Source of the DNA: a virus
IMG/VR virus record: IMGVR_UViG_3300006790_000002
Location: 1-53,910 of that record
Strand: one strand, 5' to 3'
Length of the DNA stretch: 53,910 nucleotides
The translations under genes and the position numbers were made by a program. The notes beneath the pieces were generated by a model. That model was not told the DNA's origin, made no database searches, and saw nothing but the letters and a program-made list of their open reading frames with translations. This document shows positions 1-53,910 of this stretch, piece after piece. How positions within the stretch are numbered: the stretch's first letter is position 1; each line of letters opens with the position of its first letter.

Positions 1-4
1 AAAA

Positions 5-24
5 TACTGTACGCCTGTACAGTG
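5..24. promoter_or_regulatory. LexA (SOS-box)-like operator
   Basis: An inverted repeat CTGT-N8-ACAG extended to TACTGTA...TACAGTG. It agrees with the E. coli LexA consensus at 14 of 20 positions, including every base of the conserved CTG and CAG. It is the first element after the end-of-arm terminator and lies about 330 bp upstream of the first replication-arm gene. The phage encodes no LexA-like protein that I can see, so a host LexA would be the binder. Function is inferred from sequence only. Confidence 0.5.
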
Positions 25-78
25 TTTGTCATGCAACCACTACCAACGTAGTTGATTGACGCTTTTTCTGGGGTTGGG

Positions 79-107
79 TTGACATGGCAGTACGGTTTTG
101 ATACCTT
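79..107 (+). promoter_or_regulatory. Candidate sigma70-type promoter for the replication arm
   Basis: A perfect -35 hexamer TTGACA at 79-84 is followed after 17 bases by a weak -10 (TACCTT, 102-107). It lies downstream of the LexA-like palindrome and upstream of the first gene at 355. The -10 matches only three of six consensus bases, so this may need an activator or may not be a promoter. Confidence 0.35.
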
Positions 108-221
108 GGTATGACAGAGATGACACCCCCCTACCTGGGTTGAATCCCTGTATTTTGTCACAGTAACAGAGTAGCCAGTACTTACATGCCACAGCTAAAT
201 ACCTGTAATCTCTTGTCTGTC

Positions 222-303
222 AATCTATCTATTAGCAGAGAAAGGTAGGAAAAAACTATTAGGTGGAATCAATCTCACAACCTACCAGATAGGTAGATAG
301 ATT
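222..303 (+). promoter_or_regulatory. Large nested inverted repeat in the 5' leader
   Basis: AATCTATCTA (222-231) is the exact reverse complement of TAGATAGATT (294-303). Inside it, GGTAGG (244-249) pairs with CCTACC (281-286). The whole forms an AT-rich stem-loop of about 80 nt ending roughly 50 nt before the first start codon of the replication arm. It could be an RNA leader structure, an operator, or part of a replication origin. Confidence 0.5.
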
Positions 304-354
304 CATTCCCTAAAAGTTTTCTGCACACACCTGTCAACCAACATTGGAGCCCAA

Positions 355-774
355 ATGACCGAACTACAGGACCGATTGTCCACCCTTGCCAACGACCTCT
401 CGAATGAGCTTGGAGTCTCTCGACTCGAAGTCACCGTGCTTGCTCTGGAGTACATCTCCAAAGGCACAAAAGACTGGCCGCTACTTATGACATCCTTCTC
501 TTCGTCGGTTCCTCAGCCCGAGGGGTTGGACACTTCCGACTACCCATCTTCCGCTACCGTTCTCAAGGTTGCCATGCAGATGGGAGACTATGGTTTTTCG
601 CTGGACCACCTGATCGATGCGGTCGGTCCTGATATGATCATCCGGCCGAAGGCTTACAAGAACCAACTGTCTCGTCTCCTTCAGAGCCACGGCTTCTTCC
701 AGAAGCAGGTAAGGCAAGAAGGAAAACGTCCTCTCCTCTGGTTCCACCCCGAGCGCTGCGGCATCTCTAACTAA
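355..774 (+). CDS. Small protein with winged-helix-like C-terminus; possible regulator
   Basis: A 139-aa protein, first gene of the replication arm, preceded by the long structured leader. I do not recognise the family. The C-terminal half (about residues 70-135) has the spacing of a winged-helix domain: a helix pair, an RPKAYKNQLSRLLQ recognition-helix-like segment, then a short basic beta hairpin (KRPLLWFHP). That would suit a transcription or replication regulator, but this is inference. There is no strong Shine-Dalgarno; the best candidate is the TTGGAG just upstream. The stop is followed by the hairpin at 782-819. Confidence 0.7.
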   Translation: MTELQDRLSTLANDLSNELGVSRLEVTVLALEYISKGTKDWPLLMTSFSSSVPQPEGLDTSDYPSSATVLKVAMQMGDYGFSLDHLIDAVGPDMIIRPKAYKNQLSRLLQSHGFFQKQVRQEGKRPLLWFHPERCGISN

Positions 775-781
775 AAGAAAA

Positions 782-819
782 CCTCGCCTTCCGCCGGAGT
801 CAAGTAGCGGAAGACGAGG
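782..819 (+). promoter_or_regulatory. Hairpin with a decoy ribosome-binding sequence in its loop
   Basis: CCTCG-c-CTTCCGC (782-794) pairs with GCGGAAG-a-CGAGG (807-819) across a 12-nt loop containing GGAGTCAAG. The same nonamer GGAGTCAAG at 826-834 is the real Shine-Dalgarno region of the next gene. There is no T tract, so this is not a standard terminator. It may modulate translation of the primase-helicase. Confidence 0.5.
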
Positions 820-835
820 AGATCAGGAGTCAAGC

Positions 836-3118
836 ATGAATGAAATAACGTGGCTACCCTGGAACATGAGTCTATTCCGAGGTGGCTTCACTACTGTACG
901 TCCGTCCAGTATCCTTGTCAAGCAAGTCAGTCAACTTGAGAAGTTCTTCACGGATCCTCCCTGGCGTCAACGAGAGTTCCCAAAGAACAAACTGCACTGC
1001 TGGTCGCCTGCGCTGTTCCCTGCCCAGGGAGATAAGTGCAAACGCGCCAACGAGAATGTTGTCGGGATCTCTGCAATCGTCTTCGACTACGACCATCCCA
1101 AGTGGAGCGCGGAGCGAATGGCCGAACATCTCCGTTCGCTGGAGATCGCCTTCTGCGTCTACACCACTTGGTCGCACACGGACGAAGAGCCAAGATACCG
1201 CGTGGTAGTTTTCCTGTCCCGGCGAGTCAGCCCCAAAGAGTTCACGAAGGTTCGGGAGGAATGCCTCGCGCTAATCGGATACACGGAAGGAGTAGACACT
1301 GGATGCAGTGACCTCGCGAGACTCTACGCCATGCCCGTTCGAAGAACTGGTGCTTCCTTTCAGAGTTTCTTAGAGGTATCATCTACTCCCTTGTGTGTGG
1401 ATTCATTGATGACTGATACTAAAGAAACAGGCGAGGTAGAGTCTTCAGCTTCAGGCGGACTTCTACTTGCTCCCTCCACTGTTCTTGTTCTCTCCGAAGA
1501 CGGACAGGACAAAGCTCCCGTCGAAGACCTGCTGCTCCTTGGTGCTGCAAAGCACAAGTGTGCATGTCCCTTCCAAGAAGATGCCTCGTTCGGTAGCGCG
1601 TTCTTGCGCGTGATGAATGACGGACGCGCCTTCTTGATGTGTACAAGCGAGAGGCATGACCACGACAAGTCCCAGTTCTGGCTCAAAGGATCCAAGGGCA
1701 AAGGGGAAGGGGGAAAGAAGAAAACCCGCGGCGCTGCTCACTCCGTGCTCAAACGCAAGGAACTCCTCGCTGAGGTGCCCGAGAAGCTCAGGTTCTACAT
1801 TGACTCCAACATCGTGTTCAACGCTCCTCAGAACGTCTTCTACCGCCGTTCTCAGGGTGGCTGGCAGGTAGGTTCTCCTCTCCGCAAGGATGGAATCTTC
1901 AATCATCTCATCGGCAAGTTGTCCGATGGTCTCGATGGAAGTCACGTCAACGCGATGCTCGACCACATTCTTTCTCGCCAAGTCTACGGATTCACCTGCG
2001 ACTCCTCTCGTGGTCCTACCATCTATGAAGACGGCATTGGCGCCATGCTCAATCTCTACGCTCGCCCGGAGATTCGTCCGCTCGAAGGCAAGTTCGATCG
2101 CATCTCTCAGATCATCGATGTGCTCTGCGATGGAGATGAGAAGGCTGTGAACTGGCTGATGCACTGGTGTGCTTCTCTCGTTCAGCAGCCCGAGCGTCGT
2201 TCCATGGTGGCAGTTCTTTGCATGTCTCCTCAGCAAGGTGTGGGTAAGTCGATGTTCGGCAGACTCCTCTCTGCTGCTGTCGGAGAACGCAACAGCGCGA
2301 TTGTCTCCAACCGAGCCCTGAAGGATTCCTTCAACGCAAGCTACGTCACGAAGCTACTGGTCCTCGCTGACGAGGTTGCGGTGTCTGGTTCCCGGGATGC
2401 TGACTCTGTCATCCCTGCACTCAAGGCATACATCACGGATGACCGGGTTCCCTGTCGCGCTCCCTATGCTGCCCGGACGGAAGTCGAGAACCGAATGACC
2501 TGGTGGCTCACTTCCAACGACCGACGCCCTCTCATGCTGGAGAAGGATGACCGTAGGTTCACGGTCCTTGTGCCCGGGAAGTGTGATTGGGAATACCGCA
2601 AGATGCTCTCCGGTTGCTTCAATCCGAAGACAGGCAAGTACTCCAAATCTTTCGCCCTGGAAGTTAGAGCATTCGCTCACCATCTCCATGCGATGGAAGT
2701 CGACTACTACTTGATCTCTCGTCCCTTCGCTGCTCCTGCTCGTAAGCTCTTGCAGGATGCATCTCGCGGAAGCGTTGATCACTTCGTGGATCTCATTGCA
2801 GAAGTCGGAGCCGCTGCTGCTTTGGCTGACTATCCCCCTGGTCCAGACTTCATGGGAGTTCAGGTTCCCGACTCCGTCTACTCTCGGGGAGTCATCCCCT
2901 GCGAACTCATCTATGGATCCTACCGAACATGGTGTGAGCGAAACGGACGACGAGACATCCGACCAGAGTCAACTCTTCGTCTGGCGCTCATCGCCATCAC
3001 CTCGGTACATGCCAAGTGGATTATGATTGGAGGAAAGAAACTCCAAGCTTACATGGGTCTCCCTGCCCAGAAGGAAGAAGAGAAAGTCATTGAGATGCCC
3101 GGTGCTGGAATCTCGTAA
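836..3118 (+). CDS. Primase-polymerase / SF3 replicative helicase fusion
   Basis: A 760-aa protein expected to prime and unwind DNA at the phage replication fork. The N-terminus looks like an archaeo-eukaryotic primase: D84-x-D86, a SH pair near residue 114, the basic strand RYRVVV (121-126) and D159 before LARLYAMP. Residues about 240-275 have a primase-like zinc-binding pattern (C242, C244, C269, H274). The C-terminal half is a D5/VirE-type SF3 helicase: Walker A QQGVGKS (466-472), Walker B LVLADEV (508-514), motif C WWLTSND (556-562) and an arginine-finger-like DDRRF (571-575). The start is supported by CAGGAGTCA upstream. It is followed 24 bp later by another helicase, consistent with one operon. 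Confidence 0.93.
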   Translation: MNEITWLPWNMSLFRGGFTTVRPSSILVKQVSQLEKFFTDPPWRQREFPKNKLHCWSPALFPAQGDKCKRANENVVGISAIVFDYDHPKWSAERMAEHLRSLEIAFCVYTTWSHTDEEPRYRVVVFLSRRVSPKEFTKVREECLALIGYTEGVDTGCSDLARLYAMPVRRTGASFQSFLEVSSTPLCVDSLMTDTKETGEVESSASGGLLLAPSTVLVLSEDGQDKAPVEDLLLLGAAKHKCACPFQEDASFGSAFLRVMNDGRAFLMCTSERHDHDKSQFWLKGSKGKGEGGKKKTRGAAHSVLKRKELLAEVPEKLRFYIDSNIVFNAPQNVFYRRSQGGWQVGSPLRKDGIFNHLIGKLSDGLDGSHVNAMLDHILSRQVYGFTCDSSRGPTIYEDGIGAMLNLYARPEIRPLEGKFDRISQIIDVLCDGDEKAVNWLMHWCASLVQQPERRSMVAVLCMSPQQGVGKSMFGRLLSAAVGERNSAIVSNRALKDSFNASYVTKLLVLADEVAVSGSRDADSVIPALKAYITDDRVPCRAPYAARTEVENRMTWWLTSNDRRPLMLEKDDRRFTVLVPGKCDWEYRKMLSGCFNPKTGKYSKSFALEVRAFAHHLHAMEVDYYLISRPFAAPARKLLQDASRGSVDHFVDLIAEVGAAAALADYPPGPDFMGVQVPDSVYSRGVIPCELIYGSYRTWCERNGRRDIRPESTLRLALIAITSVHAKWIMIGGKKLQAYMGLPAQKEEEKVIEMPGAGIS

Positions 3119-3142
3119 ACATAAAACAAAGGAGACAAGACG

Positions 3143-4786
3143 ATGGAGAACAGGCCGTTCGTCTTTTGCAGAAGTGTGCCCGAAGGTGCTGAGGATATCC
3201 CTGGCATCTGGGAGAACAAGAACGGAACGTATCGCGTTCCACTGAACGCCCATTCAGTTCTGGGTTGGGAGTCACCCATCCCGAAGGAAGTCAACGACGA
3301 GGTAGTTTCCGCTTTCCTCGCCAGTCCGCTACTTCTGGACAACTTGAATGGATTCGCGAAGGAGCACCAGCGTCGGATGCTCAGGAAGGCTTTCGCTGTT
3401 CCTGGCTCACACGGCTGGGCTCCCCCAGGTGCAGGGAAAACTCTCGTCGGTCTCGTTTACGCTTTGGGCGTAGCACCGATGGGAGTAAAGCTTATCGTTA
3501 CAAAAGCCGCTGCTCGTGGAACGTGGGCCGAACAATGCGAGAGATACACAGTTCTCGAACCCGAACTGCTAACTGGTCAGACGGCAAGAACTATCCCCAG
3601 GGATCCAACCAAGTTGTACATAACTGCCTGGGAGACAATCAAGTACTGGGCCGAAGCTATCGTAAAGGTGCGACCCGCAGTTGCTGTATGGGATGAGATT
3701 CACTGGCTGCGTCGACCTAAGCATACCAAAGCTACCGTGATGCCCGATGGCTCAGTTCGCTTTGATGGTCTGGGCAACAGCCTGGACTCTGCCCGGAAGA
3801 TTGCTGCTGTCACGGAAAGACGACTTGCTCTAACCGCCACCCCTGTGCCCGGGAGGGTGAGAGACCTATGGACACAGTTGGACATCATCGAGCCCTGGCA
3901 GTGGGGAAGCTTCCACCAGTTTGGTTTACGCTACTGCGCTGGCCAGCACAATGGTTACGGCTACGAGTACTTGGGAAAGAGTAACGTTGAGGAACTCGGA
4001 ACTCGCCTGAGAGAGATCAAGGTTCGCGTCTCCCGAGATGAAGTCAACAAGCATCTGCCCAAGAAGAGACGAGAGGTTGTTCGCTTAGAAGTATCTGAGC
4101 AAGACAAGCCTGCGGCGATGAAGCGGGAACTTGCCCGAGCAAAGAAGAATCTCAAGGGCGGAGGAGAAGAGGCCCGAGAGAGTTACTTCGAGGCTCTCCT
4201 CATGGAAGCTGCATCTCGCAAACACTCTTACGTTCAGGAGCGAGTTCTCACTGCCCTGAAGTGCAGGCAGAAAGTCACGGTGTTCTCAGGACGACGCATC
4301 GACTGCGAACGCCTCGCTACCAAACTCAAGAAGATCACTGACACCATTCCCGGCTGTGGGATGTGGTGGGCTCACGGAGGAACAGATCCTTCTGAGCGAG
4401 ACAAGATCCGCCACACTTATATGGATCACCCTGGGCCATGTCTGCTCGTCGGAACCGGAGATGCCTGGGGAGAAAGCGTGGACCTCCAAGACACAGACCT
4501 GGCGCTCATCGCTATGCTGCCCTGGACTCCAGACAAAGTCATCCAGTGGGAAGGACGTTTCTCCCGACTGGGCCAGAAGCGTGCGGTGCTCGTGTCCTAT
4601 GTGATTGCCCGGACGACTGCGGATGAAGACGTTGCGGACACTCTCCTGGACAAGCTGCCGCATGTCGGAGAGATCGCAGAAGATGGAGCAGCGGAAGAAA
4701 TCGAGAACGCGCTGGGGGGAGTTGATAACTCCGAAGGCGCAGCAGAACGTTTGCTCCAACGTGTGGCTCAGTTGACATCCCCTTGA
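3143..4786 (+). CDS. Superfamily 2 DNA helicase / SNF2-like ATPase
   Basis: A 547-aa DEAD/DEAH-type helicase with Walker A PPGAGKT (94-100), DEIH box (184-187) and motif III TATP (231-234). It has a C-terminal RecA domain with an arginine-rich motif VI of the form QWEGRFSRLGQ and a QKR tail typical of the SNF2-like phage helicases. It probably remodels forks or recombination intermediates. The start is preceded by ACAAAGGAGA, the same leader word used by five genes of the other part of the plus block. It ends just before a tandem TTGACA element and a promoter. Confidence 0.92.
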   Translation: MENRPFVFCRSVPEGAEDIPGIWENKNGTYRVPLNAHSVLGWESPIPKEVNDEVVSAFLASPLLLDNLNGFAKEHQRRMLRKAFAVPGSHGWAPPGAGKTLVGLVYALGVAPMGVKLIVTKAAARGTWAEQCERYTVLEPELLTGQTARTIPRDPTKLYITAWETIKYWAEAIVKVRPAVAVWDEIHWLRRPKHTKATVMPDGSVRFDGLGNSLDSARKIAAVTERRLALTATPVPGRVRDLWTQLDIIEPWQWGSFHQFGLRYCAGQHNGYGYEYLGKSNVEELGTRLREIKVRVSRDEVNKHLPKKRREVVRLEVSEQDKPAAMKRELARAKKNLKGGGEEARESYFEALLMEAASRKHSYVQERVLTALKCRQKVTVFSGRRIDCERLATKLKKITDTIPGCGMWWAHGGTDPSERDKIRHTYMDHPGPCLLVGTGDAWGESVDLQDTDLALIAMLPWTPDKVIQWEGRFSRLGQKRAVLVSYVIARTTADEDVADTLLDKLPHVGEIAEDGAAEEIENALGGVDNSEGAAERLLQRVAQLTSP

Positions 4787-4788
4787 CA
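4772..4788 (+). promoter_or_regulatory. Tandem TTGACA element, copy 1
   Basis: Two TTGACA words 11 bp apart (TTGACATCCCCTTGACA). A 15-of-17 match, TTGACATTCTCTTGACA, occurs in the divergent intergenic region at 47384-47400. It overlaps the end of the helicase gene and lies just upstream of a TATAAT box. It could be overlapping -35 elements or a binding site shared by two promoters. Confidence 0.5.
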
Positions 4789-4796
4789 TTTGATCC

Positions 4797-4824
4797 TTGC
4801 AGAGCACAACCACTTGGCTATAAT
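4797..4824 (+). promoter_or_regulatory. Internal sigma70-type promoter before the nuclease gene
   Basis: A perfect -10 TATAAT (4819-4824) lies 16 bp after TTGCAG (4797-4802) and 16 bp before the ATG of the RecB/Cas4-like nuclease. The tandem TTGACA element sits immediately upstream. It would allow the nuclease-to-polymerase genes to be transcribed independently of the helicases. Confidence 0.55.
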
Positions 4825-4839
4825 AGAGGAGAACAGGCA

Positions 4840-5655
4840 ATGAAACTCTTAGACGCTGGCCCTTCTGAAAGAGGGTGGCACCGAATCCAAACAGTCATCC
4901 GATGTCCCAGGCTCTTCGCCTGGAGAGAGATCGGAGGCAAACGATTCAAGGTGTCGGCTCCATTAGTGAACGGATCTTTGATCCACGTTGCTCTTGCTCA
5001 TCACTACCAACGCCTCAAAGAAAAACAGACCGGAGGGAATCCAGATGATTGGCTCTTGCCAGAAGATGCAATCGTCGCCCTTGCTGAGAAGAACGCAGAA
5101 GAGTCTCCCTTGTGGATGTCTGCAATCCCTCAGATTCAAGATGCCTACTTCGCCTATCGGCACAACTGGCATTTCGAAGAATGGAAGGTTCTCGATGTCG
5201 AGCATCAACTTAGAGCCCGGTTGGGAGAGAAGAAGCATCTCTACACCCAGCGAGCAGATCTCATCATCGAAGACGCGAACGGAAGAGTTTGGATCGTTGA
5301 TCACAAGTCGGCTTACCGACTCAACTCTAAAACTCTTCGGCAGCACATTCTCGATGGACAGTTCATCGGGTATCAACTTTTCGGGAAGGCTCGGTACGGT
5401 TCTAAGTTCGCGGGAGTTCTCGTGAACCGAATCAAACTCTCACCTCCCTTCGACTTTGACCGTCGTCCTCTCGAACCCGCGCCTCGCGCGTTGAAGCATT
5501 TCGTTCAAGTCATCGAAGAGGGAGAACGCAAGATCTCTCTCTTTGAAGGGAAGCCCATCGAGGAATGGCCCATGGCTCTCAACAACCAAACCTGCTTCGG
5601 CAAGTACGGACAGTGTGACGCATACGACCTGTGCCGATTCGGAGATGAAGGATGA
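4840..5655 (+). CDS. RecB/Cas4-like PD-(D/E)XK nuclease with Fe-S cluster
   Basis: A 271-aa exonuclease-type protein, likely acting in recombination or end processing. The nuclease core shows H49 (GSLIH), D140 (ADLII) and the D154-H-K156 pair (IVDHKS). Four cysteines, C22 near the N-terminus plus C252, C259 and C265 at the end, match the Fe-S arrangement of Cas4 and AddB nucleases. The ATG at 4840 was chosen over an upstream TTG because it follows AGAGGAGA and the promoter. It overlaps the next gene by four bases. Neighbouring Sak4-like ATPase and SSB candidate suggest a single-strand annealing recombination set. Confidence 0.9.
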   Translation: MKLLDAGPSERGWHRIQTVIRCPRLFAWREIGGKRFKVSAPLVNGSLIHVALAHHYQRLKEKQTGGNPDDWLLPEDAIVALAEKNAEESPLWMSAIPQIQDAYFAYRHNWHFEEWKVLDVEHQLRARLGEKKHLYTQRADLIIEDANGRVWIVDHKSAYRLNSKTLRQHILDGQFIGYQLFGKARYGSKFAGVLVNRIKLSPPFDFDRRPLEPAPRALKHFVQVIEEGERKISLFEGKPIEEWPMALNNQTCFGKYGQCDAYDLCRFGDEG

Positions 5656-5861
5656 TTCTTCTCAAAGTCACCGACGAAGAGAAGAAGGTTGTTCTTGAAG
5701 CCCTTCACTTTCTCGCAAGAGAACTCGACGACATGATCAAGACCTACAGCGATGCAGAGACTGAAAGAGAAATCGAGAAACTGAAACTCTTGGATCAGAT
5801 CATAGATGTGATTCAACTAACTGATCGACCTGAGTTGACCGATCAAAAACCTGTGTGTTAG
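5652..5861 (+). CDS. Small helical protein of unknown function
   Basis: A 69-aa acidic, heptad-rich protein (about residues 8-60 predicted helical) that begins in an ATGA overlap with the nuclease stop, so it is probably translationally coupled. I recognise no family. Its position between nuclease and recombinase ATPase suggests an accessory role, but nothing in the sequence proves it. Confidence 0.7.
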   Translation: MILLKVTDEEKKVVLEALHFLARELDDMIKTYSDAETEREIEKLKLLDQIIDVIQLTDRPELTDQKPVC

Positions 5862-5898
5862 CTTTCGTGAACCAACAAGTGTGTGTTTGGAGAAATCA

Positions 5899-6855
5899 AT
5901 GTCTACTAAGAATGGATCTAATGGGTCCAATGGCCGAAGCAGTTCGCCTGCTGGGGGCGTATTCATCTGCCTCTACGGCCCAAGTAAAGCCGGAAAAACA
6001 ATCGCCTCCGCAGCAGCAGGAGCAACGGGAGTCTTCATTGGAGATCCCGCTGGTCTTCTCTCAGCCCAGAGATTCCTTGGGCTTGAGAAGCTGAACATCG
6101 CTCCGGCGAAGATTGTTCCAGAAGCGACGGCGGCGATTGAAGCCGTTGTTTCCAAGGGAGCGAAAGTTCCTTCTATCGTTATCGATGACTTCTCTTTGAT
6201 GGTTGAGTCTACAATCAACGAGTACGAATCCTCCAAGGGTCGAGGCGGAATGTGGTCCGCTCTTACGCGAGATGTCCTCGCGTGTCGAGACGCCGCTCGC
6301 GCGGCTACTGCCCAGGGGATGGTTGTAATCTTCAACTGTCATGAACAGCCTCCACGGACCAGCAGCGGTAAGTTCGTTCGCGGTGGTCCTTCACTGCCTG
6401 GCCAGCTTCCAGAAAAGTTTAGTGGCATGGTCGACGTGATTGGCCGAGCAATGTTCGAGCCTACCGCTGCCCCGTGGAAATACCAACTCTGCTTCAAACC
6501 CCAGGCCGACTATGTCTCTGGAGATCGACTTTCCGTGTTCCCGGGAATGGCTCCGATGAATGTCGCTGAGGGACTTCGAGCAGCGGGATACTTGATTCCC
6601 TACCCCAAGGGACTTGAGTGGATCGACAAAGTTGCCCAGGGAGTTTGCGATGAGATCCTCAAAGCAGGAATCGAGAACTGGTCAGACGTTCTCCAGAAAG
6701 CTGTCGAGAAACTCAAGGGCAAGCGAGAGATCGCTCACATTCGCTGGGCTCTCCAGGATGGTCTGCATCGTGCAACCATCAAACATTACGAAGCCGTCGA
6801 GGCACTTGATCTGTTCTCGCGACCGATCGAAGACGAAGAGGCTTTATTCATTTAG
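5899..6855 (+). CDS. Sak4-like RecA-type ATPase (recombination)
   Basis: A 318-aa P-loop ATPase of the AAA_24/Sak4 kind, which in phages assists single-strand annealing and strand exchange. Walker A is GPSKAGKT (27-34) and Walker B IVIDDFS (93-99). The C-terminus ends in an acidic-hydrophobic tip (DEEALFI) resembling SSB tips that recruit partners. The start chosen is the ATG at 5899 with TTGGAGA upstream, not the in-frame GTG at 5881. It sits between a Cas4-like nuclease and an SSB-like gene, as such ATPases often do. Confidence 0.85.
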   Translation: MSTKNGSNGSNGRSSSPAGGVFICLYGPSKAGKTIASAAAGATGVFIGDPAGLLSAQRFLGLEKLNIAPAKIVPEATAAIEAVVSKGAKVPSIVIDDFSLMVESTINEYESSKGRGGMWSALTRDVLACRDAARAATAQGMVVIFNCHEQPPRTSSGKFVRGGPSLPGQLPEKFSGMVDVIGRAMFEPTAAPWKYQLCFKPQADYVSGDRLSVFPGMAPMNVAEGLRAAGYLIPYPKGLEWIDKVAQGVCDEILKAGIENWSDVLQKAVEKLKGKREIAHIRWALQDGLHRATIKHYEAVEALDLFSRPIEDEEALFI

Positions 6856-6856
6856 T

Positions 6857-6910
6857 GGATCGGGGGTAGCCAGGTTTTTTCCTTTGTACCAGTGGCGCTA
6901 CCTCCGATCC
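6857..6910 (+). promoter_or_regulatory. Long intergenic hairpin between the ATPase and SSB-like genes
   Basis: GGATCGGGGGTAGC (6857-6870) pairs with GCTACCTCCGATCC (6897-6910) in a 14-bp stem with one G-T wobble and a 26-nt loop rich in T. There is no downstream T tract. It could be an RNA processing or stability element that raises expression of the SSB-like gene relative to the upstream ATPase. Confidence 0.6.
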
Positions 6911-6974
6911 CATCTCTCCCACTCGCGTGTGTGTTGTGGGTTTTCACCCCCAGACTTTGACATAGGAGTCATAA

Positions 6975-7511
6975 ATGTCTGTAACTATCGAACTTGATTT
7001 CACCGGTCACTCCCCCGCGGGTGCTGGTATTGGTTACCTCGAAACTGGCCTGCACTCGGCTCAGATCTTGGAGTTTCGTCACTACGAAGATTCCAACCGA
7101 TTGCTGGTCTACATGATCACGGAGGGCGTCCGTCACAAGGACAGCTTCTCCCTGAGCCCCAAAGCTATGCCTTTCCTCATGGGCTTCCTGGTTTCGGCTG
7201 GAGTTCCTGAGAGCAAGCTGAAAGGAAAGACTAAGTTTCCCTTCGACAAGCTTGCCGGAAAGTCCGTGTACTTCAACTACACCGCTCCCACCATGGGTGC
7301 GAACGGTCGTCCTGTTGAGGGAAGTTACGCTGACTACCGCTACATCAACGAGAACTACTTCAACCAGATGAAGAAGGCCCAATCCGCTCCGGCTCCTGCT
7401 GACTTCAAAGTCGAGGCCGAGCCAGCCCCTGCCGCACAGCCTGTGTCAAATGGCGCGGCTCCAGTTGCTAAGACCTCATCTTCCGATGAGTTCGAGTTCC
7501 TGATGGATTGA
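6975..7511 (+). CDS. Probable single-stranded DNA-binding protein
   Basis: A 178-aa protein with a beta-rich N-terminal 130 residues, an alanine/proline-rich linker and an acidic tip DEFEFLMD. That is the layout of phage SSB-like proteins even though I cannot name the family. Aromatics and basic residues are spread through the core. It is preceded by AGGAGTCA and the long hairpin, and lies directly before the DNA polymerase. The role, coating ssDNA during replication and annealing, is inferred from architecture and context. Confidence 0.6.
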   Translation: MSVTIELDFTGHSPAGAGIGYLETGLHSAQILEFRHYEDSNRLLVYMITEGVRHKDSFSLSPKAMPFLMGFLVSAGVPESKLKGKTKFPFDKLAGKSVYFNYTAPTMGANGRPVEGSYADYRYINENYFNQMKKAQSAPAPADFKVEAEPAPAAQPVSNGAAPVAKTSSSDEFEFLMD

Positions 7512-7550
7512 CCAGTGCCCTTCGGGGCGTGAGCGGCGGAGCAGGGAGGC

Positions 7551-7565
7551 ATGTCCGCGGTCTAA
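7551..7565 (+). promoter_or_regulatory. Four-codon leader ORF (MSAV) before the polymerase
   Basis: A good Shine-Dalgarno (AGGGAGG, 7542-7548) precedes ATG-TCC-GCG-GTC-TAA. The stop is three bases before the ATG at 7569 used for the polymerase, which has no Shine-Dalgarno of its own. Re-initiation after this minute ORF could set polymerase dosage. Confidence 0.35.
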
Positions 7566-7568
7566 CAG

Positions 7569-10247
7569 ATGTCTCAACTTTTTTTATCTTTCTTGGAAAT
7601 TAATCTCCTCCTTGACCGTGTACATAGTGAGGGAGGACTACCAGCGATCTTCTTCCCTCAAGGGGAGGAGTGGTTACCTCCGGCCCCTTCCCCCTTTCGT
7701 AGTGGTGCGGGGGAGGGGGCACCTTCCCCAGAACTTATGCTTTACCCAATCTGCGAAAACTGCGCCCTCAACACGGGCGATGCCACTCCGGTACTATCTG
7801 AAACGCACGATGATGATCGCGTGATCATTCTGGGAGATTCTCCCGGTATGCACGAGGTAGTCGAAGGCCGTCCCTTTGTTGGCCCGGCTGGGCTTGAACT
7901 CCAGTCTGCGCTGAACGCGCTGAATGTGCCCAGGGATAGATGCTACATCGCCAATGCTGTGCGCTGTCGTCCTCCGAAGAATGACTTGGAGACAGTAAAT
8001 ATAAAGGTTTCTCGAATCAACCGAAGGAGAGAGAAACTCGCTAAAGAAAACGGAACGGAGGCTGTCCGGCTGCTCCGTCCTCTTGATGCCTGCAAGACGT
8101 TGCTACTTGAAGAGCTTCGACTTTCCGGAATCAAGAAGGTCATCTGTTTAGGGAAAAATGCCGCCAGAGCAATCCGTGGTGGAGATGTCTCCATCATGAA
8201 CATTCGAGGCGGGTGCGAACTTGTCGAGGCACCCTGGGATCCTGAAGTAACTCTGGAGGTGGCGTATACCATGCATCCTTCCTGGGTTATCCGGCAGGCT
8301 GCTTACCGCGAAGTCTTTCGCCATGACCTGCGAAAAGCATTTCGCTTCTTCTCGGGCAACCTGGACTGGCCCGAACCAAAGATCACTCGCACCAACGAGG
8401 TGGAGGTTCTTGAGCGGTTCCTTGCCCGGTGGAGGGCGAACAAGACTCCCGTCGCCTATGACTTGGAGACTGACGGGATTGATCCAATGACCGCTAACGT
8501 GCGCTGCGTAGGTTTGGGCAATGAAGAAGAAGCGTTAGTTGTGGAAATCTTGAGCATCGATGGGACTTCTTTAGCGACTCCGGATCAAGTTGTTCTTCTC
8601 CAAAACTCACTAAAGAAGTTCTTCCTCGATCCGCAGGTTCCTTTACTCGGACACAACGCAGGACAGTACGACCGGCTCTGTGTGGAGTCATGGCTGGGCA
8701 TCACCCCAAACCTGACTTGCGATACCATTCTCCTGCACTTGCTCGCAGACAACGAACTCCCTCACAACCTGGGCTTTGTCGGTTCTTTCTACACGGACAA
8801 TCCCGAAGCCTGGAAAGCAGACCACACGGCAGTTGAGGCAAAGACCGACGAGGAGCTTCATATCTACTGTGGCAAGGATGTTTGCGTCACGGCTCGCATC
8901 GCGCAGCCTCTTGCCCGGGATGTGAGGAAGCGTCGCCAACAGCACCTTCTTCCACGAGAGCACATGCTTCAATCTCTGGGCGCTACGATGGAGAGAGTCG
9001 GCATGGGAGTCGACTTGGCCAAGGCTACTGAACACTTGATCAGACTGGACACGGAGGCAAAGATCCATCTCCGCAGATGCCAGGATCTCGTCGGTGAGGG
9101 ATTCAATCCGCAAAGCACTCGTCAGATGGCGAACCTTCTCTTCACGGAGTGGGGCTTGGCTCCCCATCACTACTCGGAGAAGACGGGAGATCCCTCTACG
9201 GATGACGAAACTCTCCGCACAATGATCGTTCATTACGGCTTGGACGAGGAGCGAGTTTCAGTGTTGCGCTCAGTGAGGACTTATCGCAAAGTCACCAAAC
9301 TCCTGGGCACCTACATCCGACCCCTGATCCAGAAACAGATCACGAGAATCCATCCCAGCTACAACCGTCTCCCAGCTACGGGCAGATACTCTTCGAGCAA
9401 TCCGAACGCTCAGAATATCCCGTACAGTCTGCGGGACATCTTTGTTGCCCGGGAGGGGTGTGTTCTGGTTGGCGCTGACATGGACCAGCTTGAGCTTCGC
9501 TTGATCGCTGAAGAGGCCAAGGCAAAGCATTCACTCCGAGTTATTCGAGAAGGACTCGACCCACACAACGAGACGATGGAGATCGTATATGGCAAAGGGA
9601 TATGGAAACTCGAAGGAGCCCCCAGTGATCGTAAGGAGAAAGGCAAGGGCACCTTCAAAGCCACCCGTGACATCACGAAAAACACACGCTACGCTTGGCA
9701 GTACGCTGCTTCAACTAAGCGAATCCACGAACAAATCGTCTCGGTCGAAGACGACGAAGGGAACCTCCTCTACTCGCACCTCACGGTCGAAGACGTTCGG
9801 CAAGTAGTCGAAGGTCTCAAGCGAGCAGATCCAGAGATCCCTCGCTGGTGGAGGATGATCGAAACTCGCTACCGGAAAGAAGGCTTCATTGGAGATTCTC
9901 TCTGGGATCGTCGTCGCTACTTCAGGAATGAAGACAAGATCAACGAGCTTGTAAACCACCCCATCCAGTCTGGAGGAGTGGTGATCGTCAATGAGGCGAT
10001 GCTTGAGTTGATCTACGGAGTCCAGGATTGGTTTGCTACAGAAGCGATCGATCCTCCCAACCAAACACTCCCGGTAGAGTGGCTGATCAATCACGGCCAC
10101 GATGCTCTCTATTTAGAGGTGCCCGAGAGTGAAGCAGAGTTTGCTGCGGAAGTTCTGGAAAAAGCCATGAACAGACGCAGGAAAGTGAACCCGCTCCTCG
10201 ATTACACCGCTGCTGCGGACATCGGTAATCGGTGGAGTGAGGTGTAA
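7569..10247 (+). CDS. Uracil-DNA glycosylase / family A DNA polymerase fusion
   Basis: An 892-aa replicative polymerase. Residues about 60-260 are a family 4 (Fe-S) uracil-DNA glycosylase: C62, C65, C133, C175, GDSPG (89-93), PFVGPAG (102-108) and HPS (236-238). The 3'-5' exonuclease follows (D298, E300, D368, Y433, D437). The polymerase domain has motif A D637...QLELR and motif B R700, K704, Y708, Y712, with T7-like tyrosine. Motif C is H844-D845-A846, where most family members have HDE. The start is uncertain: ATG 7569 follows a tiny leader ORF, and ATG 7737 begins right at the glycosylase domain. The first 56 codons include a GC hairpin. Confidence 0.93.
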   Translation: MSQLFLSFLEINLLLDRVHSEGGLPAIFFPQGEEWLPPAPSPFRSGAGEGAPSPELMLYPICENCALNTGDATPVLSETHDDDRVIILGDSPGMHEVVEGRPFVGPAGLELQSALNALNVPRDRCYIANAVRCRPPKNDLETVNIKVSRINRRREKLAKENGTEAVRLLRPLDACKTLLLEELRLSGIKKVICLGKNAARAIRGGDVSIMNIRGGCELVEAPWDPEVTLEVAYTMHPSWVIRQAAYREVFRHDLRKAFRFFSGNLDWPEPKITRTNEVEVLERFLARWRANKTPVAYDLETDGIDPMTANVRCVGLGNEEEALVVEILSIDGTSLATPDQVVLLQNSLKKFFLDPQVPLLGHNAGQYDRLCVESWLGITPNLTCDTILLHLLADNELPHNLGFVGSFYTDNPEAWKADHTAVEAKTDEELHIYCGKDVCVTARIAQPLARDVRKRRQQHLLPREHMLQSLGATMERVGMGVDLAKATEHLIRLDTEAKIHLRRCQDLVGEGFNPQSTRQMANLLFTEWGLAPHHYSEKTGDPSTDDETLRTMIVHYGLDEERVSVLRSVRTYRKVTKLLGTYIRPLIQKQITRIHPSYNRLPATGRYSSSNPNAQNIPYSLRDIFVAREGCVLVGADMDQLELRLIAEEAKAKHSLRVIREGLDPHNETMEIVYGKGIWKLEGAPSDRKEKGKGTFKATRDITKNTRYAWQYAASTKRIHEQIVSVEDDEGNLLYSHLTVEDVRQVVEGLKRADPEIPRWWRMIETRYRKEGFIGDSLWDRRRYFRNEDKINELVNHPIQSGGVVIVNEAMLELIYGVQDWFATEAIDPPNQTLPVEWLINHGHDALYLEVPESEAEFAAEVLEKAMNRRRKVNPLLDYTAAADIGNRWSEV
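7683..7720. repeat. GC-rich palindrome inside the polymerase N-terminal segment
   Basis: GCCCCTTCCCCC (7683-7694) faces GGGGGAGGGGGC (7709-7720), 12 bp with one mismatch. It encodes a proline/glycine linker just before the glycosylase domain. A similar but shorter element is found at 10934-10960 in another coding linker. Confidence 0.6.
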
Positions 10248-10266
10248 GGCAACAACAGGAGTCATC

Positions 10267-10506
10267 ATGCCTAACAGTAAAATAAGTCCCGAAGAGTTCA
10301 TCACCGCCTGGCAGTCGAGCCAGACTTTAGCAGAAGTCACTCGTAAGCTCGGTATGTCCAACACGCAGGCCAAGAGGACTGCACTCAACACGCGAGCAGC
10401 GAACTACCGCAAGAAGGGAGTGGCCTTGAAGAAGTTCAAGAAACGAGAGCGCCAGGGACATGACTGGAAGTATCTCGCCTACCTCGCAGACGAGGCACTG
10501 AAATGA
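10267..10506 (+). CDS. Small helix-turn-helix protein
   Basis: A 79-aa basic protein with a helix-turn-helix of the type TLAEVTRKLGMSNTQAKRTA (residues about 20-39) followed by RKKGVALKKF. It resembles short phage DNA-binding proteins that recognise repeated sites. It starts at ATG 10267 after CAGGAGTCA, the leader word shared with the primase and SSB-like genes. It overlaps the next gene by four bases, so the two are coupled. Confidence 0.8.
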   Translation: MPNSKISPEEFITAWQSSQTLAEVTRKLGMSNTQAKRTALNTRAANYRKKGVALKKFKKRERQGHDWKYLAYLADEALK

Positions 10507-11012
10507 GTCAAGTGATTAGGATCTTCTACGCCCACCCATCAGGGGAGGACAAGAAGACCATTGCGAAGCAAAGCATTCGCATTAGAGAGTTAGTCCGCGG
10601 TCGGGGAGATCGTGTGGGTAAGGATCTGAGAGTTTCTGTCATCTCGGGAAGGGACGACTTTCGGATCAACTGCCGGGGAGATTGGAGCGTATGGGCCAAG
10701 AGTGTAGTGAAGAGAGAGCACGCAATCACTCGAAAGCCATACTACGACTTCATCGTGATCCCCAGCACAACAGTAGGCAGGGCGACCGCACAGATTGTTG
10801 GTTTGGCGGTCAAACGTGGTCGTCCTGTCTTTCTGTTGACCACTGACCAGGACAAGGATCGACTTGAGAGAGTCACTCAAGTCTATCCGTTCGATGTAGA
10901 CGACTGGCAGGGAGGCTTTCGTTGTGAGGGCCCCCCTTCCCCCAAGGAGCCCGGGGAGGGTTCGGAACAGCTTGAACTCCCGTTGGAGTTGAAGGGAAAT
11001 CCTAATGGGTAA
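10503..11012 (+). CDS. Rossmann/TIR-like small protein
   Basis: A 169-aa protein that opens with RIFYAHPSGEDKK, then carries YDFIVIPS and a beta strand GRPVFLLTT. That is the pattern of nucleoside deoxyribosyltransferase-like or TIR-like Rossmann folds. I cannot point to a confirmed catalytic glutamate. The C-terminus is a disordered linker encoded over a GC palindrome, then ELPLELKG. It lies between two helix-turn-helix genes with four- to eight-base overlaps, so it belongs to a tight cassette. Enzymatic function is not established. Confidence 0.7.
   Translation: MSQVIRIFYAHPSGEDKKTIAKQSIRIRELVRGRGDRVGKDLRVSVISGRDDFRINCRGDWSVWAKSVVKREHAITRKPYYDFIVIPSTTVGRATAQIVGLAVKRGRPVFLLTTDQDKDRLERVTQVYPFDVDDWQGGFRCEGPPSPKEPGEGSEQLELPLELKGNPNG
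10934..10960. repeat. GC-rich palindrome inside a coding linker
   Basis: CCCTTCCCC(C) at 10934-10943 faces GGGGAGGG at 10953-10960. It encodes the PSPKEPGEG linker of the Rossmann-like protein. It resembles the element at 7683-7720 and may be the same palindromic unit, decayed. Confidence 0.45.
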
Positions 11013-11262
11013 AACACCTATAGACATTCAGACATTAGCGAACGTTCGGACAGACTGCGGGCCGATCATCACCAAGCTTCTATCGACCGGAATGTCCTAC
11101 GAACTGATCGCAGTAAAGATGGGCGAACATCTCGCTGGGACGAATCCCAGTGTTCAGAGTCTTGTTCGCTGGAAAAAGGGAGTAAGCATCCCCACCCGGG
11201 CAAACGGAGCCGCATTGCTTCGCCTGTACTGGGAGATCTTCGGAGAGGAGGGAGAAGAATGA
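11005..11262 (+). CDS. Helix-turn-helix protein (XRE/Cro-like)
   Basis: An 85-aa protein with a helix-turn-helix spanning roughly residues 28-65 (MSYELIAVKMG, then PSVQSLVRWKKGVSIP), the pattern of phage Cro-type regulators. It overlaps both neighbours: its start lies eight bases inside the upstream stop and its stop overlaps the next ATG. It may regulate its own cassette or the divergent promoter region. The target is unknown. Confidence 0.75.
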   Translation: MGKTPIDIQTLANVRTDCGPIITKLLSTGMSYELIAVKMGEHLAGTNPSVQSLVRWKKGVSIPTRANGAALLRLYWEIFGEEGEE

Positions 11263-12581
11263 GTCACGTTGTACGATTGATCTCGAACATCAAGAGCCCG
11301 GATGGGACTCCCTATGAAGTACCCCTGGGCAAGAACACGGTCTTGATCGGAGCGAATGAAGCCGGAAAGAGTGCGATTGCAGAATCGGTCCAACTTGCCC
11401 GGACAGGTATGGCTTACGGTCTCCTCTACCGGGACAAGCCAATCAAAGACGGATCACTCTTGTCTGCTCTGATTCCAGACATCTCGAACTCCGCTATTGT
11501 CACGGCAGAGTTGAGCGACGGAGAGACTTCGTTCTGGGAACTGGAGAGGGGCAAACGGCCCAAGGGAGGAGGATTCAAAGGCTCGACCTTGTCTGTTGCG
11601 GAACTCCATTCTGTGATGGCGGGCAACGATGAGACCAAGGCGAAGTTCTTCTGGAGCAAGCTCTGCTCGAATGTTCCTCTCGGAGATCTCATGGGACTCA
11701 TCGACGAGGATCTCCACGAGGCCCTGGTTCTTGTGTGCCCGCTGGCAGATGGACGAGTCAATCTCGTAGATGCTCTCGCTCGTCTCGGTAAGATTCAGCG
11801 AGATCAATCCAGCACGATGAAGGCCGGACAGATTGCTCTGGAGTCCCTGGGATCTTTCCAAGAAGTCAGCGACGAGGAGTTGACCGGTGTTGCCAAGGGG
11901 CTATCTCGCGCACATCTTCGGGACCTGGTACAGACGATCTATCTCGACTATCGGGCAGATCCTACGCTCCAGGCTTCTCATGTCTTGCGTCATCTGGTTT
12001 CGCTTCTTGGAGGCCAGGATGCCATCAAGCGCATTCCTCCCACGGAAGAAGTGCAAGCTGAGTACGCGGAAGTGCTTCTGTCGAAGCGACTCTGTCGCGC
12101 TGCGATTGCTGCCCGGAATGGGGAGAAGCGTGCGAAGACTCTCCAGGAGTCACTGAAGCAACTCAAGTCAGCACTCATGGAAGTGATGTTCAAGATGATC
12201 GATGCTGCTTCTCGCAACTTCGCAGACGCTGTTAGCGTCTTTCTGCCCGAGGGGGAGAAGTTCGTGTTCGATGTGCAGGGAGATGTTCGACTTCGAATCG
12301 GCCTGGAACGAGACAACGAAACGCATACCGCCCTGTCAGGAAGCACTGAAGCTCGTCTGCTTGCAGCGATTGCTTCTGAGTTGGGAGGAAGCCAAGATCT
12401 GATCGTTGTGGATGATCGGATGTGGGATGCAGATACTCTGTCCCGGACCATGGGTGTGCTGGAGAAAGCTCGCTCTCAGGTAATCCTGATGACAACGCTA
12501 AAGCCAAAAGGGAGAAAGAAAGCAAACTGGACATACGTCGAGATTGCTCGATCTCCTGGTCATCCACTTGAGGTGAACTAA
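11259..12581 (+). CDS. SMC/RecF-like ABC ATPase without long coiled coil
   Basis: A 440-aa protein with Walker A GANEAGKS (31-38), an ABC signature LSGSTEAR (359-366) and Walker B LIVVDD (381-386). That is the order of RecF, SbcC and OLD-type ATPases, but with only about 80 residues of helix in place of a long coiled coil. It could act in DNA repair or end protection with the nuclease and annealing proteins, or in exclusion of other phages. It ends the plus block, and its TAA stop overlaps the TAG stop of the opposing gene. Confidence 0.85.
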   Translation: MSHVVRLISNIKSPDGTPYEVPLGKNTVLIGANEAGKSAIAESVQLARTGMAYGLLYRDKPIKDGSLLSALIPDISNSAIVTAELSDGETSFWELERGKRPKGGGFKGSTLSVAELHSVMAGNDETKAKFFWSKLCSNVPLGDLMGLIDEDLHEALVLVCPLADGRVNLVDALARLGKIQRDQSSTMKAGQIALESLGSFQEVSDEELTGVAKGLSRAHLRDLVQTIYLDYRADPTLQASHVLRHLVSLLGGQDAIKRIPPTEEVQAEYAEVLLSKRLCRAAIAARNGEKRAKTLQESLKQLKSALMEVMFKMIDAASRNFADAVSVFLPEGEKFVFDVQGDVRLRIGLERDNETHTALSGSTEARLLAAIASELGGSQDLIVVDDRMWDADTLSRTMGVLEKARSQVILMTTLKPKGRKKANWTYVEIARSPGHPLEVN

Positions 12582-12805
12582 GACTTCTTCTTGCCTGCGG
12601 CTGCCATCTTCTGGAACTTGGCTTTGCCATACTTCTTCCGGCCGATGGCGGCTGCAACGGCACCCGGATCTTCCGCACCGCTCGCTTCTATGCTCTTCTC
12701 CAGGGCTTTGAAGCGCTTACCCTCTCCGGGCTTCGAGGTCTTCTTGGCTTTCTCGTAGGCTTTTTTCGCGGCTTTCTTCCGCATGTCTTTGAGATTTCCG
12801 GGCAT
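12578..12805 (-). CDS. Small lysine-rich protein (basic family, member 1)
   Basis: A 75-aa, strongly basic protein, the last gene of the late block. It starts MPGNLKDMRKKAAKKAYEKAKK, sharing the LKxMRKKAAKKA motif with the protein at 14198-14428, and contains AAAIGRKKYGKAKFQKMAAAG. Similar small proteins are common in marine phages, but the function is not known to me. A role in binding or condensing DNA is possible from charge alone. AGGAGAACACG lies upstream of its start. Its stop overlaps the stop of the opposing ATPase gene. Confidence 0.75.
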   Translation of the reverse strand: MPGNLKDMRKKAAKKAYEKAKKTSKPGEGKRFKALEKSIEASGAEDPGAVAAAIGRKKYGKAKFQKMAAAGKKKS

Positions 12806-12823
12806 CGTGTTCTCCTAAAAATA

Positions 12824-12893
12824 GTGGTGGGGGAGGAGAAGAATAAACAGGCACATCTTCTCTAAGGGCCCAACGCCTCATCTCCCCCACCAC
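12824..12893. promoter_or_regulatory. 70-nt intergenic hairpin
   Basis: GTGGTGGGGGAG (12824-12835) and CTCCCCCACCAC (12882-12893) are exact reverse complements, with GAGAAGA/TCTTCTC nested inside. It fills the gap between the acidic membrane protein gene and the last late gene. There is no T tract on either strand, so it may be an mRNA-processing or stability structure, or a weak terminator between converging blocks. Confidence 0.65.
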
Positions 12894-12899
12894 CCTATC

Positions 12900-13097
12900 T
12901 CATTCGGCTGCTTCTTCTTCGGGCGCTGGTTCTTCAACTGGCTCCGAGACGGGAGCAGCTTCTTCTACTTCTGGAGCAACTTCTTGCTCTTCTCCCAAGA
13001 AGTGGCAGGTGCCCAGGGATGAAGAGACGATGATTGCGCCTCCTGCAAGGGCGACCTTGAGGTTCAGCTTCTCTTTGATTTCTTTCAGTTTGCTCAT
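12900..13097 (-). CDS. Small membrane protein with acidic tail (lysis neighbourhood)
   Basis: A 65-aa protein with a short basic start (MSKLKEIKEKLNLK), one transmembrane segment or lipoprotein-like signal (VALAGGAIIVSSSLGTC, about 15-31) and a long Glu/Pro tail. The ATG at 13097 was chosen because the upstream in-frame ORF overlaps the enzyme gene; spacing to that gene is two bases. The Gly-Thr-Cys after the hydrophobic stretch could be a lipobox, which would suit a spanin-like outer membrane lipoprotein. A holin is the alternative. Confidence 0.65.
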   Translation of the reverse strand: MSKLKEIKEKLNLKVALAGGAIIVSSSLGTCHFLGEEQEVAPEVEEAAPVSEPVEEPAPEEEAAE

Positions 13098-13099
13098 GA

Positions 13100-13693
13100 C
13101 TACCACTCCGTGATGAGGGTGTAAGTGAAGGTAGGTGCCCAGGTGGGGTGAGTTTCGATCTGTTTGTGGCACAAGGCGATCAACTCATCAAAGTCCTTAC
13201 TTCGGGCAAAGACCTGACAACCAGCAGACCACTTATCTACCTGAGTAGAGTTAGCGCCAGCTTTGTGGATGTTGCATCCGAAGAACCCTTCCTGGATAGT
13301 GTCGGGATCCATGTCATGGACGTTGTCTCTATTTCCGTCCCGGTAGACTTGGATCTTCCCGTTTCGTTGGCAAAGAGCCTCGTACTTGCCCGCGTGGAGA
13401 TCTAACTTGTAGACAGATCTGTACTGCCCGGGGACGACGATCGCGGTTCCTGCTTCATTGCCGTAGACTTCTGGATTCTTCAGGCAGAACTCACCGGGGT
13501 CAGTAGTCGCAGCCCAGTACTTCACAGTCCACGGGCCATCCTCTTCCTCACGGTAAGCACAGCAGATGAAGTCGTTGAAGCTATTCCCGTTCTGGTTCGC
13601 CCGGATCCCGATGATGTTCAGGTTGTAGGCGTACCCACCATCGAAGATCCGATAGCCGAACTTCTGGACCTGCTTCAGTAGTTCTGGAATCAT
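13100..13693 (-). CDS. L,D-transpeptidase/peptidase-like cell-wall enzyme (candidate endolysin)
   Basis: A 197-aa protein with the YkuD-like signature H143...S156-A-G-C159 (IHKAG...WSAGC) in a beta-rich fold. In the YkuD family the histidine and cysteine are catalytic and act on peptidoglycan peptide stems. Placed among small membrane proteins late in the minus block, it is the only endolysin candidate in the genome. The start was set at ATG 13693, which overlaps the upstream stop as ATGA, rather than the longer in-frame ORF. There is no signal peptide, so export would need a holin. Confidence 0.7.
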   Translation of the reverse strand: MIPELLKQVQKFGYRIFDGGYAYNLNIIGIRANQNGNSFNDFICCAYREEEDGPWTVKYWAATTDPGEFCLKNPEVYGNEAGTAIVVPGQYRSVYKLDLHAGKYEALCQRNGKIQVYRDGNRDNVHDMDPDTIQEGFFGCNIHKAGANSTQVDKWSAGCQVFARSKDFDELIALCHKQIETHPTWAPTFTYTLITEW

Positions 13694-13917
13694 CGTGCTT
13701 TGATCTCTTGGACTTTCTGGAACATGAGATCGCATAGAAGGTCAACAGCGAATCCAATGACTCTTTCCTCTTGCCGTTCATTGAGAATCGGGAAGTTGAC
13801 ATGCTCATTGATGAACGTGACAACCCACTTCCGTTTCTTCTTACCCGATCCGGGCTCGGGGAACAGGTCTTCAGCCATCAAGATTGCCTGTTGAAGGATT
13901 TTTCCTCGGTTCTTCAT
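13690..13917 (-). CDS. Small helical protein upstream of the endolysin candidate
   Basis: A 75-aa protein with a basic middle (GSGKKKRKWV) and an amphipathic or hydrophobic C-terminal helix (VIGFAVDLLCDLMF). I do not recognise the family. A holin or holin-accessory role is possible from its position one gene before the cell-wall enzyme, with ATGA coupling. The hydrophobic segment is short and contains charged residues, so membrane insertion is not certain. Confidence 0.65.
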   Translation of the reverse strand: MKNRGKILQQAILMAEDLFPEPGSGKKKRKWVVTFINEHVNFPILNERQEERVIGFAVDLLCDLMFQKVQEIKAR

Positions 13918-14198
13918 TTCTTCTCCATCTTCTTCTTGGCACTCTCACGAACAGCAGATCTCTTCTTGCCCTCGTGTAGGCCGTGTTTCGCAAACTGTTT
14001 TCCCTGAGAGGTAGCTTCTCGCTTCTTCTTGTTTGCCGCAGCGAGTTTCTTCTTACCTTTCTTGGTAGACTTCAGAGCTTGGATGGTCTTCTTAGGCGCA
14101 TAGACCTCTCCGGTATCCCCGCTCTTCTTGCCCGAGGGGGTGGTCCATTCTTGCTTGGTCCAGGTATCCAGAGACTTTTGGGTCTTAGTCTTCGCCAT
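13914..14198 (-). CDS. Small lysine-rich protein (basic family, member 2)
   Basis: A 94-aa protein with about one third lysine plus arginine. It has the sequence KSLDTWTKQEWTTPSGKKS, then GEVYAPKKTIQALKSTKKGKKKLAAA. I know this pattern from short uncharacterised proteins in marine phages and large DNA viruses. Function is unknown. It overlaps the neighbours on both sides by 1-4 bases in a chain of coupled basic genes. Confidence 0.75.
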   Translation of the reverse strand: MAKTKTQKSLDTWTKQEWTTPSGKKSGDTGEVYAPKKTIQALKSTKKGKKKLAAANKKKREATSQGKQFAKHGLHEGKKRSAVRESAKKKMEKK

Positions 14199-14428
14199 CA
14201 GTTCTTGTAGCCTCCGCCCGCTTCTTTGTACTGCTTCGCGAGCATCTGAGCCTTACGGGCAGACCACTGTCCGGGCTTACCGCCCTTACTTCCGGCTTTG
14301 ATCTTCTCAAAAAGACGCTTACGGAGTCCGGGCTTAGTGTAGTTCCCGGACTCATTCACTCGGCTCTCGCCCTTCTTGTAAGCCTTCTTTGCGGCTTTCT
14401 TCCGCATCTTTTTGAGTTTAGTAGGCAT
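14198..14428 (-). CDS. Small lysine-rich protein (basic family, member 3)
   Basis: A 76-aa basic protein. The N-terminus KLKKMRKKAAKKAYKKG repeats the motif of member 1. The C-terminal half KPGQWSARKAQMLAKQYKEAGGGY is a conserved uncharacterised phage domain. It starts inside the preceding gene's end, so translation is coupled. Function is unknown; nucleic-acid binding is suggested by composition only. Confidence 0.75.
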   Translation of the reverse strand: MPTKLKKMRKKAAKKAYKKGESRVNESGNYTKPGLRKRLFEKIKAGSKGGKPGQWSARKAQMLAKQYKEAGGGYKN

Positions 14429-14687
14429 CTCCGCCCTTCTTCTTGCCCATTGCTTTCTTCGCGGCGTCTTTCCTCATCTTCTTGAGGTCGTAGTCTTTCT
14501 TGCCATTCTTCTTCATAGATTTCATTGCGTTCTCTTTCGCATCGCCAGAGAGTTCTTCCAAGTGAAATAGAGGAACAGACGATTCTGTGTGTGTCTTGCC
14601 CGAGTGGAGACTCCCGTCGGGCATCTTGTGGTACCCGCCCTTGTGGAGAGTTCCGTCTTTCTTGTAATGGGGTACGCCTTCTGCCAT
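14418..14687 (-). CDS. Small protein with MPDGSLHSGKTH motif (basic family, member 4)
   Basis: An 89-aa protein. Its first half (YKKDGTLHKGGYHKMPDGSL) is a duplicated G-x-x-H-x-G-G hairpin pattern known from uncharacterised phage virion-associated small proteins. Its second half ends in the basic helix DLKKMRKDAAKKAMGKKKGG, again the family motif. AGGAGAAGATC precedes the start. The function is not established. Confidence 0.75.
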   Translation of the reverse strand: MAEGVPHYKKDGTLHKGGYHKMPDGSLHSGKTHTESSVPLFHLEELSGDAKENAMKSMKKNGKKDYDLKKMRKDAAKKAMGKKKGGDAY

Positions 14688-14696
14688 GATCTTCTC

Positions 14697-15005
14697 CTAC
14701 CACTTCACGCGATTTGCCCAGTAAGCTGCGCTCATCTTGCCTTTCTTGATGTTCTTCTGGTGTCGAGACTTGAAGCTCTTACGCTTCTTCTTCATGCGCT
14801 CTGATTCTCCAGCCTTGGGCTTTCCTGCCGTGCTGGCTCCTTGCTCTCCAAAGCGAATCAGTTTGACCTTGTCGCCCTCTTTCGCCATGACCATGTGACT
14901 CTTCTTAGGATGGTCCGGAGTTCTCTTAGGCTTGTTGAAGCCTTTGAGTCCGTGCTTCTTCATGGCATTTCGGGCAGCCTTGAGGCGGCTTTCTTTCATA
15001 CTCAT
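14697..15005 (-). CDS. Basic conserved phage protein (DUF6321-like)
   Basis: A 102-aa protein. The stretch GDKVKLIRFGEQGASTAG, followed by RMKKKRKSFKSRHQKNI and AAYWANRVKW, matches what I recall as the DUF6321 family of marine phage proteins. Its N-terminus (ESRLKAARNAMKKHGLKG) is a weaker version of the basic-helix motif shared by its neighbours. It starts in an ATGA overlap with the small membrane gene at 15002-15160. Function is unknown. Confidence 0.8.
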   Translation of the reverse strand: MSMKESRLKAARNAMKKHGLKGFNKPKRTPDHPKKSHMVMAKEGDKVKLIRFGEQGASTAGKPKAGESERMKKKRKSFKSRHQKNIKKGKMSAAYWANRVKW

Positions 15006-15160
15006 TCGACTGCCTTTAGTACTCGCTCAAAAAGTTCTTCATATTTCCTGGTCATCTTAGTGAGTTGCATGCCCATCTTCTTATTCTGGTAGATGAGGTA
15101 GAAGATAAACATGCCGGTGATACCGAGGTCAATGAGTTGTGCTATGAACTCGGATTCCAC
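15002..15160 (-). CDS. 52-aa membrane protein with GTG start
   Basis: A short gene starting with GTG at 15160. It is preceded by GGAGG, which overlaps the end of the upstream gene, and it begins directly after that gene's stop. The product has one transmembrane helix (about residues 6-24, LIDLGITGMFIFYLIY) then a basic tail and a short helix. Its stop overlaps the ATG at 15005. It pairs with the coiled-coil membrane protein just upstream, so it is a candidate second holin or antiholin. Confidence 0.7.
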   Translation of the reverse strand: MESEFIAQLIDLGITGMFIFYLIYQNKKMGMQLTKMTRKYEELFERVLKAVE

Positions 15161-15352
15161 CTAAACCTCCATAAGAACCGCGAGAGCTTGAACCAAGACT
15201 ACAGCCGCGATGATCACCCCTTGGGCTTTGTGGAGTTCTTTCTTGAGGAGTTGGATGTCATCTCGAATCGAGGACATCTCGTTCTCTACATGTTCCATTC
15301 GTTGGCCCAGGACGGCTACGTCGGTTTCAAGCTGTCGTACTCGCTGCTCCAT
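15161..15352 (-). CDS. Coiled-coil membrane protein, XhlA-like holin candidate
   Basis: A 63-aa protein made of a heptad coiled coil (about residues 1-42) followed by a single C-terminal transmembrane helix (VIIAAVVLVQALAVLM). This is the layout of the XhlA hemolysin/holin group. It is directly coupled to the 52-aa membrane protein downstream. With the cell-wall enzyme 1.5 kb away in the same block, a role in host lysis is likely but inferred. Confidence 0.7.
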   Translation of the reverse strand: MEQRVRQLETDVAVLGQRMEHVENEMSSIRDDIQLLKKELHKAQGVIIAAVVLVQALAVLMEV

Positions 15353-15361
15353 CGTTCACCC

Positions 15362-15640
15362 CTACATTGCACCGCGCAGATACCACAGCTTCTCGTCGGA
15401 TGCAGCATCGGTGAACGAATAGATATTGTGGACGTGAATCTCCATATCCACATCTTCTGGGGCAGAGCCCAGGAGATTGGACACGCGAGTAGCCGTTGCC
15501 TCTACAGCGACAAAGTTCGAGTAAGAAGCCGCTTTGGAGGTTGTCCCCATCTCGACTCCCCACAAGTTACCGGCTTGTACGTCGGCCACAATGTCGTCAG
15601 CAGCCTGAGTGCTGGATGTCTCAAACATAACTATGTCCAT
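15362..15640 (-). CDS. Unknown 92-aa protein after the fibre-like gene
   Basis: A 92-aa acidic protein with no family that I recognise. It alternates short strands and alanine/serine-rich stretches, and is preceded by GCCGGAG, four bases after the fibre-like gene stop. It may be a virion accessory protein or a fibre chaperone, judged only by position. Confidence 0.65.
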   Translation of the reverse strand: MDIVMFETSSTQAADDIVADVQAGNLWGVEMGTTSKAASYSNFVAVEATATRVSNLLGSAPEDVDMEIHVHNIYSFTDAASDEKLWYLRGAM

Positions 15641-15643
15641 GGT

Positions 15644-16615
15644 CTACTCCGGCGTGAAGTCTTCGCGGTTTGATAGAGGCTGAATGAGGTACCGTAACCT
15701 GCGTACTCTTAGGCTATACACCGAGCCACTCGTGTTGTTGAAAGCACAGAATCCAATAGCGATGTGGACGTAGCGGTCGTTAGCACCAGTAAACTGGGTT
15801 GCGTTGTTGCCGTTGGTTCCGATAGCGGAGCCTAAGAATCTCGCTCGTGGATTCGTAGTCGCGTAAGAACCGCCGTGGATGAAGCATCGATCAACGCTGT
15901 TGCGGCTTGTCGCCCCGAAGGTTGCTTGGAAGATGATGGCGTTGTGGTCAACGTCACGCTGGGGCGAAAACTGACACTTCCAGGTTGCACCTGTAGTTGA
16001 CGCCTGGTTTCCGCCAGTCATATACCCAGCCTTGTAGAGGCCAGCGCTTGTCGTCCCCGTGGGATCTGAGGTCTGGTTCTTGTAGACCCGAGCCATTGCC
16101 CATTCGAGAGTCGCGTTCGGCATTACAGGCGTACCGCCTTGATCGGTCGCGTAATGGACAAAGCCGACACCGATCTGCCCATATTGGCCGTAGCCAAAAG
16201 TGCTCTCGCTACCTACGGGCCCGGTGATGGGGATGTCGTCGCACAGAAGCTCAACCTTGATCGAGAACTGCTCAGGGTAGAGTTGGTTCGGAGTAACTCC
16301 AGAAGGCTCTGCCAAACCACACTCCTCATAGGGCTTCAAGTGTGCCTTTGCGATGTAGAGTGTTCCCTTCAACGTACCGGGCTGCATCTGCTTTGCGCCC
16401 GTGTTGGGATTGTCGTAAGTCAGCACCGTACCGTCGGAGGAGATCGTGCCGAGGCGTGCGGGGCCCGTGGGTTGATCAACTCGTTGCCAGAGACTGGCGT
16501 CATGGATGTCGAGTTCGGTCCAGTCGCGGTATGGATTTCCACCACCACCGCCGCCGCCTGCATCAGGAGCAGGGACAGTTCTTCCGCCAGAAGGTGCTGG
16601 GATTGTTCTTGCCAT
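15644..16615 (-). CDS. Fibre or receptor-binding-like virion protein
   Basis: A 323-aa protein with a Pro/Gly-rich start that includes a run of seven glycines (20-26). A long beta-rich region rich in G, T, N and aromatic residues follows. The body looks like a lectin-type beta sandwich, and the C-terminus (SVYSLRVRRLRYLIQPL) is similar in style to the ends of the three tail proteins at 28.8-31.0 kb. It is likely a surface protein that contacts the host. No catalytic motif is visible. Confidence 0.65.
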   Translation of the reverse strand: MARTIPAPSGGRTVPAPDAGGGGGGGNPYRDWTELDIHDASLWQRVDQPTGPARLGTISSDGTVLTYDNPNTGAKQMQPGTLKGTLYIAKAHLKPYEECGLAEPSGVTPNQLYPEQFSIKVELLCDDIPITGPVGSESTFGYGQYGQIGVGFVHYATDQGGTPVMPNATLEWAMARVYKNQTSDPTGTTSAGLYKAGYMTGGNQASTTGATWKCQFSPQRDVDHNAIIFQATFGATSRNSVDRCFIHGGSYATTNPRARFLGSAIGTNGNNATQFTGANDRYVHIAIGFCAFNNTSGSVYSLRVRRLRYLIQPLSNREDFTPE

Positions 16616-16956
16616 TACGATTTCCTCATCGACTTTCTCTTATTCGCTTTGATCGACATCGAGATTTTCTTCTTGATTTCCTTTATATCAGACCGGTCAT
16701 CGTCCCAGTAGTTCTCATTCTCTTTCGCCTCTTGGGCAACTACTCGATCTCCGTTCTTGGCATGTCCGCTGGGAGAATGCAGTTCCTTGCCATCTCCCTT
16801 CTTGACCCGACCTTCCTTCTCGGCTTTTCTTCTTTGTCGATTCCTGTCGTTCTTCTTTCGAACGGCTTCAGGATTCTTCTTCTGCTGTTTGTACTCGCAA
16901 GCGTAATCTCTTTTCTTCGAGCCATTGTGACTCGGACAACTGCTGGAACCATTCAT
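16615..16956 (-). CDS. Basic protein with degenerate HNH-like motif
   Basis: A 113-aa, strongly basic protein: RKKNDRNRQRRKAEKEGRVKKGDGKELHS, then VVAQEAKENENYW. Related phage proteins that I recall carry GDGKDIHHKNG-type sequence, a small HNH-derived fold. Here the second histidine is replaced by serine (ELHSPSG), so nuclease activity is doubtful. It overlaps both neighbours as ATGA and by one base. It may be a DNA-binding virion or packaging accessory. Confidence 0.65.
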   Translation of the reverse strand: MNGSSSCPSHNGSKKRDYACEYKQQKKNPEAVRKKNDRNRQRRKAEKEGRVKKGDGKELHSPSGHAKNGDRVVAQEAKENENYWDDDRSDIKEIKKKISMSIKANKRKSMRKS

Positions 16957-18218
16957 TGCATGAACTCCCCTGTAAGAGGATTACGGTATCTTTTCGGAAG
17001 TCGAGTTCTCTGAATCTCAGTCTGAGGACGAGCTTGAGGAGTAGGCTCAGGCTGAGTTTGCATAGTCGGCTCTTCTGCCCGGGGGGATGGAGTGGGTTCA
17101 GGAGCAGTGGTTGGAGTAGGCGCTGGCTCGGAAGTGCGTGGCTCCCGTTGGACATTCGGGATCTCAAAGACGCGAGCAACCCGTCGGTTGTACTCATCCT
17201 CGTCGATAAGCCCTCTCTCTTTCATCTGGGCCAAACGACTTACTCCGCCTCGTTGTCTCGCCACCCTGTTTGAGAGTTCTACCGCAGTCTCATATCGTCC
17301 GAGTCCTTCTGCGATTTCTGCCCTTTCTTCGGAGGATAGTTCGTCAAGGATGGCGGCGTCTCTTCCAGGATATCCAAGCTGTGAGGGACCGGGCGCAAGA
17401 AGAGCCCCGAGATCCTGAAAACCTGATGTTCCAGCGAAAGCTTTATCTGGAATCACTCGATCGTAGAGTTTGTTCAATGCTTCGGTAGGCTTAGTTCCCA
17501 TCAACTGGACAGCAGCTTCATCGATGGTTCCTCCCGAGCGAAGAACTGCATCGATCATGTCTGCATCTGCTTCTCGGACATCTCCGAGCATGGCTTCTCT
17601 TCCCCGACGGAAAGCGGCCCCTCCAGCGTGTCCTCGAATCTCAGCTAAGTAGTCTTCAGCAGATCTTGCCCTCTGTTCTCTGGAAGGTCCCGTGAAGAAT
17701 CTTGAACCTGCTTCTATTCCTCGAAGAATAGCCGGACCTGCGAGCATCCCCGCCGTCCCCACACCGGGCATGCCAGTAATGTTCCGCTTTCGACTTTCGC
17801 TGGCCAGTCCCTCTGCTTCTTCGAAGCTCTGGGCTGGACCCTCATCTGCTCTTCGACCATACGAGGTTCGAAGATTACTCTCGGGCATGTAGTCCCCGGA
17901 TGCTGCGAGTACTCGAAACCCGAAAGATCCAGGCTGGAAGGGGTCCTGCCCTTGGAGAAGTTGTTGGACATCTCCCCGAGTGATCTCATCATAGTTGGGA
18001 AAGACATCCCAAACGCGAGACGGACGGTAGCCAGACAAGACTCGTCTCCTCTCCGCCGGATCGGTAGGAAGAGAAGAAAAGTCGAACCCTGCCGCCGATC
18101 CGTACATATACAGAGCCGCAAGATCTTTTAGCTGCTCCTCCGAGAGAAACGAGTGCTCTCCTTTAGAGAGAGCAACTCGTGTGTCCGGAGACTCGCGTCG
18201 TGAACGCCTCTCTGCCAT
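16953..18218 (-). CDS. Internal virion protein-like protein with P/T/E-rich tail
   Basis: A 421-aa protein with charged, mostly helical sequence to about residue 330, then a low-complexity Pro/Thr/Glu segment (335-395), then a basic C-terminus (RLPKRYRNPLTGEF). A short helical module LAQMKERGLIDEDEYNRRVARV (about 308-330) resembles SHOCT-type oligomerisation helices. It belongs to the run of large internal proteins. The specific role is unknown. Confidence 0.6.
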   Translation of the reverse strand: MAERRSRRESPDTRVALSKGEHSFLSEEQLKDLAALYMYGSAAGFDFSSLPTDPAERRRVLSGYRPSRVWDVFPNYDEITRGDVQQLLQGQDPFQPGSFGFRVLAASGDYMPESNLRTSYGRRADEGPAQSFEEAEGLASESRKRNITGMPGVGTAGMLAGPAILRGIEAGSRFFTGPSREQRARSAEDYLAEIRGHAGGAAFRRGREAMLGDVREADADMIDAVLRSGGTIDEAAVQLMGTKPTEALNKLYDRVIPDKAFAGTSGFQDLGALLAPGPSQLGYPGRDAAILDELSSEERAEIAEGLGRYETAVELSNRVARQRGGVSRLAQMKERGLIDEDEYNRRVARVFEIPNVQREPRTSEPAPTPTTAPEPTPSPRAEEPTMQTQPEPTPQARPQTEIQRTRLPKRYRNPLTGEFMQ

Positions 18219-18227
18219 TGAACCCCC

Positions 18228-18581
18228 TTAGTTGGCGGGCTCAATATCGAGAGAGATGTTGATGAGCCCTGAGCCAGTGACGTCTACAAAGAGAGTTCCT
18301 GTAGATCCGGCAGTGGCCGAAGCTGGAATCTCATAGAAGATTCCGGGATCTTCTTCCTGGTCGAGTGGAGTCGCTGTGGCACTATAAGCAAGCACGGTAG
18401 CAAAGCCCGTTCCGGCGGAGGTTTCTCCGACAGATAGGGTGACATTGCCTCCGCCTGCTGCGCTACAACGGGCACGACGAATCCAGCCACGGATAGGCAT
18501 ATTGGCAATCTGGATTTCTCCATCACCAATACGGCCACCCGAGCCTCGAATCCAGGTTTTCTTACTTACTGCTCCAGCCAT
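18228..18581 (-). CDS. Small beta-rich virion protein
   Basis: A 117-aa beta-rich protein. The ATG at 18581 follows a GGGGG Shine-Dalgarno; a longer in-frame ORF overlaps the preceding gene and was rejected. Residues about 45-115 read as a single beta-sandwich (VTLSVGETS, LFVDVTGSGLINISL). It is probably exposed on the virion beside the decoration-like protein upstream. I recognise no specific family. Confidence 0.6.
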   Translation of the reverse strand: MAGAVSKKTWIRGSGGRIGDGEIQIANMPIRGWIRRARCSAAGGGNVTLSVGETSAGTGFATVLAYSATATPLDQEEDPGIFYEIPASATAGSTGTLFVDVTGSGLINISLDIEPAN

Positions 18582-18589
18582 CAGGCCCC

Positions 18590-19048
18590 CTACGCAAGCG
18601 TAACGACGCCGCCGATTTGGAGGTTGATGAAGAGAACACCGTCCTCGTCGTCTTGCACCAAGCACACACCGACAACGCGGTCAACGGTTCCGACAGCAGG
18701 GCCGTACGATCCGTCATCTTGAAGGTAGACGGGATCTCCAGCAGGAATGTTGAGTCCCGTGGCTGACGTGTCCAAGCTAGAGAGGATTGCCCAGGGAAGG
18801 ACGACTCCGTACTTTCCAGCAGGCACTGCGTGGCGGGTGATGAACAGTGGGACAGCGCCGTTCTCAGGAGCAGAGGCGTCCACGTCGGTAGCAGTCATGT
18901 TCAAAGACTGGCCCGTGGGAGCAGAGGCAGCGACCTTCACGAGCGTGTTGGCTGCGATGGCGGCTCCGGTCCCGTTGTACATAAGAATGCCTTCAGCGTG
19001 CGGGATGTTCCGGGCAGGCTGGATGGACTTTTGCTTCATGACTGGCAT
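18590..19048 (-). CDS. Decoration/head-fibre-like protein
   Basis: A 152-aa protein of short beta strands: TLVKVAASAP, then AGKYGVVLPW, then AGDPVYLQDDGSYG and VVGVCLVQDDEDGVLFINL. This is the DUF2190-like layout seen in capsid decoration and head-fibre proteins. It resembles in style the 171-aa protein next to the major capsid gene, so a second decoration or knob protein is plausible. It is preceded by TAGGAGAGTAAAC and a hairpin at 19097-19117. Confidence 0.6.
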   Translation of the reverse strand: MPVMKQKSIQPARNIPHAEGILMYNGTGAAIAANTLVKVAASAPTGQSLNMTATDVDASAPENGAVPLFITRHAVPAGKYGVVLPWAILSSLDTSATGLNIPAGDPVYLQDDGSYGPAVGTVDRVVGVCLVQDDEDGVLFINLQIGGVVTLA

Positions 19049-19096
19049 TGTTTACTCTCCTAATGCGTGAGTCTTCTCAAACTATCTTCAGTGAGG

Positions 19097-19117
19097 ACTT
19101 CTGCTCTTCGCAGAAGT
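19097..19117 (-). promoter_or_regulatory. Short intergenic hairpin upstream of the decoration-like gene
   Basis: ACTTCTGC and GCAGAAGT form an 8-bp perfect stem with a 5-nt loop, in the 94-bp gap after the 2033-aa gene. There is no T tract on the minus strand, so it looks like an RNA-processing or stability site rather than a terminator. Confidence 0.5.
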
Positions 19118-19142
19118 TATTGGAATCTTACTTTGCGCGAGA

Positions 19143-22100
19143 TCATTTGTCGAGGATGCTTCTCATTCCTCTCTGCTCGACCTTGCGCTGGAGCGTTTCT
19201 CCCAGACCCTCGATTCTTCCGCCGCTGTAAGGCTCGAAGGTTGGAGGCGCCGACTTGATGAACTCGGTGAACTCCCTTCGGATGTCCCGCATGCGTCCAT
19301 CTACTTCGTCCTGGATGTTGAATGGAGACTCTCGCATGAAACCAGTCAGTCGCTTGGTTGCAGCGATGAATCCTTTTCGGAATCCCTGTTCCCACTCGGG
19401 AGAGGTGGTTGCTCCAATCCAAGCGGTAGCCTGAGTAGACCCGATCGGAAGCATTCGCCATGCCATGTAAGTGGCAATCGGAACTTGGCTTCGACCAGTT
19501 TCCGGATCTTCTCGAAGCTGGGAGCTTAGGCCCGGGATGGTGCGCCAAACTGTCTCTTCTTCTGGGCTGATGCTCCGGAAAGAGCCTCGCACTTGGTAAT
19601 CCAGATCTGCATTCATCGTAGAGAGCAGGGCACGCATCGACATCTCTAATGGAGGAGAAGCTGCGCCCAAGATTGGCTCGAAGAATCGAGCACCGACATC
19701 TGAAGGAGCGTTGAATCCTGCCCCGAAAGAAGAGGTTCCCGGAAGCTTCCCGAGCATCATGCCGACTCCGGTAAACAAAGCAGTGGTCATGTCAAACATG
19801 TCCATGCCTGTGTGCTGGGGAGCCAAAATCATGGCATGTGTGTAGTCTTTTCCGGTGATCTCTTTGTACCGTTGACGGCGAACTGGATCGAAAGGAATGA
19901 CGCCGAACTTCGGTCGAGTATCTGCCCAGGAGGGATAGAGTTCCCGAGCCACGGCATCCACTTTCTCGTTCATGCTCATGCCTTCGTAAGTGCCATCCTG
20001 GTAGAAGAAGTTTGGCAAGTTCGGGAAGATGAGCAAGTTCTGTCGAAGTCGAGCCAGACGACTGTCGCCCGTCAGGGCTTTACGAGCCAACTCGCTGTTA
20101 TTGCGAACGAAAGGCTCAAGGAGAGTTGAGCCCATCTGCTTCATGGACAGACGGTAGAATCTCCAGAAAGGAACGAAGCGAGTCATGATCATTGCTTCGG
20201 TCTCAGAGATTCCGTGCTTCCAATCATAGAGAGCACGGTCAACTGTCTTCTTGGCTTCCTGGCGACTCATTCCTCGCTGGAGGCTGTCGAGATACAGGCC
20301 CATTCGCTGACGGTCTTGGACCATCGAAGCATGGTTGTAGATCAGTCCCTGCCACTCCTTGAAGAAGTTCGGCATCGACTTCTCACCTTGGGCCGCTGCC
20401 CGGGAGAAGGTGTCGAGGAGTTCTTCGCGAACGAACGTATCGTTGATTCCATCTTCCAGGGCATAGCGACGAGCCTGATCGAAGGTGATCACGTCACCGT
20501 TCTTTGTGATGAACTCTCCCTTCTCGCCTTTGTAGATTCGAGCGAGATGCGGGTTCAAGAACGTGTCTACCATGCCCGGGAGGGCGACTCCCTTTCCAGA
20601 CTTTCCTGCAACTCGCTCCGCCATGAACAGCGTCTTCTCTTGCAGACCTCGTCCGAAGAACGGGATGTTCGTCATTCCGTTGACGAAGCTGAGAGATCCT
20701 GCCCGAGCTATACCAACTTCCTGCCACATCTGCACGAAGTCACCGAACATGTTGTTTGTCCAGTATCGAGGGTTCGGAGCGAGGAGACCCGTAACAGCAG
20801 ATCCTTTCCACAACCGGAGGTAATCATCGACCATACCCAGGGCCGCGTTCTTGCCAGTGACCTGTCTCGGGAACGGATCGAACTCTTTGGCGATTCTTCC
20901 TGCAAGAACATCCAAAGATCGGATCAGGTTCTCAGGAGCATAGCTTCCGGCTCCGATCTCCACGAGTCTCTTCGAGCGAGCTTCTTTGGCGGAAGAGACA
21001 ATCGGTACTCCTCGGGCAGCCTGGAAGTCTTTCTGAGTGAACGGCATACCCAAACGGTTGAGGTTCTGGATTGCCTTGTCGATGTCTCCGACATCCTCAA
21101 AGGACTCTCCTGCCAAGAGACGGTTGATGTCTGCTGCCTCTTCCGGACTGAATGTTCCGAAAGACTTCGCCATACGATTCTTCAGCGTGCTGAGAGTCGC
21201 GGAAGTCACGAGGCCAGAGCTGGCGAATGCGTAAGCACGAGCTACGTCGTACTCGGTGTTGCCGATGATTGCGTAAGTCGCCTTCCGCATCTTCTCGGCA
21301 AAGCCCACGTCGATGACTTCTCCAAGAGTGTTCTTGGTAGGACCAAAGCCCGGAGATTCATCTAAGTACTTCTTCGCAAGTCCCATCAAGAGAGGACCTG
21401 CTTCCTTAGCGACTGCGGTAACTTCGCCTCGTGGAACCCACATACGAGAGACAGATACCAAGCTGATCGGTGCGCCCGTGATTGCAGACACGGGCTTGAA
21501 TCCTTCCTTTGCCATCTCATCTGTTAGACGAGCAACAGCATCTTTCATCTCATCAAGGAACTCTTCAGTGAGTCCTTCTTTGAGTTTGCCTTCTGCCTTT
21601 AGGCTTTCGATCCGAGCAACGAGACCGTCTTCCAGATCTTGAATCTCTTTAGACCTGGAGGCTTCCGCCCGAGCCAGCCGAGCTTGTTCGACCGGATCGA
21701 TTCGAGTGTCTGCCAGGATTCCAAGCTTTCCTTTCTGGTAAGGAGTGCCCATGCCACTGGCGACTGACCAGCGGGAAGGACCAGTAGGAAGCTGAAGATC
21801 TCCCTGGAAGTCCAGGATTCCAAGAAGCTTCTCCTCCGCAGTCTCACCAAAGCCATCGGCCTTGGCCCACTGGAGAAGTTCTTGTTTGCCCTCTGCGAGC
21901 AGGAGTTCTGTCTGCTTGAATGCCTCTTCGAGTTGATCGCCTACCAGTCCGATTCGGTCTTCGATGTTGAAGCCCGGGATCATGCCAGAGGCTTCCTGGA
22001 ATCCATTCGACATGCTCCGAAGGGTACCTCCAGCAAACCTTCGAATCAGAGACTTGCTGCTCTTCTTCTCGATGCCGATGTCTCGCCAAGCTTCGTTGAC

Positions 22101-25100
22101 GGCTCGACCCCAGGCTACATCATCGGTGAACAGTCTCTGAGCTTGACCTGTTCGAATCAGACTCTGAATCTCTTCTTGTAGAGCAGAAGCTTCTCGAAGA
22201 TCGAGGCTAATGTCAGACCCTTCGGTCTTCACTCTTTCCAGAAGTTTTCTGAGGGGAGGAGAAGCCTTTGTGATCTCGGCAAGATTCTTAGGTCCGCCAA
22301 GCTCAGAAGCCAATCCCTTCATGAGTTTGTCTGCGTCAACCTGTAAGGTTGCTTGTTCGCCTCTCCTGCCCGGGATGAGTTTAGTCGCAGACTTCATCAG
22401 GTTACGGTAGGCACGAGCAACCTGGCCCTCGTCGAGTTTCGTTCCGAAACTCCGGAGTGCGTTCCAATCTGAATCCGCGATTGCCTTCATGCTCTTCGCA
22501 ATCTGCTTAGGCGTCTTGAATCCGACGACTCCAAGGTTTTCGAGTCCTGCTTTGTGCAGATTCTCCAGACCAGAAGCTACGTCATCGATGCTCTTTGCAT
22601 AGATCTCTCGCATGAGAGCGCGTTGGCTGGCCTTCTGTTCTGCCTTGAAGACTTCTTCTCCCTTCTTGGCGAACTTCCGAGAAAGCTTGTCGAAGTCCTT
22701 CTGCGAAACTCCGGCTGCTTTTGTTGCTTCTTTGTACTTCTTAGACGCCTCTGCGAGCTTTTCTTCTGCCCTCTGGAACCTCTTTACTCGATCAGCAGCA
22801 CCGCCTAATCGAAGATGTGCAGCCCGTTCTTTGCCCAGGTCTTGTATTCTACGCAACTCGACGATCTGCTCCATGAGTCCGCCTTCAGCAGCGACTACTT
22901 TGTGCATCTCCTCGAACTCTTTGATCTTAGATCGGATGTTTCTGGCTGCATTCTCGGGCAGTCGATACGGATGGACGTACTCTTCAATCTCTCCGCTCTT
23001 GCCTTTGACCTGAAGAACAATCTGATTGTCGTTGCCCTTAGACAATCGTCCGGACTTTGGCCCTCGAATGCGGATGCCTTCTACTGTGCGGATGACGGAT
23101 CCACCCGCAGGAGTAGGAAGTCGGACCTTCTGTCCATAGATTGGAATGGAGAAAGGCTCTGAAGTCTCAGTGACTGCCCGGGAGAGGCGGTTGCCTTTCG
23201 TAGAGAGAACTTCCCACCCAACTCGAAGACCGCCGCCTTTTCGTTGGGCTTCTTCGATTCCCAAGAATCCTTCTTGGAGAGTGTTGAAGATCTCGCCAAG
23301 CTCGTTGGCTTTCTTATCGTAGTCCGACAGGAGTTTGTTGTACTCCTTGCTGTTCCGGATTGCCTTCTCTTGCTTCTTAGCCAGAGAAGCTGCTCGCTCT
23401 AACTGCCTCGCGGCTCGCTCATCGATTGGAACGCCTCGTTCCGTTCGGATCTTTGCAGCATCTTCTGGTGACAAACCAAGAGCTTCGAGGAAAAGATTCT
23501 TCTCTCCTTCTACGAGTTCTCGCTCAGTATAGGCTGCCCAGAGTTCGTGCTCAGCTACTCGGGCTTCTTGAAGCTCGACCATGGCTTTCTGCTCGGCAGT
23601 CGTTGCAGACTCTGCGAACTCATCGAGTTCTTTGCGGAGTCTTTCTGCCTCTTCGCGAGCCGCTCCTGCCGTTTCGTACATGTCGTCGTAGCCTTTCATG
23701 CCACTTCCGGAGGCTCGACGAGTAGCAGACATCTGCTGGAAACGGGTGATTGCTGGCGTGTTTACAGCCAACATCAGGGCTCGATCATAGTCGTCCAGAG
23801 CCCGCTGGGCTTTGGCCATACTCAATCCATCGTCGAACTCTTGCTGAAGTTCTCGAAGACGATTTGCTGCTCTCCGAGTTCGCCTACCTGCCTGGGCAAG
23901 CTTTGCTGCTTTTACTGGACCACTGGCAGGCAGGGTCAGGAGAGTAACGATGTCCGGTTCCAGGACAATCAAGCTTAGGACTCCAACCCCTGCGACGGTT
24001 TTCGCAAACGTGCTGGTCTCTCCGCCTGGTTCTACTCCGTCAATCCTTCGGGCAATGTCACCGATGTGCTCGGTGATCTCGTCTCCTGCCCGGATGGCTT
24101 CGACCCACTCTTCGCTTCCGATCTCGTGACCTCCGAAGATCTTAGGCGTGAAGAAAGTCGACGGAGCGAATCGACCGAAACGAGAGAGGAGTCCCTCGGA
24201 GGACATCGTGACTGGGTTGACGACGGGGTTTAGCCGACTTGCCTGTGCTCCATAGCCACTGCCCGGGACTTGAGCACCGATCCTTCCGTAAGTAGTAGGA
24301 GCCGCGATTGCTCGGATGAACTTAGTTCCGAAGGCTGCATCTGCGATGTCTTTGGTGATGTCTCGGTCGAAAGCATCCGTGTAGAACATCCGACCACCGG
24401 AGTTCATGAACACACCCATGGAGTTCAGGGCTCGTTGGTCGATCAGCTTGTTGAGTTCTTCTGCTTCTTCCGGAGACAGATCCGAAGGAGATCTTCCTTC
24501 CCGGAGAAGATCTTCCGTAAACTGAGTTTTCCAGTACTCACGAGTCTGCCGAAACATCTTGTGCGTATCGAGAACAATGTCGCCTCGGATCTCTCGTGAG
24601 TTCAGCGGAATCTGCGAGACCATCGCTTTCTGGATTGCGCTTTCCGGAGAAAGCTCACGAGCAACTTCTCCTTCGATTGTCTTCTGCCCGAACCAAGAAG
24701 CGCCTCCTTGGTTTCTCGCTGAAGCTCTTCCTGCCCGCCAGACAGTATTCACATCTCCTGCTTCTTCGGGAGACAAGAGTCCTTCCGTCACCAGGCGATT
24801 GACCTCAATGGGAGATGGTTGCCAACCTTCCGGAGGGTCGTTTGAGTCTAAGTAGACATCAGGTGATTCGCGCTCTTGTTCCTCTCGCGTACTCCAGGGC
24901 CTATCGAGAGGAACGGGAGTTGTACCCACAGTCTGCCGAAGAGGAGCGTAGAACTCCGTCCCCCTCTGCTGCGCTCTGGCCGGTCCGGCTCGCCTCTTTG
25001 CCCGGGAGATGTCGATCTGCTGCTGTACAACAGGGCTTCGATCTCGGATCGCGCTTCGGGCGTCATACCCTAAGTAAGCAGCAGGATCGATGTCCTCTCC

Positions 25101-25244
25101 AGCCAAAGCAGCACCCCGGTCCTGGACCGCAGGAGGCTGCGGAGCCTGGAACGAGATGGTCTCTTCTTCCTGTTCCTGGGACTCAGGCGTCTCCTCTTCT
25201 TGATCTTCGAGGAGTACAGAAGTTTGCTGCTCTGGAGTTGCCAT
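19143..25244 (-). CDS. Giant internal virion / ejection protein (2033 aa)
   Basis: A 2033-aa protein, by far the largest gene. It has long predicted helical and coiled-coil stretches (for example around 540-680 and 760-900) and a hydrophobic patch TVAGVGVLSLIVL near 420. The C-terminal third has segments such as GLLAPNPRYWTNNMFGDF, YDWKHGISETEAM and RFVPFWRFYRLSMKQM, which I know from large inner proteins of marine podovirus-like phages. They are thought to be carried in the capsid and ejected to help DNA cross the envelope. I see no clear transglycosylase motif. Confidence 0.75.
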   Translation of the reverse strand: MATPEQQTSVLLEDQEEETPESQEQEEETISFQAPQPPAVQDRGAALAGEDIDPAAYLGYDARSAIRDRSPVVQQQIDISRAKRRAGPARAQQRGTEFYAPLRQTVGTTPVPLDRPWSTREEQERESPDVYLDSNDPPEGWQPSPIEVNRLVTEGLLSPEEAGDVNTVWRAGRASARNQGGASWFGQKTIEGEVARELSPESAIQKAMVSQIPLNSREIRGDIVLDTHKMFRQTREYWKTQFTEDLLREGRSPSDLSPEEAEELNKLIDQRALNSMGVFMNSGGRMFYTDAFDRDITKDIADAAFGTKFIRAIAAPTTYGRIGAQVPGSGYGAQASRLNPVVNPVTMSSEGLLSRFGRFAPSTFFTPKIFGGHEIGSEEWVEAIRAGDEITEHIGDIARRIDGVEPGGETSTFAKTVAGVGVLSLIVLEPDIVTLLTLPASGPVKAAKLAQAGRRTRRAANRLRELQQEFDDGLSMAKAQRALDDYDRALMLAVNTPAITRFQQMSATRRASGSGMKGYDDMYETAGAAREEAERLRKELDEFAESATTAEQKAMVELQEARVAEHELWAAYTERELVEGEKNLFLEALGLSPEDAAKIRTERGVPIDERAARQLERAASLAKKQEKAIRNSKEYNKLLSDYDKKANELGEIFNTLQEGFLGIEEAQRKGGGLRVGWEVLSTKGNRLSRAVTETSEPFSIPIYGQKVRLPTPAGGSVIRTVEGIRIRGPKSGRLSKGNDNQIVLQVKGKSGEIEEYVHPYRLPENAARNIRSKIKEFEEMHKVVAAEGGLMEQIVELRRIQDLGKERAAHLRLGGAADRVKRFQRAEEKLAEASKKYKEATKAAGVSQKDFDKLSRKFAKKGEEVFKAEQKASQRALMREIYAKSIDDVASGLENLHKAGLENLGVVGFKTPKQIAKSMKAIADSDWNALRSFGTKLDEGQVARAYRNLMKSATKLIPGRRGEQATLQVDADKLMKGLASELGGPKNLAEITKASPPLRKLLERVKTEGSDISLDLREASALQEEIQSLIRTGQAQRLFTDDVAWGRAVNEAWRDIGIEKKSSKSLIRRFAGGTLRSMSNGFQEASGMIPGFNIEDRIGLVGDQLEEAFKQTELLLAEGKQELLQWAKADGFGETAEEKLLGILDFQGDLQLPTGPSRWSVASGMGTPYQKGKLGILADTRIDPVEQARLARAEASRSKEIQDLEDGLVARIESLKAEGKLKEGLTEEFLDEMKDAVARLTDEMAKEGFKPVSAITGAPISLVSVSRMWVPRGEVTAVAKEAGPLLMGLAKKYLDESPGFGPTKNTLGEVIDVGFAEKMRKATYAIIGNTEYDVARAYAFASSGLVTSATLSTLKNRMAKSFGTFSPEEAADINRLLAGESFEDVGDIDKAIQNLNRLGMPFTQKDFQAARGVPIVSSAKEARSKRLVEIGAGSYAPENLIRSLDVLAGRIAKEFDPFPRQVTGKNAALGMVDDYLRLWKGSAVTGLLAPNPRYWTNNMFGDFVQMWQEVGIARAGSLSFVNGMTNIPFFGRGLQEKTLFMAERVAGKSGKGVALPGMVDTFLNPHLARIYKGEKGEFITKNGDVITFDQARRYALEDGINDTFVREELLDTFSRAAAQGEKSMPNFFKEWQGLIYNHASMVQDRQRMGLYLDSLQRGMSRQEAKKTVDRALYDWKHGISETEAMIMTRFVPFWRFYRLSMKQMGSTLLEPFVRNNSELARKALTGDSRLARLRQNLLIFPNLPNFFYQDGTYEGMSMNEKVDAVARELYPSWADTRPKFGVIPFDPVRRQRYKEITGKDYTHAMILAPQHTGMDMFDMTTALFTGVGMMLGKLPGTSSFGAGFNAPSDVGARFFEPILGAASPPLEMSMRALLSTMNADLDYQVRGSFRSISPEEETVWRTIPGLSSQLREDPETGRSQVPIATYMAWRMLPIGSTQATAWIGATTSPEWEQGFRKGFIAATKRLTGFMRESPFNIQDEVDGRMRDIRREFTEFIKSAPPTFEPYSGGRIEGLGETLQRKVEQRGMRSILDK

Positions 25245-25255
25245 GTTTTACCTTC

Positions 25256-28072
25256 TTATGGTCGACCCGGAATACTCTGTAGAACTCCCTGGATGTTTCT
25301 GAGAGCCGCCAACCCTTCTGAGTCGTCTTTCTTTTTCTGAGTCTGCGGTCCCGTGCTGACTGCTGCTTGTCCAGCACCAGGAACGGCGGCAGCGTTTGCA
25401 CTCATATTCAGGGCTGCTTTCTCTTCTGAGGTAAGAGGTCTCGGAGTCATCTTTGCGGCAACCGCTTCTTGGGCGGCTTGGTCTAAGCTCGCAGCGCTCG
25501 CAGCATCTGCCCTCTCGCGGGCTGCTTTACGAGTTTTGCCTGTCACGTCTTCACGAGCTTCTCGATTCTCGGCTGAAGAGGGTGCTTGCTTAGAAGTCCC
25601 TGGCTCTGGACCAGCACCTGCGGGCTCAGACTGTTGAAGCTCATCTGGCTGCTCAGAGGTTTGAAGCTCTGGCACTTCCGGCGCAGTCTCCTCGGGTTCA
25701 GTCGTAGCGAGTGCTGACTCCAGGGAAATATCGTCGGCTCCACTGGCCCGGATGATTGCTTCGTTTCGAGCTTGTTGGCCAAGCCTTCCAGAAGCGTAGT
25801 CTCTCTGGTACTGCTCTTCTTCTGCGGCAACGTCTGATTCTGGCAGTTCTGGAAGCTCTGGGACATCCGGAGAAGTCTCAGGCTCAGGAAGCTCGTTTGG
25901 CCGCAGTGATTGCTCTGGAGGAGGCGGCGGAAGTTCGGTCTCCGATTCTCCGGGAGGAGGCTCTTCTATTGGAGGTCCGCCTGCAAAAGAGCCGAGAATG
26001 TCTTTTGGGATTTCCGGTTCTCCAGTAGAAGATCGAACCTCTTCCGGCTCTAAAACCGTTGGCTCCGCAGGAGCACCGGGAGCGGCTGCTGCCGCAGCAC
26101 CTCCAGGAAGAGGAACTCCAGCCATCCCCGCTACCTCCCGGGCCACGCTTCCCAAAACTCCTGGATCAGCATCCTCGTCAGCAGGAGTAGCGCCTCCTGC
26201 CAGTCGGTCTCGTGCTCTTTGTACAAGAGGCCGAGCACGCTCTGGGATCTCTTCTCCGAATGCTTTTTCAAGAATCGAGTAGTAAGCTCCTGGTTGGCTG
26301 TCAGTTACGCGAATCTCGCGACCTCGCCTCATGAAGCGAACTGTCCCATCGGGATCGAGCGTATAGTTATACACGCCGTCAGTTCCAGTTCTTGGCTCGC
26401 CTTCGGCTGGCATTCCTGCTGCTTCTTCTGCACCAGGCGCATCAGGAGCAAAGGGAACAAGTTCTCCTTCTCGTCCTTCTGCTGTTTCGAAGAGTCGTCC
26501 CTCTTGCCCAGGCTGAACGAACAGTCCTGTCTGCCCGATGGGGAGAGTACGGCCCTGGGAATCTGCCATACGCTGCATGGCTCGTACTGTTCCCTCGGAA
26601 GGAAGACCCTCGTCTCCTGGACGGCGACGTACTCCTTCTGGAGCAGCCTCGGGTGCAGCTTCTGGGGCAGCAGCTTCTGGAGCGGGAGCAGCAGCTTCTT
26701 CGGGAGCTTGCCCAGGGATCTCGGGCTCAGGGGGAGCAACAACTCCGGCTTCTACTTCTGCTTCTGTTTCCTGAACACCCTGTTCGATTGCTTCTCGAAT
26801 CTCTTCAGGAGAATCGGGAGCAGGCAGGAAGTTAGGGTTTCCTGCCTCTCGCGCAACTTGTGCGTACTCGTTGGGATTGAAGATACGAGTGATCAGTGCT
26901 TTCAGCCAACGGCCGGGAGACCCTGCTGGCTGGTTGCCATCAATGATGCGGTAGGCATCTCGGATGTCGTCCATCTTACGGAGTTGTCCGACTTCGCCTT
27001 CATAGTTCTGCGTGACTCGTTGGAGAACCTCACGAGGAGGTCCGGTGTATCCGAACTCCTTAGCGGCTTCCATAAACGCTGGACTGGCAAGGATGTCCGC
27101 AACATGCTGCACGTCTGATTTCCAGTAGTCAACGCCCTCGGGGAGCTTGATCATGTCGTTGACGATCTGTCGCATCTGCTTTGCGGCTTCAGTCTCAGGC
27201 AGACCTTCCAGACGCTCAAGACCAACAGCCTGACGGAGCATCGCATCGTCTCCACCGAGGACTGCGCTCTGGATCTTGTTGAGGAAATCCCTCTGTGCTC
27301 CAGTCATTCCTCCGTACTGGGAAAGAAGCTCGTTCGAAGCAGCCCGAACTCGGTTGTTTGCTCGATCAATCTTCTGGAGATTTAGCTGAACATCCGAGTC
27401 TACTTCATCGAAGATTCTTCCAAGCTCACTCCGTCGAGAAGGATCTAATGCGCTTGTTCCCTTAGTGATCAAGAGTTCTCTAAGTTGATTCGCATCGAGT
27501 CCTGCCTCATCTGCCGCGAAAGTAAGAAGTGCGGCTCGTTCTGCATTAGTAGAGGTGTCTGCCATCCCCGCATAAATAGCTTCAGCCAGGGAATCCGGAT
27601 CCGACTGCTGCAAGGAAGCGATCTGACGAATCTCTGATTGAATATCCGGAAACTTAGAAAGAGGTTCTTCGTAGATCTCGTCTTGCGCTGTAGACCTCTC
27701 CACCAAGGCATCATCAAGAACATCACCAAGCTCGGTGACTTTGGCCCGGTTGACTCCTGATCGGCCTGAGATGTCTCCTTTGTACAGCCCGAAGATGGCC
27801 TCAATGATCGGAGACATCTTGGGAGTAGAGGCTGTGGCAAGATCATCGGCTGCGTCATTGATCGACTGAAGGTACTTGAGTGCTGCTTCCTGACGATCTC
27901 GAAGATCCGGTGCTGTCTCCAAAGTCAATCCTCGGGCTCCTACACGAAGAGCCCGCTGGTAGTTTCGGTACTGCTCCTGGTCCTGTGCGCGGTCTTCCAG
28001 CATCTTAGCGAGTTCTGGATTGTCTTCTACGATCCGGTACAGGAGAGCCAGATTCCTATCGTTTTCAGCCAT
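25256..28072 (-). CDS. Internal virion protein with disordered Pro/Glu region (938 aa)
   Basis: A 938-aa protein. Residues 1-420 are helical and charged. Residues about 425-900 are dominated by Glu, Pro, Ala and Gly (for example runs of PEAAAPEAAPEAAPE), and the end is basic (KKKDDSEG...RP). The composition and position between the 253-aa and 2033-aa genes suggest a flexible ejection or scaffold-like virion protein. No enzyme motif is seen. Confidence 0.65.
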   Translation of the reverse strand: MAENDRNLALLYRIVEDNPELAKMLEDRAQDQEQYRNYQRALRVGARGLTLETAPDLRDRQEAALKYLQSINDAADDLATASTPKMSPIIEAIFGLYKGDISGRSGVNRAKVTELGDVLDDALVERSTAQDEIYEEPLSKFPDIQSEIRQIASLQQSDPDSLAEAIYAGMADTSTNAERAALLTFAADEAGLDANQLRELLITKGTSALDPSRRSELGRIFDEVDSDVQLNLQKIDRANNRVRAASNELLSQYGGMTGAQRDFLNKIQSAVLGGDDAMLRQAVGLERLEGLPETEAAKQMRQIVNDMIKLPEGVDYWKSDVQHVADILASPAFMEAAKEFGYTGPPREVLQRVTQNYEGEVGQLRKMDDIRDAYRIIDGNQPAGSPGRWLKALITRIFNPNEYAQVAREAGNPNFLPAPDSPEEIREAIEQGVQETEAEVEAGVVAPPEPEIPGQAPEEAAAPAPEAAAPEAAPEAAPEGVRRRPGDEGLPSEGTVRAMQRMADSQGRTLPIGQTGLFVQPGQEGRLFETAEGREGELVPFAPDAPGAEEAAGMPAEGEPRTGTDGVYNYTLDPDGTVRFMRRGREIRVTDSQPGAYYSILEKAFGEEIPERARPLVQRARDRLAGGATPADEDADPGVLGSVAREVAGMAGVPLPGGAAAAAAPGAPAEPTVLEPEEVRSSTGEPEIPKDILGSFAGGPPIEEPPPGESETELPPPPPEQSLRPNELPEPETSPDVPELPELPESDVAAEEEQYQRDYASGRLGQQARNEAIIRASGADDISLESALATTEPEETAPEVPELQTSEQPDELQQSEPAGAGPEPGTSKQAPSSAENREAREDVTGKTRKAARERADAASAASLDQAAQEAVAAKMTPRPLTSEEKAALNMSANAAAVPGAGQAAVSTGPQTQKKKDDSEGLAALRNIQGVLQSIPGRP

Positions 28073-28080
28073 GATATTTC

Positions 28081-28842
28081 CTACAGCAGATGAGATTGTG
28101 CTTCGAGGAGAGCAGGATTTTCCTGTCCCATCTTTCTACCTCGCCAAGCAAAGTAGCGGAAGAGAGGACGGAGGGGAACCTTTGCCCAGGGGTTGTGGCA
28201 GAGCCACACTGAGATCCCGGGTCCGTTCTTGATGTAGAACGATCGGAACCACTTCGGAGCACCGAACAGGATGTAAGTTCGACAGTCTCTCCACTGCCCG
28301 GGGAGGACTTCACGAGCAACCCAGCACATCATTATCATCATTTGAGCGATGCCTGCTGCTGCTTCTGCTCCTCCTCCTGAACCCTGCTGGCCTGCGACGG
28401 CTCCTTCGAGAGCCTTTCCGCCTCCGGAAGTAAGCTTGCTGATCGTTTCGATAGCCTCATCTCGCTGCTTGTTCAGAGCGTCCATCGTCTCTTGACGACG
28501 TTGTTCTGCCATCTGCGCTGCTTGAGCGTTGATTGCAACCTGGGCCTGAGTCCCGGCTTCTGCCGCTCCTTGTGCTGCGCCCATGAGAGCTTTAGCAGCC
28601 TGGCCTCCCATCATGCCTCCGGCTCCGCCGAAAGCCATCTCTGCTACATCGCCTACAGCAGCGGCTGCTTGCTGTTGAGCAGCATCCGTAGCACCTCGCA
28701 TGGCCTGCTGCTTCTGGGCTTGAGTGGGACCGAGAGTTCCTTCTTTGAGAGCTTCTGTTTGCTTTCGGAGTTGCCGGTTGGCTTCGACCATGGATTTGAA
28801 GCCAGATCCGACGTAATCAGTAACCTTTTTATCTTCTGCCAT
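28081..28842 (-). CDS. Internal virion protein with CWVAREV C-terminal motif
   Basis: A 253-aa protein. The N-terminal 165 residues are Ala/Gln/Gly-rich helices. The C-terminal part has CWVAREVLPGQWRDCRTYI, then APKWFRSFYIKNG, a motif combination I associate with phage internal or injection proteins of marine podoviruses. It likely cooperates with the 938-aa and 2033-aa proteins in genome ejection. Confidence 0.7.
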   Translation of the reverse strand: MAEDKKVTDYVGSGFKSMVEANRQLRKQTEALKEGTLGPTQAQKQQAMRGATDAAQQQAAAAVGDVAEMAFGGAGGMMGGQAAKALMGAAQGAAEAGTQAQVAINAQAAQMAEQRRQETMDALNKQRDEAIETISKLTSGGGKALEGAVAGQQGSGGGAEAAAGIAQMMIMMCWVAREVLPGQWRDCRTYILFGAPKWFRSFYIKNGPGISVWLCHNPWAKVPLRPLFRYFAWRGRKMGQENPALLEAQSHLL

Positions 28843-28851
28843 GAGAAACTC

Positions 28852-29586
28852 CTATCTAAACACTACATAGTTCATATTACGAACTCGAACACGGCAGTGC
28901 GTGTTTGAACTCTCATCTGGGAAGTAATCTGGTCCACCTCCCGTTCCGTTGTAGCCGGGATCGACTGCGATCCGGAGGCTGGCAGTGTTCCAGCCTTCGG
29001 TCAGACCGGTTGCCAAGTGGTGTCCTGCCCAGTGGCGATCATAAGTGCCAGTGGTGTCAGAGGCATTGAAGAACTTCGTGGGCACTGTAAGGATTCGATT
29101 GGCGATTCTTCCGTCGTTGAGAAAAAACCGCAGTCTTGCGGGCAAGTAATTTGCCGGGTGAGAGGCATGATCGTCTAAGTCAAACTGCTGGGCAGAAACG
29201 AAAACTTGCCAAGAGAACATTACGAAAGACGGATCGAACGGCAGATAGAAAGAAACAGAAGCTCCAGGAATCACCTGGTACAGCGGATTCATCCGACGCT
29301 TCTGTGCAATCGTTCCACTATCTTCTGCGATATTCCAAGCAGGGAACAACTCGCCAAAGTAGTCGAGACTCAGCGTTCCGCCTTCTGTCTTTCCTCGGGA
29401 CAGGGCACCGTGCTGAATCTGAGAGCGGTCGATGCTCACAGAGCCCGCCAGATTGGCAACATCCAAATGTCCGTTGATGATCTCGGCAGAAGTAGTGCCC
29501 GTGACAGTCGGACTGTAGAACCGATCTTCTACATCGTCTCCATTGGAAGTTCCGGCCGCGATTGGTGGAATAGCAACGTTTGGCAT
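28852..29586 (-). CDS. Tail/virion protein, paralogue A
   Basis: A 244-aa protein of two parts: an N-terminal adapter (VEDRFYSPTVTG...INGHLDVANL...IQHGALSRG) and a beta-sandwich body ending CRVRVRNMNYVVF. The next two proteins upstream share the layout and several phrases (N-terminal 'RF...IN/A...AF/AL', C-terminal bias to R-V-x-V strands). The three probably arose by duplication. A role in the tail or in fibres is inferred. Confidence 0.65.
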   Translation of the reverse strand: MPNVAIPPIAAGTSNGDDVEDRFYSPTVTGTTSAEIINGHLDVANLAGSVSIDRSQIQHGALSRGKTEGGTLSLDYFGELFPAWNIAEDSGTIAQKRRMNPLYQVIPGASVSFYLPFDPSFVMFSWQVFVSAQQFDLDDHASHPANYLPARLRFFLNDGRIANRILTVPTKFFNASDTTGTYDRHWAGHHLATGLTEGWNTASLRIAVDPGYNGTGGGPDYFPDESSNTHCRVRVRNMNYVVFR

Positions 29587-29594
29587 AGATCCTC

Positions 29595-30308
29595 CTATGT
29601 GTGGGTCGATTGTAGAACGATAGCGGTCAAAGTTCGAGAAAGAAGCGTAGCGATTGGATTCTGGGGAGGGGTCACGAGAATGCCCTTGTGAACGGCGACC
29701 TGGACTCGAACCTTGCTAATCGTGTTGCCCGTAAGATCCGCAGCAGTGATGCAGGTTCTGATCGGAACCTTCATGTTGATCTGACGAGAGTTTGCTTCGG
29801 CAGCTCCTCCGGTGATCTGAGCAGAAATGAACCTCTCAGTCCGAGTGATCGTTTCCCAAGATGTTCCGTTATAAGCCTGGATGCGGAAAGCAACTCCATC
29901 GTGATCACTGTAGAGCGTAGTAGTACGTCGGACGTGCTGGACATACAGATCCGCCAAGACAAAGACGGCCTGCGCTTGCCCGGTAGAGAGATTGTAAGTA
30001 GCGCCGAAGTCAACTTCTAAGTCGGTACCTCCTCCGGTTTCTCCATTAGAGTCGACGACTGCCCATCCTCCAGGCCAAGGAGAGTTTACGAAGGTGTACT
30101 GGCCGCCTGCGTCCTGTGCAGTTTGCCCTCGGAACAGCACCAAAGAAGGCAGATGGCTGGAGTTGAATGCTCCTGGAGCGATTGCATCTTCTTCTACATC
30201 ATTGATTGCTGCTTGAAGAGAACCTGTTCCAGTAGAAAAGCGGTTGTTCAGAGAGTCTGTGGTAAACGCTTCTTGCGGGTCAATCGGATCGAAAGAAATC
30301 TCAGCCAT
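29595..30308 (-). CDS. Tail/virion protein, paralogue B
   Basis: A 237-aa protein with an N-terminal stretch SLNNRFSTGTGSLQAAINDV, then AIAPGAFNSSHLP, that parallels paralogue A. It is followed by a beta-rich body (LYVQHVRRTTTLYSD, TISKVRVQVAVH). It is placed eight bases after paralogue A's region and one base before paralogue C. Probable virion surface component. Confidence 0.65.
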   Translation of the reverse strand: MAEISFDPIDPQEAFTTDSLNNRFSTGTGSLQAAINDVEEDAIAPGAFNSSHLPSLVLFRGQTAQDAGGQYTFVNSPWPGGWAVVDSNGETGGGTDLEVDFGATYNLSTGQAQAVFVLADLYVQHVRRTTTLYSDHDGVAFRIQAYNGTSWETITRTERFISAQITGGAAEANSRQINMKVPIRTCITAADLTGNTISKVRVQVAVHKGILVTPPQNPIATLLSRTLTAIVLQSTHT

Positions 30309-30309
30309 G

Positions 30310-31017
30310 CTATCTCCTCATCTCCAGGGCCATAAGCTCTCGACAGGATGCGTAGAATCCTCTTGGAGAGATTTCCTGAGTACCTCCAGTCTTATCCACG
30401 ACCACACCTGTGGTGCGAGCCACGATCTCAATCGTGTGCTGCCCGGTAGTTATGGGAAAGACGAGACTGGTAACTACGGGCATCATCGGCTGCCTAAGCC
30501 CAGAGAAGGAGTCGTTATCGACCTCTACTCCTCCGACAATCGACTCGGGCACAACGTAGTTGTCGATGCGAATAGCCACCTGCACGTCTACGAAATAGGA
30601 ACCGGTCCAGATGGTCCCAGTATCGTCGGGTAAACCAGAAGTTCCATCGACTGGACCTTGAATGATCTGACAAGATCCATGAATCCACAAGAGACAGTTC
30701 GGAGAGGTAAACGTCAGGGTGCAGTCATCAAGCGGAGTCCATACTGGTCGAGCAGAAATAAGCTGGTCTTGCGGAGATCCTCCTGTCACAGGCTGAGGCC
30801 AATCTGATCCTCGCTGGACGAATGCTCCTGCTGAGTGCCAGGCATAGGCCGCATCCTTCTCTAAAGAAGTCGTGGCAACGATGGCATTCTCTTTCCAGTT
30901 GTGCTCGTTGAGTTGTCCTCCAAGCTCGTCTGCGAACTCCTTGAAGTTCGCATTTACATCTTCGAGATCAACAACCTGAGTGTTCCTCACTCGGTACTTA
31001 GGATACTTCCAACTCAT
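30310..31017 (-). CDS. Tail/virion protein, paralogue C
   Basis: A 235-aa protein with a charged adapter (DVNANFKEFADELGGQLNEHNW) and a beta-sandwich that contains TTGQHTIEIVARTTGVVV. It overlaps the upstream tail gene by four bases (ATGA). The adapter-plus-sandwich design matches the two preceding paralogues. It may attach the fibre set to the tail hub. Confidence 0.65.
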   Translation of the reverse strand: MSWKYPKYRVRNTQVVDLEDVNANFKEFADELGGQLNEHNWKENAIVATTSLEKDAAYAWHSAGAFVQRGSDWPQPVTGGSPQDQLISARPVWTPLDDCTLTFTSPNCLLWIHGSCQIIQGPVDGTSGLPDDTGTIWTGSYFVDVQVAIRIDNYVVPESIVGGVEVDNDSFSGLRQPMMPVVTSLVFPITTGQHTIEIVARTTGVVVDKTGGTQEISPRGFYASCRELMALEMRR

Positions 31018-33173
31018 TTCGGATAACTCCTGAAGGTATCTGGATGTGGAACCTCGTCGAAGGACATTCCGATAAAGTCCCAGAACCCCGGATTAGCGTC
31101 ATCTCCGAAAAGCTCTTTGCTCAGAGTAATGTTCAGGCGAAACACTTCACAAGAAGGAATCGCAACATCTACCCGAGTCCAGTAAGGGCGGCGCTTTTCC
31201 CAGACCCAAGGGTTTCCTTCTGGATCATTCCCTCCGTAGATTGCACTTCCCCAGAACGGAGGAACATCGTCAGTCGGGTGGAGAGGTGCGGTCTCCGTGT
31301 AGATAACTTTCGACTTCCAGTCTCGTTGGATTTCGATGTTTATGGTGCCCGAGGACATTTCCCGGAACCAGAAGTAGATCGTAGTAGGACTTCCGCGCTT
31401 TCCTGCAAAGCCTGAACGGAGCCAACAAGTCTGGATCCTTGCTGCCCGGGGAGTTGGATTCCAGGACTGGACTTCATGGTCTAAGAGCCAAACACCTTGA
31501 AGATCGTTTAGATTTCCGACAACTCGCGAGGTTCCTGCTGTGAGCATGTAGGTTCGGTGATCTTGAGTTACGCACACATCTGCTGCTTTGACCTCAGTCC
31601 TTCGAGCCCAACCTTGGCCGTCGAACTCCCAGCAAACATTGTTCTGGAGAGATCCTTCCATCGGAACCCAGCAACGATACCTCTTCTCTCGGACATCAAC
31701 CGCAGCCGCAGATTGGAGAGCACGGGACCGGGTGATCTTACGAAGCTCGGCGGATATTGGACGAGAAACAAGCTGGACCGTAAGACCGTCTCCCGATCCC
31801 GTACAACTGTAAAAGCCTTCTCGTCCAAGCCAGATGGCCTGTCCATTGGGCAGAGTCTTGATCGAAGAAGGGGCAACGCATCCGATCGTAGGATGCAGAG
31901 TCTTCGTCTGGAAGCCTTCTCCTCCGAAAGAGATCACGATCAAGAAGGTGGTGTTCTCCGTAAAAACAAGCAGACCGTCCTGGATCTGGCACATGCCAGT
32001 GATCTCGGCTCCCCGAGGATCTGGATAGATCTCTTCGTTTTCGAGGAATGTTCCCCACCTACCGGGCAATGACGGGTGCAGCTTGCCCGGCTCGTCTTCA
32101 AAGTTAGCTGCCCAGCCGCGACCGAAAGCAAGCGTGTAGAGCTTGAATGGAGTCACTGCGACTGGATTCTTGGGCTCTGACAGCAGCAGAGAATCTGGAA
32201 TGTTGTCGGGGAATCCCGTTCCGATGTTATCTGGCATCGTAGAAGCAGACAGGAAACCGCCCGAGAAGTAGTTCCTCATCTCAAACAGATCGAGAGTTCC
32301 TGAGTTCAGGACATCGCGAGTTCTCGATAAGATACGACCAACAGTTCCTTGAGGTCCAGTATCAATGCCTGTCCAGAAGAGAACTTTGAGTTCCTCATCA
32401 GGCGTGTCCGAAGATTGGCTGCCTGGGATAACGACTGTAGAGCTTCTGCCCGAAAGGGGAGAAAGGTTGCCCCAGAGATCGATCCACTGAACAGCGCACT
32501 GGTAGCCTGCCTCTGCGGTACGAGCCAAGTTGGTTGTAGATACCGAATCCAGGGCCAAGCTTCCGACTCGTCCGTTTCCTGCCCAGGTGGGTAGATTTCC
32601 TCCATCGTGGTCATAGAAAAGAGTGCCTGAAGAGTCAGGACCCATGCCCGAGGGGGAGTCTGGAGCCGTGGCATAGCCCAGAGGTAGGACAGTGTCGCCA
32701 TCGTAGAAGAACGCTCGGGAAGACTCTCCTGCCGGAATGATCACGATTCCGTTTGGAGTCGACTCGAACTGGCAGGGAAAGCGAGGCTTGGAGTCAAAGC
32801 CGATGTTTGCCTGAAGGTCTGCTGTAGCTGCGGGGCCAACCAGGATATCCCAGACATCGTTTGGAGTGGCAGATCCCGCTTCCCATCCTTCGAAGACCTT
32901 GATCTCATTCGAATCTTGAATGAGAAGAATGTCTTTCTCGCCCTCTGGACCAAGACGAGCATGAAAGATGCCCTTCAGGTTGTTGTAGGTCGGAAAGCCA
33001 TTGCCGTAATCAGGAACGTAAGGCGCAGGCCCCCATACAGATCGAAGTGTTCCTTCTTCTGTGAGGAACATGTTTTCGATCCGAGACCCGACAGTCTCAG
33101 GCAGGATCAGTTGTCCCGCTTCTACCCGAATCGGGAGGACATCAGATTTCTGACGAAACCGAGTATCTGCCAT
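31014..33173 (-). CDS. Tail hub/nozzle-like protein (719 aa)
   Basis: A 719-aa, beta-rich protein. The N-terminus (FRQKSDVLPIRVEAGQLILP, then IENMFLTEEGTLRSVWGPAP) and the repeated short strands with W and G suggest the propeller-type tail proteins of podoviruses (P22 gp10 or T7 gp12 type). This is an assignment by context: it lies just after the head-tail adaptor and before fibre-like genes. GGGAG precedes the start. No enzymatic motif is visible. Confidence 0.65.
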   Translation of the reverse strand: MADTRFRQKSDVLPIRVEAGQLILPETVGSRIENMFLTEEGTLRSVWGPAPYVPDYGNGFPTYNNLKGIFHARLGPEGEKDILLIQDSNEIKVFEGWEAGSATPNDVWDILVGPAATADLQANIGFDSKPRFPCQFESTPNGIVIIPAGESSRAFFYDGDTVLPLGYATAPDSPSGMGPDSSGTLFYDHDGGNLPTWAGNGRVGSLALDSVSTTNLARTAEAGYQCAVQWIDLWGNLSPLSGRSSTVVIPGSQSSDTPDEELKVLFWTGIDTGPQGTVGRILSRTRDVLNSGTLDLFEMRNYFSGGFLSASTMPDNIGTGFPDNIPDSLLLSEPKNPVAVTPFKLYTLAFGRGWAANFEDEPGKLHPSLPGRWGTFLENEEIYPDPRGAEITGMCQIQDGLLVFTENTTFLIVISFGGEGFQTKTLHPTIGCVAPSSIKTLPNGQAIWLGREGFYSCTGSGDGLTVQLVSRPISAELRKITRSRALQSAAAVDVREKRYRCWVPMEGSLQNNVCWEFDGQGWARRTEVKAADVCVTQDHRTYMLTAGTSRVVGNLNDLQGVWLLDHEVQSWNPTPRAARIQTCWLRSGFAGKRGSPTTIYFWFREMSSGTINIEIQRDWKSKVIYTETAPLHPTDDVPPFWGSAIYGGNDPEGNPWVWEKRRPYWTRVDVAIPSCEVFRLNITLSKELFGDDANPGFWDFIGMSFDEVPHPDTFRSYPK

Positions 33174-33189
33174 GAACTCTCCCTATGGA

Positions 33190-33492
33190 CTATTTGGCCT
33201 CAGCGACCTTTGATGCCCGGGAGTTCTTCTTCACAGGTTTCTTTGTTTCGACTTTGGGCTCATGGCTTCCGTCGGGAGCCCACACGAGCTTCCAAGACAT
33301 CATCTCTTCTGACGCCTCGTCGAATCGCTCAAAGGTTAGGCCATAACGACGGAAGAGGCCTTTGACCTTTCCAGCCTCTGTGATCCGAGCCAGGCAAACA
33401 ACCTGCTCGACTTCTCCTGCTCGTGGGCGTTCATAAACTGCTCCCGTGATGATTCGCACGGGAGTAAGGACTGTATCGTCTGTTTTTGCCAT
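33190..33492 (-). CDS. Small protein between adaptor and tail hub genes
   Basis: A 100-aa protein. The start at 33492 follows AAGGAG; an upstream in-frame extension overlaps the adaptor gene and was rejected. It has a mixed core (TPVRIITGAVYERP, LFRRYGLTFERFD) and a basic tail (KKPVKKNSRASK). I recognise no family. Position suggests a head-completion or tail accessory protein. Confidence 0.65.
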   Translation of the reverse strand: MAKTDDTVLTPVRIITGAVYERPRAGEVEQVVCLARITEAGKVKGLFRRYGLTFERFDEASEEMMSWKLVWAPDGSHEPKVETKKPVKKNSRASKVAEAK

Positions 33493-33506
33493 CTGTTGGG
33501 CTCCTT

Positions 33507-35063
33507 TCAGGAAGATGGGAGATTGTACCATCGACGCCAAGCGCGTCTCGTATCAATAATACGACCGGAACGTGCTGGCCTCTTCATTAGAGTTTCTCCA
33601 GGATAACGCAAGTCTCCGTACCGTTTGGTAAGGGTAAACAGCGCTTCTCGAAATCTTCCAATGGCTCGGTCAGCAAGTTCGATGTTTCCTTGTGCTTCGT
33701 ACAAGAAGCCAAGTGCCCGGTAGAGAAGAACGTCCATTCCGTCGTGATGAATCTCTGGAACGTCCTGGTCATCCTTCAGCATTTCGGGTCTAAGCAGGCA
33801 GCGAACGTCTACCTGGTATCGCTCGTTGGGACGAGGGTACATGCGGATGGATTGGTAGCCGTGGACTTCTCGCAGGCGACGATGGTAGTCCGGGAGGATC
33901 TGCCCGTTGTCGATCAGAGTGGTGGTGAACCCATCAATCTCTGCGATGAGAATGAACGCATCGGGAGTTTCCTGCTCGACGGCTCCAGGGAACTGGTTTG
34001 GAAGAGCACCATAAGCAGCAGCGTCGACGGTAACTCGACGACGGTAGATTCGTTTGCGCCATCCTGCCCGGTGGTATCGGCGATCTCCGGACCTTCCGAA
34101 TCCCTGCATGTAGTGGATGTCGGGAGTCGTCAGTTGGATTGCGGCTCCTGCATCAGCATTTGTCGTAGTGATCGAAACGATTGGGCTTGGAGCAGACTCC
34201 CACAAGGGCTCAAGGCGAGAAGGAGCCGTCTGGGCAGCGGAATATGGCTGTGCGGGTCCGAAGTTTCGGAAGTCACCATCACGGTGTCCCCAAGCGTAGG
34301 TAAAGCAATACTCAAACTGTCCTGCAGGATCGGGTCCCTGCCAAGCGCCTGCACCTCCGGCAACGAGAGTCGCCACTGGAGCAGAAGTCGGACTTTCGAT
34401 CTGTCGATGGTATCGACGGAAGGCAACGCGAGGCAAACCTCCGACTGTCGTCTGAGGAGAATCTGCCAAGGAGAGATACTCGGCTTCCATCTGCCCGACA
34501 ATGTCGAGAGGCCAGTTCTGGTTCTGTTTGAACAGGCGGATCGAGTTGACCTGAATCACGTTGTCTGGAAGATAGTAGTCCTCGAAGTAGATTCTCCACC
34601 CCATCAAAGTGTCGGTGAAGTTGTTCCAAGGTTGAAAGAGTGAGATGTACTGAACGTTCGTATCGGTCCAGATGTCTCGAATCATTCTACGATGCTGCGT
34701 CCCACTGGGATCCGTGATGAGGATCATCCGACCGTTCCATCGTCCAGTCGTGTCCCAGGGGATCAAGCCGCCCGTAGTTGTAGGAAGATCTCGCTTGAGA
34801 ACCCAAGCGTCGGTCGATACCACGGAAACAGTGTCTGCGGGAGATGCTGGATTGAGATCTCGAATCGCTGTGGTATCTGGGGTGTCGTCTTCGATTGTTG
34901 CGAAGCCAACTCGTTTTTCAAAAAACAAGAATGGGGCCTCTTGCACTAACTGGAAGTAGGCCCGGTTGATGAACTCGTTAGCACGAGTCTTGGCGTCTTC
35001 TGACTGCTTGGGAGCCCAATCAGCCTGGGAAAACATTGCTGATCTAATCTCTCCAAGATTCAT
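33507..35063 (-). CDS. Head-tail adaptor (podovirus type)
   Basis: A 518-aa protein. The N-terminal helical part (RANEFINRAYFQLVQEAP) and the C-terminal helices (MDVLLYRALGFLYEAQGN, then ADRAIGRFREALFTLTKRYG) match the bundle of connector/tail tubular A-like adaptors. The middle (about 90-400) is a large beta-rich insertion. That makes it much longer than the roughly 165-200 residues of T7 gp11 or P22 gp4. It should sit below the portal and start the short tail. Confidence 0.7.
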   Translation of the reverse strand: MNLGEIRSAMFSQADWAPKQSEDAKTRANEFINRAYFQLVQEAPFLFFEKRVGFATIEDDTPDTTAIRDLNPASPADTVSVVSTDAWVLKRDLPTTTGGLIPWDTTGRWNGRMILITDPSGTQHRRMIRDIWTDTNVQYISLFQPWNNFTDTLMGWRIYFEDYYLPDNVIQVNSIRLFKQNQNWPLDIVGQMEAEYLSLADSPQTTVGGLPRVAFRRYHRQIESPTSAPVATLVAGGAGAWQGPDPAGQFEYCFTYAWGHRDGDFRNFGPAQPYSAAQTAPSRLEPLWESAPSPIVSITTTNADAGAAIQLTTPDIHYMQGFGRSGDRRYHRAGWRKRIYRRRVTVDAAAYGALPNQFPGAVEQETPDAFILIAEIDGFTTTLIDNGQILPDYHRRLREVHGYQSIRMYPRPNERYQVDVRCLLRPEMLKDDQDVPEIHHDGMDVLLYRALGFLYEAQGNIELADRAIGRFREALFTLTKRYGDLRYPGETLMKRPARSGRIIDTRRAWRRWYNLPSS

Positions 35064-35083
35064 GACGCACTCCTATTAGGGTA

Positions 35084-35107
35084 GGCACCCCCCCGAAGAG
35101 GGGTGCC
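35084..35107 (-). terminator. GC-rich UUCG hairpin after the capsid genes
   Basis: GGCACCCC and GGGGTGCC form an 8-bp stem around a C(UUCG)G-type loop on the minus strand, just after the decoration and capsid genes. The following bases are TACCCTAAT, without a T run, so termination would be partial at best. A step-down in transcription after the abundant capsid proteins would make sense. Confidence 0.5.
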
Positions 35108-35134
35108 ACCTAAGTTTACTACAGTTCGGTTGGA

Positions 35135-35650
35135 TTAGCCGACGCAGTTGATGAAGCACTGCACCTCGTCGGTAGCCGCTCCGTTCGCGGAGGCCCAGCC
35201 GAATCCGCTCTCAACAGAGGTAGCTGCACCTGCGGTGTAGCGCATTGCGGTTCCAGCATCGGTCGAATCAACAACGATAACCTCGTTGACATCGATTGTT
35301 CCAGTGCCCGCGATGACTCCGCAGACTCCCTTTTTCAGGATGAAGCCGTAGCCATTGTCACCGATAGGGGTGACACAAACTCCAACGACACCATTCACAC
35401 CCGTAGTAGTGGGTGCTGGGATAACATCGGCATACGTCAGGGCAGCAGTTCCCGCACCGCGAGCAACAACCATGCCCGCAGTCAGGGCACCGTTTGCCTT
35501 GACGTAAATCCAAGTTTGCTCACCTGCATTCGCAGTTGGCACTACCAACTCGAACCCCAAAGGAGCCAGTTGAGAAGCGTCATCTGCACCAGCAGAACTC
35601 TCATTCGTAACAGTGGTTGGTGAAATACCAGCCGCAGTTGTAATAGCCAT
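35135..35650 (-). CDS. Capsid decoration protein candidate (DUF2190-like)
   Basis: A 171-aa Ala/Thr/Gly-rich beta protein directly downstream of the major capsid gene: TWIYVKANGALTAGMVV, then GVVGVCVTPIGDNGYGFIL and GVCGVIAGTG. This is the pattern of small capsid-stabilising or head-decoration proteins. SD-like AAGGAGACTTATC precedes the start. It is likely abundant, as its gene is second after the capsid. Confidence 0.7.
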   Translation of the reverse strand: MAITTAAGISPTTVTNESSAGADDASQLAPLGFELVVPTANAGEQTWIYVKANGALTAGMVVARGAGTAALTYADVIPAPTTTGVNGVVGVCVTPIGDNGYGFILKKGVCGVIAGTGTIDVNEVIVVDSTDAGTAMRYTAGAATSVESGFGWASANGAATDEVQCFINCVG

Positions 35651-35676
35651 GATAAGTCTCCTTAAGACTATGGGGT

Positions 35677-36756
35677 TTATGGGGTAGCGCCGCCGGTAAC
35701 GACACCGTTAGCACGAAGCTGGTCACAGTACATTCCCATGTTGAGGACGTACTCGTAACGCCACATGTCCTGCTCGGGGATACGAATAGGACCGCGAACG
35801 GCGAAGTCGCCCTTGGTCTCCATGTTCGAATCGTGTCCGAGGGTGTACATGTGCCAAGTATCGGTCTTCATCATGTAGACGACGCCGTTGTTGGCTCCAC
35901 CAGTGCTGAACTGAGTGAGGTCGATGGACTGCTCAAGGAAGAAGTCTGCCTCAAGGAAGGGGATTCCCTGACGAAGTTGCTTCGGAGCCTTGTCGCCCTC
36001 AACTCGCATCACGCGAACCTGATCGTCGAGATCCTCGATGTAGTTGAGGTACGAGCCCTCATCACCGAGAAGCAGATCGACAGGACCGCTGGCCTTGGAT
36101 CCCTGACGGGAAGCCTGGTAGTAGACCTGACGCATGGTCGAACGACCATCGGTAGCGAAGGACGAGATCTGACCGTACTGGTTGTACCAACCCGTGGTGG
36201 TTCCCTTGTTCAGACCGAAGATGCTGTTAGCAGCAGCAACCTGGGCAGCCTGGGTCAGGAACTCGAAAGCACCGGTACGAGCAGCAGCGAGGCCGGGGTT
36301 GTAGGTTGAATCACCGTTCAGGGTGAGGAAACCACCAACGCCCGTTCCGTTTCCGGATCCAAGCTGATCAGCAATACGCTCGTGGAAGTCGGACAGAGCC
36401 AACTCGGGGTACGCCTTGATGATCTTGGCCAGATCGTTCTCGCCATTGGCCTCTGCGAGGTCCTTGCCGGGGACGTCAAACGCGTAGATCAGGCGGGGAG
36501 CATAGGAGCTTCCGCGCTGGGCAGATTGGGTACGACCACCAGCGATCACTTCGGATCCAGTGGTAACTTGGGTGACGGTTCCAGGACCGCCGGAAACAAC
36601 CACAAACTCGCGATACGGGCCCTTGAGTGTAGCTCGGTCCACGTTGCCCCGCTTCACAACCCGCTCCATGAGGGGATGCCAGAGGGAGAACAGTTCCGAG
36701 TACCCAGGAGCAAGATCTTGCAGTGCGGTTGCGACTACATCAGGACTGATTGCCAT
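35677..36756 (-). CDS. Major capsid protein (HK97 fold)
   Basis: A 359-aa protein in the normal place after the scaffold gene. It opens with an N-terminal helix (VVATALQDLAPGYSELFSLW), has a P/E-loop-type region (MERVVKRGNVDRATLKGPYREFVVV) and ends with a beta domain that includes a WHMYTLGHDSN segment. Length, order and an aromatic-rich C-terminus fit a capsid protein of HK97 fold. The family assignment is by context and overall pattern, not by a single diagnostic motif. Confidence 0.85.
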   Translation of the reverse strand: MAISPDVVATALQDLAPGYSELFSLWHPLMERVVKRGNVDRATLKGPYREFVVVSGGPGTVTQVTTGSEVIAGGRTQSAQRGSSYAPRLIYAFDVPGKDLAEANGENDLAKIIKAYPELALSDFHERIADQLGSGNGTGVGGFLTLNGDSTYNPGLAAARTGAFEFLTQAAQVAAANSIFGLNKGTTTGWYNQYGQISSFATDGRSTMRQVYYQASRQGSKASGPVDLLLGDEGSYLNYIEDLDDQVRVMRVEGDKAPKQLRQGIPFLEADFFLEQSIDLTQFSTGGANNGVVYMMKTDTWHMYTLGHDSNMETKGDFAVRGPIRIPEQDMWRYEYVLNMGMYCDQLRANGVVTGGATP

Positions 36757-36801
36757 CTTACTTTTCCTCTATGGGTGACGGGGGTTGAGGGGTGAACCTC
36801 G

Positions 36802-37743
36802 CTATCTCCTGCCCCCACCATGCACAGAGAATGCACGACGAGCAGCAAGAAGTCTCATTTCATCTAACGAACCGCTATCATTGATCGACTTTTTGGCAAC
36901 TTGAGGCCGGGACGATCGAGTAGCACCGTTCGTAATCTTAGCTCCTGCGCGAGGAGCCTTTGCCTTAGCTTCGGCCTTTGCTTGGGCTTCTGCCGCAGCA
37001 ATCTCTTCAGGAGTAGGACCGGTGGGTTGGGCTCTGACTTCTTCAAGCTCGGCGTGTGCCTTCGCCAACTTGAGTGCATATTGGTCTGAGACACCATCCG
37101 TTTTCGCTTGGATAGCAATCTCGACCGCTGATTCTGGCAGATCGATCAACTCAGCAGCAACGTAGGCATCCCACATTCCGCCATGAGTGTCGTCCTCTGC
37201 CAGGAACTCTGCAAACACTGACAACTTCTCTTTGTTCTCAGCAAGATCTGCGTGGTCTTTCCAGAATCGATCAACGTACTCTCCGACAGCTTGTTCTTCT
37301 GTCGTAGCCATTGTCTTTTCAAGATCAGAATAAGCAAGGTTGCGCTCGTCGAGTTGGCGCTGGAGATCCTCAAGCTGTGAGGTCATCTGCCCGATGCGAG
37401 GATCTTCGTCTTCCGAAAGCATTGCAGCGTACATTGAACGAAGCGTTGCAATCTCTTCTGCCTTTTCGGCGTAGCTCTTCTCGTAGTAGTCAGACACACC
37501 TTGGGCAGTTGTCCGATAGCTCTCAGGAAGAGAGTCAATCGTTCCGTCCCAAGAGTTCCACTCAACTTCCGGGAACGGGTCGTCTGCCCGAGTGGGTGCA
37601 GGGGCGCCTGCGGGGACTGCCGCTGCTCCCCCACCCGAAGAACTTGCTTGCTCCGCCGGGGCCTGGGAGGGCTCCGGTGAAGCAGCGACAGCCGTCTCTG
37701 CGACGGGTGCGGCTGCTGCTGGTGCTGCGACTTCTTCGCTCAC
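36802..37743 (-). CDS. Scaffolding protein
   Basis: A 313-aa protein, acidic and helical, with an Ala/Pro-rich N-terminus (1-60), a central coiled coil (about 90-140) and a basic C-terminal tail that ends RRAFSVHGGGRR. Scaffolding proteins have this pattern, with the basic end binding the capsid shell. It lies immediately before the major capsid gene and overlaps the acidic 117-aa protein by four bases. Confidence 0.8.
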   Translation of the reverse strand: MSEEVAAPAAAAPVAETAVAASPEPSQAPAEQASSSGGGAAAVPAGAPAPTRADDPFPEVEWNSWDGTIDSLPESYRTTAQGVSDYYEKSYAEKAEEIATLRSMYAAMLSEDEDPRIGQMTSQLEDLQRQLDERNLAYSDLEKTMATTEEQAVGEYVDRFWKDHADLAENKEKLSVFAEFLAEDDTHGGMWDAYVAAELIDLPESAVEIAIQAKTDGVSDQYALKLAKAHAELEEVRAQPTGPTPEEIAAAEAQAKAEAKAKAPRAGAKITNGATRSSRPQVAKKSINDSGSLDEMRLLAARRAFSVHGGGRR

Positions 37744-38093
37744 ATTCCTTCCATTGCTTTAGAGGCGGCGTTGTTCCGCATAGAAACGAGATCCATGACC
37801 ATTGGGGGCTCTTCGGCTCCCATCATGTCCTCCATTCCCATCTCCATCTCGCCGTCTTTCTTCTTCAACTCGTAGCCGTACTCGTCAAACCAAGCCATGA
37901 GCTTATCTGGATCGGCGCCATGCTCTTTGATGGCAGCAGCCATAGCTTCTGTGGGAGAGGCAAAATCAGTGCTCTCCTCAACTTCGATATCCACGTCAAT
38001 GTCGGGCTTGTCAGCAGACTCCTCTTCGGGAGCCTCCTCTTCCATCATGCCCTCTTCCTCTTCTTCCATGAACGCGGGTTTATCTTCAGCCAT
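37740..38093 (-). CDS. Very acidic small protein between portal and scaffold genes
   Basis: A 117-aa protein with an extreme run of Glu and Met (EEEEEGMMEEEAPEEE near residues 10-25) and a helix that ends SMRNNAASKAMEGM. The ATG at 38093 is preferred because GGAGA precedes it. It could be a scaffold accessory or a charge-neutralising internal protein. The promoter-like sequence at 38116-38144 lies directly upstream. Confidence 0.7.
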   Translation of the reverse strand: MAEDKPAFMEEEEEGMMEEEAPEEESADKPDIDVDIEVEESTDFASPTEAMAAAIKEHGADPDKLMAWFDEYGYELKKKDGEMEMGMEDMMGAEEPPMVMDLVSMRNNAASKAMEGM

Positions 38094-38109
38094 GAGATTC
38101 TCCAAATGT

Positions 38110-38128
38110 GCTCAGGTTTTACCTGAGC
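38110..38128 (-). promoter_or_regulatory. Hairpin in the capsid gene leader
   Basis: GCTCAGGT and ACCTGAGC form a perfect 8-bp stem with a 3-nt loop in the leader of the acidic protein gene. It overlaps the predicted -10 region of the promoter-like sequence just upstream, so it could be an operator palindrome rather than an RNA hairpin. Confidence 0.45.
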
Positions 38129-38144
38129 CGGATACGATAGTCAA
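38116..38144 (-). promoter_or_regulatory. Candidate promoter for the capsid genes
   Basis: On the minus strand, TTGACT (38144-38139) is followed after 17 bases by TAAAAC (38121-38116), five and four matches of six to the sigma70 hexamers. It lies in one of the few gaps of the late block, just before the acidic protein, scaffold and capsid genes, which need high output. A second weaker pair (TTGAAT-17-TATGCT) lies about 30 bp further upstream. Confidence 0.4.
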
Positions 38145-38173
38145 GAAAAGCATATTCTGGTAAGAAGCTTTAT

Positions 38174-38605
38174 TCAAGTCGTGACCTGGATCTTAGTTTC
38201 GCCGTTCTTGAGCGCTTTCTTGTGAGCGTTTACTTTCCGAGTGTGATTTTTGCGATCCTCGAAATCTCGGAATCCAAGTTTCTTGGCTGTTCGGTCTGCT
38301 TGGTTGCGAACTGAATCGTAGTGGTTGATCCACTTGGGGTCATCTTTACTGACGATCTCACGATCTTTGCGGCGGCTAAAGTACGCCCGCTCTTCTTCCG
38401 GAGAGGAGAAGTTCTGCCCGATCTGGTCGATATGCAGAGTCTTGGAGGGCATTGGTCCGACAATCGCAGGTGCCTTTCGAATCAGTGTTGTGGCTTTCTC
38501 ATTGCACACCGGACAATAGAGACCGTCTTGCTTGAGATACTCACTCGCCTTCATCATGTCTTCGAACTCGCCGCACGAGTCACATCGTCCGTTGTATGTA
38601 GGCAT
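38174..38605 (-). CDS. FmdB-like zinc-ribbon protein
   Basis: A 143-aa protein. Its N-terminal zinc ribbon uses C8-x2-C11 and C31-x2-C34 (MPTYNGRCDSC, then YCPVCNEK), the FmdB-type pattern frequent in phage head modules. A basic C-terminal helical part follows (RKVNAHKKALKNG). Located between portal and scaffold genes and starting inside the portal stop. The role in the virion or in assembly is not known. Confidence 0.8.
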   Translation of the reverse strand: MPTYNGRCDSCGEFEDMMKASEYLKQDGLYCPVCNEKATTLIRKAPAIVGPMPSKTLHIDQIGQNFSSPEEERAYFSRRKDREIVSKDDPKWINHYDSVRNQADRTAKKLGFRDFEDRKNHTRKVNAHKKALKNGETKIQVTT

Positions 38606-40458
38606 TACTGATTCCTTGGAATGTTTGGATCGAGATCAAACGGAGCGCCACCGAATCCAGTCAGAGGACTGGCCTCTCCACCACCCGGGCCAAAGCCTGC
38701 GGGATTGGGAGGAAGCATCGGCTCAGTCTCAGGGGGCAGAGCACCACTTGCAATGGTGTCTTGTCCACCGGGAGCGGGAGGCTGCGCTAAACTCGCTTGC
38801 GCCTGGGCGGCCTGCTGCTGCGCTTGGGCAGCTTCTTGTTCAAGCTGCTCTGAACTCTTGAGGACATCCTGCATCTGTAGTAGCTCGCAGAGCTTACGAA
38901 TGAGGGTGTTCTGATCAACCTGTGAGTTCTCTTGGAGAAGCGGGAAGAACTGCTGCAAGTTCCTAAGTTGGACCAGCCGGTTGTTTTCGGTGGGAGCGTA
39001 TGGAACAGCTTCATAGTCATACTCCAAAGGTTCCTCGCCGCGACTTGCGAGAATCTCGCGAGCCATCATAGATGCCCGGGTGATCTCGACGACTTCTGCA
39101 TTAGGCAGCATGCGAACAGGAAGAATCTCGTCGTCTGCGAGAAACTCCTCGTAGAGCCCGATGATGGTTTGTGATTGCCAACCGATCAGGTCGTAGATTT
39201 CTTTCTGCCGACGACCGTTGCGAGTCCTTGTCGCAGTATCTGCGAGGGCGACTTCAGTTGCCACGTCAGACACACCGACCACTCCCCGAGAGTATTGTGG
39301 AATACCCAAGATAAACTCGATGATCTGGATGCATCGGTCTCGGGTAGCGATGAACTCCGGCGAGAGGCTTGGGGTTTGGGTGTGTCCGATGATGTCCTGG
39401 ATCGAGGCATTTGCTTTTCCTGCCACCTCTACGATTGAGCCCGGAGAGGTTGCGGTACGCAGTTGATTGCGAATGTGCTCGGGATTGTCTACCAGCCCGG
39501 AGTTGAGCATGGTGATCGGAATCGCCGTCTGGGCAAACCAGAGCATCAGCGTGTCCAACTCATTCAAGCGCTCAAGGATTGGCTGGATCAGAGTCACGTC
39601 ACTCAGACCGCCGATGTCCTGCAAGTTGTCGTTGAACGACAGACGGTAGAAAGGATTGCGAGCGAATCGGTAGGGAAGCTCGCCAGCAAACAACGGCTCC
39701 TCCTGCTCTTCCAGGTAGTGGTAGTAGCGACCTTCGCCCGAGAAGTCGTAGATCTCATAGACCGTGACCCACTCGAACACCTCTTTGGAAGAGTCGTTCA
39801 TGAGGGACTGATCTTTCAGACGGTCTCGCAGCCACTCTGGATAGGCACCGAACTGGGCCTTCTCCGCGACTTCTGGATCGTAGGGACGGTCACTCTTGTT
39901 TCCTTTGCCCTTGATGCGGGCATTGAAATCCTCCCGAGTGAGAACCGTGACTTCAATCAGATACCGAATGTCCTCCCAACGCTCGGCAGCGAGATCAAAC
40001 CAAACATGACGGAGATCCACAACAAGGAAGTCGGGAGAGCGTTTACGAAAGTTCCAAACCACTTTGACGAAAGAACGTGGGTAGACGCTCGCCATCGTAG
40101 CTGCTCGCCATAGAATCCGATGAATGCCCGAACGACGGAAGGTGTCATTGATCAGTGCCTCTCGATATTTTGCAGGCTCGTGAAGGTGCTTGCGTCGTGC
40201 GTTGACAGTAACTTCTGGATTGTTCGGACAGATGTTCGCGACCATCGTGTCCACGAATGCATAAGGGTAGTTGGTCTCCAGAGACAAATCGTCCGTGGAG
40301 TCCGCAGGACTTCCAGCACCCTGGGGAAGATCTTGGGTGTAGCTGCTTGACGCATCACTCGTGTACCAGCAGCGGACCTTGTCCCACTCTCGCTGGTCAA
40401 TGAAAGACCGACTCTTGTGGGTATCAATCAGTCCCATCATTTGTTTCTTGGTCAACAT
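38605..40458 (-). CDS. Portal protein
   Basis: A 617-aa protein with portal pattern: ETNYPYAFVDTMVANICP near residue 62, WRAATMASVYPRSFVKVVW (about 112-130), a long helical crown, and a C-terminal Gln/Ala-rich coiled coil and disordered tail (about 535-617). It follows the terminase by two small genes and precedes the scaffold and capsid genes, the normal order. It forms the twelve-fold ring through which DNA enters. Confidence 0.9.
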   Translation of the reverse strand: MLTKKQMMGLIDTHKSRSFIDQREWDKVRCWYTSDASSSYTQDLPQGAGSPADSTDDLSLETNYPYAFVDTMVANICPNNPEVTVNARRKHLHEPAKYREALINDTFRRSGIHRILWRAATMASVYPRSFVKVVWNFRKRSPDFLVVDLRHVWFDLAAERWEDIRYLIEVTVLTREDFNARIKGKGNKSDRPYDPEVAEKAQFGAYPEWLRDRLKDQSLMNDSSKEVFEWVTVYEIYDFSGEGRYYHYLEEQEEPLFAGELPYRFARNPFYRLSFNDNLQDIGGLSDVTLIQPILERLNELDTLMLWFAQTAIPITMLNSGLVDNPEHIRNQLRTATSPGSIVEVAGKANASIQDIIGHTQTPSLSPEFIATRDRCIQIIEFILGIPQYSRGVVGVSDVATEVALADTATRTRNGRRQKEIYDLIGWQSQTIIGLYEEFLADDEILPVRMLPNAEVVEITRASMMAREILASRGEEPLEYDYEAVPYAPTENNRLVQLRNLQQFFPLLQENSQVDQNTLIRKLCELLQMQDVLKSSEQLEQEAAQAQQQAAQAQASLAQPPAPGGQDTIASGALPPETEPMLPPNPAGFGPGGGEASPLTGFGGAPFDLDPNIPRNQ

Positions 40459-40703
40459 TAGGCTTCTTCCTCTTGGTACTCTGCTGGATTCTGGATGGGG
40501 AGGGTTTCATCAAGTGGCTCTTGCTGCGGAGGAGGAGGTGCCTCCGGCAATGCGCCTTCACTAAGATCAACTCGTGATGGCTCCATGGCTTCGCGTGTCC
40601 TTCGTTGGATCTGCCCGAGAGCATAGGAGCGCAGCATACTGAGCGCGGTCTCCGGAGTGAGATCATCCGGCTTCATGATTGGAGGAGCTTCATCGGCTGC
40701 CAT
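40458..40703 (-). CDS. Small acidic protein before the portal gene
   Basis: An 81-aa acidic, proline-rich protein with one helix (PETALSMLRSYALGQIQRRT, about 16-36). It overlaps the next upstream gene; the ATG at 40703 is preferred to an in-frame TTG. It touches the portal gene by one base. No family recognised; an assembly or packaging accessory is possible from position. Confidence 0.6.
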   Translation of the reverse strand: MAADEAPPIMKPDDLTPETALSMLRSYALGQIQRRTREAMEPSRVDLSEGALPEAPPPPQQEPLDETLPIQNPAEYQEEEA

Positions 40704-40932
40704 CGAACTCAAAGACCTCTTTTAGAGTGATACCCGTGCTCGCCTGGATTGGGCCCAGGGTGATGAGCGAAAACAACTCTTCAATAACAGGTCCGACTTC
40801 GGCCCAGTCCATTTGGACACTTCCATACTGGGCAAAGAAGCTCATCGGAATCGTGAGCTTCAATCCGGGAGCGAGATCTACGACCGCAGTATCGCGAGCC
40901 GGATCTCGATAGATCTCAGGTGCCTGTGTCAT
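40690..40932 (-). CDS. Small protein between terminase and portal genes
   Basis: An 80-aa protein with two strands and a helix (DTAVVDLAPGLKLTIPMSFF, then IEELFSLITLG). It begins within the last bases of the large terminase gene (ATGA overlap), so it is coupled to it. The function is not recognised. Confidence 0.65.
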   Translation of the reverse strand: MTQAPEIYRDPARDTAVVDLAPGLKLTIPMSFFAQYGSVQMDWAEVGPVIEELFSLITLGPIQASTGITLKEVFEFDGSR

Positions 40933-42632
40933 CTTTTTCTCCTCCGAACCGATCTATATGTTGGGCGAGATCGAGTCGGCGCTTTGTCTTCTACGAGCTT
41001 CTTACGATATCGCTCTTGATCATCGTAACTCATCCCGGTGAACATGAGGAGATTCGTTTCTTGTACTCTCGCTCCGGGCTTATCGCGGACTGGCAGGTAA
41101 CGAGCACCGACAACCGCCATCAGCAGAGCCGAAACCTTATCCCAGTGGTGCCGATCCCGTCTTCTGCCCGAGGATGAACCTCTAAGAATCTCTGAGGCAG
41201 CCGATTCCTCGGTGCGTTTGTCATTCTTGTACGTTTGTAGCTGTTGGAGCGTATCTCGGTCGTTCAGGACCAACTCATCCATCAATCCGTCAATCAGCCA
41301 GCCAGTTGCTTGGTCAAGAGACTTGGATGTGCTGGTAAAGCCCGGTTTGAACTTGGCTTCGTAGTAGAGGTTCGAATAATCGCGGTCATTCAGCAGAGCG
41401 AGGACGGATTGCCCGACACCATTGGACTCAACGCAGATCAGAGCCTTGTTGTACCGGTTTGCCACCCGGAGAAGCTGATTTGTGAAGGACAATGGGTCCA
41501 TGTGCTCCGCGAAACACGCAACTTGTGTCCATTCGCCGCGCCAACACTTCAAAACCTGGAAAGCAGCGTGGTCTCGGGCCGCATATCCACTCGGATCGAC
41601 TCCAATCGCGTAAATCGCGCCCTCTTGAGGCGGTTCGTACTCCTGATAAGGCCCAGTCCAGGGCTCAAGCTCCCGATTCATGCTCTTTTTGAGCGCATGT
41701 TCGGGAATCGCAGCGTTTGTGGACGCAATCCAGCAAGAAATGTCGTCGAACGGGTACATCACGCCGAACATTTCGGGATTTCGCCGGACTTCAGGGTCCG
41801 TATCCATGATGAATCGCCGGAATGTGAGGTTATCCGTCGTCAAACCCTGGGATCCGTAGCGATTTAGGAGGTCAATCTCCTGATTCGTGGGCACAAAGTC
41901 CTTCGGAGTGGCACGAGCGTTCAGTTTTCCATCCCAAAACGGAAAAAATACCGCTTTGTGGCGACCCGCGCCCTTTTTCGCCATGACATAGTGCTCGTGC
42001 CAGGCGCAGTTACGCTCCCAGGGAGTTGCCTCATAGATGACGAGGGCGTTCTGCCTGTTGATGAGCGACGGATTGATGAGAAACATCGATCCGTTGAAGT
42101 CTGACCAAAGATGGCACTCGGAAGCATGGAAAGAATCAGGAGACTGCCCAACGCCAACCGCGCCCGATTCTGCCGACAAGACACGCATTTTGCCGCCTTG
42201 TAGGGGATCAAAGGTAAGCTGACGACTCTCACGAGTCGCGAGGGTCTTTGACCGTAGCTGTTCTGGCCACCGTTGGTGTAGATGATGAACCCTCTTGTGG
42301 AGGTAGTCGGCCCTGTCCCTATTGTCTGCGATGCAGACATGGTCCCAGCCCGGGATGTAGGCAGCTTTGCAGTAAGCCGCGTACTCGCTGGTCAGGGATT
42401 TACCAGCCTGACGGTAGGCAAGCAAAGTCAAAAACTGAGTTTCGCCTGAAGGGAGCCTGGGAGGGTTCGACATGTAGTCGAGCACAACCGACTGTAATGT
42501 ATGGGTTATTCGAGTCGGATCGAACTTAGCGAATCGACCAGTCTTCTGGTCATGCACTTCGCCAAATGCAGGAAGAGCGTGCGCCGGAGAACGGAGCGTG
42601 TTGAGTAGCTGCGCTGCCGATGCTTGACTCAT
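40929..42632 (-). CDS. terL: Terminase large subunit
   Basis: A 567-aa DNA-packaging motor. ATPase: Walker A-type YRQAGKS (73-79) and Walker B/catalytic HASE (169-172). The HxSE form is also seen in other terminases that lack the usual DE pair. Nuclease: D346 (GVDPSG), E402 (CVESNG) and D498 (HHWDKV), the RNase H-like triad expected to cut concatemers. Length is near the typical 450-650 residues. Starts in an ATGA overlap with the 792-aa gene. Confidence 0.92.
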   Translation of the reverse strand: MSQASAAQLLNTLRSPAHALPAFGEVHDQKTGRFAKFDPTRITHTLQSVVLDYMSNPPRLPSGETQFLTLLAYRQAGKSLTSEYAAYCKAAYIPGWDHVCIADNRDRADYLHKRVHHLHQRWPEQLRSKTLATRESRQLTFDPLQGGKMRVLSAESGAVGVGQSPDSFHASECHLWSDFNGSMFLINPSLINRQNALVIYEATPWERNCAWHEHYVMAKKGAGRHKAVFFPFWDGKLNARATPKDFVPTNQEIDLLNRYGSQGLTTDNLTFRRFIMDTDPEVRRNPEMFGVMYPFDDISCWIASTNAAIPEHALKKSMNRELEPWTGPYQEYEPPQEGAIYAIGVDPSGYAARDHAAFQVLKCWRGEWTQVACFAEHMDPLSFTNQLLRVANRYNKALICVESNGVGQSVLALLNDRDYSNLYYEAKFKPGFTSTSKSLDQATGWLIDGLMDELVLNDRDTLQQLQTYKNDKRTEESAASEILRGSSSGRRRDRHHWDKVSALLMAVVGARYLPVRDKPGARVQETNLLMFTGMSYDDQERYRKKLVEDKAPTRSRPTYRSVRRRKR

Positions 42633-45007
42633 AGGTTCTCTTCGTCTCTTTCTCGACTACTCATCAACGCTCTCCGGGCCGCATTCTCTCTAAGTCGGGC
42701 AGGAGCAGTTGTCGGTTGAGCGAGGATTTCTTGGAGTTCTCGATCAAACTCCTGCATCTCGGGCATGTCATCAAGGCCCTGGACACTTGGATCGAGACCT
42801 ACTCCACGAGTCTCCTCTCGCTCTCCTCGAAGAGCACGGCCTCCCCTCTGTAGAGCACGACCTCCTGCTGCGAGCAGTTCAGCGCCGGGATGCACTCCGC
42901 GCTCTCCATAGCCTGGGAGGGTTTGTGCGAGCATTTGAGGAACTTCAAGCAACTCGCCGGTCTCTTTGGCTACTGTTCCACCATAGCGTTGAGTTCCTTC
43001 CAACAGGCCATGGCGTCCGATCTCGCCAGCAAGACGGCCACCCTCGTAGGCAGTTCCTGCAACACCCGCGAGATACCCCAACCTTGCGAGAGCAGCTTTT
43101 GCCCTTGCGAGCTTTGAGGCTACTTGCCTCGCCTCTGGTGTGCCCGGGTCTGCGGCTGCGAGTTGCTGTTCAGCATCCTGAATCTCCTTTTGGATTCTTT
43201 GGATCCTCTCCTGCTCCTGCATGGACTCTATGTACTCTTCGCCCATTGGCGCTGGAGTCCTTGCGGGTGCTGAAGCCTTTCGGGATCGCCGCACCTCTGC
43301 GAGTTCGGCTTGTGCTTCTTCGAGTTGTCTGCGGACCCTTTGCTGATACTCTTCGTCGCCACCTCCGTGCTTTAGGTTGTACTTTGCTATAAGAATCTGC
43401 TCTTTGAGTTCTTCTATCTTGGTCGCTTCAGGAACAGGGGCCAGGGAGGGATGGAAGTTCCGCCTTTCGAGTTGCTCATTGTAAGAACCGGGGGCATACG
43501 GGTCGTCAAAATCTGGACGCTGACGCACTCGCTCGATCTCAACATCCAGCTCTTCTCGTGAGATTCGAGGAGAATCGACGTATCTCCCAAACGCCTGGTG
43601 GATGCCCATTGGTTCGTCAGTGTCGATACGAAAGTTTGGATCCGTATGAAGCTTGATCTCTTCTGTCAGACCCTCAAGGATGTTATTCCGAGTTCGGGCT
43701 CGAAGCTCGTTTGCCTCCATAGAATCATGTGCTCTGTCAATGAGGTATGGAAGCTCCTCGTCCGTTACTCGTCTTGGAATGTTCTCGCCGCTCGGAATGT
43801 TTCGACTTACTTGTCGGACTTGTTCATCAGAAACACCCTCTGGTTGCAGCAACACTTTTCCTGCGGGATCAAACAGAGGGAGATTCATTTCTTCTGCCAG
43901 AATCACTGCTGTCCTTTCCGGCATTTTTTGAAGTTGTCGAAACCGAGGGGCTTCTTCCAGATTGGGTCTTGCGGTGACTATTGTGTCGAAGTCATTTCGA
44001 CTGTGCTGATACGGGTCAACCACGATTCCTACGATGCGAGGCTTTTGGATGAGGGCCTCATTATGGCCCGGCTGCCCCGCATACGGTCTCCACTGGTAGA
44101 GTTCCCCACTCGCGCCCATCTCTTCGAGGATCTCCTCAGATCCTTCGAACGAGTGTTGTCTCCTGAACTCTGCCCTCCGGGCATCCGTCATAAAGGTGTC
44201 TTCATCGAGAACTGGATCCATTAGCGCTGTAGTCATCGATTGGGGACTACCCGTGTAGGAGTTGATGTCCATGTTAGCGATGAACGACGGCTCTCCTTCA
44301 AGGATAAAACCGACTTCGAGACCACCCCCGAGAATCCTCTGAAAAAGGGTGCCCATGCCACTCGGGTCGTCTCTCAGATAGGCTGATGCGGAAAGGGCAC
44401 CATCAACTACACCTCTGGGACTTGCAGCAAGAGGGATTGGGTCGGCTGTCCAGTGGACAAATGAGAGCTTGTCTAAGAACTCAGGATCAACATTCTTCTT
44501 CCAAGCGTTCACTGCCTGTGAACTGCCGGGAGCACTCTCGCGATGGAATCCAGTCGTGTCCGCTTGTGGTACTCCCAAAGGTTGCCGAACTTCATCTGCG
44601 TATGCTGCGAGACGAGGACTCTGGATCGCTTGAGAATAATGGACTGCTGCATCTATTCGCTGGTTTGCTGCTTGGGCGGCCCGTACACGTTCTTTAAGCT
44701 CTTTACGAGCGATCACCGCCTCACGATTCGACTCATCGACGGGCAACTTCAAGTATCCGGCAAGATCTTCGGGATCCCCTATGATTGCGCCCATCTGCAC
44801 TGGATCGGACAGGACTTGCTGGAAAGACTGACCCGTAGCCTCAGAATACATCTTGAGCGTGTTCAGGACTTCCTTGTAGGCAGCAGAGCCCGGGAGAAGA
44901 ACGATTCCGGCCCTCTCCAGTACTTTCTGGAATCTGCTCTCCTCGTCCCTCGCCATTGCCCTTTCAGCGGCTTCTCGGCGCATCGTCGCTCTTCGATCTT
45001 CTGCCAC
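42629..45007 (-). CDS. 792-aa virion-type protein with possible ADP-ribosyltransferase-like domain
   Basis: A 792-aa protein just upstream of terL. Residues about 1-170 and 480-700 are helical and charged, including long coiled coils near 500-640. Residues about 180-335 stand out as a globular insert: VHWT (H185), an SAYL element (Y210), several strands (VGFILEGEPSF) and HNEALIQKPRIVGIVV (E317). That order resembles the H-Y-E arrangement of diphtheria-toxin/PARP-type ADP-ribosyltransferases, but I cannot verify the fold. Large phage proteins next to packaging genes can be carried into the host, so an effector role is a hypothesis. It could instead be a plain structural protein. Confidence 0.55.
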   Translation of the reverse strand: MAEDRRATMRREAAERAMARDEESRFQKVLERAGIVLLPGSAAYKEVLNTLKMYSEATGQSFQQVLSDPVQMGAIIGDPEDLAGYLKLPVDESNREAVIARKELKERVRAAQAANQRIDAAVHYSQAIQSPRLAAYADEVRQPLGVPQADTTGFHRESAPGSSQAVNAWKKNVDPEFLDKLSFVHWTADPIPLAASPRGVVDGALSASAYLRDDPSGMGTLFQRILGGGLEVGFILEGEPSFIANMDINSYTGSPQSMTTALMDPVLDEDTFMTDARRAEFRRQHSFEGSEEILEEMGASGELYQWRPYAGQPGHNEALIQKPRIVGIVVDPYQHSRNDFDTIVTARPNLEEAPRFRQLQKMPERTAVILAEEMNLPLFDPAGKVLLQPEGVSDEQVRQVSRNIPSGENIPRRVTDEELPYLIDRAHDSMEANELRARTRNNILEGLTEEIKLHTDPNFRIDTDEPMGIHQAFGRYVDSPRISREELDVEIERVRQRPDFDDPYAPGSYNEQLERRNFHPSLAPVPEATKIEELKEQILIAKYNLKHGGGDEEYQQRVRRQLEEAQAELAEVRRSRKASAPARTPAPMGEEYIESMQEQERIQRIQKEIQDAEQQLAAADPGTPEARQVASKLARAKAALARLGYLAGVAGTAYEGGRLAGEIGRHGLLEGTQRYGGTVAKETGELLEVPQMLAQTLPGYGERGVHPGAELLAAGGRALQRGGRALRGEREETRGVGLDPSVQGLDDMPEMQEFDRELQEILAQPTTAPARLRENAARRALMSSRERDEENL

Positions 45008-45009
45008 AA

Positions 45010-45654
45010 CTACTCTCCAGTTCTCCGACGGATGATCTCTTCGAAGTACGGCGTCGTCATCAGCCCACGACGCTCTTCGGAAGTAAGCTGACGAGGCGGA
45101 TAGTCTATCTCACGCGAGAGCCGTTCCTGCTCCTCCGAACGTGACTTAATCCGAGGATCACGCATCGCCCGCTCCATCTCAGCCCGGGAGGTCTGGAGAC
45201 TCCTCCGTGTTTCAGGAACAGTATCGGGCTTTTCAGCAGAAGCCGGTTCACGCGACATTCGTGTGAGATCATCAATGCGACTTGTGATAGATTGCTGCTC
45301 TTCCGGAGTGTAACCTCGACCTTCCCTCCGAGCGGTTTCCCCGTACTTCTCGTTCATTCTGTTAACATCGTCATACCCACCCATGATTGCTTCATGTTGT
45401 TTCCTCTCTGCGCGGATGCCTGCGTACCGGGGGTCGGGTACGTCTTTTGGCTCGGAAGGCCCCAGGGGTTTCAGTGCAGGACCAGTGGTAGGAGTGGCGC
45501 CGATCAGTCGATTCGGCTCGTCAAACTGCCGTCGGGCTGCTTCCCTTCGAAGAGCGGCTCGGGCTCCTACAAGGTCAGGATTCCGGGCTTGAGCAGACTC
45601 CGCAGTTAGTGGTTCTCTTGTGTACATTCTTCTTCTTCGATCCTGATCGGCCAT
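45010..45654 (-). CDS. Charged disordered protein of unknown function
   Basis: A 214-aa protein dominated by Arg, Glu and Pro, with helices near 135-165 and 180-205 and otherwise probably unstructured. No family recognised. It lies between the candidate small terminase and the 792-aa protein, two bases from each, so it is in the same transcript and may be a packaging or virion accessory. Confidence 0.65.
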   Translation of the reverse strand: MADQDRRRRMYTREPLTAESAQARNPDLVGARAALRREAARRQFDEPNRLIGATPTTGPALKPLGPSEPKDVPDPRYAGIRAERKQHEAIMGGYDDVNRMNEKYGETARREGRGYTPEEQQSITSRIDDLTRMSREPASAEKPDTVPETRRSLQTSRAEMERAMRDPRIKSRSEEQERLSREIDYPPRQLTSEERRGLMTTPYFEEIIRRRTGE

Positions 45655-45656
45655 GG

Positions 45657-46148
45657 TTATTCTCCCTGGGCTTTCTTACGAGGTGAGGTGATTGCATCTC
45701 TAACGTCCAGGACTTCAGGCTGCATAGCTTCCTCCCCTCCTGCGAGTTGAATCAACTGCTCTACATAGTTGACCTGAACGTTCTGCTGGTTCTTTGGACC
45801 GTTTGCCACGATGCAAGTGTACATAAGTTCGGCCCACTTTCGTAGTTCTGCCGACTGTCCCGCCTTGATTTCTCCGCGAGCTACTGATAGACATACTGTC
45901 GTCGCGAAATCGACCACTCCGTTCGTGCTGTGAAGATGCGGAGCGGCTTTCGCCAGAAACGTAGCAGGCAACGACTCGTCATTCACCAAGGCTTGGATCC
46001 GTAACTCCTCCAGAGCCTCGGGACTTAGCAGGCTTTGGTTGTCATCAGGAACAGATGTAATCTTCGATAATGCAGTTTCTTCCTGGCTTTTCGTTGATTC
46101 CTTTGCGCCCTCTTCAAGCCCAGGAGTAGTTGTATCGTCATTCGTCAT
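45657..46148 (-). CDS. Candidate terminase small subunit
   Basis: A 163-aa protein: an acidic disordered N-terminus (1-45), a helical core (LPATFLAKAAPHLHS, then AELRKWAELMYTCIVANG) and a C-terminal segment NVQVNYVEQLIQLAGG that could oligomerise. The position, two genes before terL at the start of the late block, is where small terminases lie. I see no clear helix-turn-helix, so the assignment is tentative. Confidence 0.45.
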   Translation of the reverse strand: MTNDDTTTPGLEEGAKESTKSQEETALSKITSVPDDNQSLLSPEALEELRIQALVNDESLPATFLAKAAPHLHSTNGVVDFATTVCLSVARGEIKAGQSAELRKWAELMYTCIVANGPKNQQNVQVNYVEQLIQLAGGEEAMQPEVLDVRDAITSPRKKAQGE

Positions 46149-47041
46149 AGCTTCAATCTCCCTTGGTACTCGAACCCACGGCCCTCATCCCGATTTCTAA
46201 TCCGCTCCCCGCGATCCGGGTACTTCTCTATTCCTATCACATTCCACCATACATTCCCCAGCGAGGAATCACGATGCATCTGCTTCTTCTCTGGGAGCGA
46301 CTTGTGATACCGCTCTTTCTCCTCCACGCTCCTAAATACTGGAGAATACTCGGGAAGTCTGCGTGGAACCGGATGCGGCCTCTTCCCCAGCTTCAACAGA
46401 GTCTGCACGTAGGTCGTATCGTACAACTCCCTCCGGGCATGACGCAGCTTCGTCCCCTCATCCAAAAGTGCCCTGGCGTGCGCTCGTGTTCTCACGATTG
46501 GCGTCAAGTTTGTAGAAAGTGCCCAGAGCGCGAAGGACGAAGTGTGCATCAACACCTTTATGAACTCGCTCCTCGCACCCTCCCATCCGGGCACTAACTC
46601 TTCCAACACCTCGTCCCCGAGCCCTAACAGCCACCACTGGAACGCACTCGTGTGAATCTTCGGCGCTCGCGTAGCGATCCCCTGGAAAAACCTTCGAGGT
46701 ACGTTTCCGGCTCCCTGGCCCAGGGTGAAGGTCGCAACCTCATACGGAGTAGGAGGTTCCTCCAACCCGAACGCACGAAACGCATGATCGCTCCACTGAC
46801 TGTGCGCCACACCCATCGTCTTACTAAACACGTTCTCACGAAAGCTCGGCAGGTAGCACATCCGCTTCCTGATCTGGAAGATCATCTTGTTTGCCCGGAG
46901 AGGGGCAGTAGTCTGCGTCTCCATAATCGGAGGACACAATCCCAGGGCATACAGCACATGCTGGAACTTTGCTCTCTCAGGAAGATGCGTGTTCCCAAAC
47001 TGAGGCAACTTGAGCAGTTCTAACCACGAGTCCGTCCGCAT
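46145..47041 (-). CDS. Unknown 298-aa protein, first gene of the late block
   Basis: A 298-aa basic protein with many aromatic residues (FQWWLLGLG, then VWWNVIGIE) that I do not recognise. As first gene after the divergent region it could be a late regulator or a packaging factor. Its stop overlaps the start of the next gene. There is no convincing sigma70 promoter directly upstream on the minus strand, which might mean a phage-specific promoter or activator. Confidence 0.7.
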   Translation of the reverse strand: MRTDSWLELLKLPQFGNTHLPERAKFQHVLYALGLCPPIMETQTTAPLRANKMIFQIRKRMCYLPSFRENVFSKTMGVAHSQWSDHAFRAFGLEEPPTPYEVATFTLGQGAGNVPRRFFQGIATRAPKIHTSAFQWWLLGLGDEVLEELVPGWEGARSEFIKVLMHTSSFALWALSTNLTPIVRTRAHARALLDEGTKLRHARRELYDTTYVQTLLKLGKRPHPVPRRLPEYSPVFRSVEEKERYHKSLPEKKQMHRDSSLGNVWWNVIGIEKYPDRGERIRNRDEGRGFEYQGRLKL

Positions 47042-47255
47042 AAGTGGATCATAACTTGGTAGACGTTAGTGGACACTCAAAAATGGGTCGCGCGTGAAAG
47101 AGGGGGTACACCGGAAACGAAGTTCCGCTAAAGAGGGGATGGCTCTGCTGAGCGGAGCGAAGCAGGGAACCAGTTCCTCGGCAGCGGTGCGAGCGCAGCG
47201 AGCACGAGCGCGTCAGCCCTTGCTGCGCGCGGGCCGAGCCACAGTGGCGAGGCGA

Positions 47256-47278
47256 AGCCCCCCCCTTCGGGGGGGGCT
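47256..47278. promoter_or_regulatory. Very GC-rich hairpin with UUCG-type loop
   Basis: AGCCCCCCCC and GGGGGGGGCT form a perfect 10-bp stem around a CTTCGG turn. No T run follows on either strand. It may block read-through between the divergent blocks or mark a structured RNA leader. Confidence 0.6.
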
Positions 47279-47297
47279 GTCTCGAAGTCGACCGCGG

Positions 47298-47360
47298 AGC
47301 GTTACGTAAATCTCGCGAAATATTTTTAGGCGTAAATGTAACGCTGGCGAGTTACGCCTA
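47298..47360. promoter_or_regulatory. Four iterated GTTACGC(C) sites in overlapping inverted repeats
   Basis: AGCGTTAC (47298-47305) is the reverse complement of GTAACGCT (47338-47345), and TAGGCGTAA (47327-47335) of TTACGCCTA (47352-47360). The two repeats interlock, so only one RNA stem could form at a time, and as DNA they offer four copies of a GTTACGC-like half-site. This fits a regulator or initiator binding array just upstream of the plus promoter. Confidence 0.55.
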
Positions 47361-47383
47361 ACTCCCCGCGAGCGACTTAGCCG

Positions 47384-47411
47384 TTGACATTCTCTTGACA
47401 AGGATTATAGT
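47384..47411 (+). promoter_or_regulatory. Strong sigma70-type promoter for the plus block
   Basis: TTGACA (47384-47389), 16-bp spacer, TATAGT (47406-47411): six and five consensus matches. A second TTGACA at 47395-47400 makes the tandem element found also at 4772-4788. It is about 80 bp upstream of the first gene of the plus block and is likely an early promoter. Confidence 0.65.
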
Positions 47412-47492
47412 CGCGTGCTGGTTACTTGTGTTATATTGAAAGAGTCAAAGGGGAGAGGCCCTGGCGACATTTCAAAACAAAGGAAGTAGAAA

Positions 47493-48023
47493 ATGTCCGA
47501 GTCCAAGAAAGTAGAAACCATCCTCAACGCTACCAACCAGGAAGTGCTCTCGCTCCCGTTGCGCTCGGCCGTCAAGGGCGGAAAATCCGTCAAAGTCGAC
47601 GGAATGGCAAAAGCCAAGAACGCGCGTCTGTTCGATTGGCGCACCGACTACACGCGGAAAAACCTTATGGGCACTTTGACCAAAGGCTACCGAAAGGAGT
47701 TCGACGGTTCCCTTCTCCGCATCGTGAGTGAAACTACCGGCGAGCAGGTTTTCTCACTGTGCCTGACGACGGTCGGAGAGACCGAGATTCTGCGAGTTCA
47801 GAAGGACTTCATCGAGGCGGGCGAGGGCGTTCTCTCCGCCGAGGCAGAAGCCGAGCGGCAACGACGCCTTATCCTTCGCGAGTGCCTTGGCAAAATGTCC
47901 GGTGCTGTCGAGTTGGGCCTAACTTACGCGCAGGTCGAGAAGGCTATGGTCAAGAAAGGCGAGTTTGCCGCGGAGGTTATCGCCGAGGCCGTCCAGGTCC
48001 TGAAGGACCGAGAGGCCAAGTAG
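47493..48023 (+). CDS. First plus-block gene; unknown 176-aa protein
   Basis: A 176-aa protein expressed from the strong promoter at 47384-47411 and closed by its own terminator. Residues about 20-110 look globular with mixed strands (EVLSLPLRSAVKGGKSV, EQVFSLCLTTVGETEIL). Residues 115-175 form a charged helical tail. I do not recognise it. Monocistronic, early-type expression suggests a host takeover or regulatory protein. ACAAAGGA lies upstream of the start. Confidence 0.75.
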   Translation: MSESKKVETILNATNQEVLSLPLRSAVKGGKSVKVDGMAKAKNARLFDWRTDYTRKNLMGTLTKGYRKEFDGSLLRIVSETTGEQVFSLCLTTVGETEILRVQKDFIEAGEGVLSAEAEAERQRRLILRECLGKMSGAVELGLTYAQVEKAMVKKGEFAAEVIAEAVQVLKDREAK

Positions 48024-48049
48024 CCTCCGGCCAGACAGGCCAAAAGCGC

Positions 48050-48080
48050 TCCAGGGGACTTGTCTCCTGGGGCCTTTTTG
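48050..48080 (+). terminator. Rho-independent terminator after the first plus-block gene
   Basis: CCAGGGGAC and GTCTCCTGG form a stem, followed by GGCCTTTTTG. It is 27 bp after the stop of the 176-aa gene and separates it from the next operon. Confidence 0.85.
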
Positions 48081-48086
48081 CGTCTT

Positions 48087-48142
48087 GAGCTTTTTGGCTC
48101 ACTTCACGGAACGTGTTGTGAGCCGTGTCCCCTACGGGGACA
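48087..48142. repeat. Palindrome cluster after the first terminator
   Basis: GGCTCAC (48096-48102) pairs with GTGAGCC (48118-48124), TGTCCCC (48126-48132) with GGGGACA (48136-48142), and GAGC/GCTC competes with the first. A comparable palindrome cluster follows the other plus-block terminator at 53699-53758. Confidence 0.6.
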
Positions 48143-48150
48143 GCCCCTCA

Positions 48151-48164
48151 CCTTGCGACGCTAC
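48151..48164 (+). repeat. 14-mer CCTTGCGACGCTAC, copy 1
   Basis: Exact copy of 53765-53778. Each copy lies about 70 bp downstream of a terminator and just upstream of a new plus-strand operon. A TTGACA at 48174-48179 follows this one. Confidence 0.75.
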
Positions 48165-48217
48165 CGCGACTTGTTGACAGCGGTTTTCTTTCCACAACTG
48201 ACTATCAGGTAAATATC

Positions 48218-48328
48218 ATGCAACTATCAGTGTTCCTCATCTTTGTTTCTTTCCTCTCAGCCGTTGCTTGGTTTGGCGAGCAACGCGAGAACAACCGACC
48301 CTCCCCCTCCCCCACAAAGGACAACTAA
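48218..48328 (+). CDS. 36-aa membrane micro-protein candidate
   Basis: MQLSVFLIFVSFLSAVAW forms one hydrophobic helix, followed by a short charged and Pro/Ser-rich tail. It begins after AGGTAAATATC and ends two bases before the next gene. Small single-span proteins of this kind often act on host membranes, but no function can be given. Confidence 0.5.
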   Translation: MQLSVFLIFVSFLSAVAWFGEQRENNRPSPSPTKDN

Positions 48329-48330
48329 CC

Positions 48331-48513
48331 ATGACCCGTAAACACTTCATCGCTATCGCTGAGATCTTGGACACAACTTCCCTTTCGGATGATGCCCGCA
48401 GGATTCTCGCTATCAAGTTCGCCAACATGTTCTCGCAAGAGAACCCGAACTTTGACTCTTCCCGATTCTACAAAGCTGCCGGACTTCAGAACCGCGCACC
48501 TGACTGGAGGTAA
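48331..48513 (+). CDS. Small conserved phage protein (MTRKHF family)
   Basis: A 60-aa helical protein. The pattern MT-x-x-HF-x-x-IAEI...ENPNFDSSRFYKA recurs in many phage small proteins as I remember them, with no known function. The start is fixed by ACAAAGGA upstream. It is followed three bases later by the next gene. Confidence 0.75.
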   Translation: MTRKHFIAIAEILDTTSLSDDARRILAIKFANMFSQENPNFDSSRFYKAAGLQNRAPDWR

Positions 48514-48516
48514 ACA

Positions 48517-48984
48517 ATGAACATCTTCATCCTTTCCGCTCACCCGGTTCTCGCTGCCGAGGACTTGTGCGACAAGCACATCGTCAAGATGTGTCTTGAG
48601 ACCGCACAGCTACTTAGCACTGCCGCTCGGGCTCACGGTGCCGACTGCGACGAACTGTACAAGTCGACGCACGTCAACCACCCGTGTTCTGTCTGGGCTC
48701 GCACTTCCCGCGCAAACTACCGCTGGTTACTTCTGCACGGTGACGCTATCGGACACGAGTATGGAAGGCGCTACGGTAGGATTCACAAATCTGCCTGGGT
48801 CATCCAACGCGCTCGGGACTTCCTGACACTTCTGCCCGACACGCCGATGACGCCTTTCGCTTTGGCTATGCCTGACCAGTACAAGTCAAGTTGCCCTGTG
48901 TCCTCTTATCGCCGCTACTACCGCTGCGAGAAGTCAGACATTGCTCAGTGGAAGCATTCCCGAACTCCCTCATGGTGGGTATGA
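48517..48984 (+). CDS. Conserved phage protein with CDKHIVKM motif
   Basis: A 155-aa protein. The N-terminus MNIFILSAHPVLAAEDLCDK-HIVKM, then ETAQLLSTA, NHPCSVWAR and a C-terminal YRRYYRCEKSDIAQWK identify a family widespread in tailed phages. Its biochemical role is not known to me. Conserved Cys/Asp/Lys/His residues at 18-21 suggest a catalytic or metal site. GGAGG precedes the start. It ends just before the first hairpin leader. Confidence 0.8.
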   Translation: MNIFILSAHPVLAAEDLCDKHIVKMCLETAQLLSTAARAHGADCDELYKSTHVNHPCSVWARTSRANYRWLLLHGDAIGHEYGRRYGRIHKSAWVIQRARDFLTLLPDTPMTPFALAMPDQYKSSCPVSSYRRYYRCEKSDIAQWKHSRTPSWWV

Positions 48985-48992
48985 CACCGACG

Positions 48993-49024
48993 AAACTTCC
49001 CGGGTTCTTCAGCCCGGGGAGTTT
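48993..49024 (+). ncRNA. Leader hairpin A (12-bp stem, TTCTT loop)
   Basis: AAACTTCCCGGG (48993-49004) pairs with CCCGGGGAGTTT (49013-49024) across the loop TTCTTCAG. The stem matches hairpin B at 52700-52727, with a base-pair swap (A-T to T-A) and a moved G-T wobble. It is 50 nt upstream of the MoxR-like gene, with ACAAAGGA between. A cis-acting RNA element is the likely reading; no T run, so not a terminator. Confidence 0.7.
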
Positions 49025-49073
49025 AGCCGGTAGCATGTCGCTGCTGGAAACCACAAACAAAGGAAACAGAGAA

Positions 49074-50249
49074 ATGGATTTCTCGAAAATGAATGTGTTG
49101 TTCGAAACGCTCGATATGGCGTTGAACTCTAAACCCTCGCAGCCAGTTCTTATCTGGGGCATGGACGGATGCGGCAAGTCGCGCGGAGTCGAAAGCTACA
49201 TCCGCCAGAACATGTCAAATGCCGACGGGTCAGATGTGAAGTACTGGTTCCTCAACGGAAACTCCATGGACACCACGGACATTCCGGGTCTCTTTGCCCG
49301 GGGAGAAGATGGCGAATGGGGACGTGTTCCAGTTCTGCGAGCCATCAAAGAGGCTGTGGAAGAACAGGCAAAGGGGAACCAATACGTGTTCATCTTTGAA
49401 GAGTTCACGACGATGAACAAAGCCGTCATGGCTCCGTTCCTCTCACTTGTCTCCGAGAAAGTTGCGGGAGACTTGCGGCTCGACGAGAACCTGACTCACA
49501 TCATCGCGCTCGCTAACCCTCCCGAGATCGCGGTCAATCCGACGCATCTTGCTCCTCCGGTATCTACCCGGTTCTTGCACTTGCAGTGGAAGATGGACTT
49601 TGCTTACTGGTCGGAAAACATGATGGAAGGCAACTGGTTTCCAGGAACTCAAGAGGCAGCAGCAGATGTCATCTCCTACCTGGTCGGCAAGTGCAATCCT
49701 GACTCGCCAAGCTTTGACGAAACTTCCGGTTTCGCACAAGCTCCATCTCGTGAGTTCATGAACAAGACTCGGGGCAATCCTCGGACTTGGACGAATCTGA
49801 TCAAGGCGGATTCTACTGCCCGGGAGTGTGGCGCTTCCTTGCGTGCTCGCGAGATTATGTTCCGCGGCATGGTCGGTGAGGGCCTTGGGCGAGAATACGC
49901 TTCCTGGCTCCGGATGCAAGCGGACGGTCTGGACGTTATCGCTGCTTTGAAGGATCCCGCTTCTGTCGAGATACCGACTCGGACTGACCGGCAGTTTGCG
50001 TTCTTCAATGCTGTGGCTGCTCGTGTCTCGATGACGATGGACCCGGACGACTTCTACAACGCCTGGGAACTTCTCTCCAAGACGAACGACCGTGACTTGG
50101 CAGTTCTGCCCGCTCGCACATTGGGCAAGTTGCTCCAGAAGAAAGACGGCACAAAGCTCATGAAGAAGCGTGGACTTCATCCGACCGTGATGGAGTACGG
50201 CGAAATGCTCATGGGACTGAAAGCCATTCTTGCCGACATGAAGCAGTAG
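49074..50249 (+). CDS. MoxR-like AAA ATPase
   Basis: A 391-aa AAA+ ATPase with Walker A GMDGCGKS (29-36), Walker B VFIFEEF (105-111), sensor ALANPP (145-150) and an arginine in STRFLHL (R166). MoxR-type ATPases act as chaperones that load or remodel VWA-domain partners, and a VWA gene follows one gene later. The ATG at 49074 follows ACAAAGGA; an in-frame extension overlapping the preceding gene was rejected. A small CCGGG hairpin lies inside the gene (49282-49303). Confidence 0.88.
   Translation: MDFSKMNVLFETLDMALNSKPSQPVLIWGMDGCGKSRGVESYIRQNMSNADGSDVKYWFLNGNSMDTTDIPGLFARGEDGEWGRVPVLRAIKEAVEEQAKGNQYVFIFEEFTTMNKAVMAPFLSLVSEKVAGDLRLDENLTHIIALANPPEIAVNPTHLAPPVSTRFLHLQWKMDFAYWSENMMEGNWFPGTQEAAADVISYLVGKCNPDSPSFDETSGFAQAPSREFMNKTRGNPRTWTNLIKADSTARECGASLRAREIMFRGMVGEGLGREYASWLRMQADGLDVIAALKDPASVEIPTRTDRQFAFFNAVAARVSMTMDPDDFYNAWELLSKTNDRDLAVLPARTLGKLLQKKDGTKLMKKRGLHPTVMEYGEMLMGLKAILADMKQ
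49282..49303 (+). repeat. Hairpin C inside the MoxR-like gene
   Basis: TTCCGGG (49282-49288), loop TCTCTTTG, CCCGGGG (49297-49303). It has the same CCGGG...TTTG-CCCGG design as the leader hairpins, but encodes PGLFARG. Confidence 0.5.
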
Positions 50250-50261
50250 GGGGACGGACTT

Positions 50262-51305
50262 ATGACTACCAAGTTTTACCCGCTCGTGTGGACGAAAGTC
50301 CGATGTCTCGGTGAGCACCATGCGGTGTTCTTGATGGAGACTGCTTCTGGCAAAAGGAGCCTGGCACTTCCTAAGCATAGGAGAGATTCCGAGAACTCCC
50401 TGGAGCGTGTGCAAGCGCTCCAGGTTCTTGCTCCGGAGTTTCGCTGTCGATGCTACGAGGTACTTTGCGCCTGGCGTGTCTACTGTAGTTGGACAGATGG
50501 GCAGATTCAGGCAATGCTCAAGTCTACCCTGCGAGATAGGCCAGAAGCGATTCCGCTCTTGAAAGCTATGCGGGAAGTATCCAGCAAGAAGACACGAGCA
50601 AACCTGCAAGTCAGCCCTTCAAACGTTCTTGCTCTCATCCCGAAAGAGTTGCGGATGTATGCGGAAGAAGCCCGTCAGAAGCGAGCCTATCGAGTTGACA
50701 AGAACAAGGACGAGTGGAGACGGACTATCTACCACACGGGCAACTGGGAGAAAGCTCTCCAGAAGTTGCCCAAGGGAGAGCGGACGTTCATACATTCTCG
50801 GAACTACCGAGACTCAAGTGTGCGGTCCCGGAAGCTCGCTGAATCGTTCAAGTCGCGATATGGGTTTGGCTTCCGAGAGAACCAAGGGGACTTTGTCGAT
50901 AAATGGTTCCGCAAGAGGTTAGCGCCTGCTGGCCTTGCGGGACAGGAGCATCGAACTGGAGCACTGAGAAGTAAGCCGTTCAACTTCATTCAAGATGTTC
51001 CCCATCGGCCCGACGGTACGAAATACGTATCTGCCCAGTACTGGATGCGGCACTGGTGGGATCACCAGTGGTTCCGGGAACTGTGCGAGTTCGGGTTTGC
51101 TCCTTCTTCCATCCCGCCTCAAGAAATGTGGATCCACAGGCGAGAAGGCGAGAAGGTGTTTCCGTCCCACCCGGCAACTGTCATCGGTGTGACTTTCAAA
51201 GGAACTACCTACTCTTGTTTCACAAAGTACTGGATTCGCATTGAGCGCGTCGCAGGCAACTGGCACTTTCGAGTATCTACCCACCCCATCACCACGCGGT
51301 ACTAA
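50262..51305 (+). CDS. Unknown 347-aa protein between MoxR and VWA genes
   Basis: A 347-aa basic protein rich in aromatic residues (FNFIQDVPHRPDG, YWMRHWWDHQWFRELCEF). I cannot assign it. Its strict position between an AAA ATPase and a VWA-metallopeptidase suggests that it is the substrate, adaptor or third subunit of that pair. GGGGGACGGACTT precedes the start. Stops 13 bp before the VWA gene. Confidence 0.75.
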   Translation: MTTKFYPLVWTKVRCLGEHHAVFLMETASGKRSLALPKHRRDSENSLERVQALQVLAPEFRCRCYEVLCAWRVYCSWTDGQIQAMLKSTLRDRPEAIPLLKAMREVSSKKTRANLQVSPSNVLALIPKELRMYAEEARQKRAYRVDKNKDEWRRTIYHTGNWEKALQKLPKGERTFIHSRNYRDSSVRSRKLAESFKSRYGFGFRENQGDFVDKWFRKRLAPAGLAGQEHRTGALRSKPFNFIQDVPHRPDGTKYVSAQYWMRHWWDHQWFRELCEFGFAPSSIPPQEMWIHRREGEKVFPSHPATVIGVTFKGTTYSCFTKYWIRIERVAGNWHFRVSTHPITTRY

Positions 51306-51318
51306 CAAAGGAAAAACA

Positions 51319-52584
51319 ATGGAACTTACAGAACAGCAAATGTCGCAGGCCACCAAGGAGCTGCAACTTATCCGCCTCGGAGCTTTCGAGGTTTATCCCT
51401 CGATGGCTTCCGCCATCTTTGCCACTCAGCTTGTTGTCTCTCCGGAACTACGCGACAAGTCAGGAGCTTCCTGGTGTGTCGATGAGTTCTTCCGGGTCTA
51501 CGTTGACCCACGGGTTCTTATCGGCCCGGAGAAAGAGACAACTCTCCAGTCCATCGCTTCTCTCTTGCACGAGGTGCAGCATCCTCTGAGAAATCACTTT
51601 GAGCGGTTTCGTCTGATGCGCGAGAAGGATGGAACTCCTGTCAACCTCCGGAACGCAAATCTCGCTGCGGACATGGCGCTGAACAGTCAGGAGTTCCTGC
51701 GGAAGAATCTTCCCAAGAACTGCATCTTCCCAACTTCCTTCCCTTCCAAGAGAGGATACCCTCTCCCCTGGGGACAAACGACGGAGTACTACTATGAGAA
51801 CGCCCGCTTTCCAGAACAAGAGGAAGACGGAGAAAACTCGACATTCGGAGAAAGCGCCGATGCTGTCGGGGGAGAGAGATCCTGGGAACTTGGGCCTCCT
51901 TCAGAAGAGAATCCAGGATGCACGCAAGAAGACATCGAAGAGATCCAAGAAGCTTGCGCCCGGGAAGTTCGAGAGCAAGAGAAGAACGACCCGGGTTCTT
52001 TGCCCGGGGATCTCGTTGAGTGGGCAGGCGAGATTCTCGAACCTCCCAAAGTCGACTGGCGGGAAGTTTTCGCTCAACTCCTCAAGGAGTCGCAAGAGCG
52101 AACTATCGGAGCAAGCGCGTTTACCTTTGCCCGTCCGAACAAAAGAACTTCCGTACTCCATGACGACATTGTTCTTCCTGCGGTCTACGAGCCAACGCTG
52201 AATCCTGCCCTGGTGGTAGATTCATCTGGCTCGATGTCGGACGAGGACTTGAACCACTGCTTCAGCGAGATTGGGGAAGTTCTCCAGATGTCAGCTTCCG
52301 AGACATTCGTTGTGACAGGTGACACGAAAGTCGACTTTGCTGGTTACGTCCATGACGTTGCAGGCGTGGAGATCAAGTCGCGCGGTGGCACGAACATGAC
52401 TCCTCTCTTCCAGCGAGCAGTCCAGGAAGTTCCCGACTGTATCGTGGTGATGACTGACGGATGGTTCGACTTTCCTCGCGAGGCAGAACTTGACGGTATC
52501 CCGCTCATTGTGTGTCTTATCGGGAACTCGACTCGTCACTATTGTCCCAACTGGGTTGATGTCGTGGAGGTGAAAGATGACTGA
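51319..52584 (+). CDS. Zincin-like metallopeptidase / VWA domain protein (DUF2201-like)
   Basis: A 421-aa fusion. N-terminal part: HEVQH (84-88), an HExxH zinc motif, and NLAADMALN (114-122), which supplies the third ligand region in this family. Residues about 165-230 are an acidic linker. C-terminal VWA domain: MIDAS D301-S-S-G-S305, the T in GGTNMTP (about 358-361) and D380. Such proteins normally pair with MoxR-type ATPases, as here. The role in the phage cycle is unknown. The start follows ACAAAGGA; an in-frame extension into the previous gene was rejected. Confidence 0.88.
   Translation: MELTEQQMSQATKELQLIRLGAFEVYPSMASAIFATQLVVSPELRDKSGASWCVDEFFRVYVDPRVLIGPEKETTLQSIASLLHEVQHPLRNHFERFRLMREKDGTPVNLRNANLAADMALNSQEFLRKNLPKNCIFPTSFPSKRGYPLPWGQTTEYYYENARFPEQEEDGENSTFGESADAVGGERSWELGPPSEENPGCTQEDIEEIQEACAREVREQEKNDPGSLPGDLVEWAGEILEPPKVDWREVFAQLLKESQERTIGASAFTFARPNKRTSVLHDDIVLPAVYEPTLNPALVVDSSGSMSDEDLNHCFSEIGEVLQMSASETFVVTGDTKVDFAGYVHDVAGVEIKSRGGTNMTPLFQRAVQEVPDCIVVMTDGWFDFPREAELDGIPLIVCLIGNSTRHYCPNWVDVVEVKDD
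51990..52008 (+). repeat. Hairpin D inside the VWA gene
   Basis: CCCGGG (51990-51995), loop TTCTTTG, CCCGGG (52003-52008). It has the same loop word as the leader hairpins and encodes PGSLPGD in the disordered linker. Confidence 0.55.
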
Positions 52585-52690
52585 TTGGGAAGAATGGCTG
52601 GCAGAACAATCTTGCTACGACCCATGTTTTCAGGAGTTGTCTATCCTTGCGATACTTCTCCTTCCGACCTTCTCACCTGGAGAAGCTTGA
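52577..52690 (+). CDS. 37-aa hydrophobic micro-protein, coupled to the VWA gene
   Basis: A small ORF that starts eight bases before the VWA stop. It has an acidic start (MTDWEEWLAEQ), two cysteines and a hydrophobic segment (LSILAILLLPTF). Overlap with the VWA gene suggests translational coupling. No other evidence of function. Confidence 0.5.
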   Translation: MTDWEEWLAEQSCYDPCFQELSILAILLLPTFSPGEA

Positions 52691-52699
52691 GTCTCCCTC

Positions 52700-52727
52700 T
52701 AACTTCCGGGTTCTTGCCCGGAGGTTA
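52700..52727 (+). ncRNA. Leader hairpin B (11-bp stem, TTCTT loop)
   Basis: TAACTTCCGGG (52700-52710), loop TTCTTG, CCCGGAGGTTA (52717-52727). It matches hairpin A with compensating changes, and is followed by AGCTGGTGCA where A has AGCCGGTAGCA. It ends 39 nt before the next ATG, again with ACAAAGGA in between. Confidence 0.72.
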
Positions 52728-52766
52728 GCTGGTGCAATCAAGCGCCCGCTCAACAAAGGAAATATC

Positions 52767-53591
52767 ATGAGCATCGAAAAGTCAGTAAAGTACAACGGTA
52801 TCACAGTCTTCTGGAGCCTCACGGATGGAACGTCCATCTCGAAACTCCGCGACGGGTTCGATCTTATCGGTCGGCAAGATTTGCTTCCGGATACTCAGAA
52901 CGTAGCTCAAGCTCTGCGCCGTGCGATTCAGCAGAACTTCCCGACCCGCAACAAGATCATTCGTCCCTTGAAGGGAGGTATCGGTTTCGCGGTTGTCCAC
53001 GAGGAAGAAACTATCGACGAGAACAACAACCGCAAACTCGTTCACGAGGAAGAACTCCGCGTTGTCTACTCGGGATGCATTCTCTCCAACCCGTGTGATC
53101 ATCCTAAGATGGATGCCATCGAGGAAGCGTTTCGTGTCGAGCGGCAACAAGTGACTGCTGCCAAGTTGGGAGGAATCCTGGTCAAGGCTTGCAACGGACT
53201 TTCGGGAATCCCGCTCCGTCCGCGTGGTGGGTTCTACTGGATTCCGAACTCGAAAGCTGACGAGTGGGAATCAATCGTCAATGTCATCGAGCAGGCAAAT
53301 CCGAGTAACCGTGTGTGGCGCATGAAGACTACAACTGACAACGAGACAGTTGACGCTGTCTGCGACTCGCTGGTGATTGAAGTCGAGAAGCAGTTGGAGA
53401 ACTTGTCCGAATCTATCCTGACGGAAGACTTGGGTAAGCGTGCTCTCAAGACGAAAGAGACGAACGCGCTGGAACTGAAAGCTCTCGTTTCGGAGTACGA
53501 ACAGATTCTTGGGAAGACGCTCACAAAGCTCCAGGAGAAAGCGGAAGAAGTTCACGCATCGGCCTCGGTCGCGTTACTTCAATGTCTGTGA
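52767..53591 (+). CDS. Conserved 274-aa protein after the VWA module
   Basis: A 274-aa protein. Residues 1-200 are mixed, with GIPLRPRGGFYWIP (about 150-163) as the clearest motif. The C-terminus is a long coiled coil (about 205-265). Similar proteins often accompany AAA/VWA gene pairs in phages, as I recall, but I cannot name a function. The start is at ATG 52767, after hairpin B and ACAAAGGA. The stop shares its A with the next small ORF (TGATG). Confidence 0.75.
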   Translation: MSIEKSVKYNGITVFWSLTDGTSISKLRDGFDLIGRQDLLPDTQNVAQALRRAIQQNFPTRNKIIRPLKGGIGFAVVHEEETIDENNNRKLVHEEELRVVYSGCILSNPCDHPKMDAIEEAFRVERQQVTAAKLGGILVKACNGLSGIPLRPRGGFYWIPNSKADEWESIVNVIEQANPSNRVWRMKTTTDNETVDAVCDSLVIEVEKQLENLSESILTEDLGKRALKTKETNALELKALVSEYEQILGKTLTKLQEKAEEVHASASVALLQCL

Positions 53592-53659
53592 TGCCCGGGA
53601 CAGAGTTTGAGTTTATGTCAGTCATTCTTGTTCTGATGTTATTCGTTTCCTGCTTCTAA
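53591..53659 (+). CDS. 22-aa membrane peptide candidate
   Basis: A micro-ORF that begins on the last base of the preceding stop (TGATG). It encodes MPGTEFEF followed by a hydrophobic stretch (MSVILVLMLFVSCF), and ends five bases before the terminator stem. Strict coupling and a membrane-type sequence make it worth testing; it could also be chance. Confidence 0.35.
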   Translation: MPGTEFEFMSVILVLMLFVSCF

Positions 53660-53663
53660 GCAC

Positions 53664-53695
53664 AAACCCTCGGGGGCAACTCCGAGGGTTTTTTT
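53664..53695 (+). terminator. Strong rho-independent terminator at the end of the AAA/VWA arm
   Basis: AAACCCTCGG (53664-53673) and CCGAGGGTTT (53682-53691) form a perfect 10-bp stem with an 8-nt loop and a run of seven Ts. It closes the operon that starts near 48.2 kb. Confidence 0.95.
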
Positions 53696-53698
53696 CGT

Positions 53699-53758
53699 CT
53701 CGGGAAAAACATCTCCCGACATCTCGCGCGAGATCCTGACAAGGATCTCTTGCGAGAT
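53699..53758. repeat. Four adjacent palindromes before the junction
   Basis: TCGGGA/TCCCGA (53699-53719), the perfect palindrome ATCTCGCGCGAGAT (53721-53734), GATCCT/AGGATC (53732-53747) and ATCTC/GAGAT (53745-53758). They sit side by side or overlap, between a terminator and the 14-mer repeat. Possible binding sites or origin-type structure. Confidence 0.65.
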
Positions 53759-53764
53759 AGCCCT

Positions 53765-53778
53765 CCTTGCGACGCTAC
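53765..53778 (+). repeat. 14-mer CCTTGCGACGCTAC, copy 2
   Basis: Exact copy of 48151-48164, 70 bp after the terminator and 14 bp before the LexA-like palindrome of the replication arm. Confidence 0.75.
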
Positions 53779-53787
53779 GCCGCTACG

Positions 53788-53910
53788 AAAATACTGTACG
53801 CCTGTACAGTGTTTGTCATGCAACCACTACCAACGTAGTTGATTGACGCTTTTTCTGGGGTTGGGTTGACATGGCAGTACGGTTTTGATACCTTGGTATG
53901 ACAGAGATGA
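53788..53910. repeat. 123-bp terminal direct repeat (right copy)
   Basis: Exact second copy of bases 1-123, including the LexA-like palindrome (here at 53792-53811) and the TTGACA promoter element. One of the two copies should be removed when the genome is circularised. Confidence 0.95.

What the first reader, a model, noticed from the sequence alone, without database searches (positions are those of the whole stretch)
48993..52727. Duplicated leader hairpins with compensating base changes
Hairpin A (48993-49024, before the MoxR-like gene) and hairpin B (52700-52727, before the 274-aa gene) share an 11-12-bp stem, a TTCTT loop, a 3' flank AGC(C/T)GGT and a downstream ACAAAGGA. The outermost pair is A-T in A and T-A in B, and the G-T wobble moves by one position, so pairing rather than sequence is kept. 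This is evidence for a cis-acting RNA element that controls the AAA/VWA arm.
Basis: partly seen in the sequence, partly recalled or inferred. Interest (0 to 1): 0.75.

Follow-up and report, generated by a model that had tools for sequence, protein, structure and literature searches.

The report
Paired RNA hairpins before two phage genes
Two short RNA folds sit between a stop codon and the next start site in front of two genes of an uncultured phage; four related phages keep the same folds at the same places with different letters, so they are real structured RNA, probably controls on translation, though no experiment shows what they do.

Summary
The two hairpins are real. Four relatives (L002, L003, L014 and a MAG-borne phage, here C243) carry a hairpin at both positions, although the encoded proteins are only 38-82% identical. 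Stems are rebuilt with new letters. In B, 17 pairs x 5 genomes are 100% paired, with 7 pairs changed on both sides. In A, the first stem has 59 of 60 cells paired. The stems hold 26 G-U pairs and no A-C, which points to RNA of the + strand. The UGA ends the upstream ORF in 9 of 10 cases; for A the five upstream ORFs differ. Not upheld: A and B as proven duplicates (similarity above chance only in the window; a model without the Shine-Dalgarno does not link them); TTCTT as a shared loop; control of the arm (inferred). Loop-to-Shine-Dalgarno pairing is weak, and a flank/P2 switch is no better than chance. Rfam has no match. Best reading: a new intercistronic phage leader element acting on translation of AAA(-g347-VWA) and DUF6744, perhaps as a protein-bound operator. 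Structure is near certain; mechanism is open.

The parts
48981..49076 (+). Element A, whole: AUGA (UGA 48982-48984 is the stop of the upstream ORF) to the AAA start codon 49074-49076
   Evidence: Alignment with four relatives; conservation between window and L002/L003 begins at 48981; five different upstream ORFs stop at this UGA
48993..49024 (+). A, stem P1 (12 pairs, 14 in RNAfold), loop UUCUUCAG
   Evidence: 59 of 60 cells paired over 5 genomes, up to 8 pairs with both letters changed between two genomes; fold
49027..49047 (+). A, second hairpin P2: CCGGUAGC-AUGUC-GCUGCUGG
   Evidence: 8 pairs in the window and L003, one mismatch in L002, shortened or bulged in L014 and C243; compensatory changes
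49057..49064 (+). A, Shine-Dalgarno ACAAAGGA
   Evidence: Same box before five other + strand genes
49074..50249 (+). MoxR/dynein-type AAA ATPase, 391 aa (gene behind A)
   Evidence: Pfam AAA_5, PHROG 1297 ATPase
50262..51305 (+). 347-aa gene of unknown function between AAA and VWA, no element
   Evidence: ORF list and no Pfam/PHROG match
51319..52584 (+). DUF2201 metallopeptidase + VWA-like protein, 421 aa, no element
   Evidence: Pfam DUF2201_N and DUF2201; leader z +1.06
52577..52690 (+). Small ORF (37 aa) overlapping the end of VWA, whose UGA begins element B
   Evidence: related small ORF in L002, L003; a short ORF ends at the same UGA in L014
52688..52769 (+). Element B, whole: UGA to the start codon of the 274-aa gene
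   Evidence: 17 pairs x 5 genomes, 100% paired, 7 pairs with two-sided changes, 0/500 shuffles as well paired; model R1 finds it in all five genomes and no third copy
52699..52728 (+). B, stem P1 (12 pairs, 13 in RNAfold), loop UUCUUG
52731..52746 (+). B, second hairpin P2: GGUGC-AAUCAA-GCGCC; the stretch GGUGCAAUCA is invariant in five genomes
52753..52760 (+). B, Shine-Dalgarno ACAAAGGA
52767..53591 (+). 274-aa DUF6744 protein (gene behind B)
   Evidence: Pfam PF20529 E 2e-10; AlphaFold model matches four uncharacterised viral proteins, nothing in the PDB

Best explanation
A and B are copies, in function if not provably in descent, of an intercistronic RNA element on the sense strand: stop codon UGA, 8 nt, a 12-16 bp stem whose sequence is free (P1), 1-3 nt, a shorter hairpin with kept sequence (P2), 4-13 nt, Shine-Dalgarno AAAGGA, start codon. 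They open two translation units: AAA-g347-VWA-small ORF (other junctions in the run are tight) and DUF6744. Shown: structure, position, strand, two per genome in five genomes. Inferred: that the element sets the translation of the next gene, most likely as an operator in which a phage or host factor grips P1/P2 and the conserved flank next to the ribosome-binding site, so that both units respond together.
For: Orthologous pairing kept with new letters: B 85/85 cells, 7 pairs with two-sided changes, shuffles 88% paired; A P1 59/60 cells; between the window and C243 nine of twelve A pairs differ, eight on both sides, and all still pair. 26 G-U against 0 A-C cells, so the + strand RNA is what folds. 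The intercistronic gap is filled from stop codon to Shine-Dalgarno, and UGA-to-P1 is 8 nt in 10 of 10. In B the flank UGAUUCUC and CUGGUGCAAUCA are nearly invariant while P1 and the spacer are not, as expected of a specific binding site on a structural scaffold. Only these two of 16 tested gene starts are structured. No Rfam family.
Against: No binding partner is known; the DUF6744 model has no solved relative. The 5' flanks of A and B differ (CANCGACN against UUCUCYYU behind the UGA) and P2 of A is less conserved than P2 of B, so one common factor is not proven. The Shine-Dalgarno is open in most predicted folds, so repression without a partner is not predicted. No expression data exist.
Confidence: 0.42

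Rival explanations
1. Cis-only termination-reinitiation device: the two hairpins shorten the path from the upstream stop codon to the next Shine-Dalgarno, and P1 abuts the terminating ribosome, so translation is handed on or held back without any partner.
For: UGA-to-P1 is 8 nt in all ten elements; UGA is the upstream stop in 9 of 10, with five different upstream ORFs at A; P1 is free in sequence but not in pairing.
Against: Does not explain the invariant GGUGCAAUCA and flank of B; in C243 the VWA stop lies 7 nt before the conserved UGA, not at it.
Confidence: 0.25
2. RNA processing or stability signal: the hairpins are cut by an RNase III-type enzyme or protect the ends of the cistrons, as at T7 intercistronic sites.
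For: Intercistronic hairpins of 12-16 bp in front of units in one polycistronic run; phage mRNAs including T7 are known RNase III targets (PMC5371410).
Against: P1 is short against the 22-nt minimum double-stranded region used as a criterion in PMC5371410; a cutting site does not need the conserved P2 loop and flank of B.
Confidence: 0.18
3. Antiterminator RNA that rides on RNA polymerase, like HK022 put.
For: Two copies per genome, each of two adjacent hairpins in about 60-70 nt, as in put (PMC9378689); a strong terminator follows at 53664.
Against: put sites lie near early promoters; A and B lie flush between a stop codon and a Shine-Dalgarno, kilobases behind the best promoter match at 47384; model R1 finds nothing in HK022.
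Confidence: 0.05
4. Switch or pseudoknot that hides the Shine-Dalgarno: the P1 loop pairs with AAGGA, or the 5' flank pairs with P2 in place of P2's own 3' arm.
For: Loops are pyrimidine-rich, combined p 0.0014 for loop-Shine-Dalgarno pairing; column 7/52 of A covaries C-G to U-A in the flank/P2 pairing; the two folds are close in energy in B.
Against: Single elements reach p 0.01-0.22 only, loops do not prefer their own Shine-Dalgarno and B of L014 has a UUCG loop; flank/P2 pairing is no better than with random flanks (combined p 0.30 and 0.45).
Confidence: 0.06
5. Not RNA: an N-terminal coding extension or upstream peptide (A), or a palindromic DNA site.
For: In the window and L014 the frame from the AUG of AUGA is open into AAA; B is partly palindromic as DNA.
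Against: The frame to AAA differs among the five genomes (0, 1, 1, 0, 2) and the leader changes alter the peptide; 26 G-U and 0 A-C cells fit single-stranded RNA, not DNA.
Confidence: 0.04

Closest known systems
HK022 put RNA (PMC9378689)
   Same: Two related copies in one phage, each about 70 nt of two adjacent stem-loops
   Different: put sits close to early promoters and acts on RNA polymerase; A and B fill the gap between a stop codon and a Shine-Dalgarno; no match of model R1 in HK022
Extended Start Associated Sequences of Cluster K mycobacteriophages (PMC3203893)
   Same: Phage elements with inverted repeats just upstream of the start codon of some genes, suspected to act on translation
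   Different: SAS has a fixed 13-bp sequence (GGGATAGGAGCCC) in 11-19 copies; here two copies, free stem sequence, no such box
Translational operators of ribosomal proteins, e.g. rplY, rpsO, alpha operon (PMC10931766)
   Same: Conserved hairpins or folds in front of or around a ribosome-binding site that a protein grips to set translation
   Different: No binding protein known here; two operators in one run; not a ribosomal protein gene
T7-type RNase III intercistronic sites (PMC5371410 and general knowledge)
   Same: Hairpins between cistrons of a phage transcript
   Different: P1 is short for RNase III and P2/flank sequence is conserved
AAA ATPase + VWA gene pair of viruses (PMC7911831)
   Same: AAA ATPase gene near a VWA gene in viruses; here with one gene between
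   Different: No RNA leader is mentioned in the passages read there; the pair itself is known, the leader is not

Membership tests
Structured cis-regulatory RNA (general kind) | Pairing kept through changes on both sides in orthologous positions | tested here: met
Structured cis-regulatory RNA (general kind) | Regulation of the downstream gene | not testable with these tools
   No expression data
Any Rfam 15 family | Match to a covariance model | tested here: not met
   No match at either element in the window, L014 or C243
HK022 put RNA | Two adjacent stem-loops, about 70 nt, two copies per genome | tested here: met
   PMC9378689
HK022 put RNA | Location within about 300 nt of an early promoter | tested here: not met
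   Best promoter match 47384, A at 48981 and B at 52688; only a consensus scan
HK022 put RNA | Sequence relation to put | tested here: not met
   Model R1 has no match in HK022
SAS/ESAS | GGGATAGGAGCCC box before the start codon | tested here: not met
   Not present in either leader; definition from PMC3203893
RNase III site | Double-stranded region of at least 22 nt | tested here: inconclusive
   P1 is 12-16 bp, 24-32 paired nt in all but under two helical turns
Intrinsic terminator | Run of U behind the stem | tested here: not met
   Neither hairpin is in the terminator list
A and B as one duplicated family | Sequence/structure model of one recognises the other without the shared Shine-Dalgarno | tested here: not met
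   R2 scores A at E 0.17, P1 only; R1 with Shine-Dalgarno E 0.003

The most novel reading that the evidence does not exclude
A phage RNA device in which a stop codon, a fixed 8-nt gap and two hairpins form one unit that senses the terminating ribosome and, with a bound phage factor, switches translation of an AAA/VWA chaperone-like machine and its DUF6744 companion together.
Probability: 0.12. Interest if true: 0.75.

Novelty: new member of a known kind. Interest (0 to 1): 0.5.

Why it matters
It adds a phage leader RNA with direct comparative support, absent from Rfam, in a group of uncultured phages, two per genome and tied to a widespread but unexplained AAA/VWA module. If it is an operator, the factor that binds it would show when and why phages make this machine; the paired sites give a simple reporter test.

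Tried and rejected
Loop-to-Shine-Dalgarno pseudoknot: weak, no preference of a loop for its own Shine-Dalgarno, broken in B of L014 (one search used a wrong null for the two window elements and was redone). Flank/P2 switch: attractive at one covarying column but not better than random flanks. Upstream peptide or N-terminal extension of AAA: frames differ and changes alter the peptide. Stop-codon readthrough (UGA, 8 nt, stem): frame into AAA is kept only in L002 and L003 (from the sequences). Hairpin-like CCCGGGTTCTTTGCCCGGG at 51990 inside VWA and CCGGGTCTCTTTGCCCGGG at 49284 inside AAA: coding sequence, the VWA one not kept as a perfect stem in L002. Third copy in the five genomes: none convincing. 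Relatives in INPHARED: no close one. Pattern hits L017-L019 and L021-L028: chance matches without the hairpin. DUF6744 as an RNA-binding protein: no solved fold matched. DNA polymerase profile in 398 genomes of the phylum of the MAG: only the MAG contig itself.

Full report
CHECK. Both hairpins exist. A folds to 14 pairs and B to 13 in RNAfold, z -4.2 and -4.5 against dinucleotide shuffles. Perfect hairpins of 12 pairs or more are expected about three times per strand of the whole window, so two in two intercistronic gaps of about 90 nt is unusual. Of 16 gene starts only these two have structured leaders. Corrections to the finding: B has one more pair at its base (C-G, 52699/52728), and ACAAAGGA is this phage's general Shine-Dalgarno.

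RELATIVES. Searches with AAA, helicase and DNA polymerase found four more genomes that hold the region: L002 and L003 (AAA 82% identical), L014 (54.6 kb, AAA 62%, DUF6744 44-46%) and C243, a 57.4-kb contig in a MAG (JAERSQ010000243.1; polymerase 74%, AAA 38%, DUF6744 57%). Every one has an element before AAA and one before DUF6744.

STRUCTURE. For B, P1 (12 pairs) and a second hairpin P2 (5 pairs) are paired in all five genomes; 7 pairs changed on both sides; sliding the partner by one to three columns drops pairing to 27-44%. In C243 P1 of B is CUACCUAUCCGUC/GGCGGGUAGGUAG, mostly new letters. For A, P1 is AAACUUCCCGGG/CCCGGGGAGUUU in the window, GAAACUCAGGGA/UUCCUGGGUUUC in L014 and CAAGCGCUUCCC/GGGGAGCGUUUG in C243: 59 of 60 cells paired. 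These A pairs were read by hand, because the MAFFT alignment misplaces the 3' arm of C243. P2 of A is paired with compensatory changes in the window and L003, with a mismatch in L002, and is partly rebuilt in L014 and C243. The stems hold 26 G-U and no A-C cells: the + strand RNA folds, not the other strand and not DNA.

ANATOMY. UGA to P1 is 8 nt in all ten elements; P2 to AAAGGA 4-13 nt; AAAGGA to start codon 4-10 nt. UGA is the stop codon of the ORF before it in 9 of 10. At A the upstream ORFs differ: a pyrimidine dimer glycosylase-like gene in the window (Pfam Pyr_excise) and four other short ORFs elsewhere; similarity between genomes begins at this point. In C243 the B flank TGATTCT is doubled and VWA stops at the first copy. 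What is kept in sequence is the 5' flank and, in B, CUGGUGCAAUCA; P1 and the last spacer are free. Within the run, g347 and VWA start 12-13 nt behind the previous stop and have no element.

ARE A AND B COPIES? They share architecture and a stretch GUU(U)AGCYGGU(A)GCA. Sequence similarity is beyond chance in the window (p 0.0017) but not in the relatives (p 0.05-0.70). A model of B with the Shine-Dalgarno ranks A next after the B sites; without it A falls to noise. Duplication is possible, not shown.

MECHANISM. The element fills the gap between a stop and a ribosome-binding site, so an effect on translation or on the mRNA at that point is the natural reading (inference). A conserved, sequence-specific P2 and flank on a free-sequence stem looks like a site for a factor (inference); the fixed stop-to-stem distance fits a role of the terminating ribosome as well (inference). 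Two cis-only ideas were tested and not supported: loop-Shine-Dalgarno pairing and a flank/P2 switch.

KNOWN THINGS. No Rfam family matches. put RNA of HK022 is the nearest in shape (two copies, two stem-loops; PMC9378689) but not in place, and R1 does not match HK022. ESAS of Cluster K mycobacteriophages is nearest in place (PMC3203893) but has a fixed sequence box. The AAA/VWA pair itself is known in viruses (PMC7911831). DUF6744 has no solved fold; its model matches four uncharacterised viral proteins, one from Haloarcula vallismortis tailed virus 1.

VERDICT. A real, conserved, previously unlisted phage RNA element (about 0.97 sure of the structure); translation-level operator is the best but unproven mechanism (0.42). 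L002 and L003 are close to each other, so the comparison rests on about four independent lineages.

Noticed in passing
L045 (C243), minus strand, contig positions about 47668 and 46767: Two other leaders share CGGGATAGCCCG ... TATGCCGCTGC before AAAGGA: maybe a second family of leader hairpins in that phage.
   Followed up: no
window 48151-48164 and 53765-53778; L002 4719-4734: CCTTGCGACGCTAC occurs twice in the window between genes, and CCGCTACG precedes ACAAAGGA in L002: another short intergenic repeat.
   Followed up: no
window 51319-52584: PHROG 1314 names this DUF2201/VWA family 'HNH endonuclease'; Pfam gives a putative metallopeptidase plus VWA-like domain, so the PHROG name is probably wrong.
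   Followed up: partly
window 48517-48984: Pyrimidine dimer DNA glycosylase-like protein (Pfam Pyr_excise) that PHROG 624 lists as DNA binding protein; replaced by other ORFs at this position in the relatives.
   Followed up: partly
L014 14422-14494: A tRNA gene (Rfam tRNA, 63.9 bits) just before the DNA polymerase gene of the relative.
   Followed up: no
window 53664-53691 and 48048-48073: Two strong intrinsic terminator matches bound the run that holds A and B.
   Followed up: no
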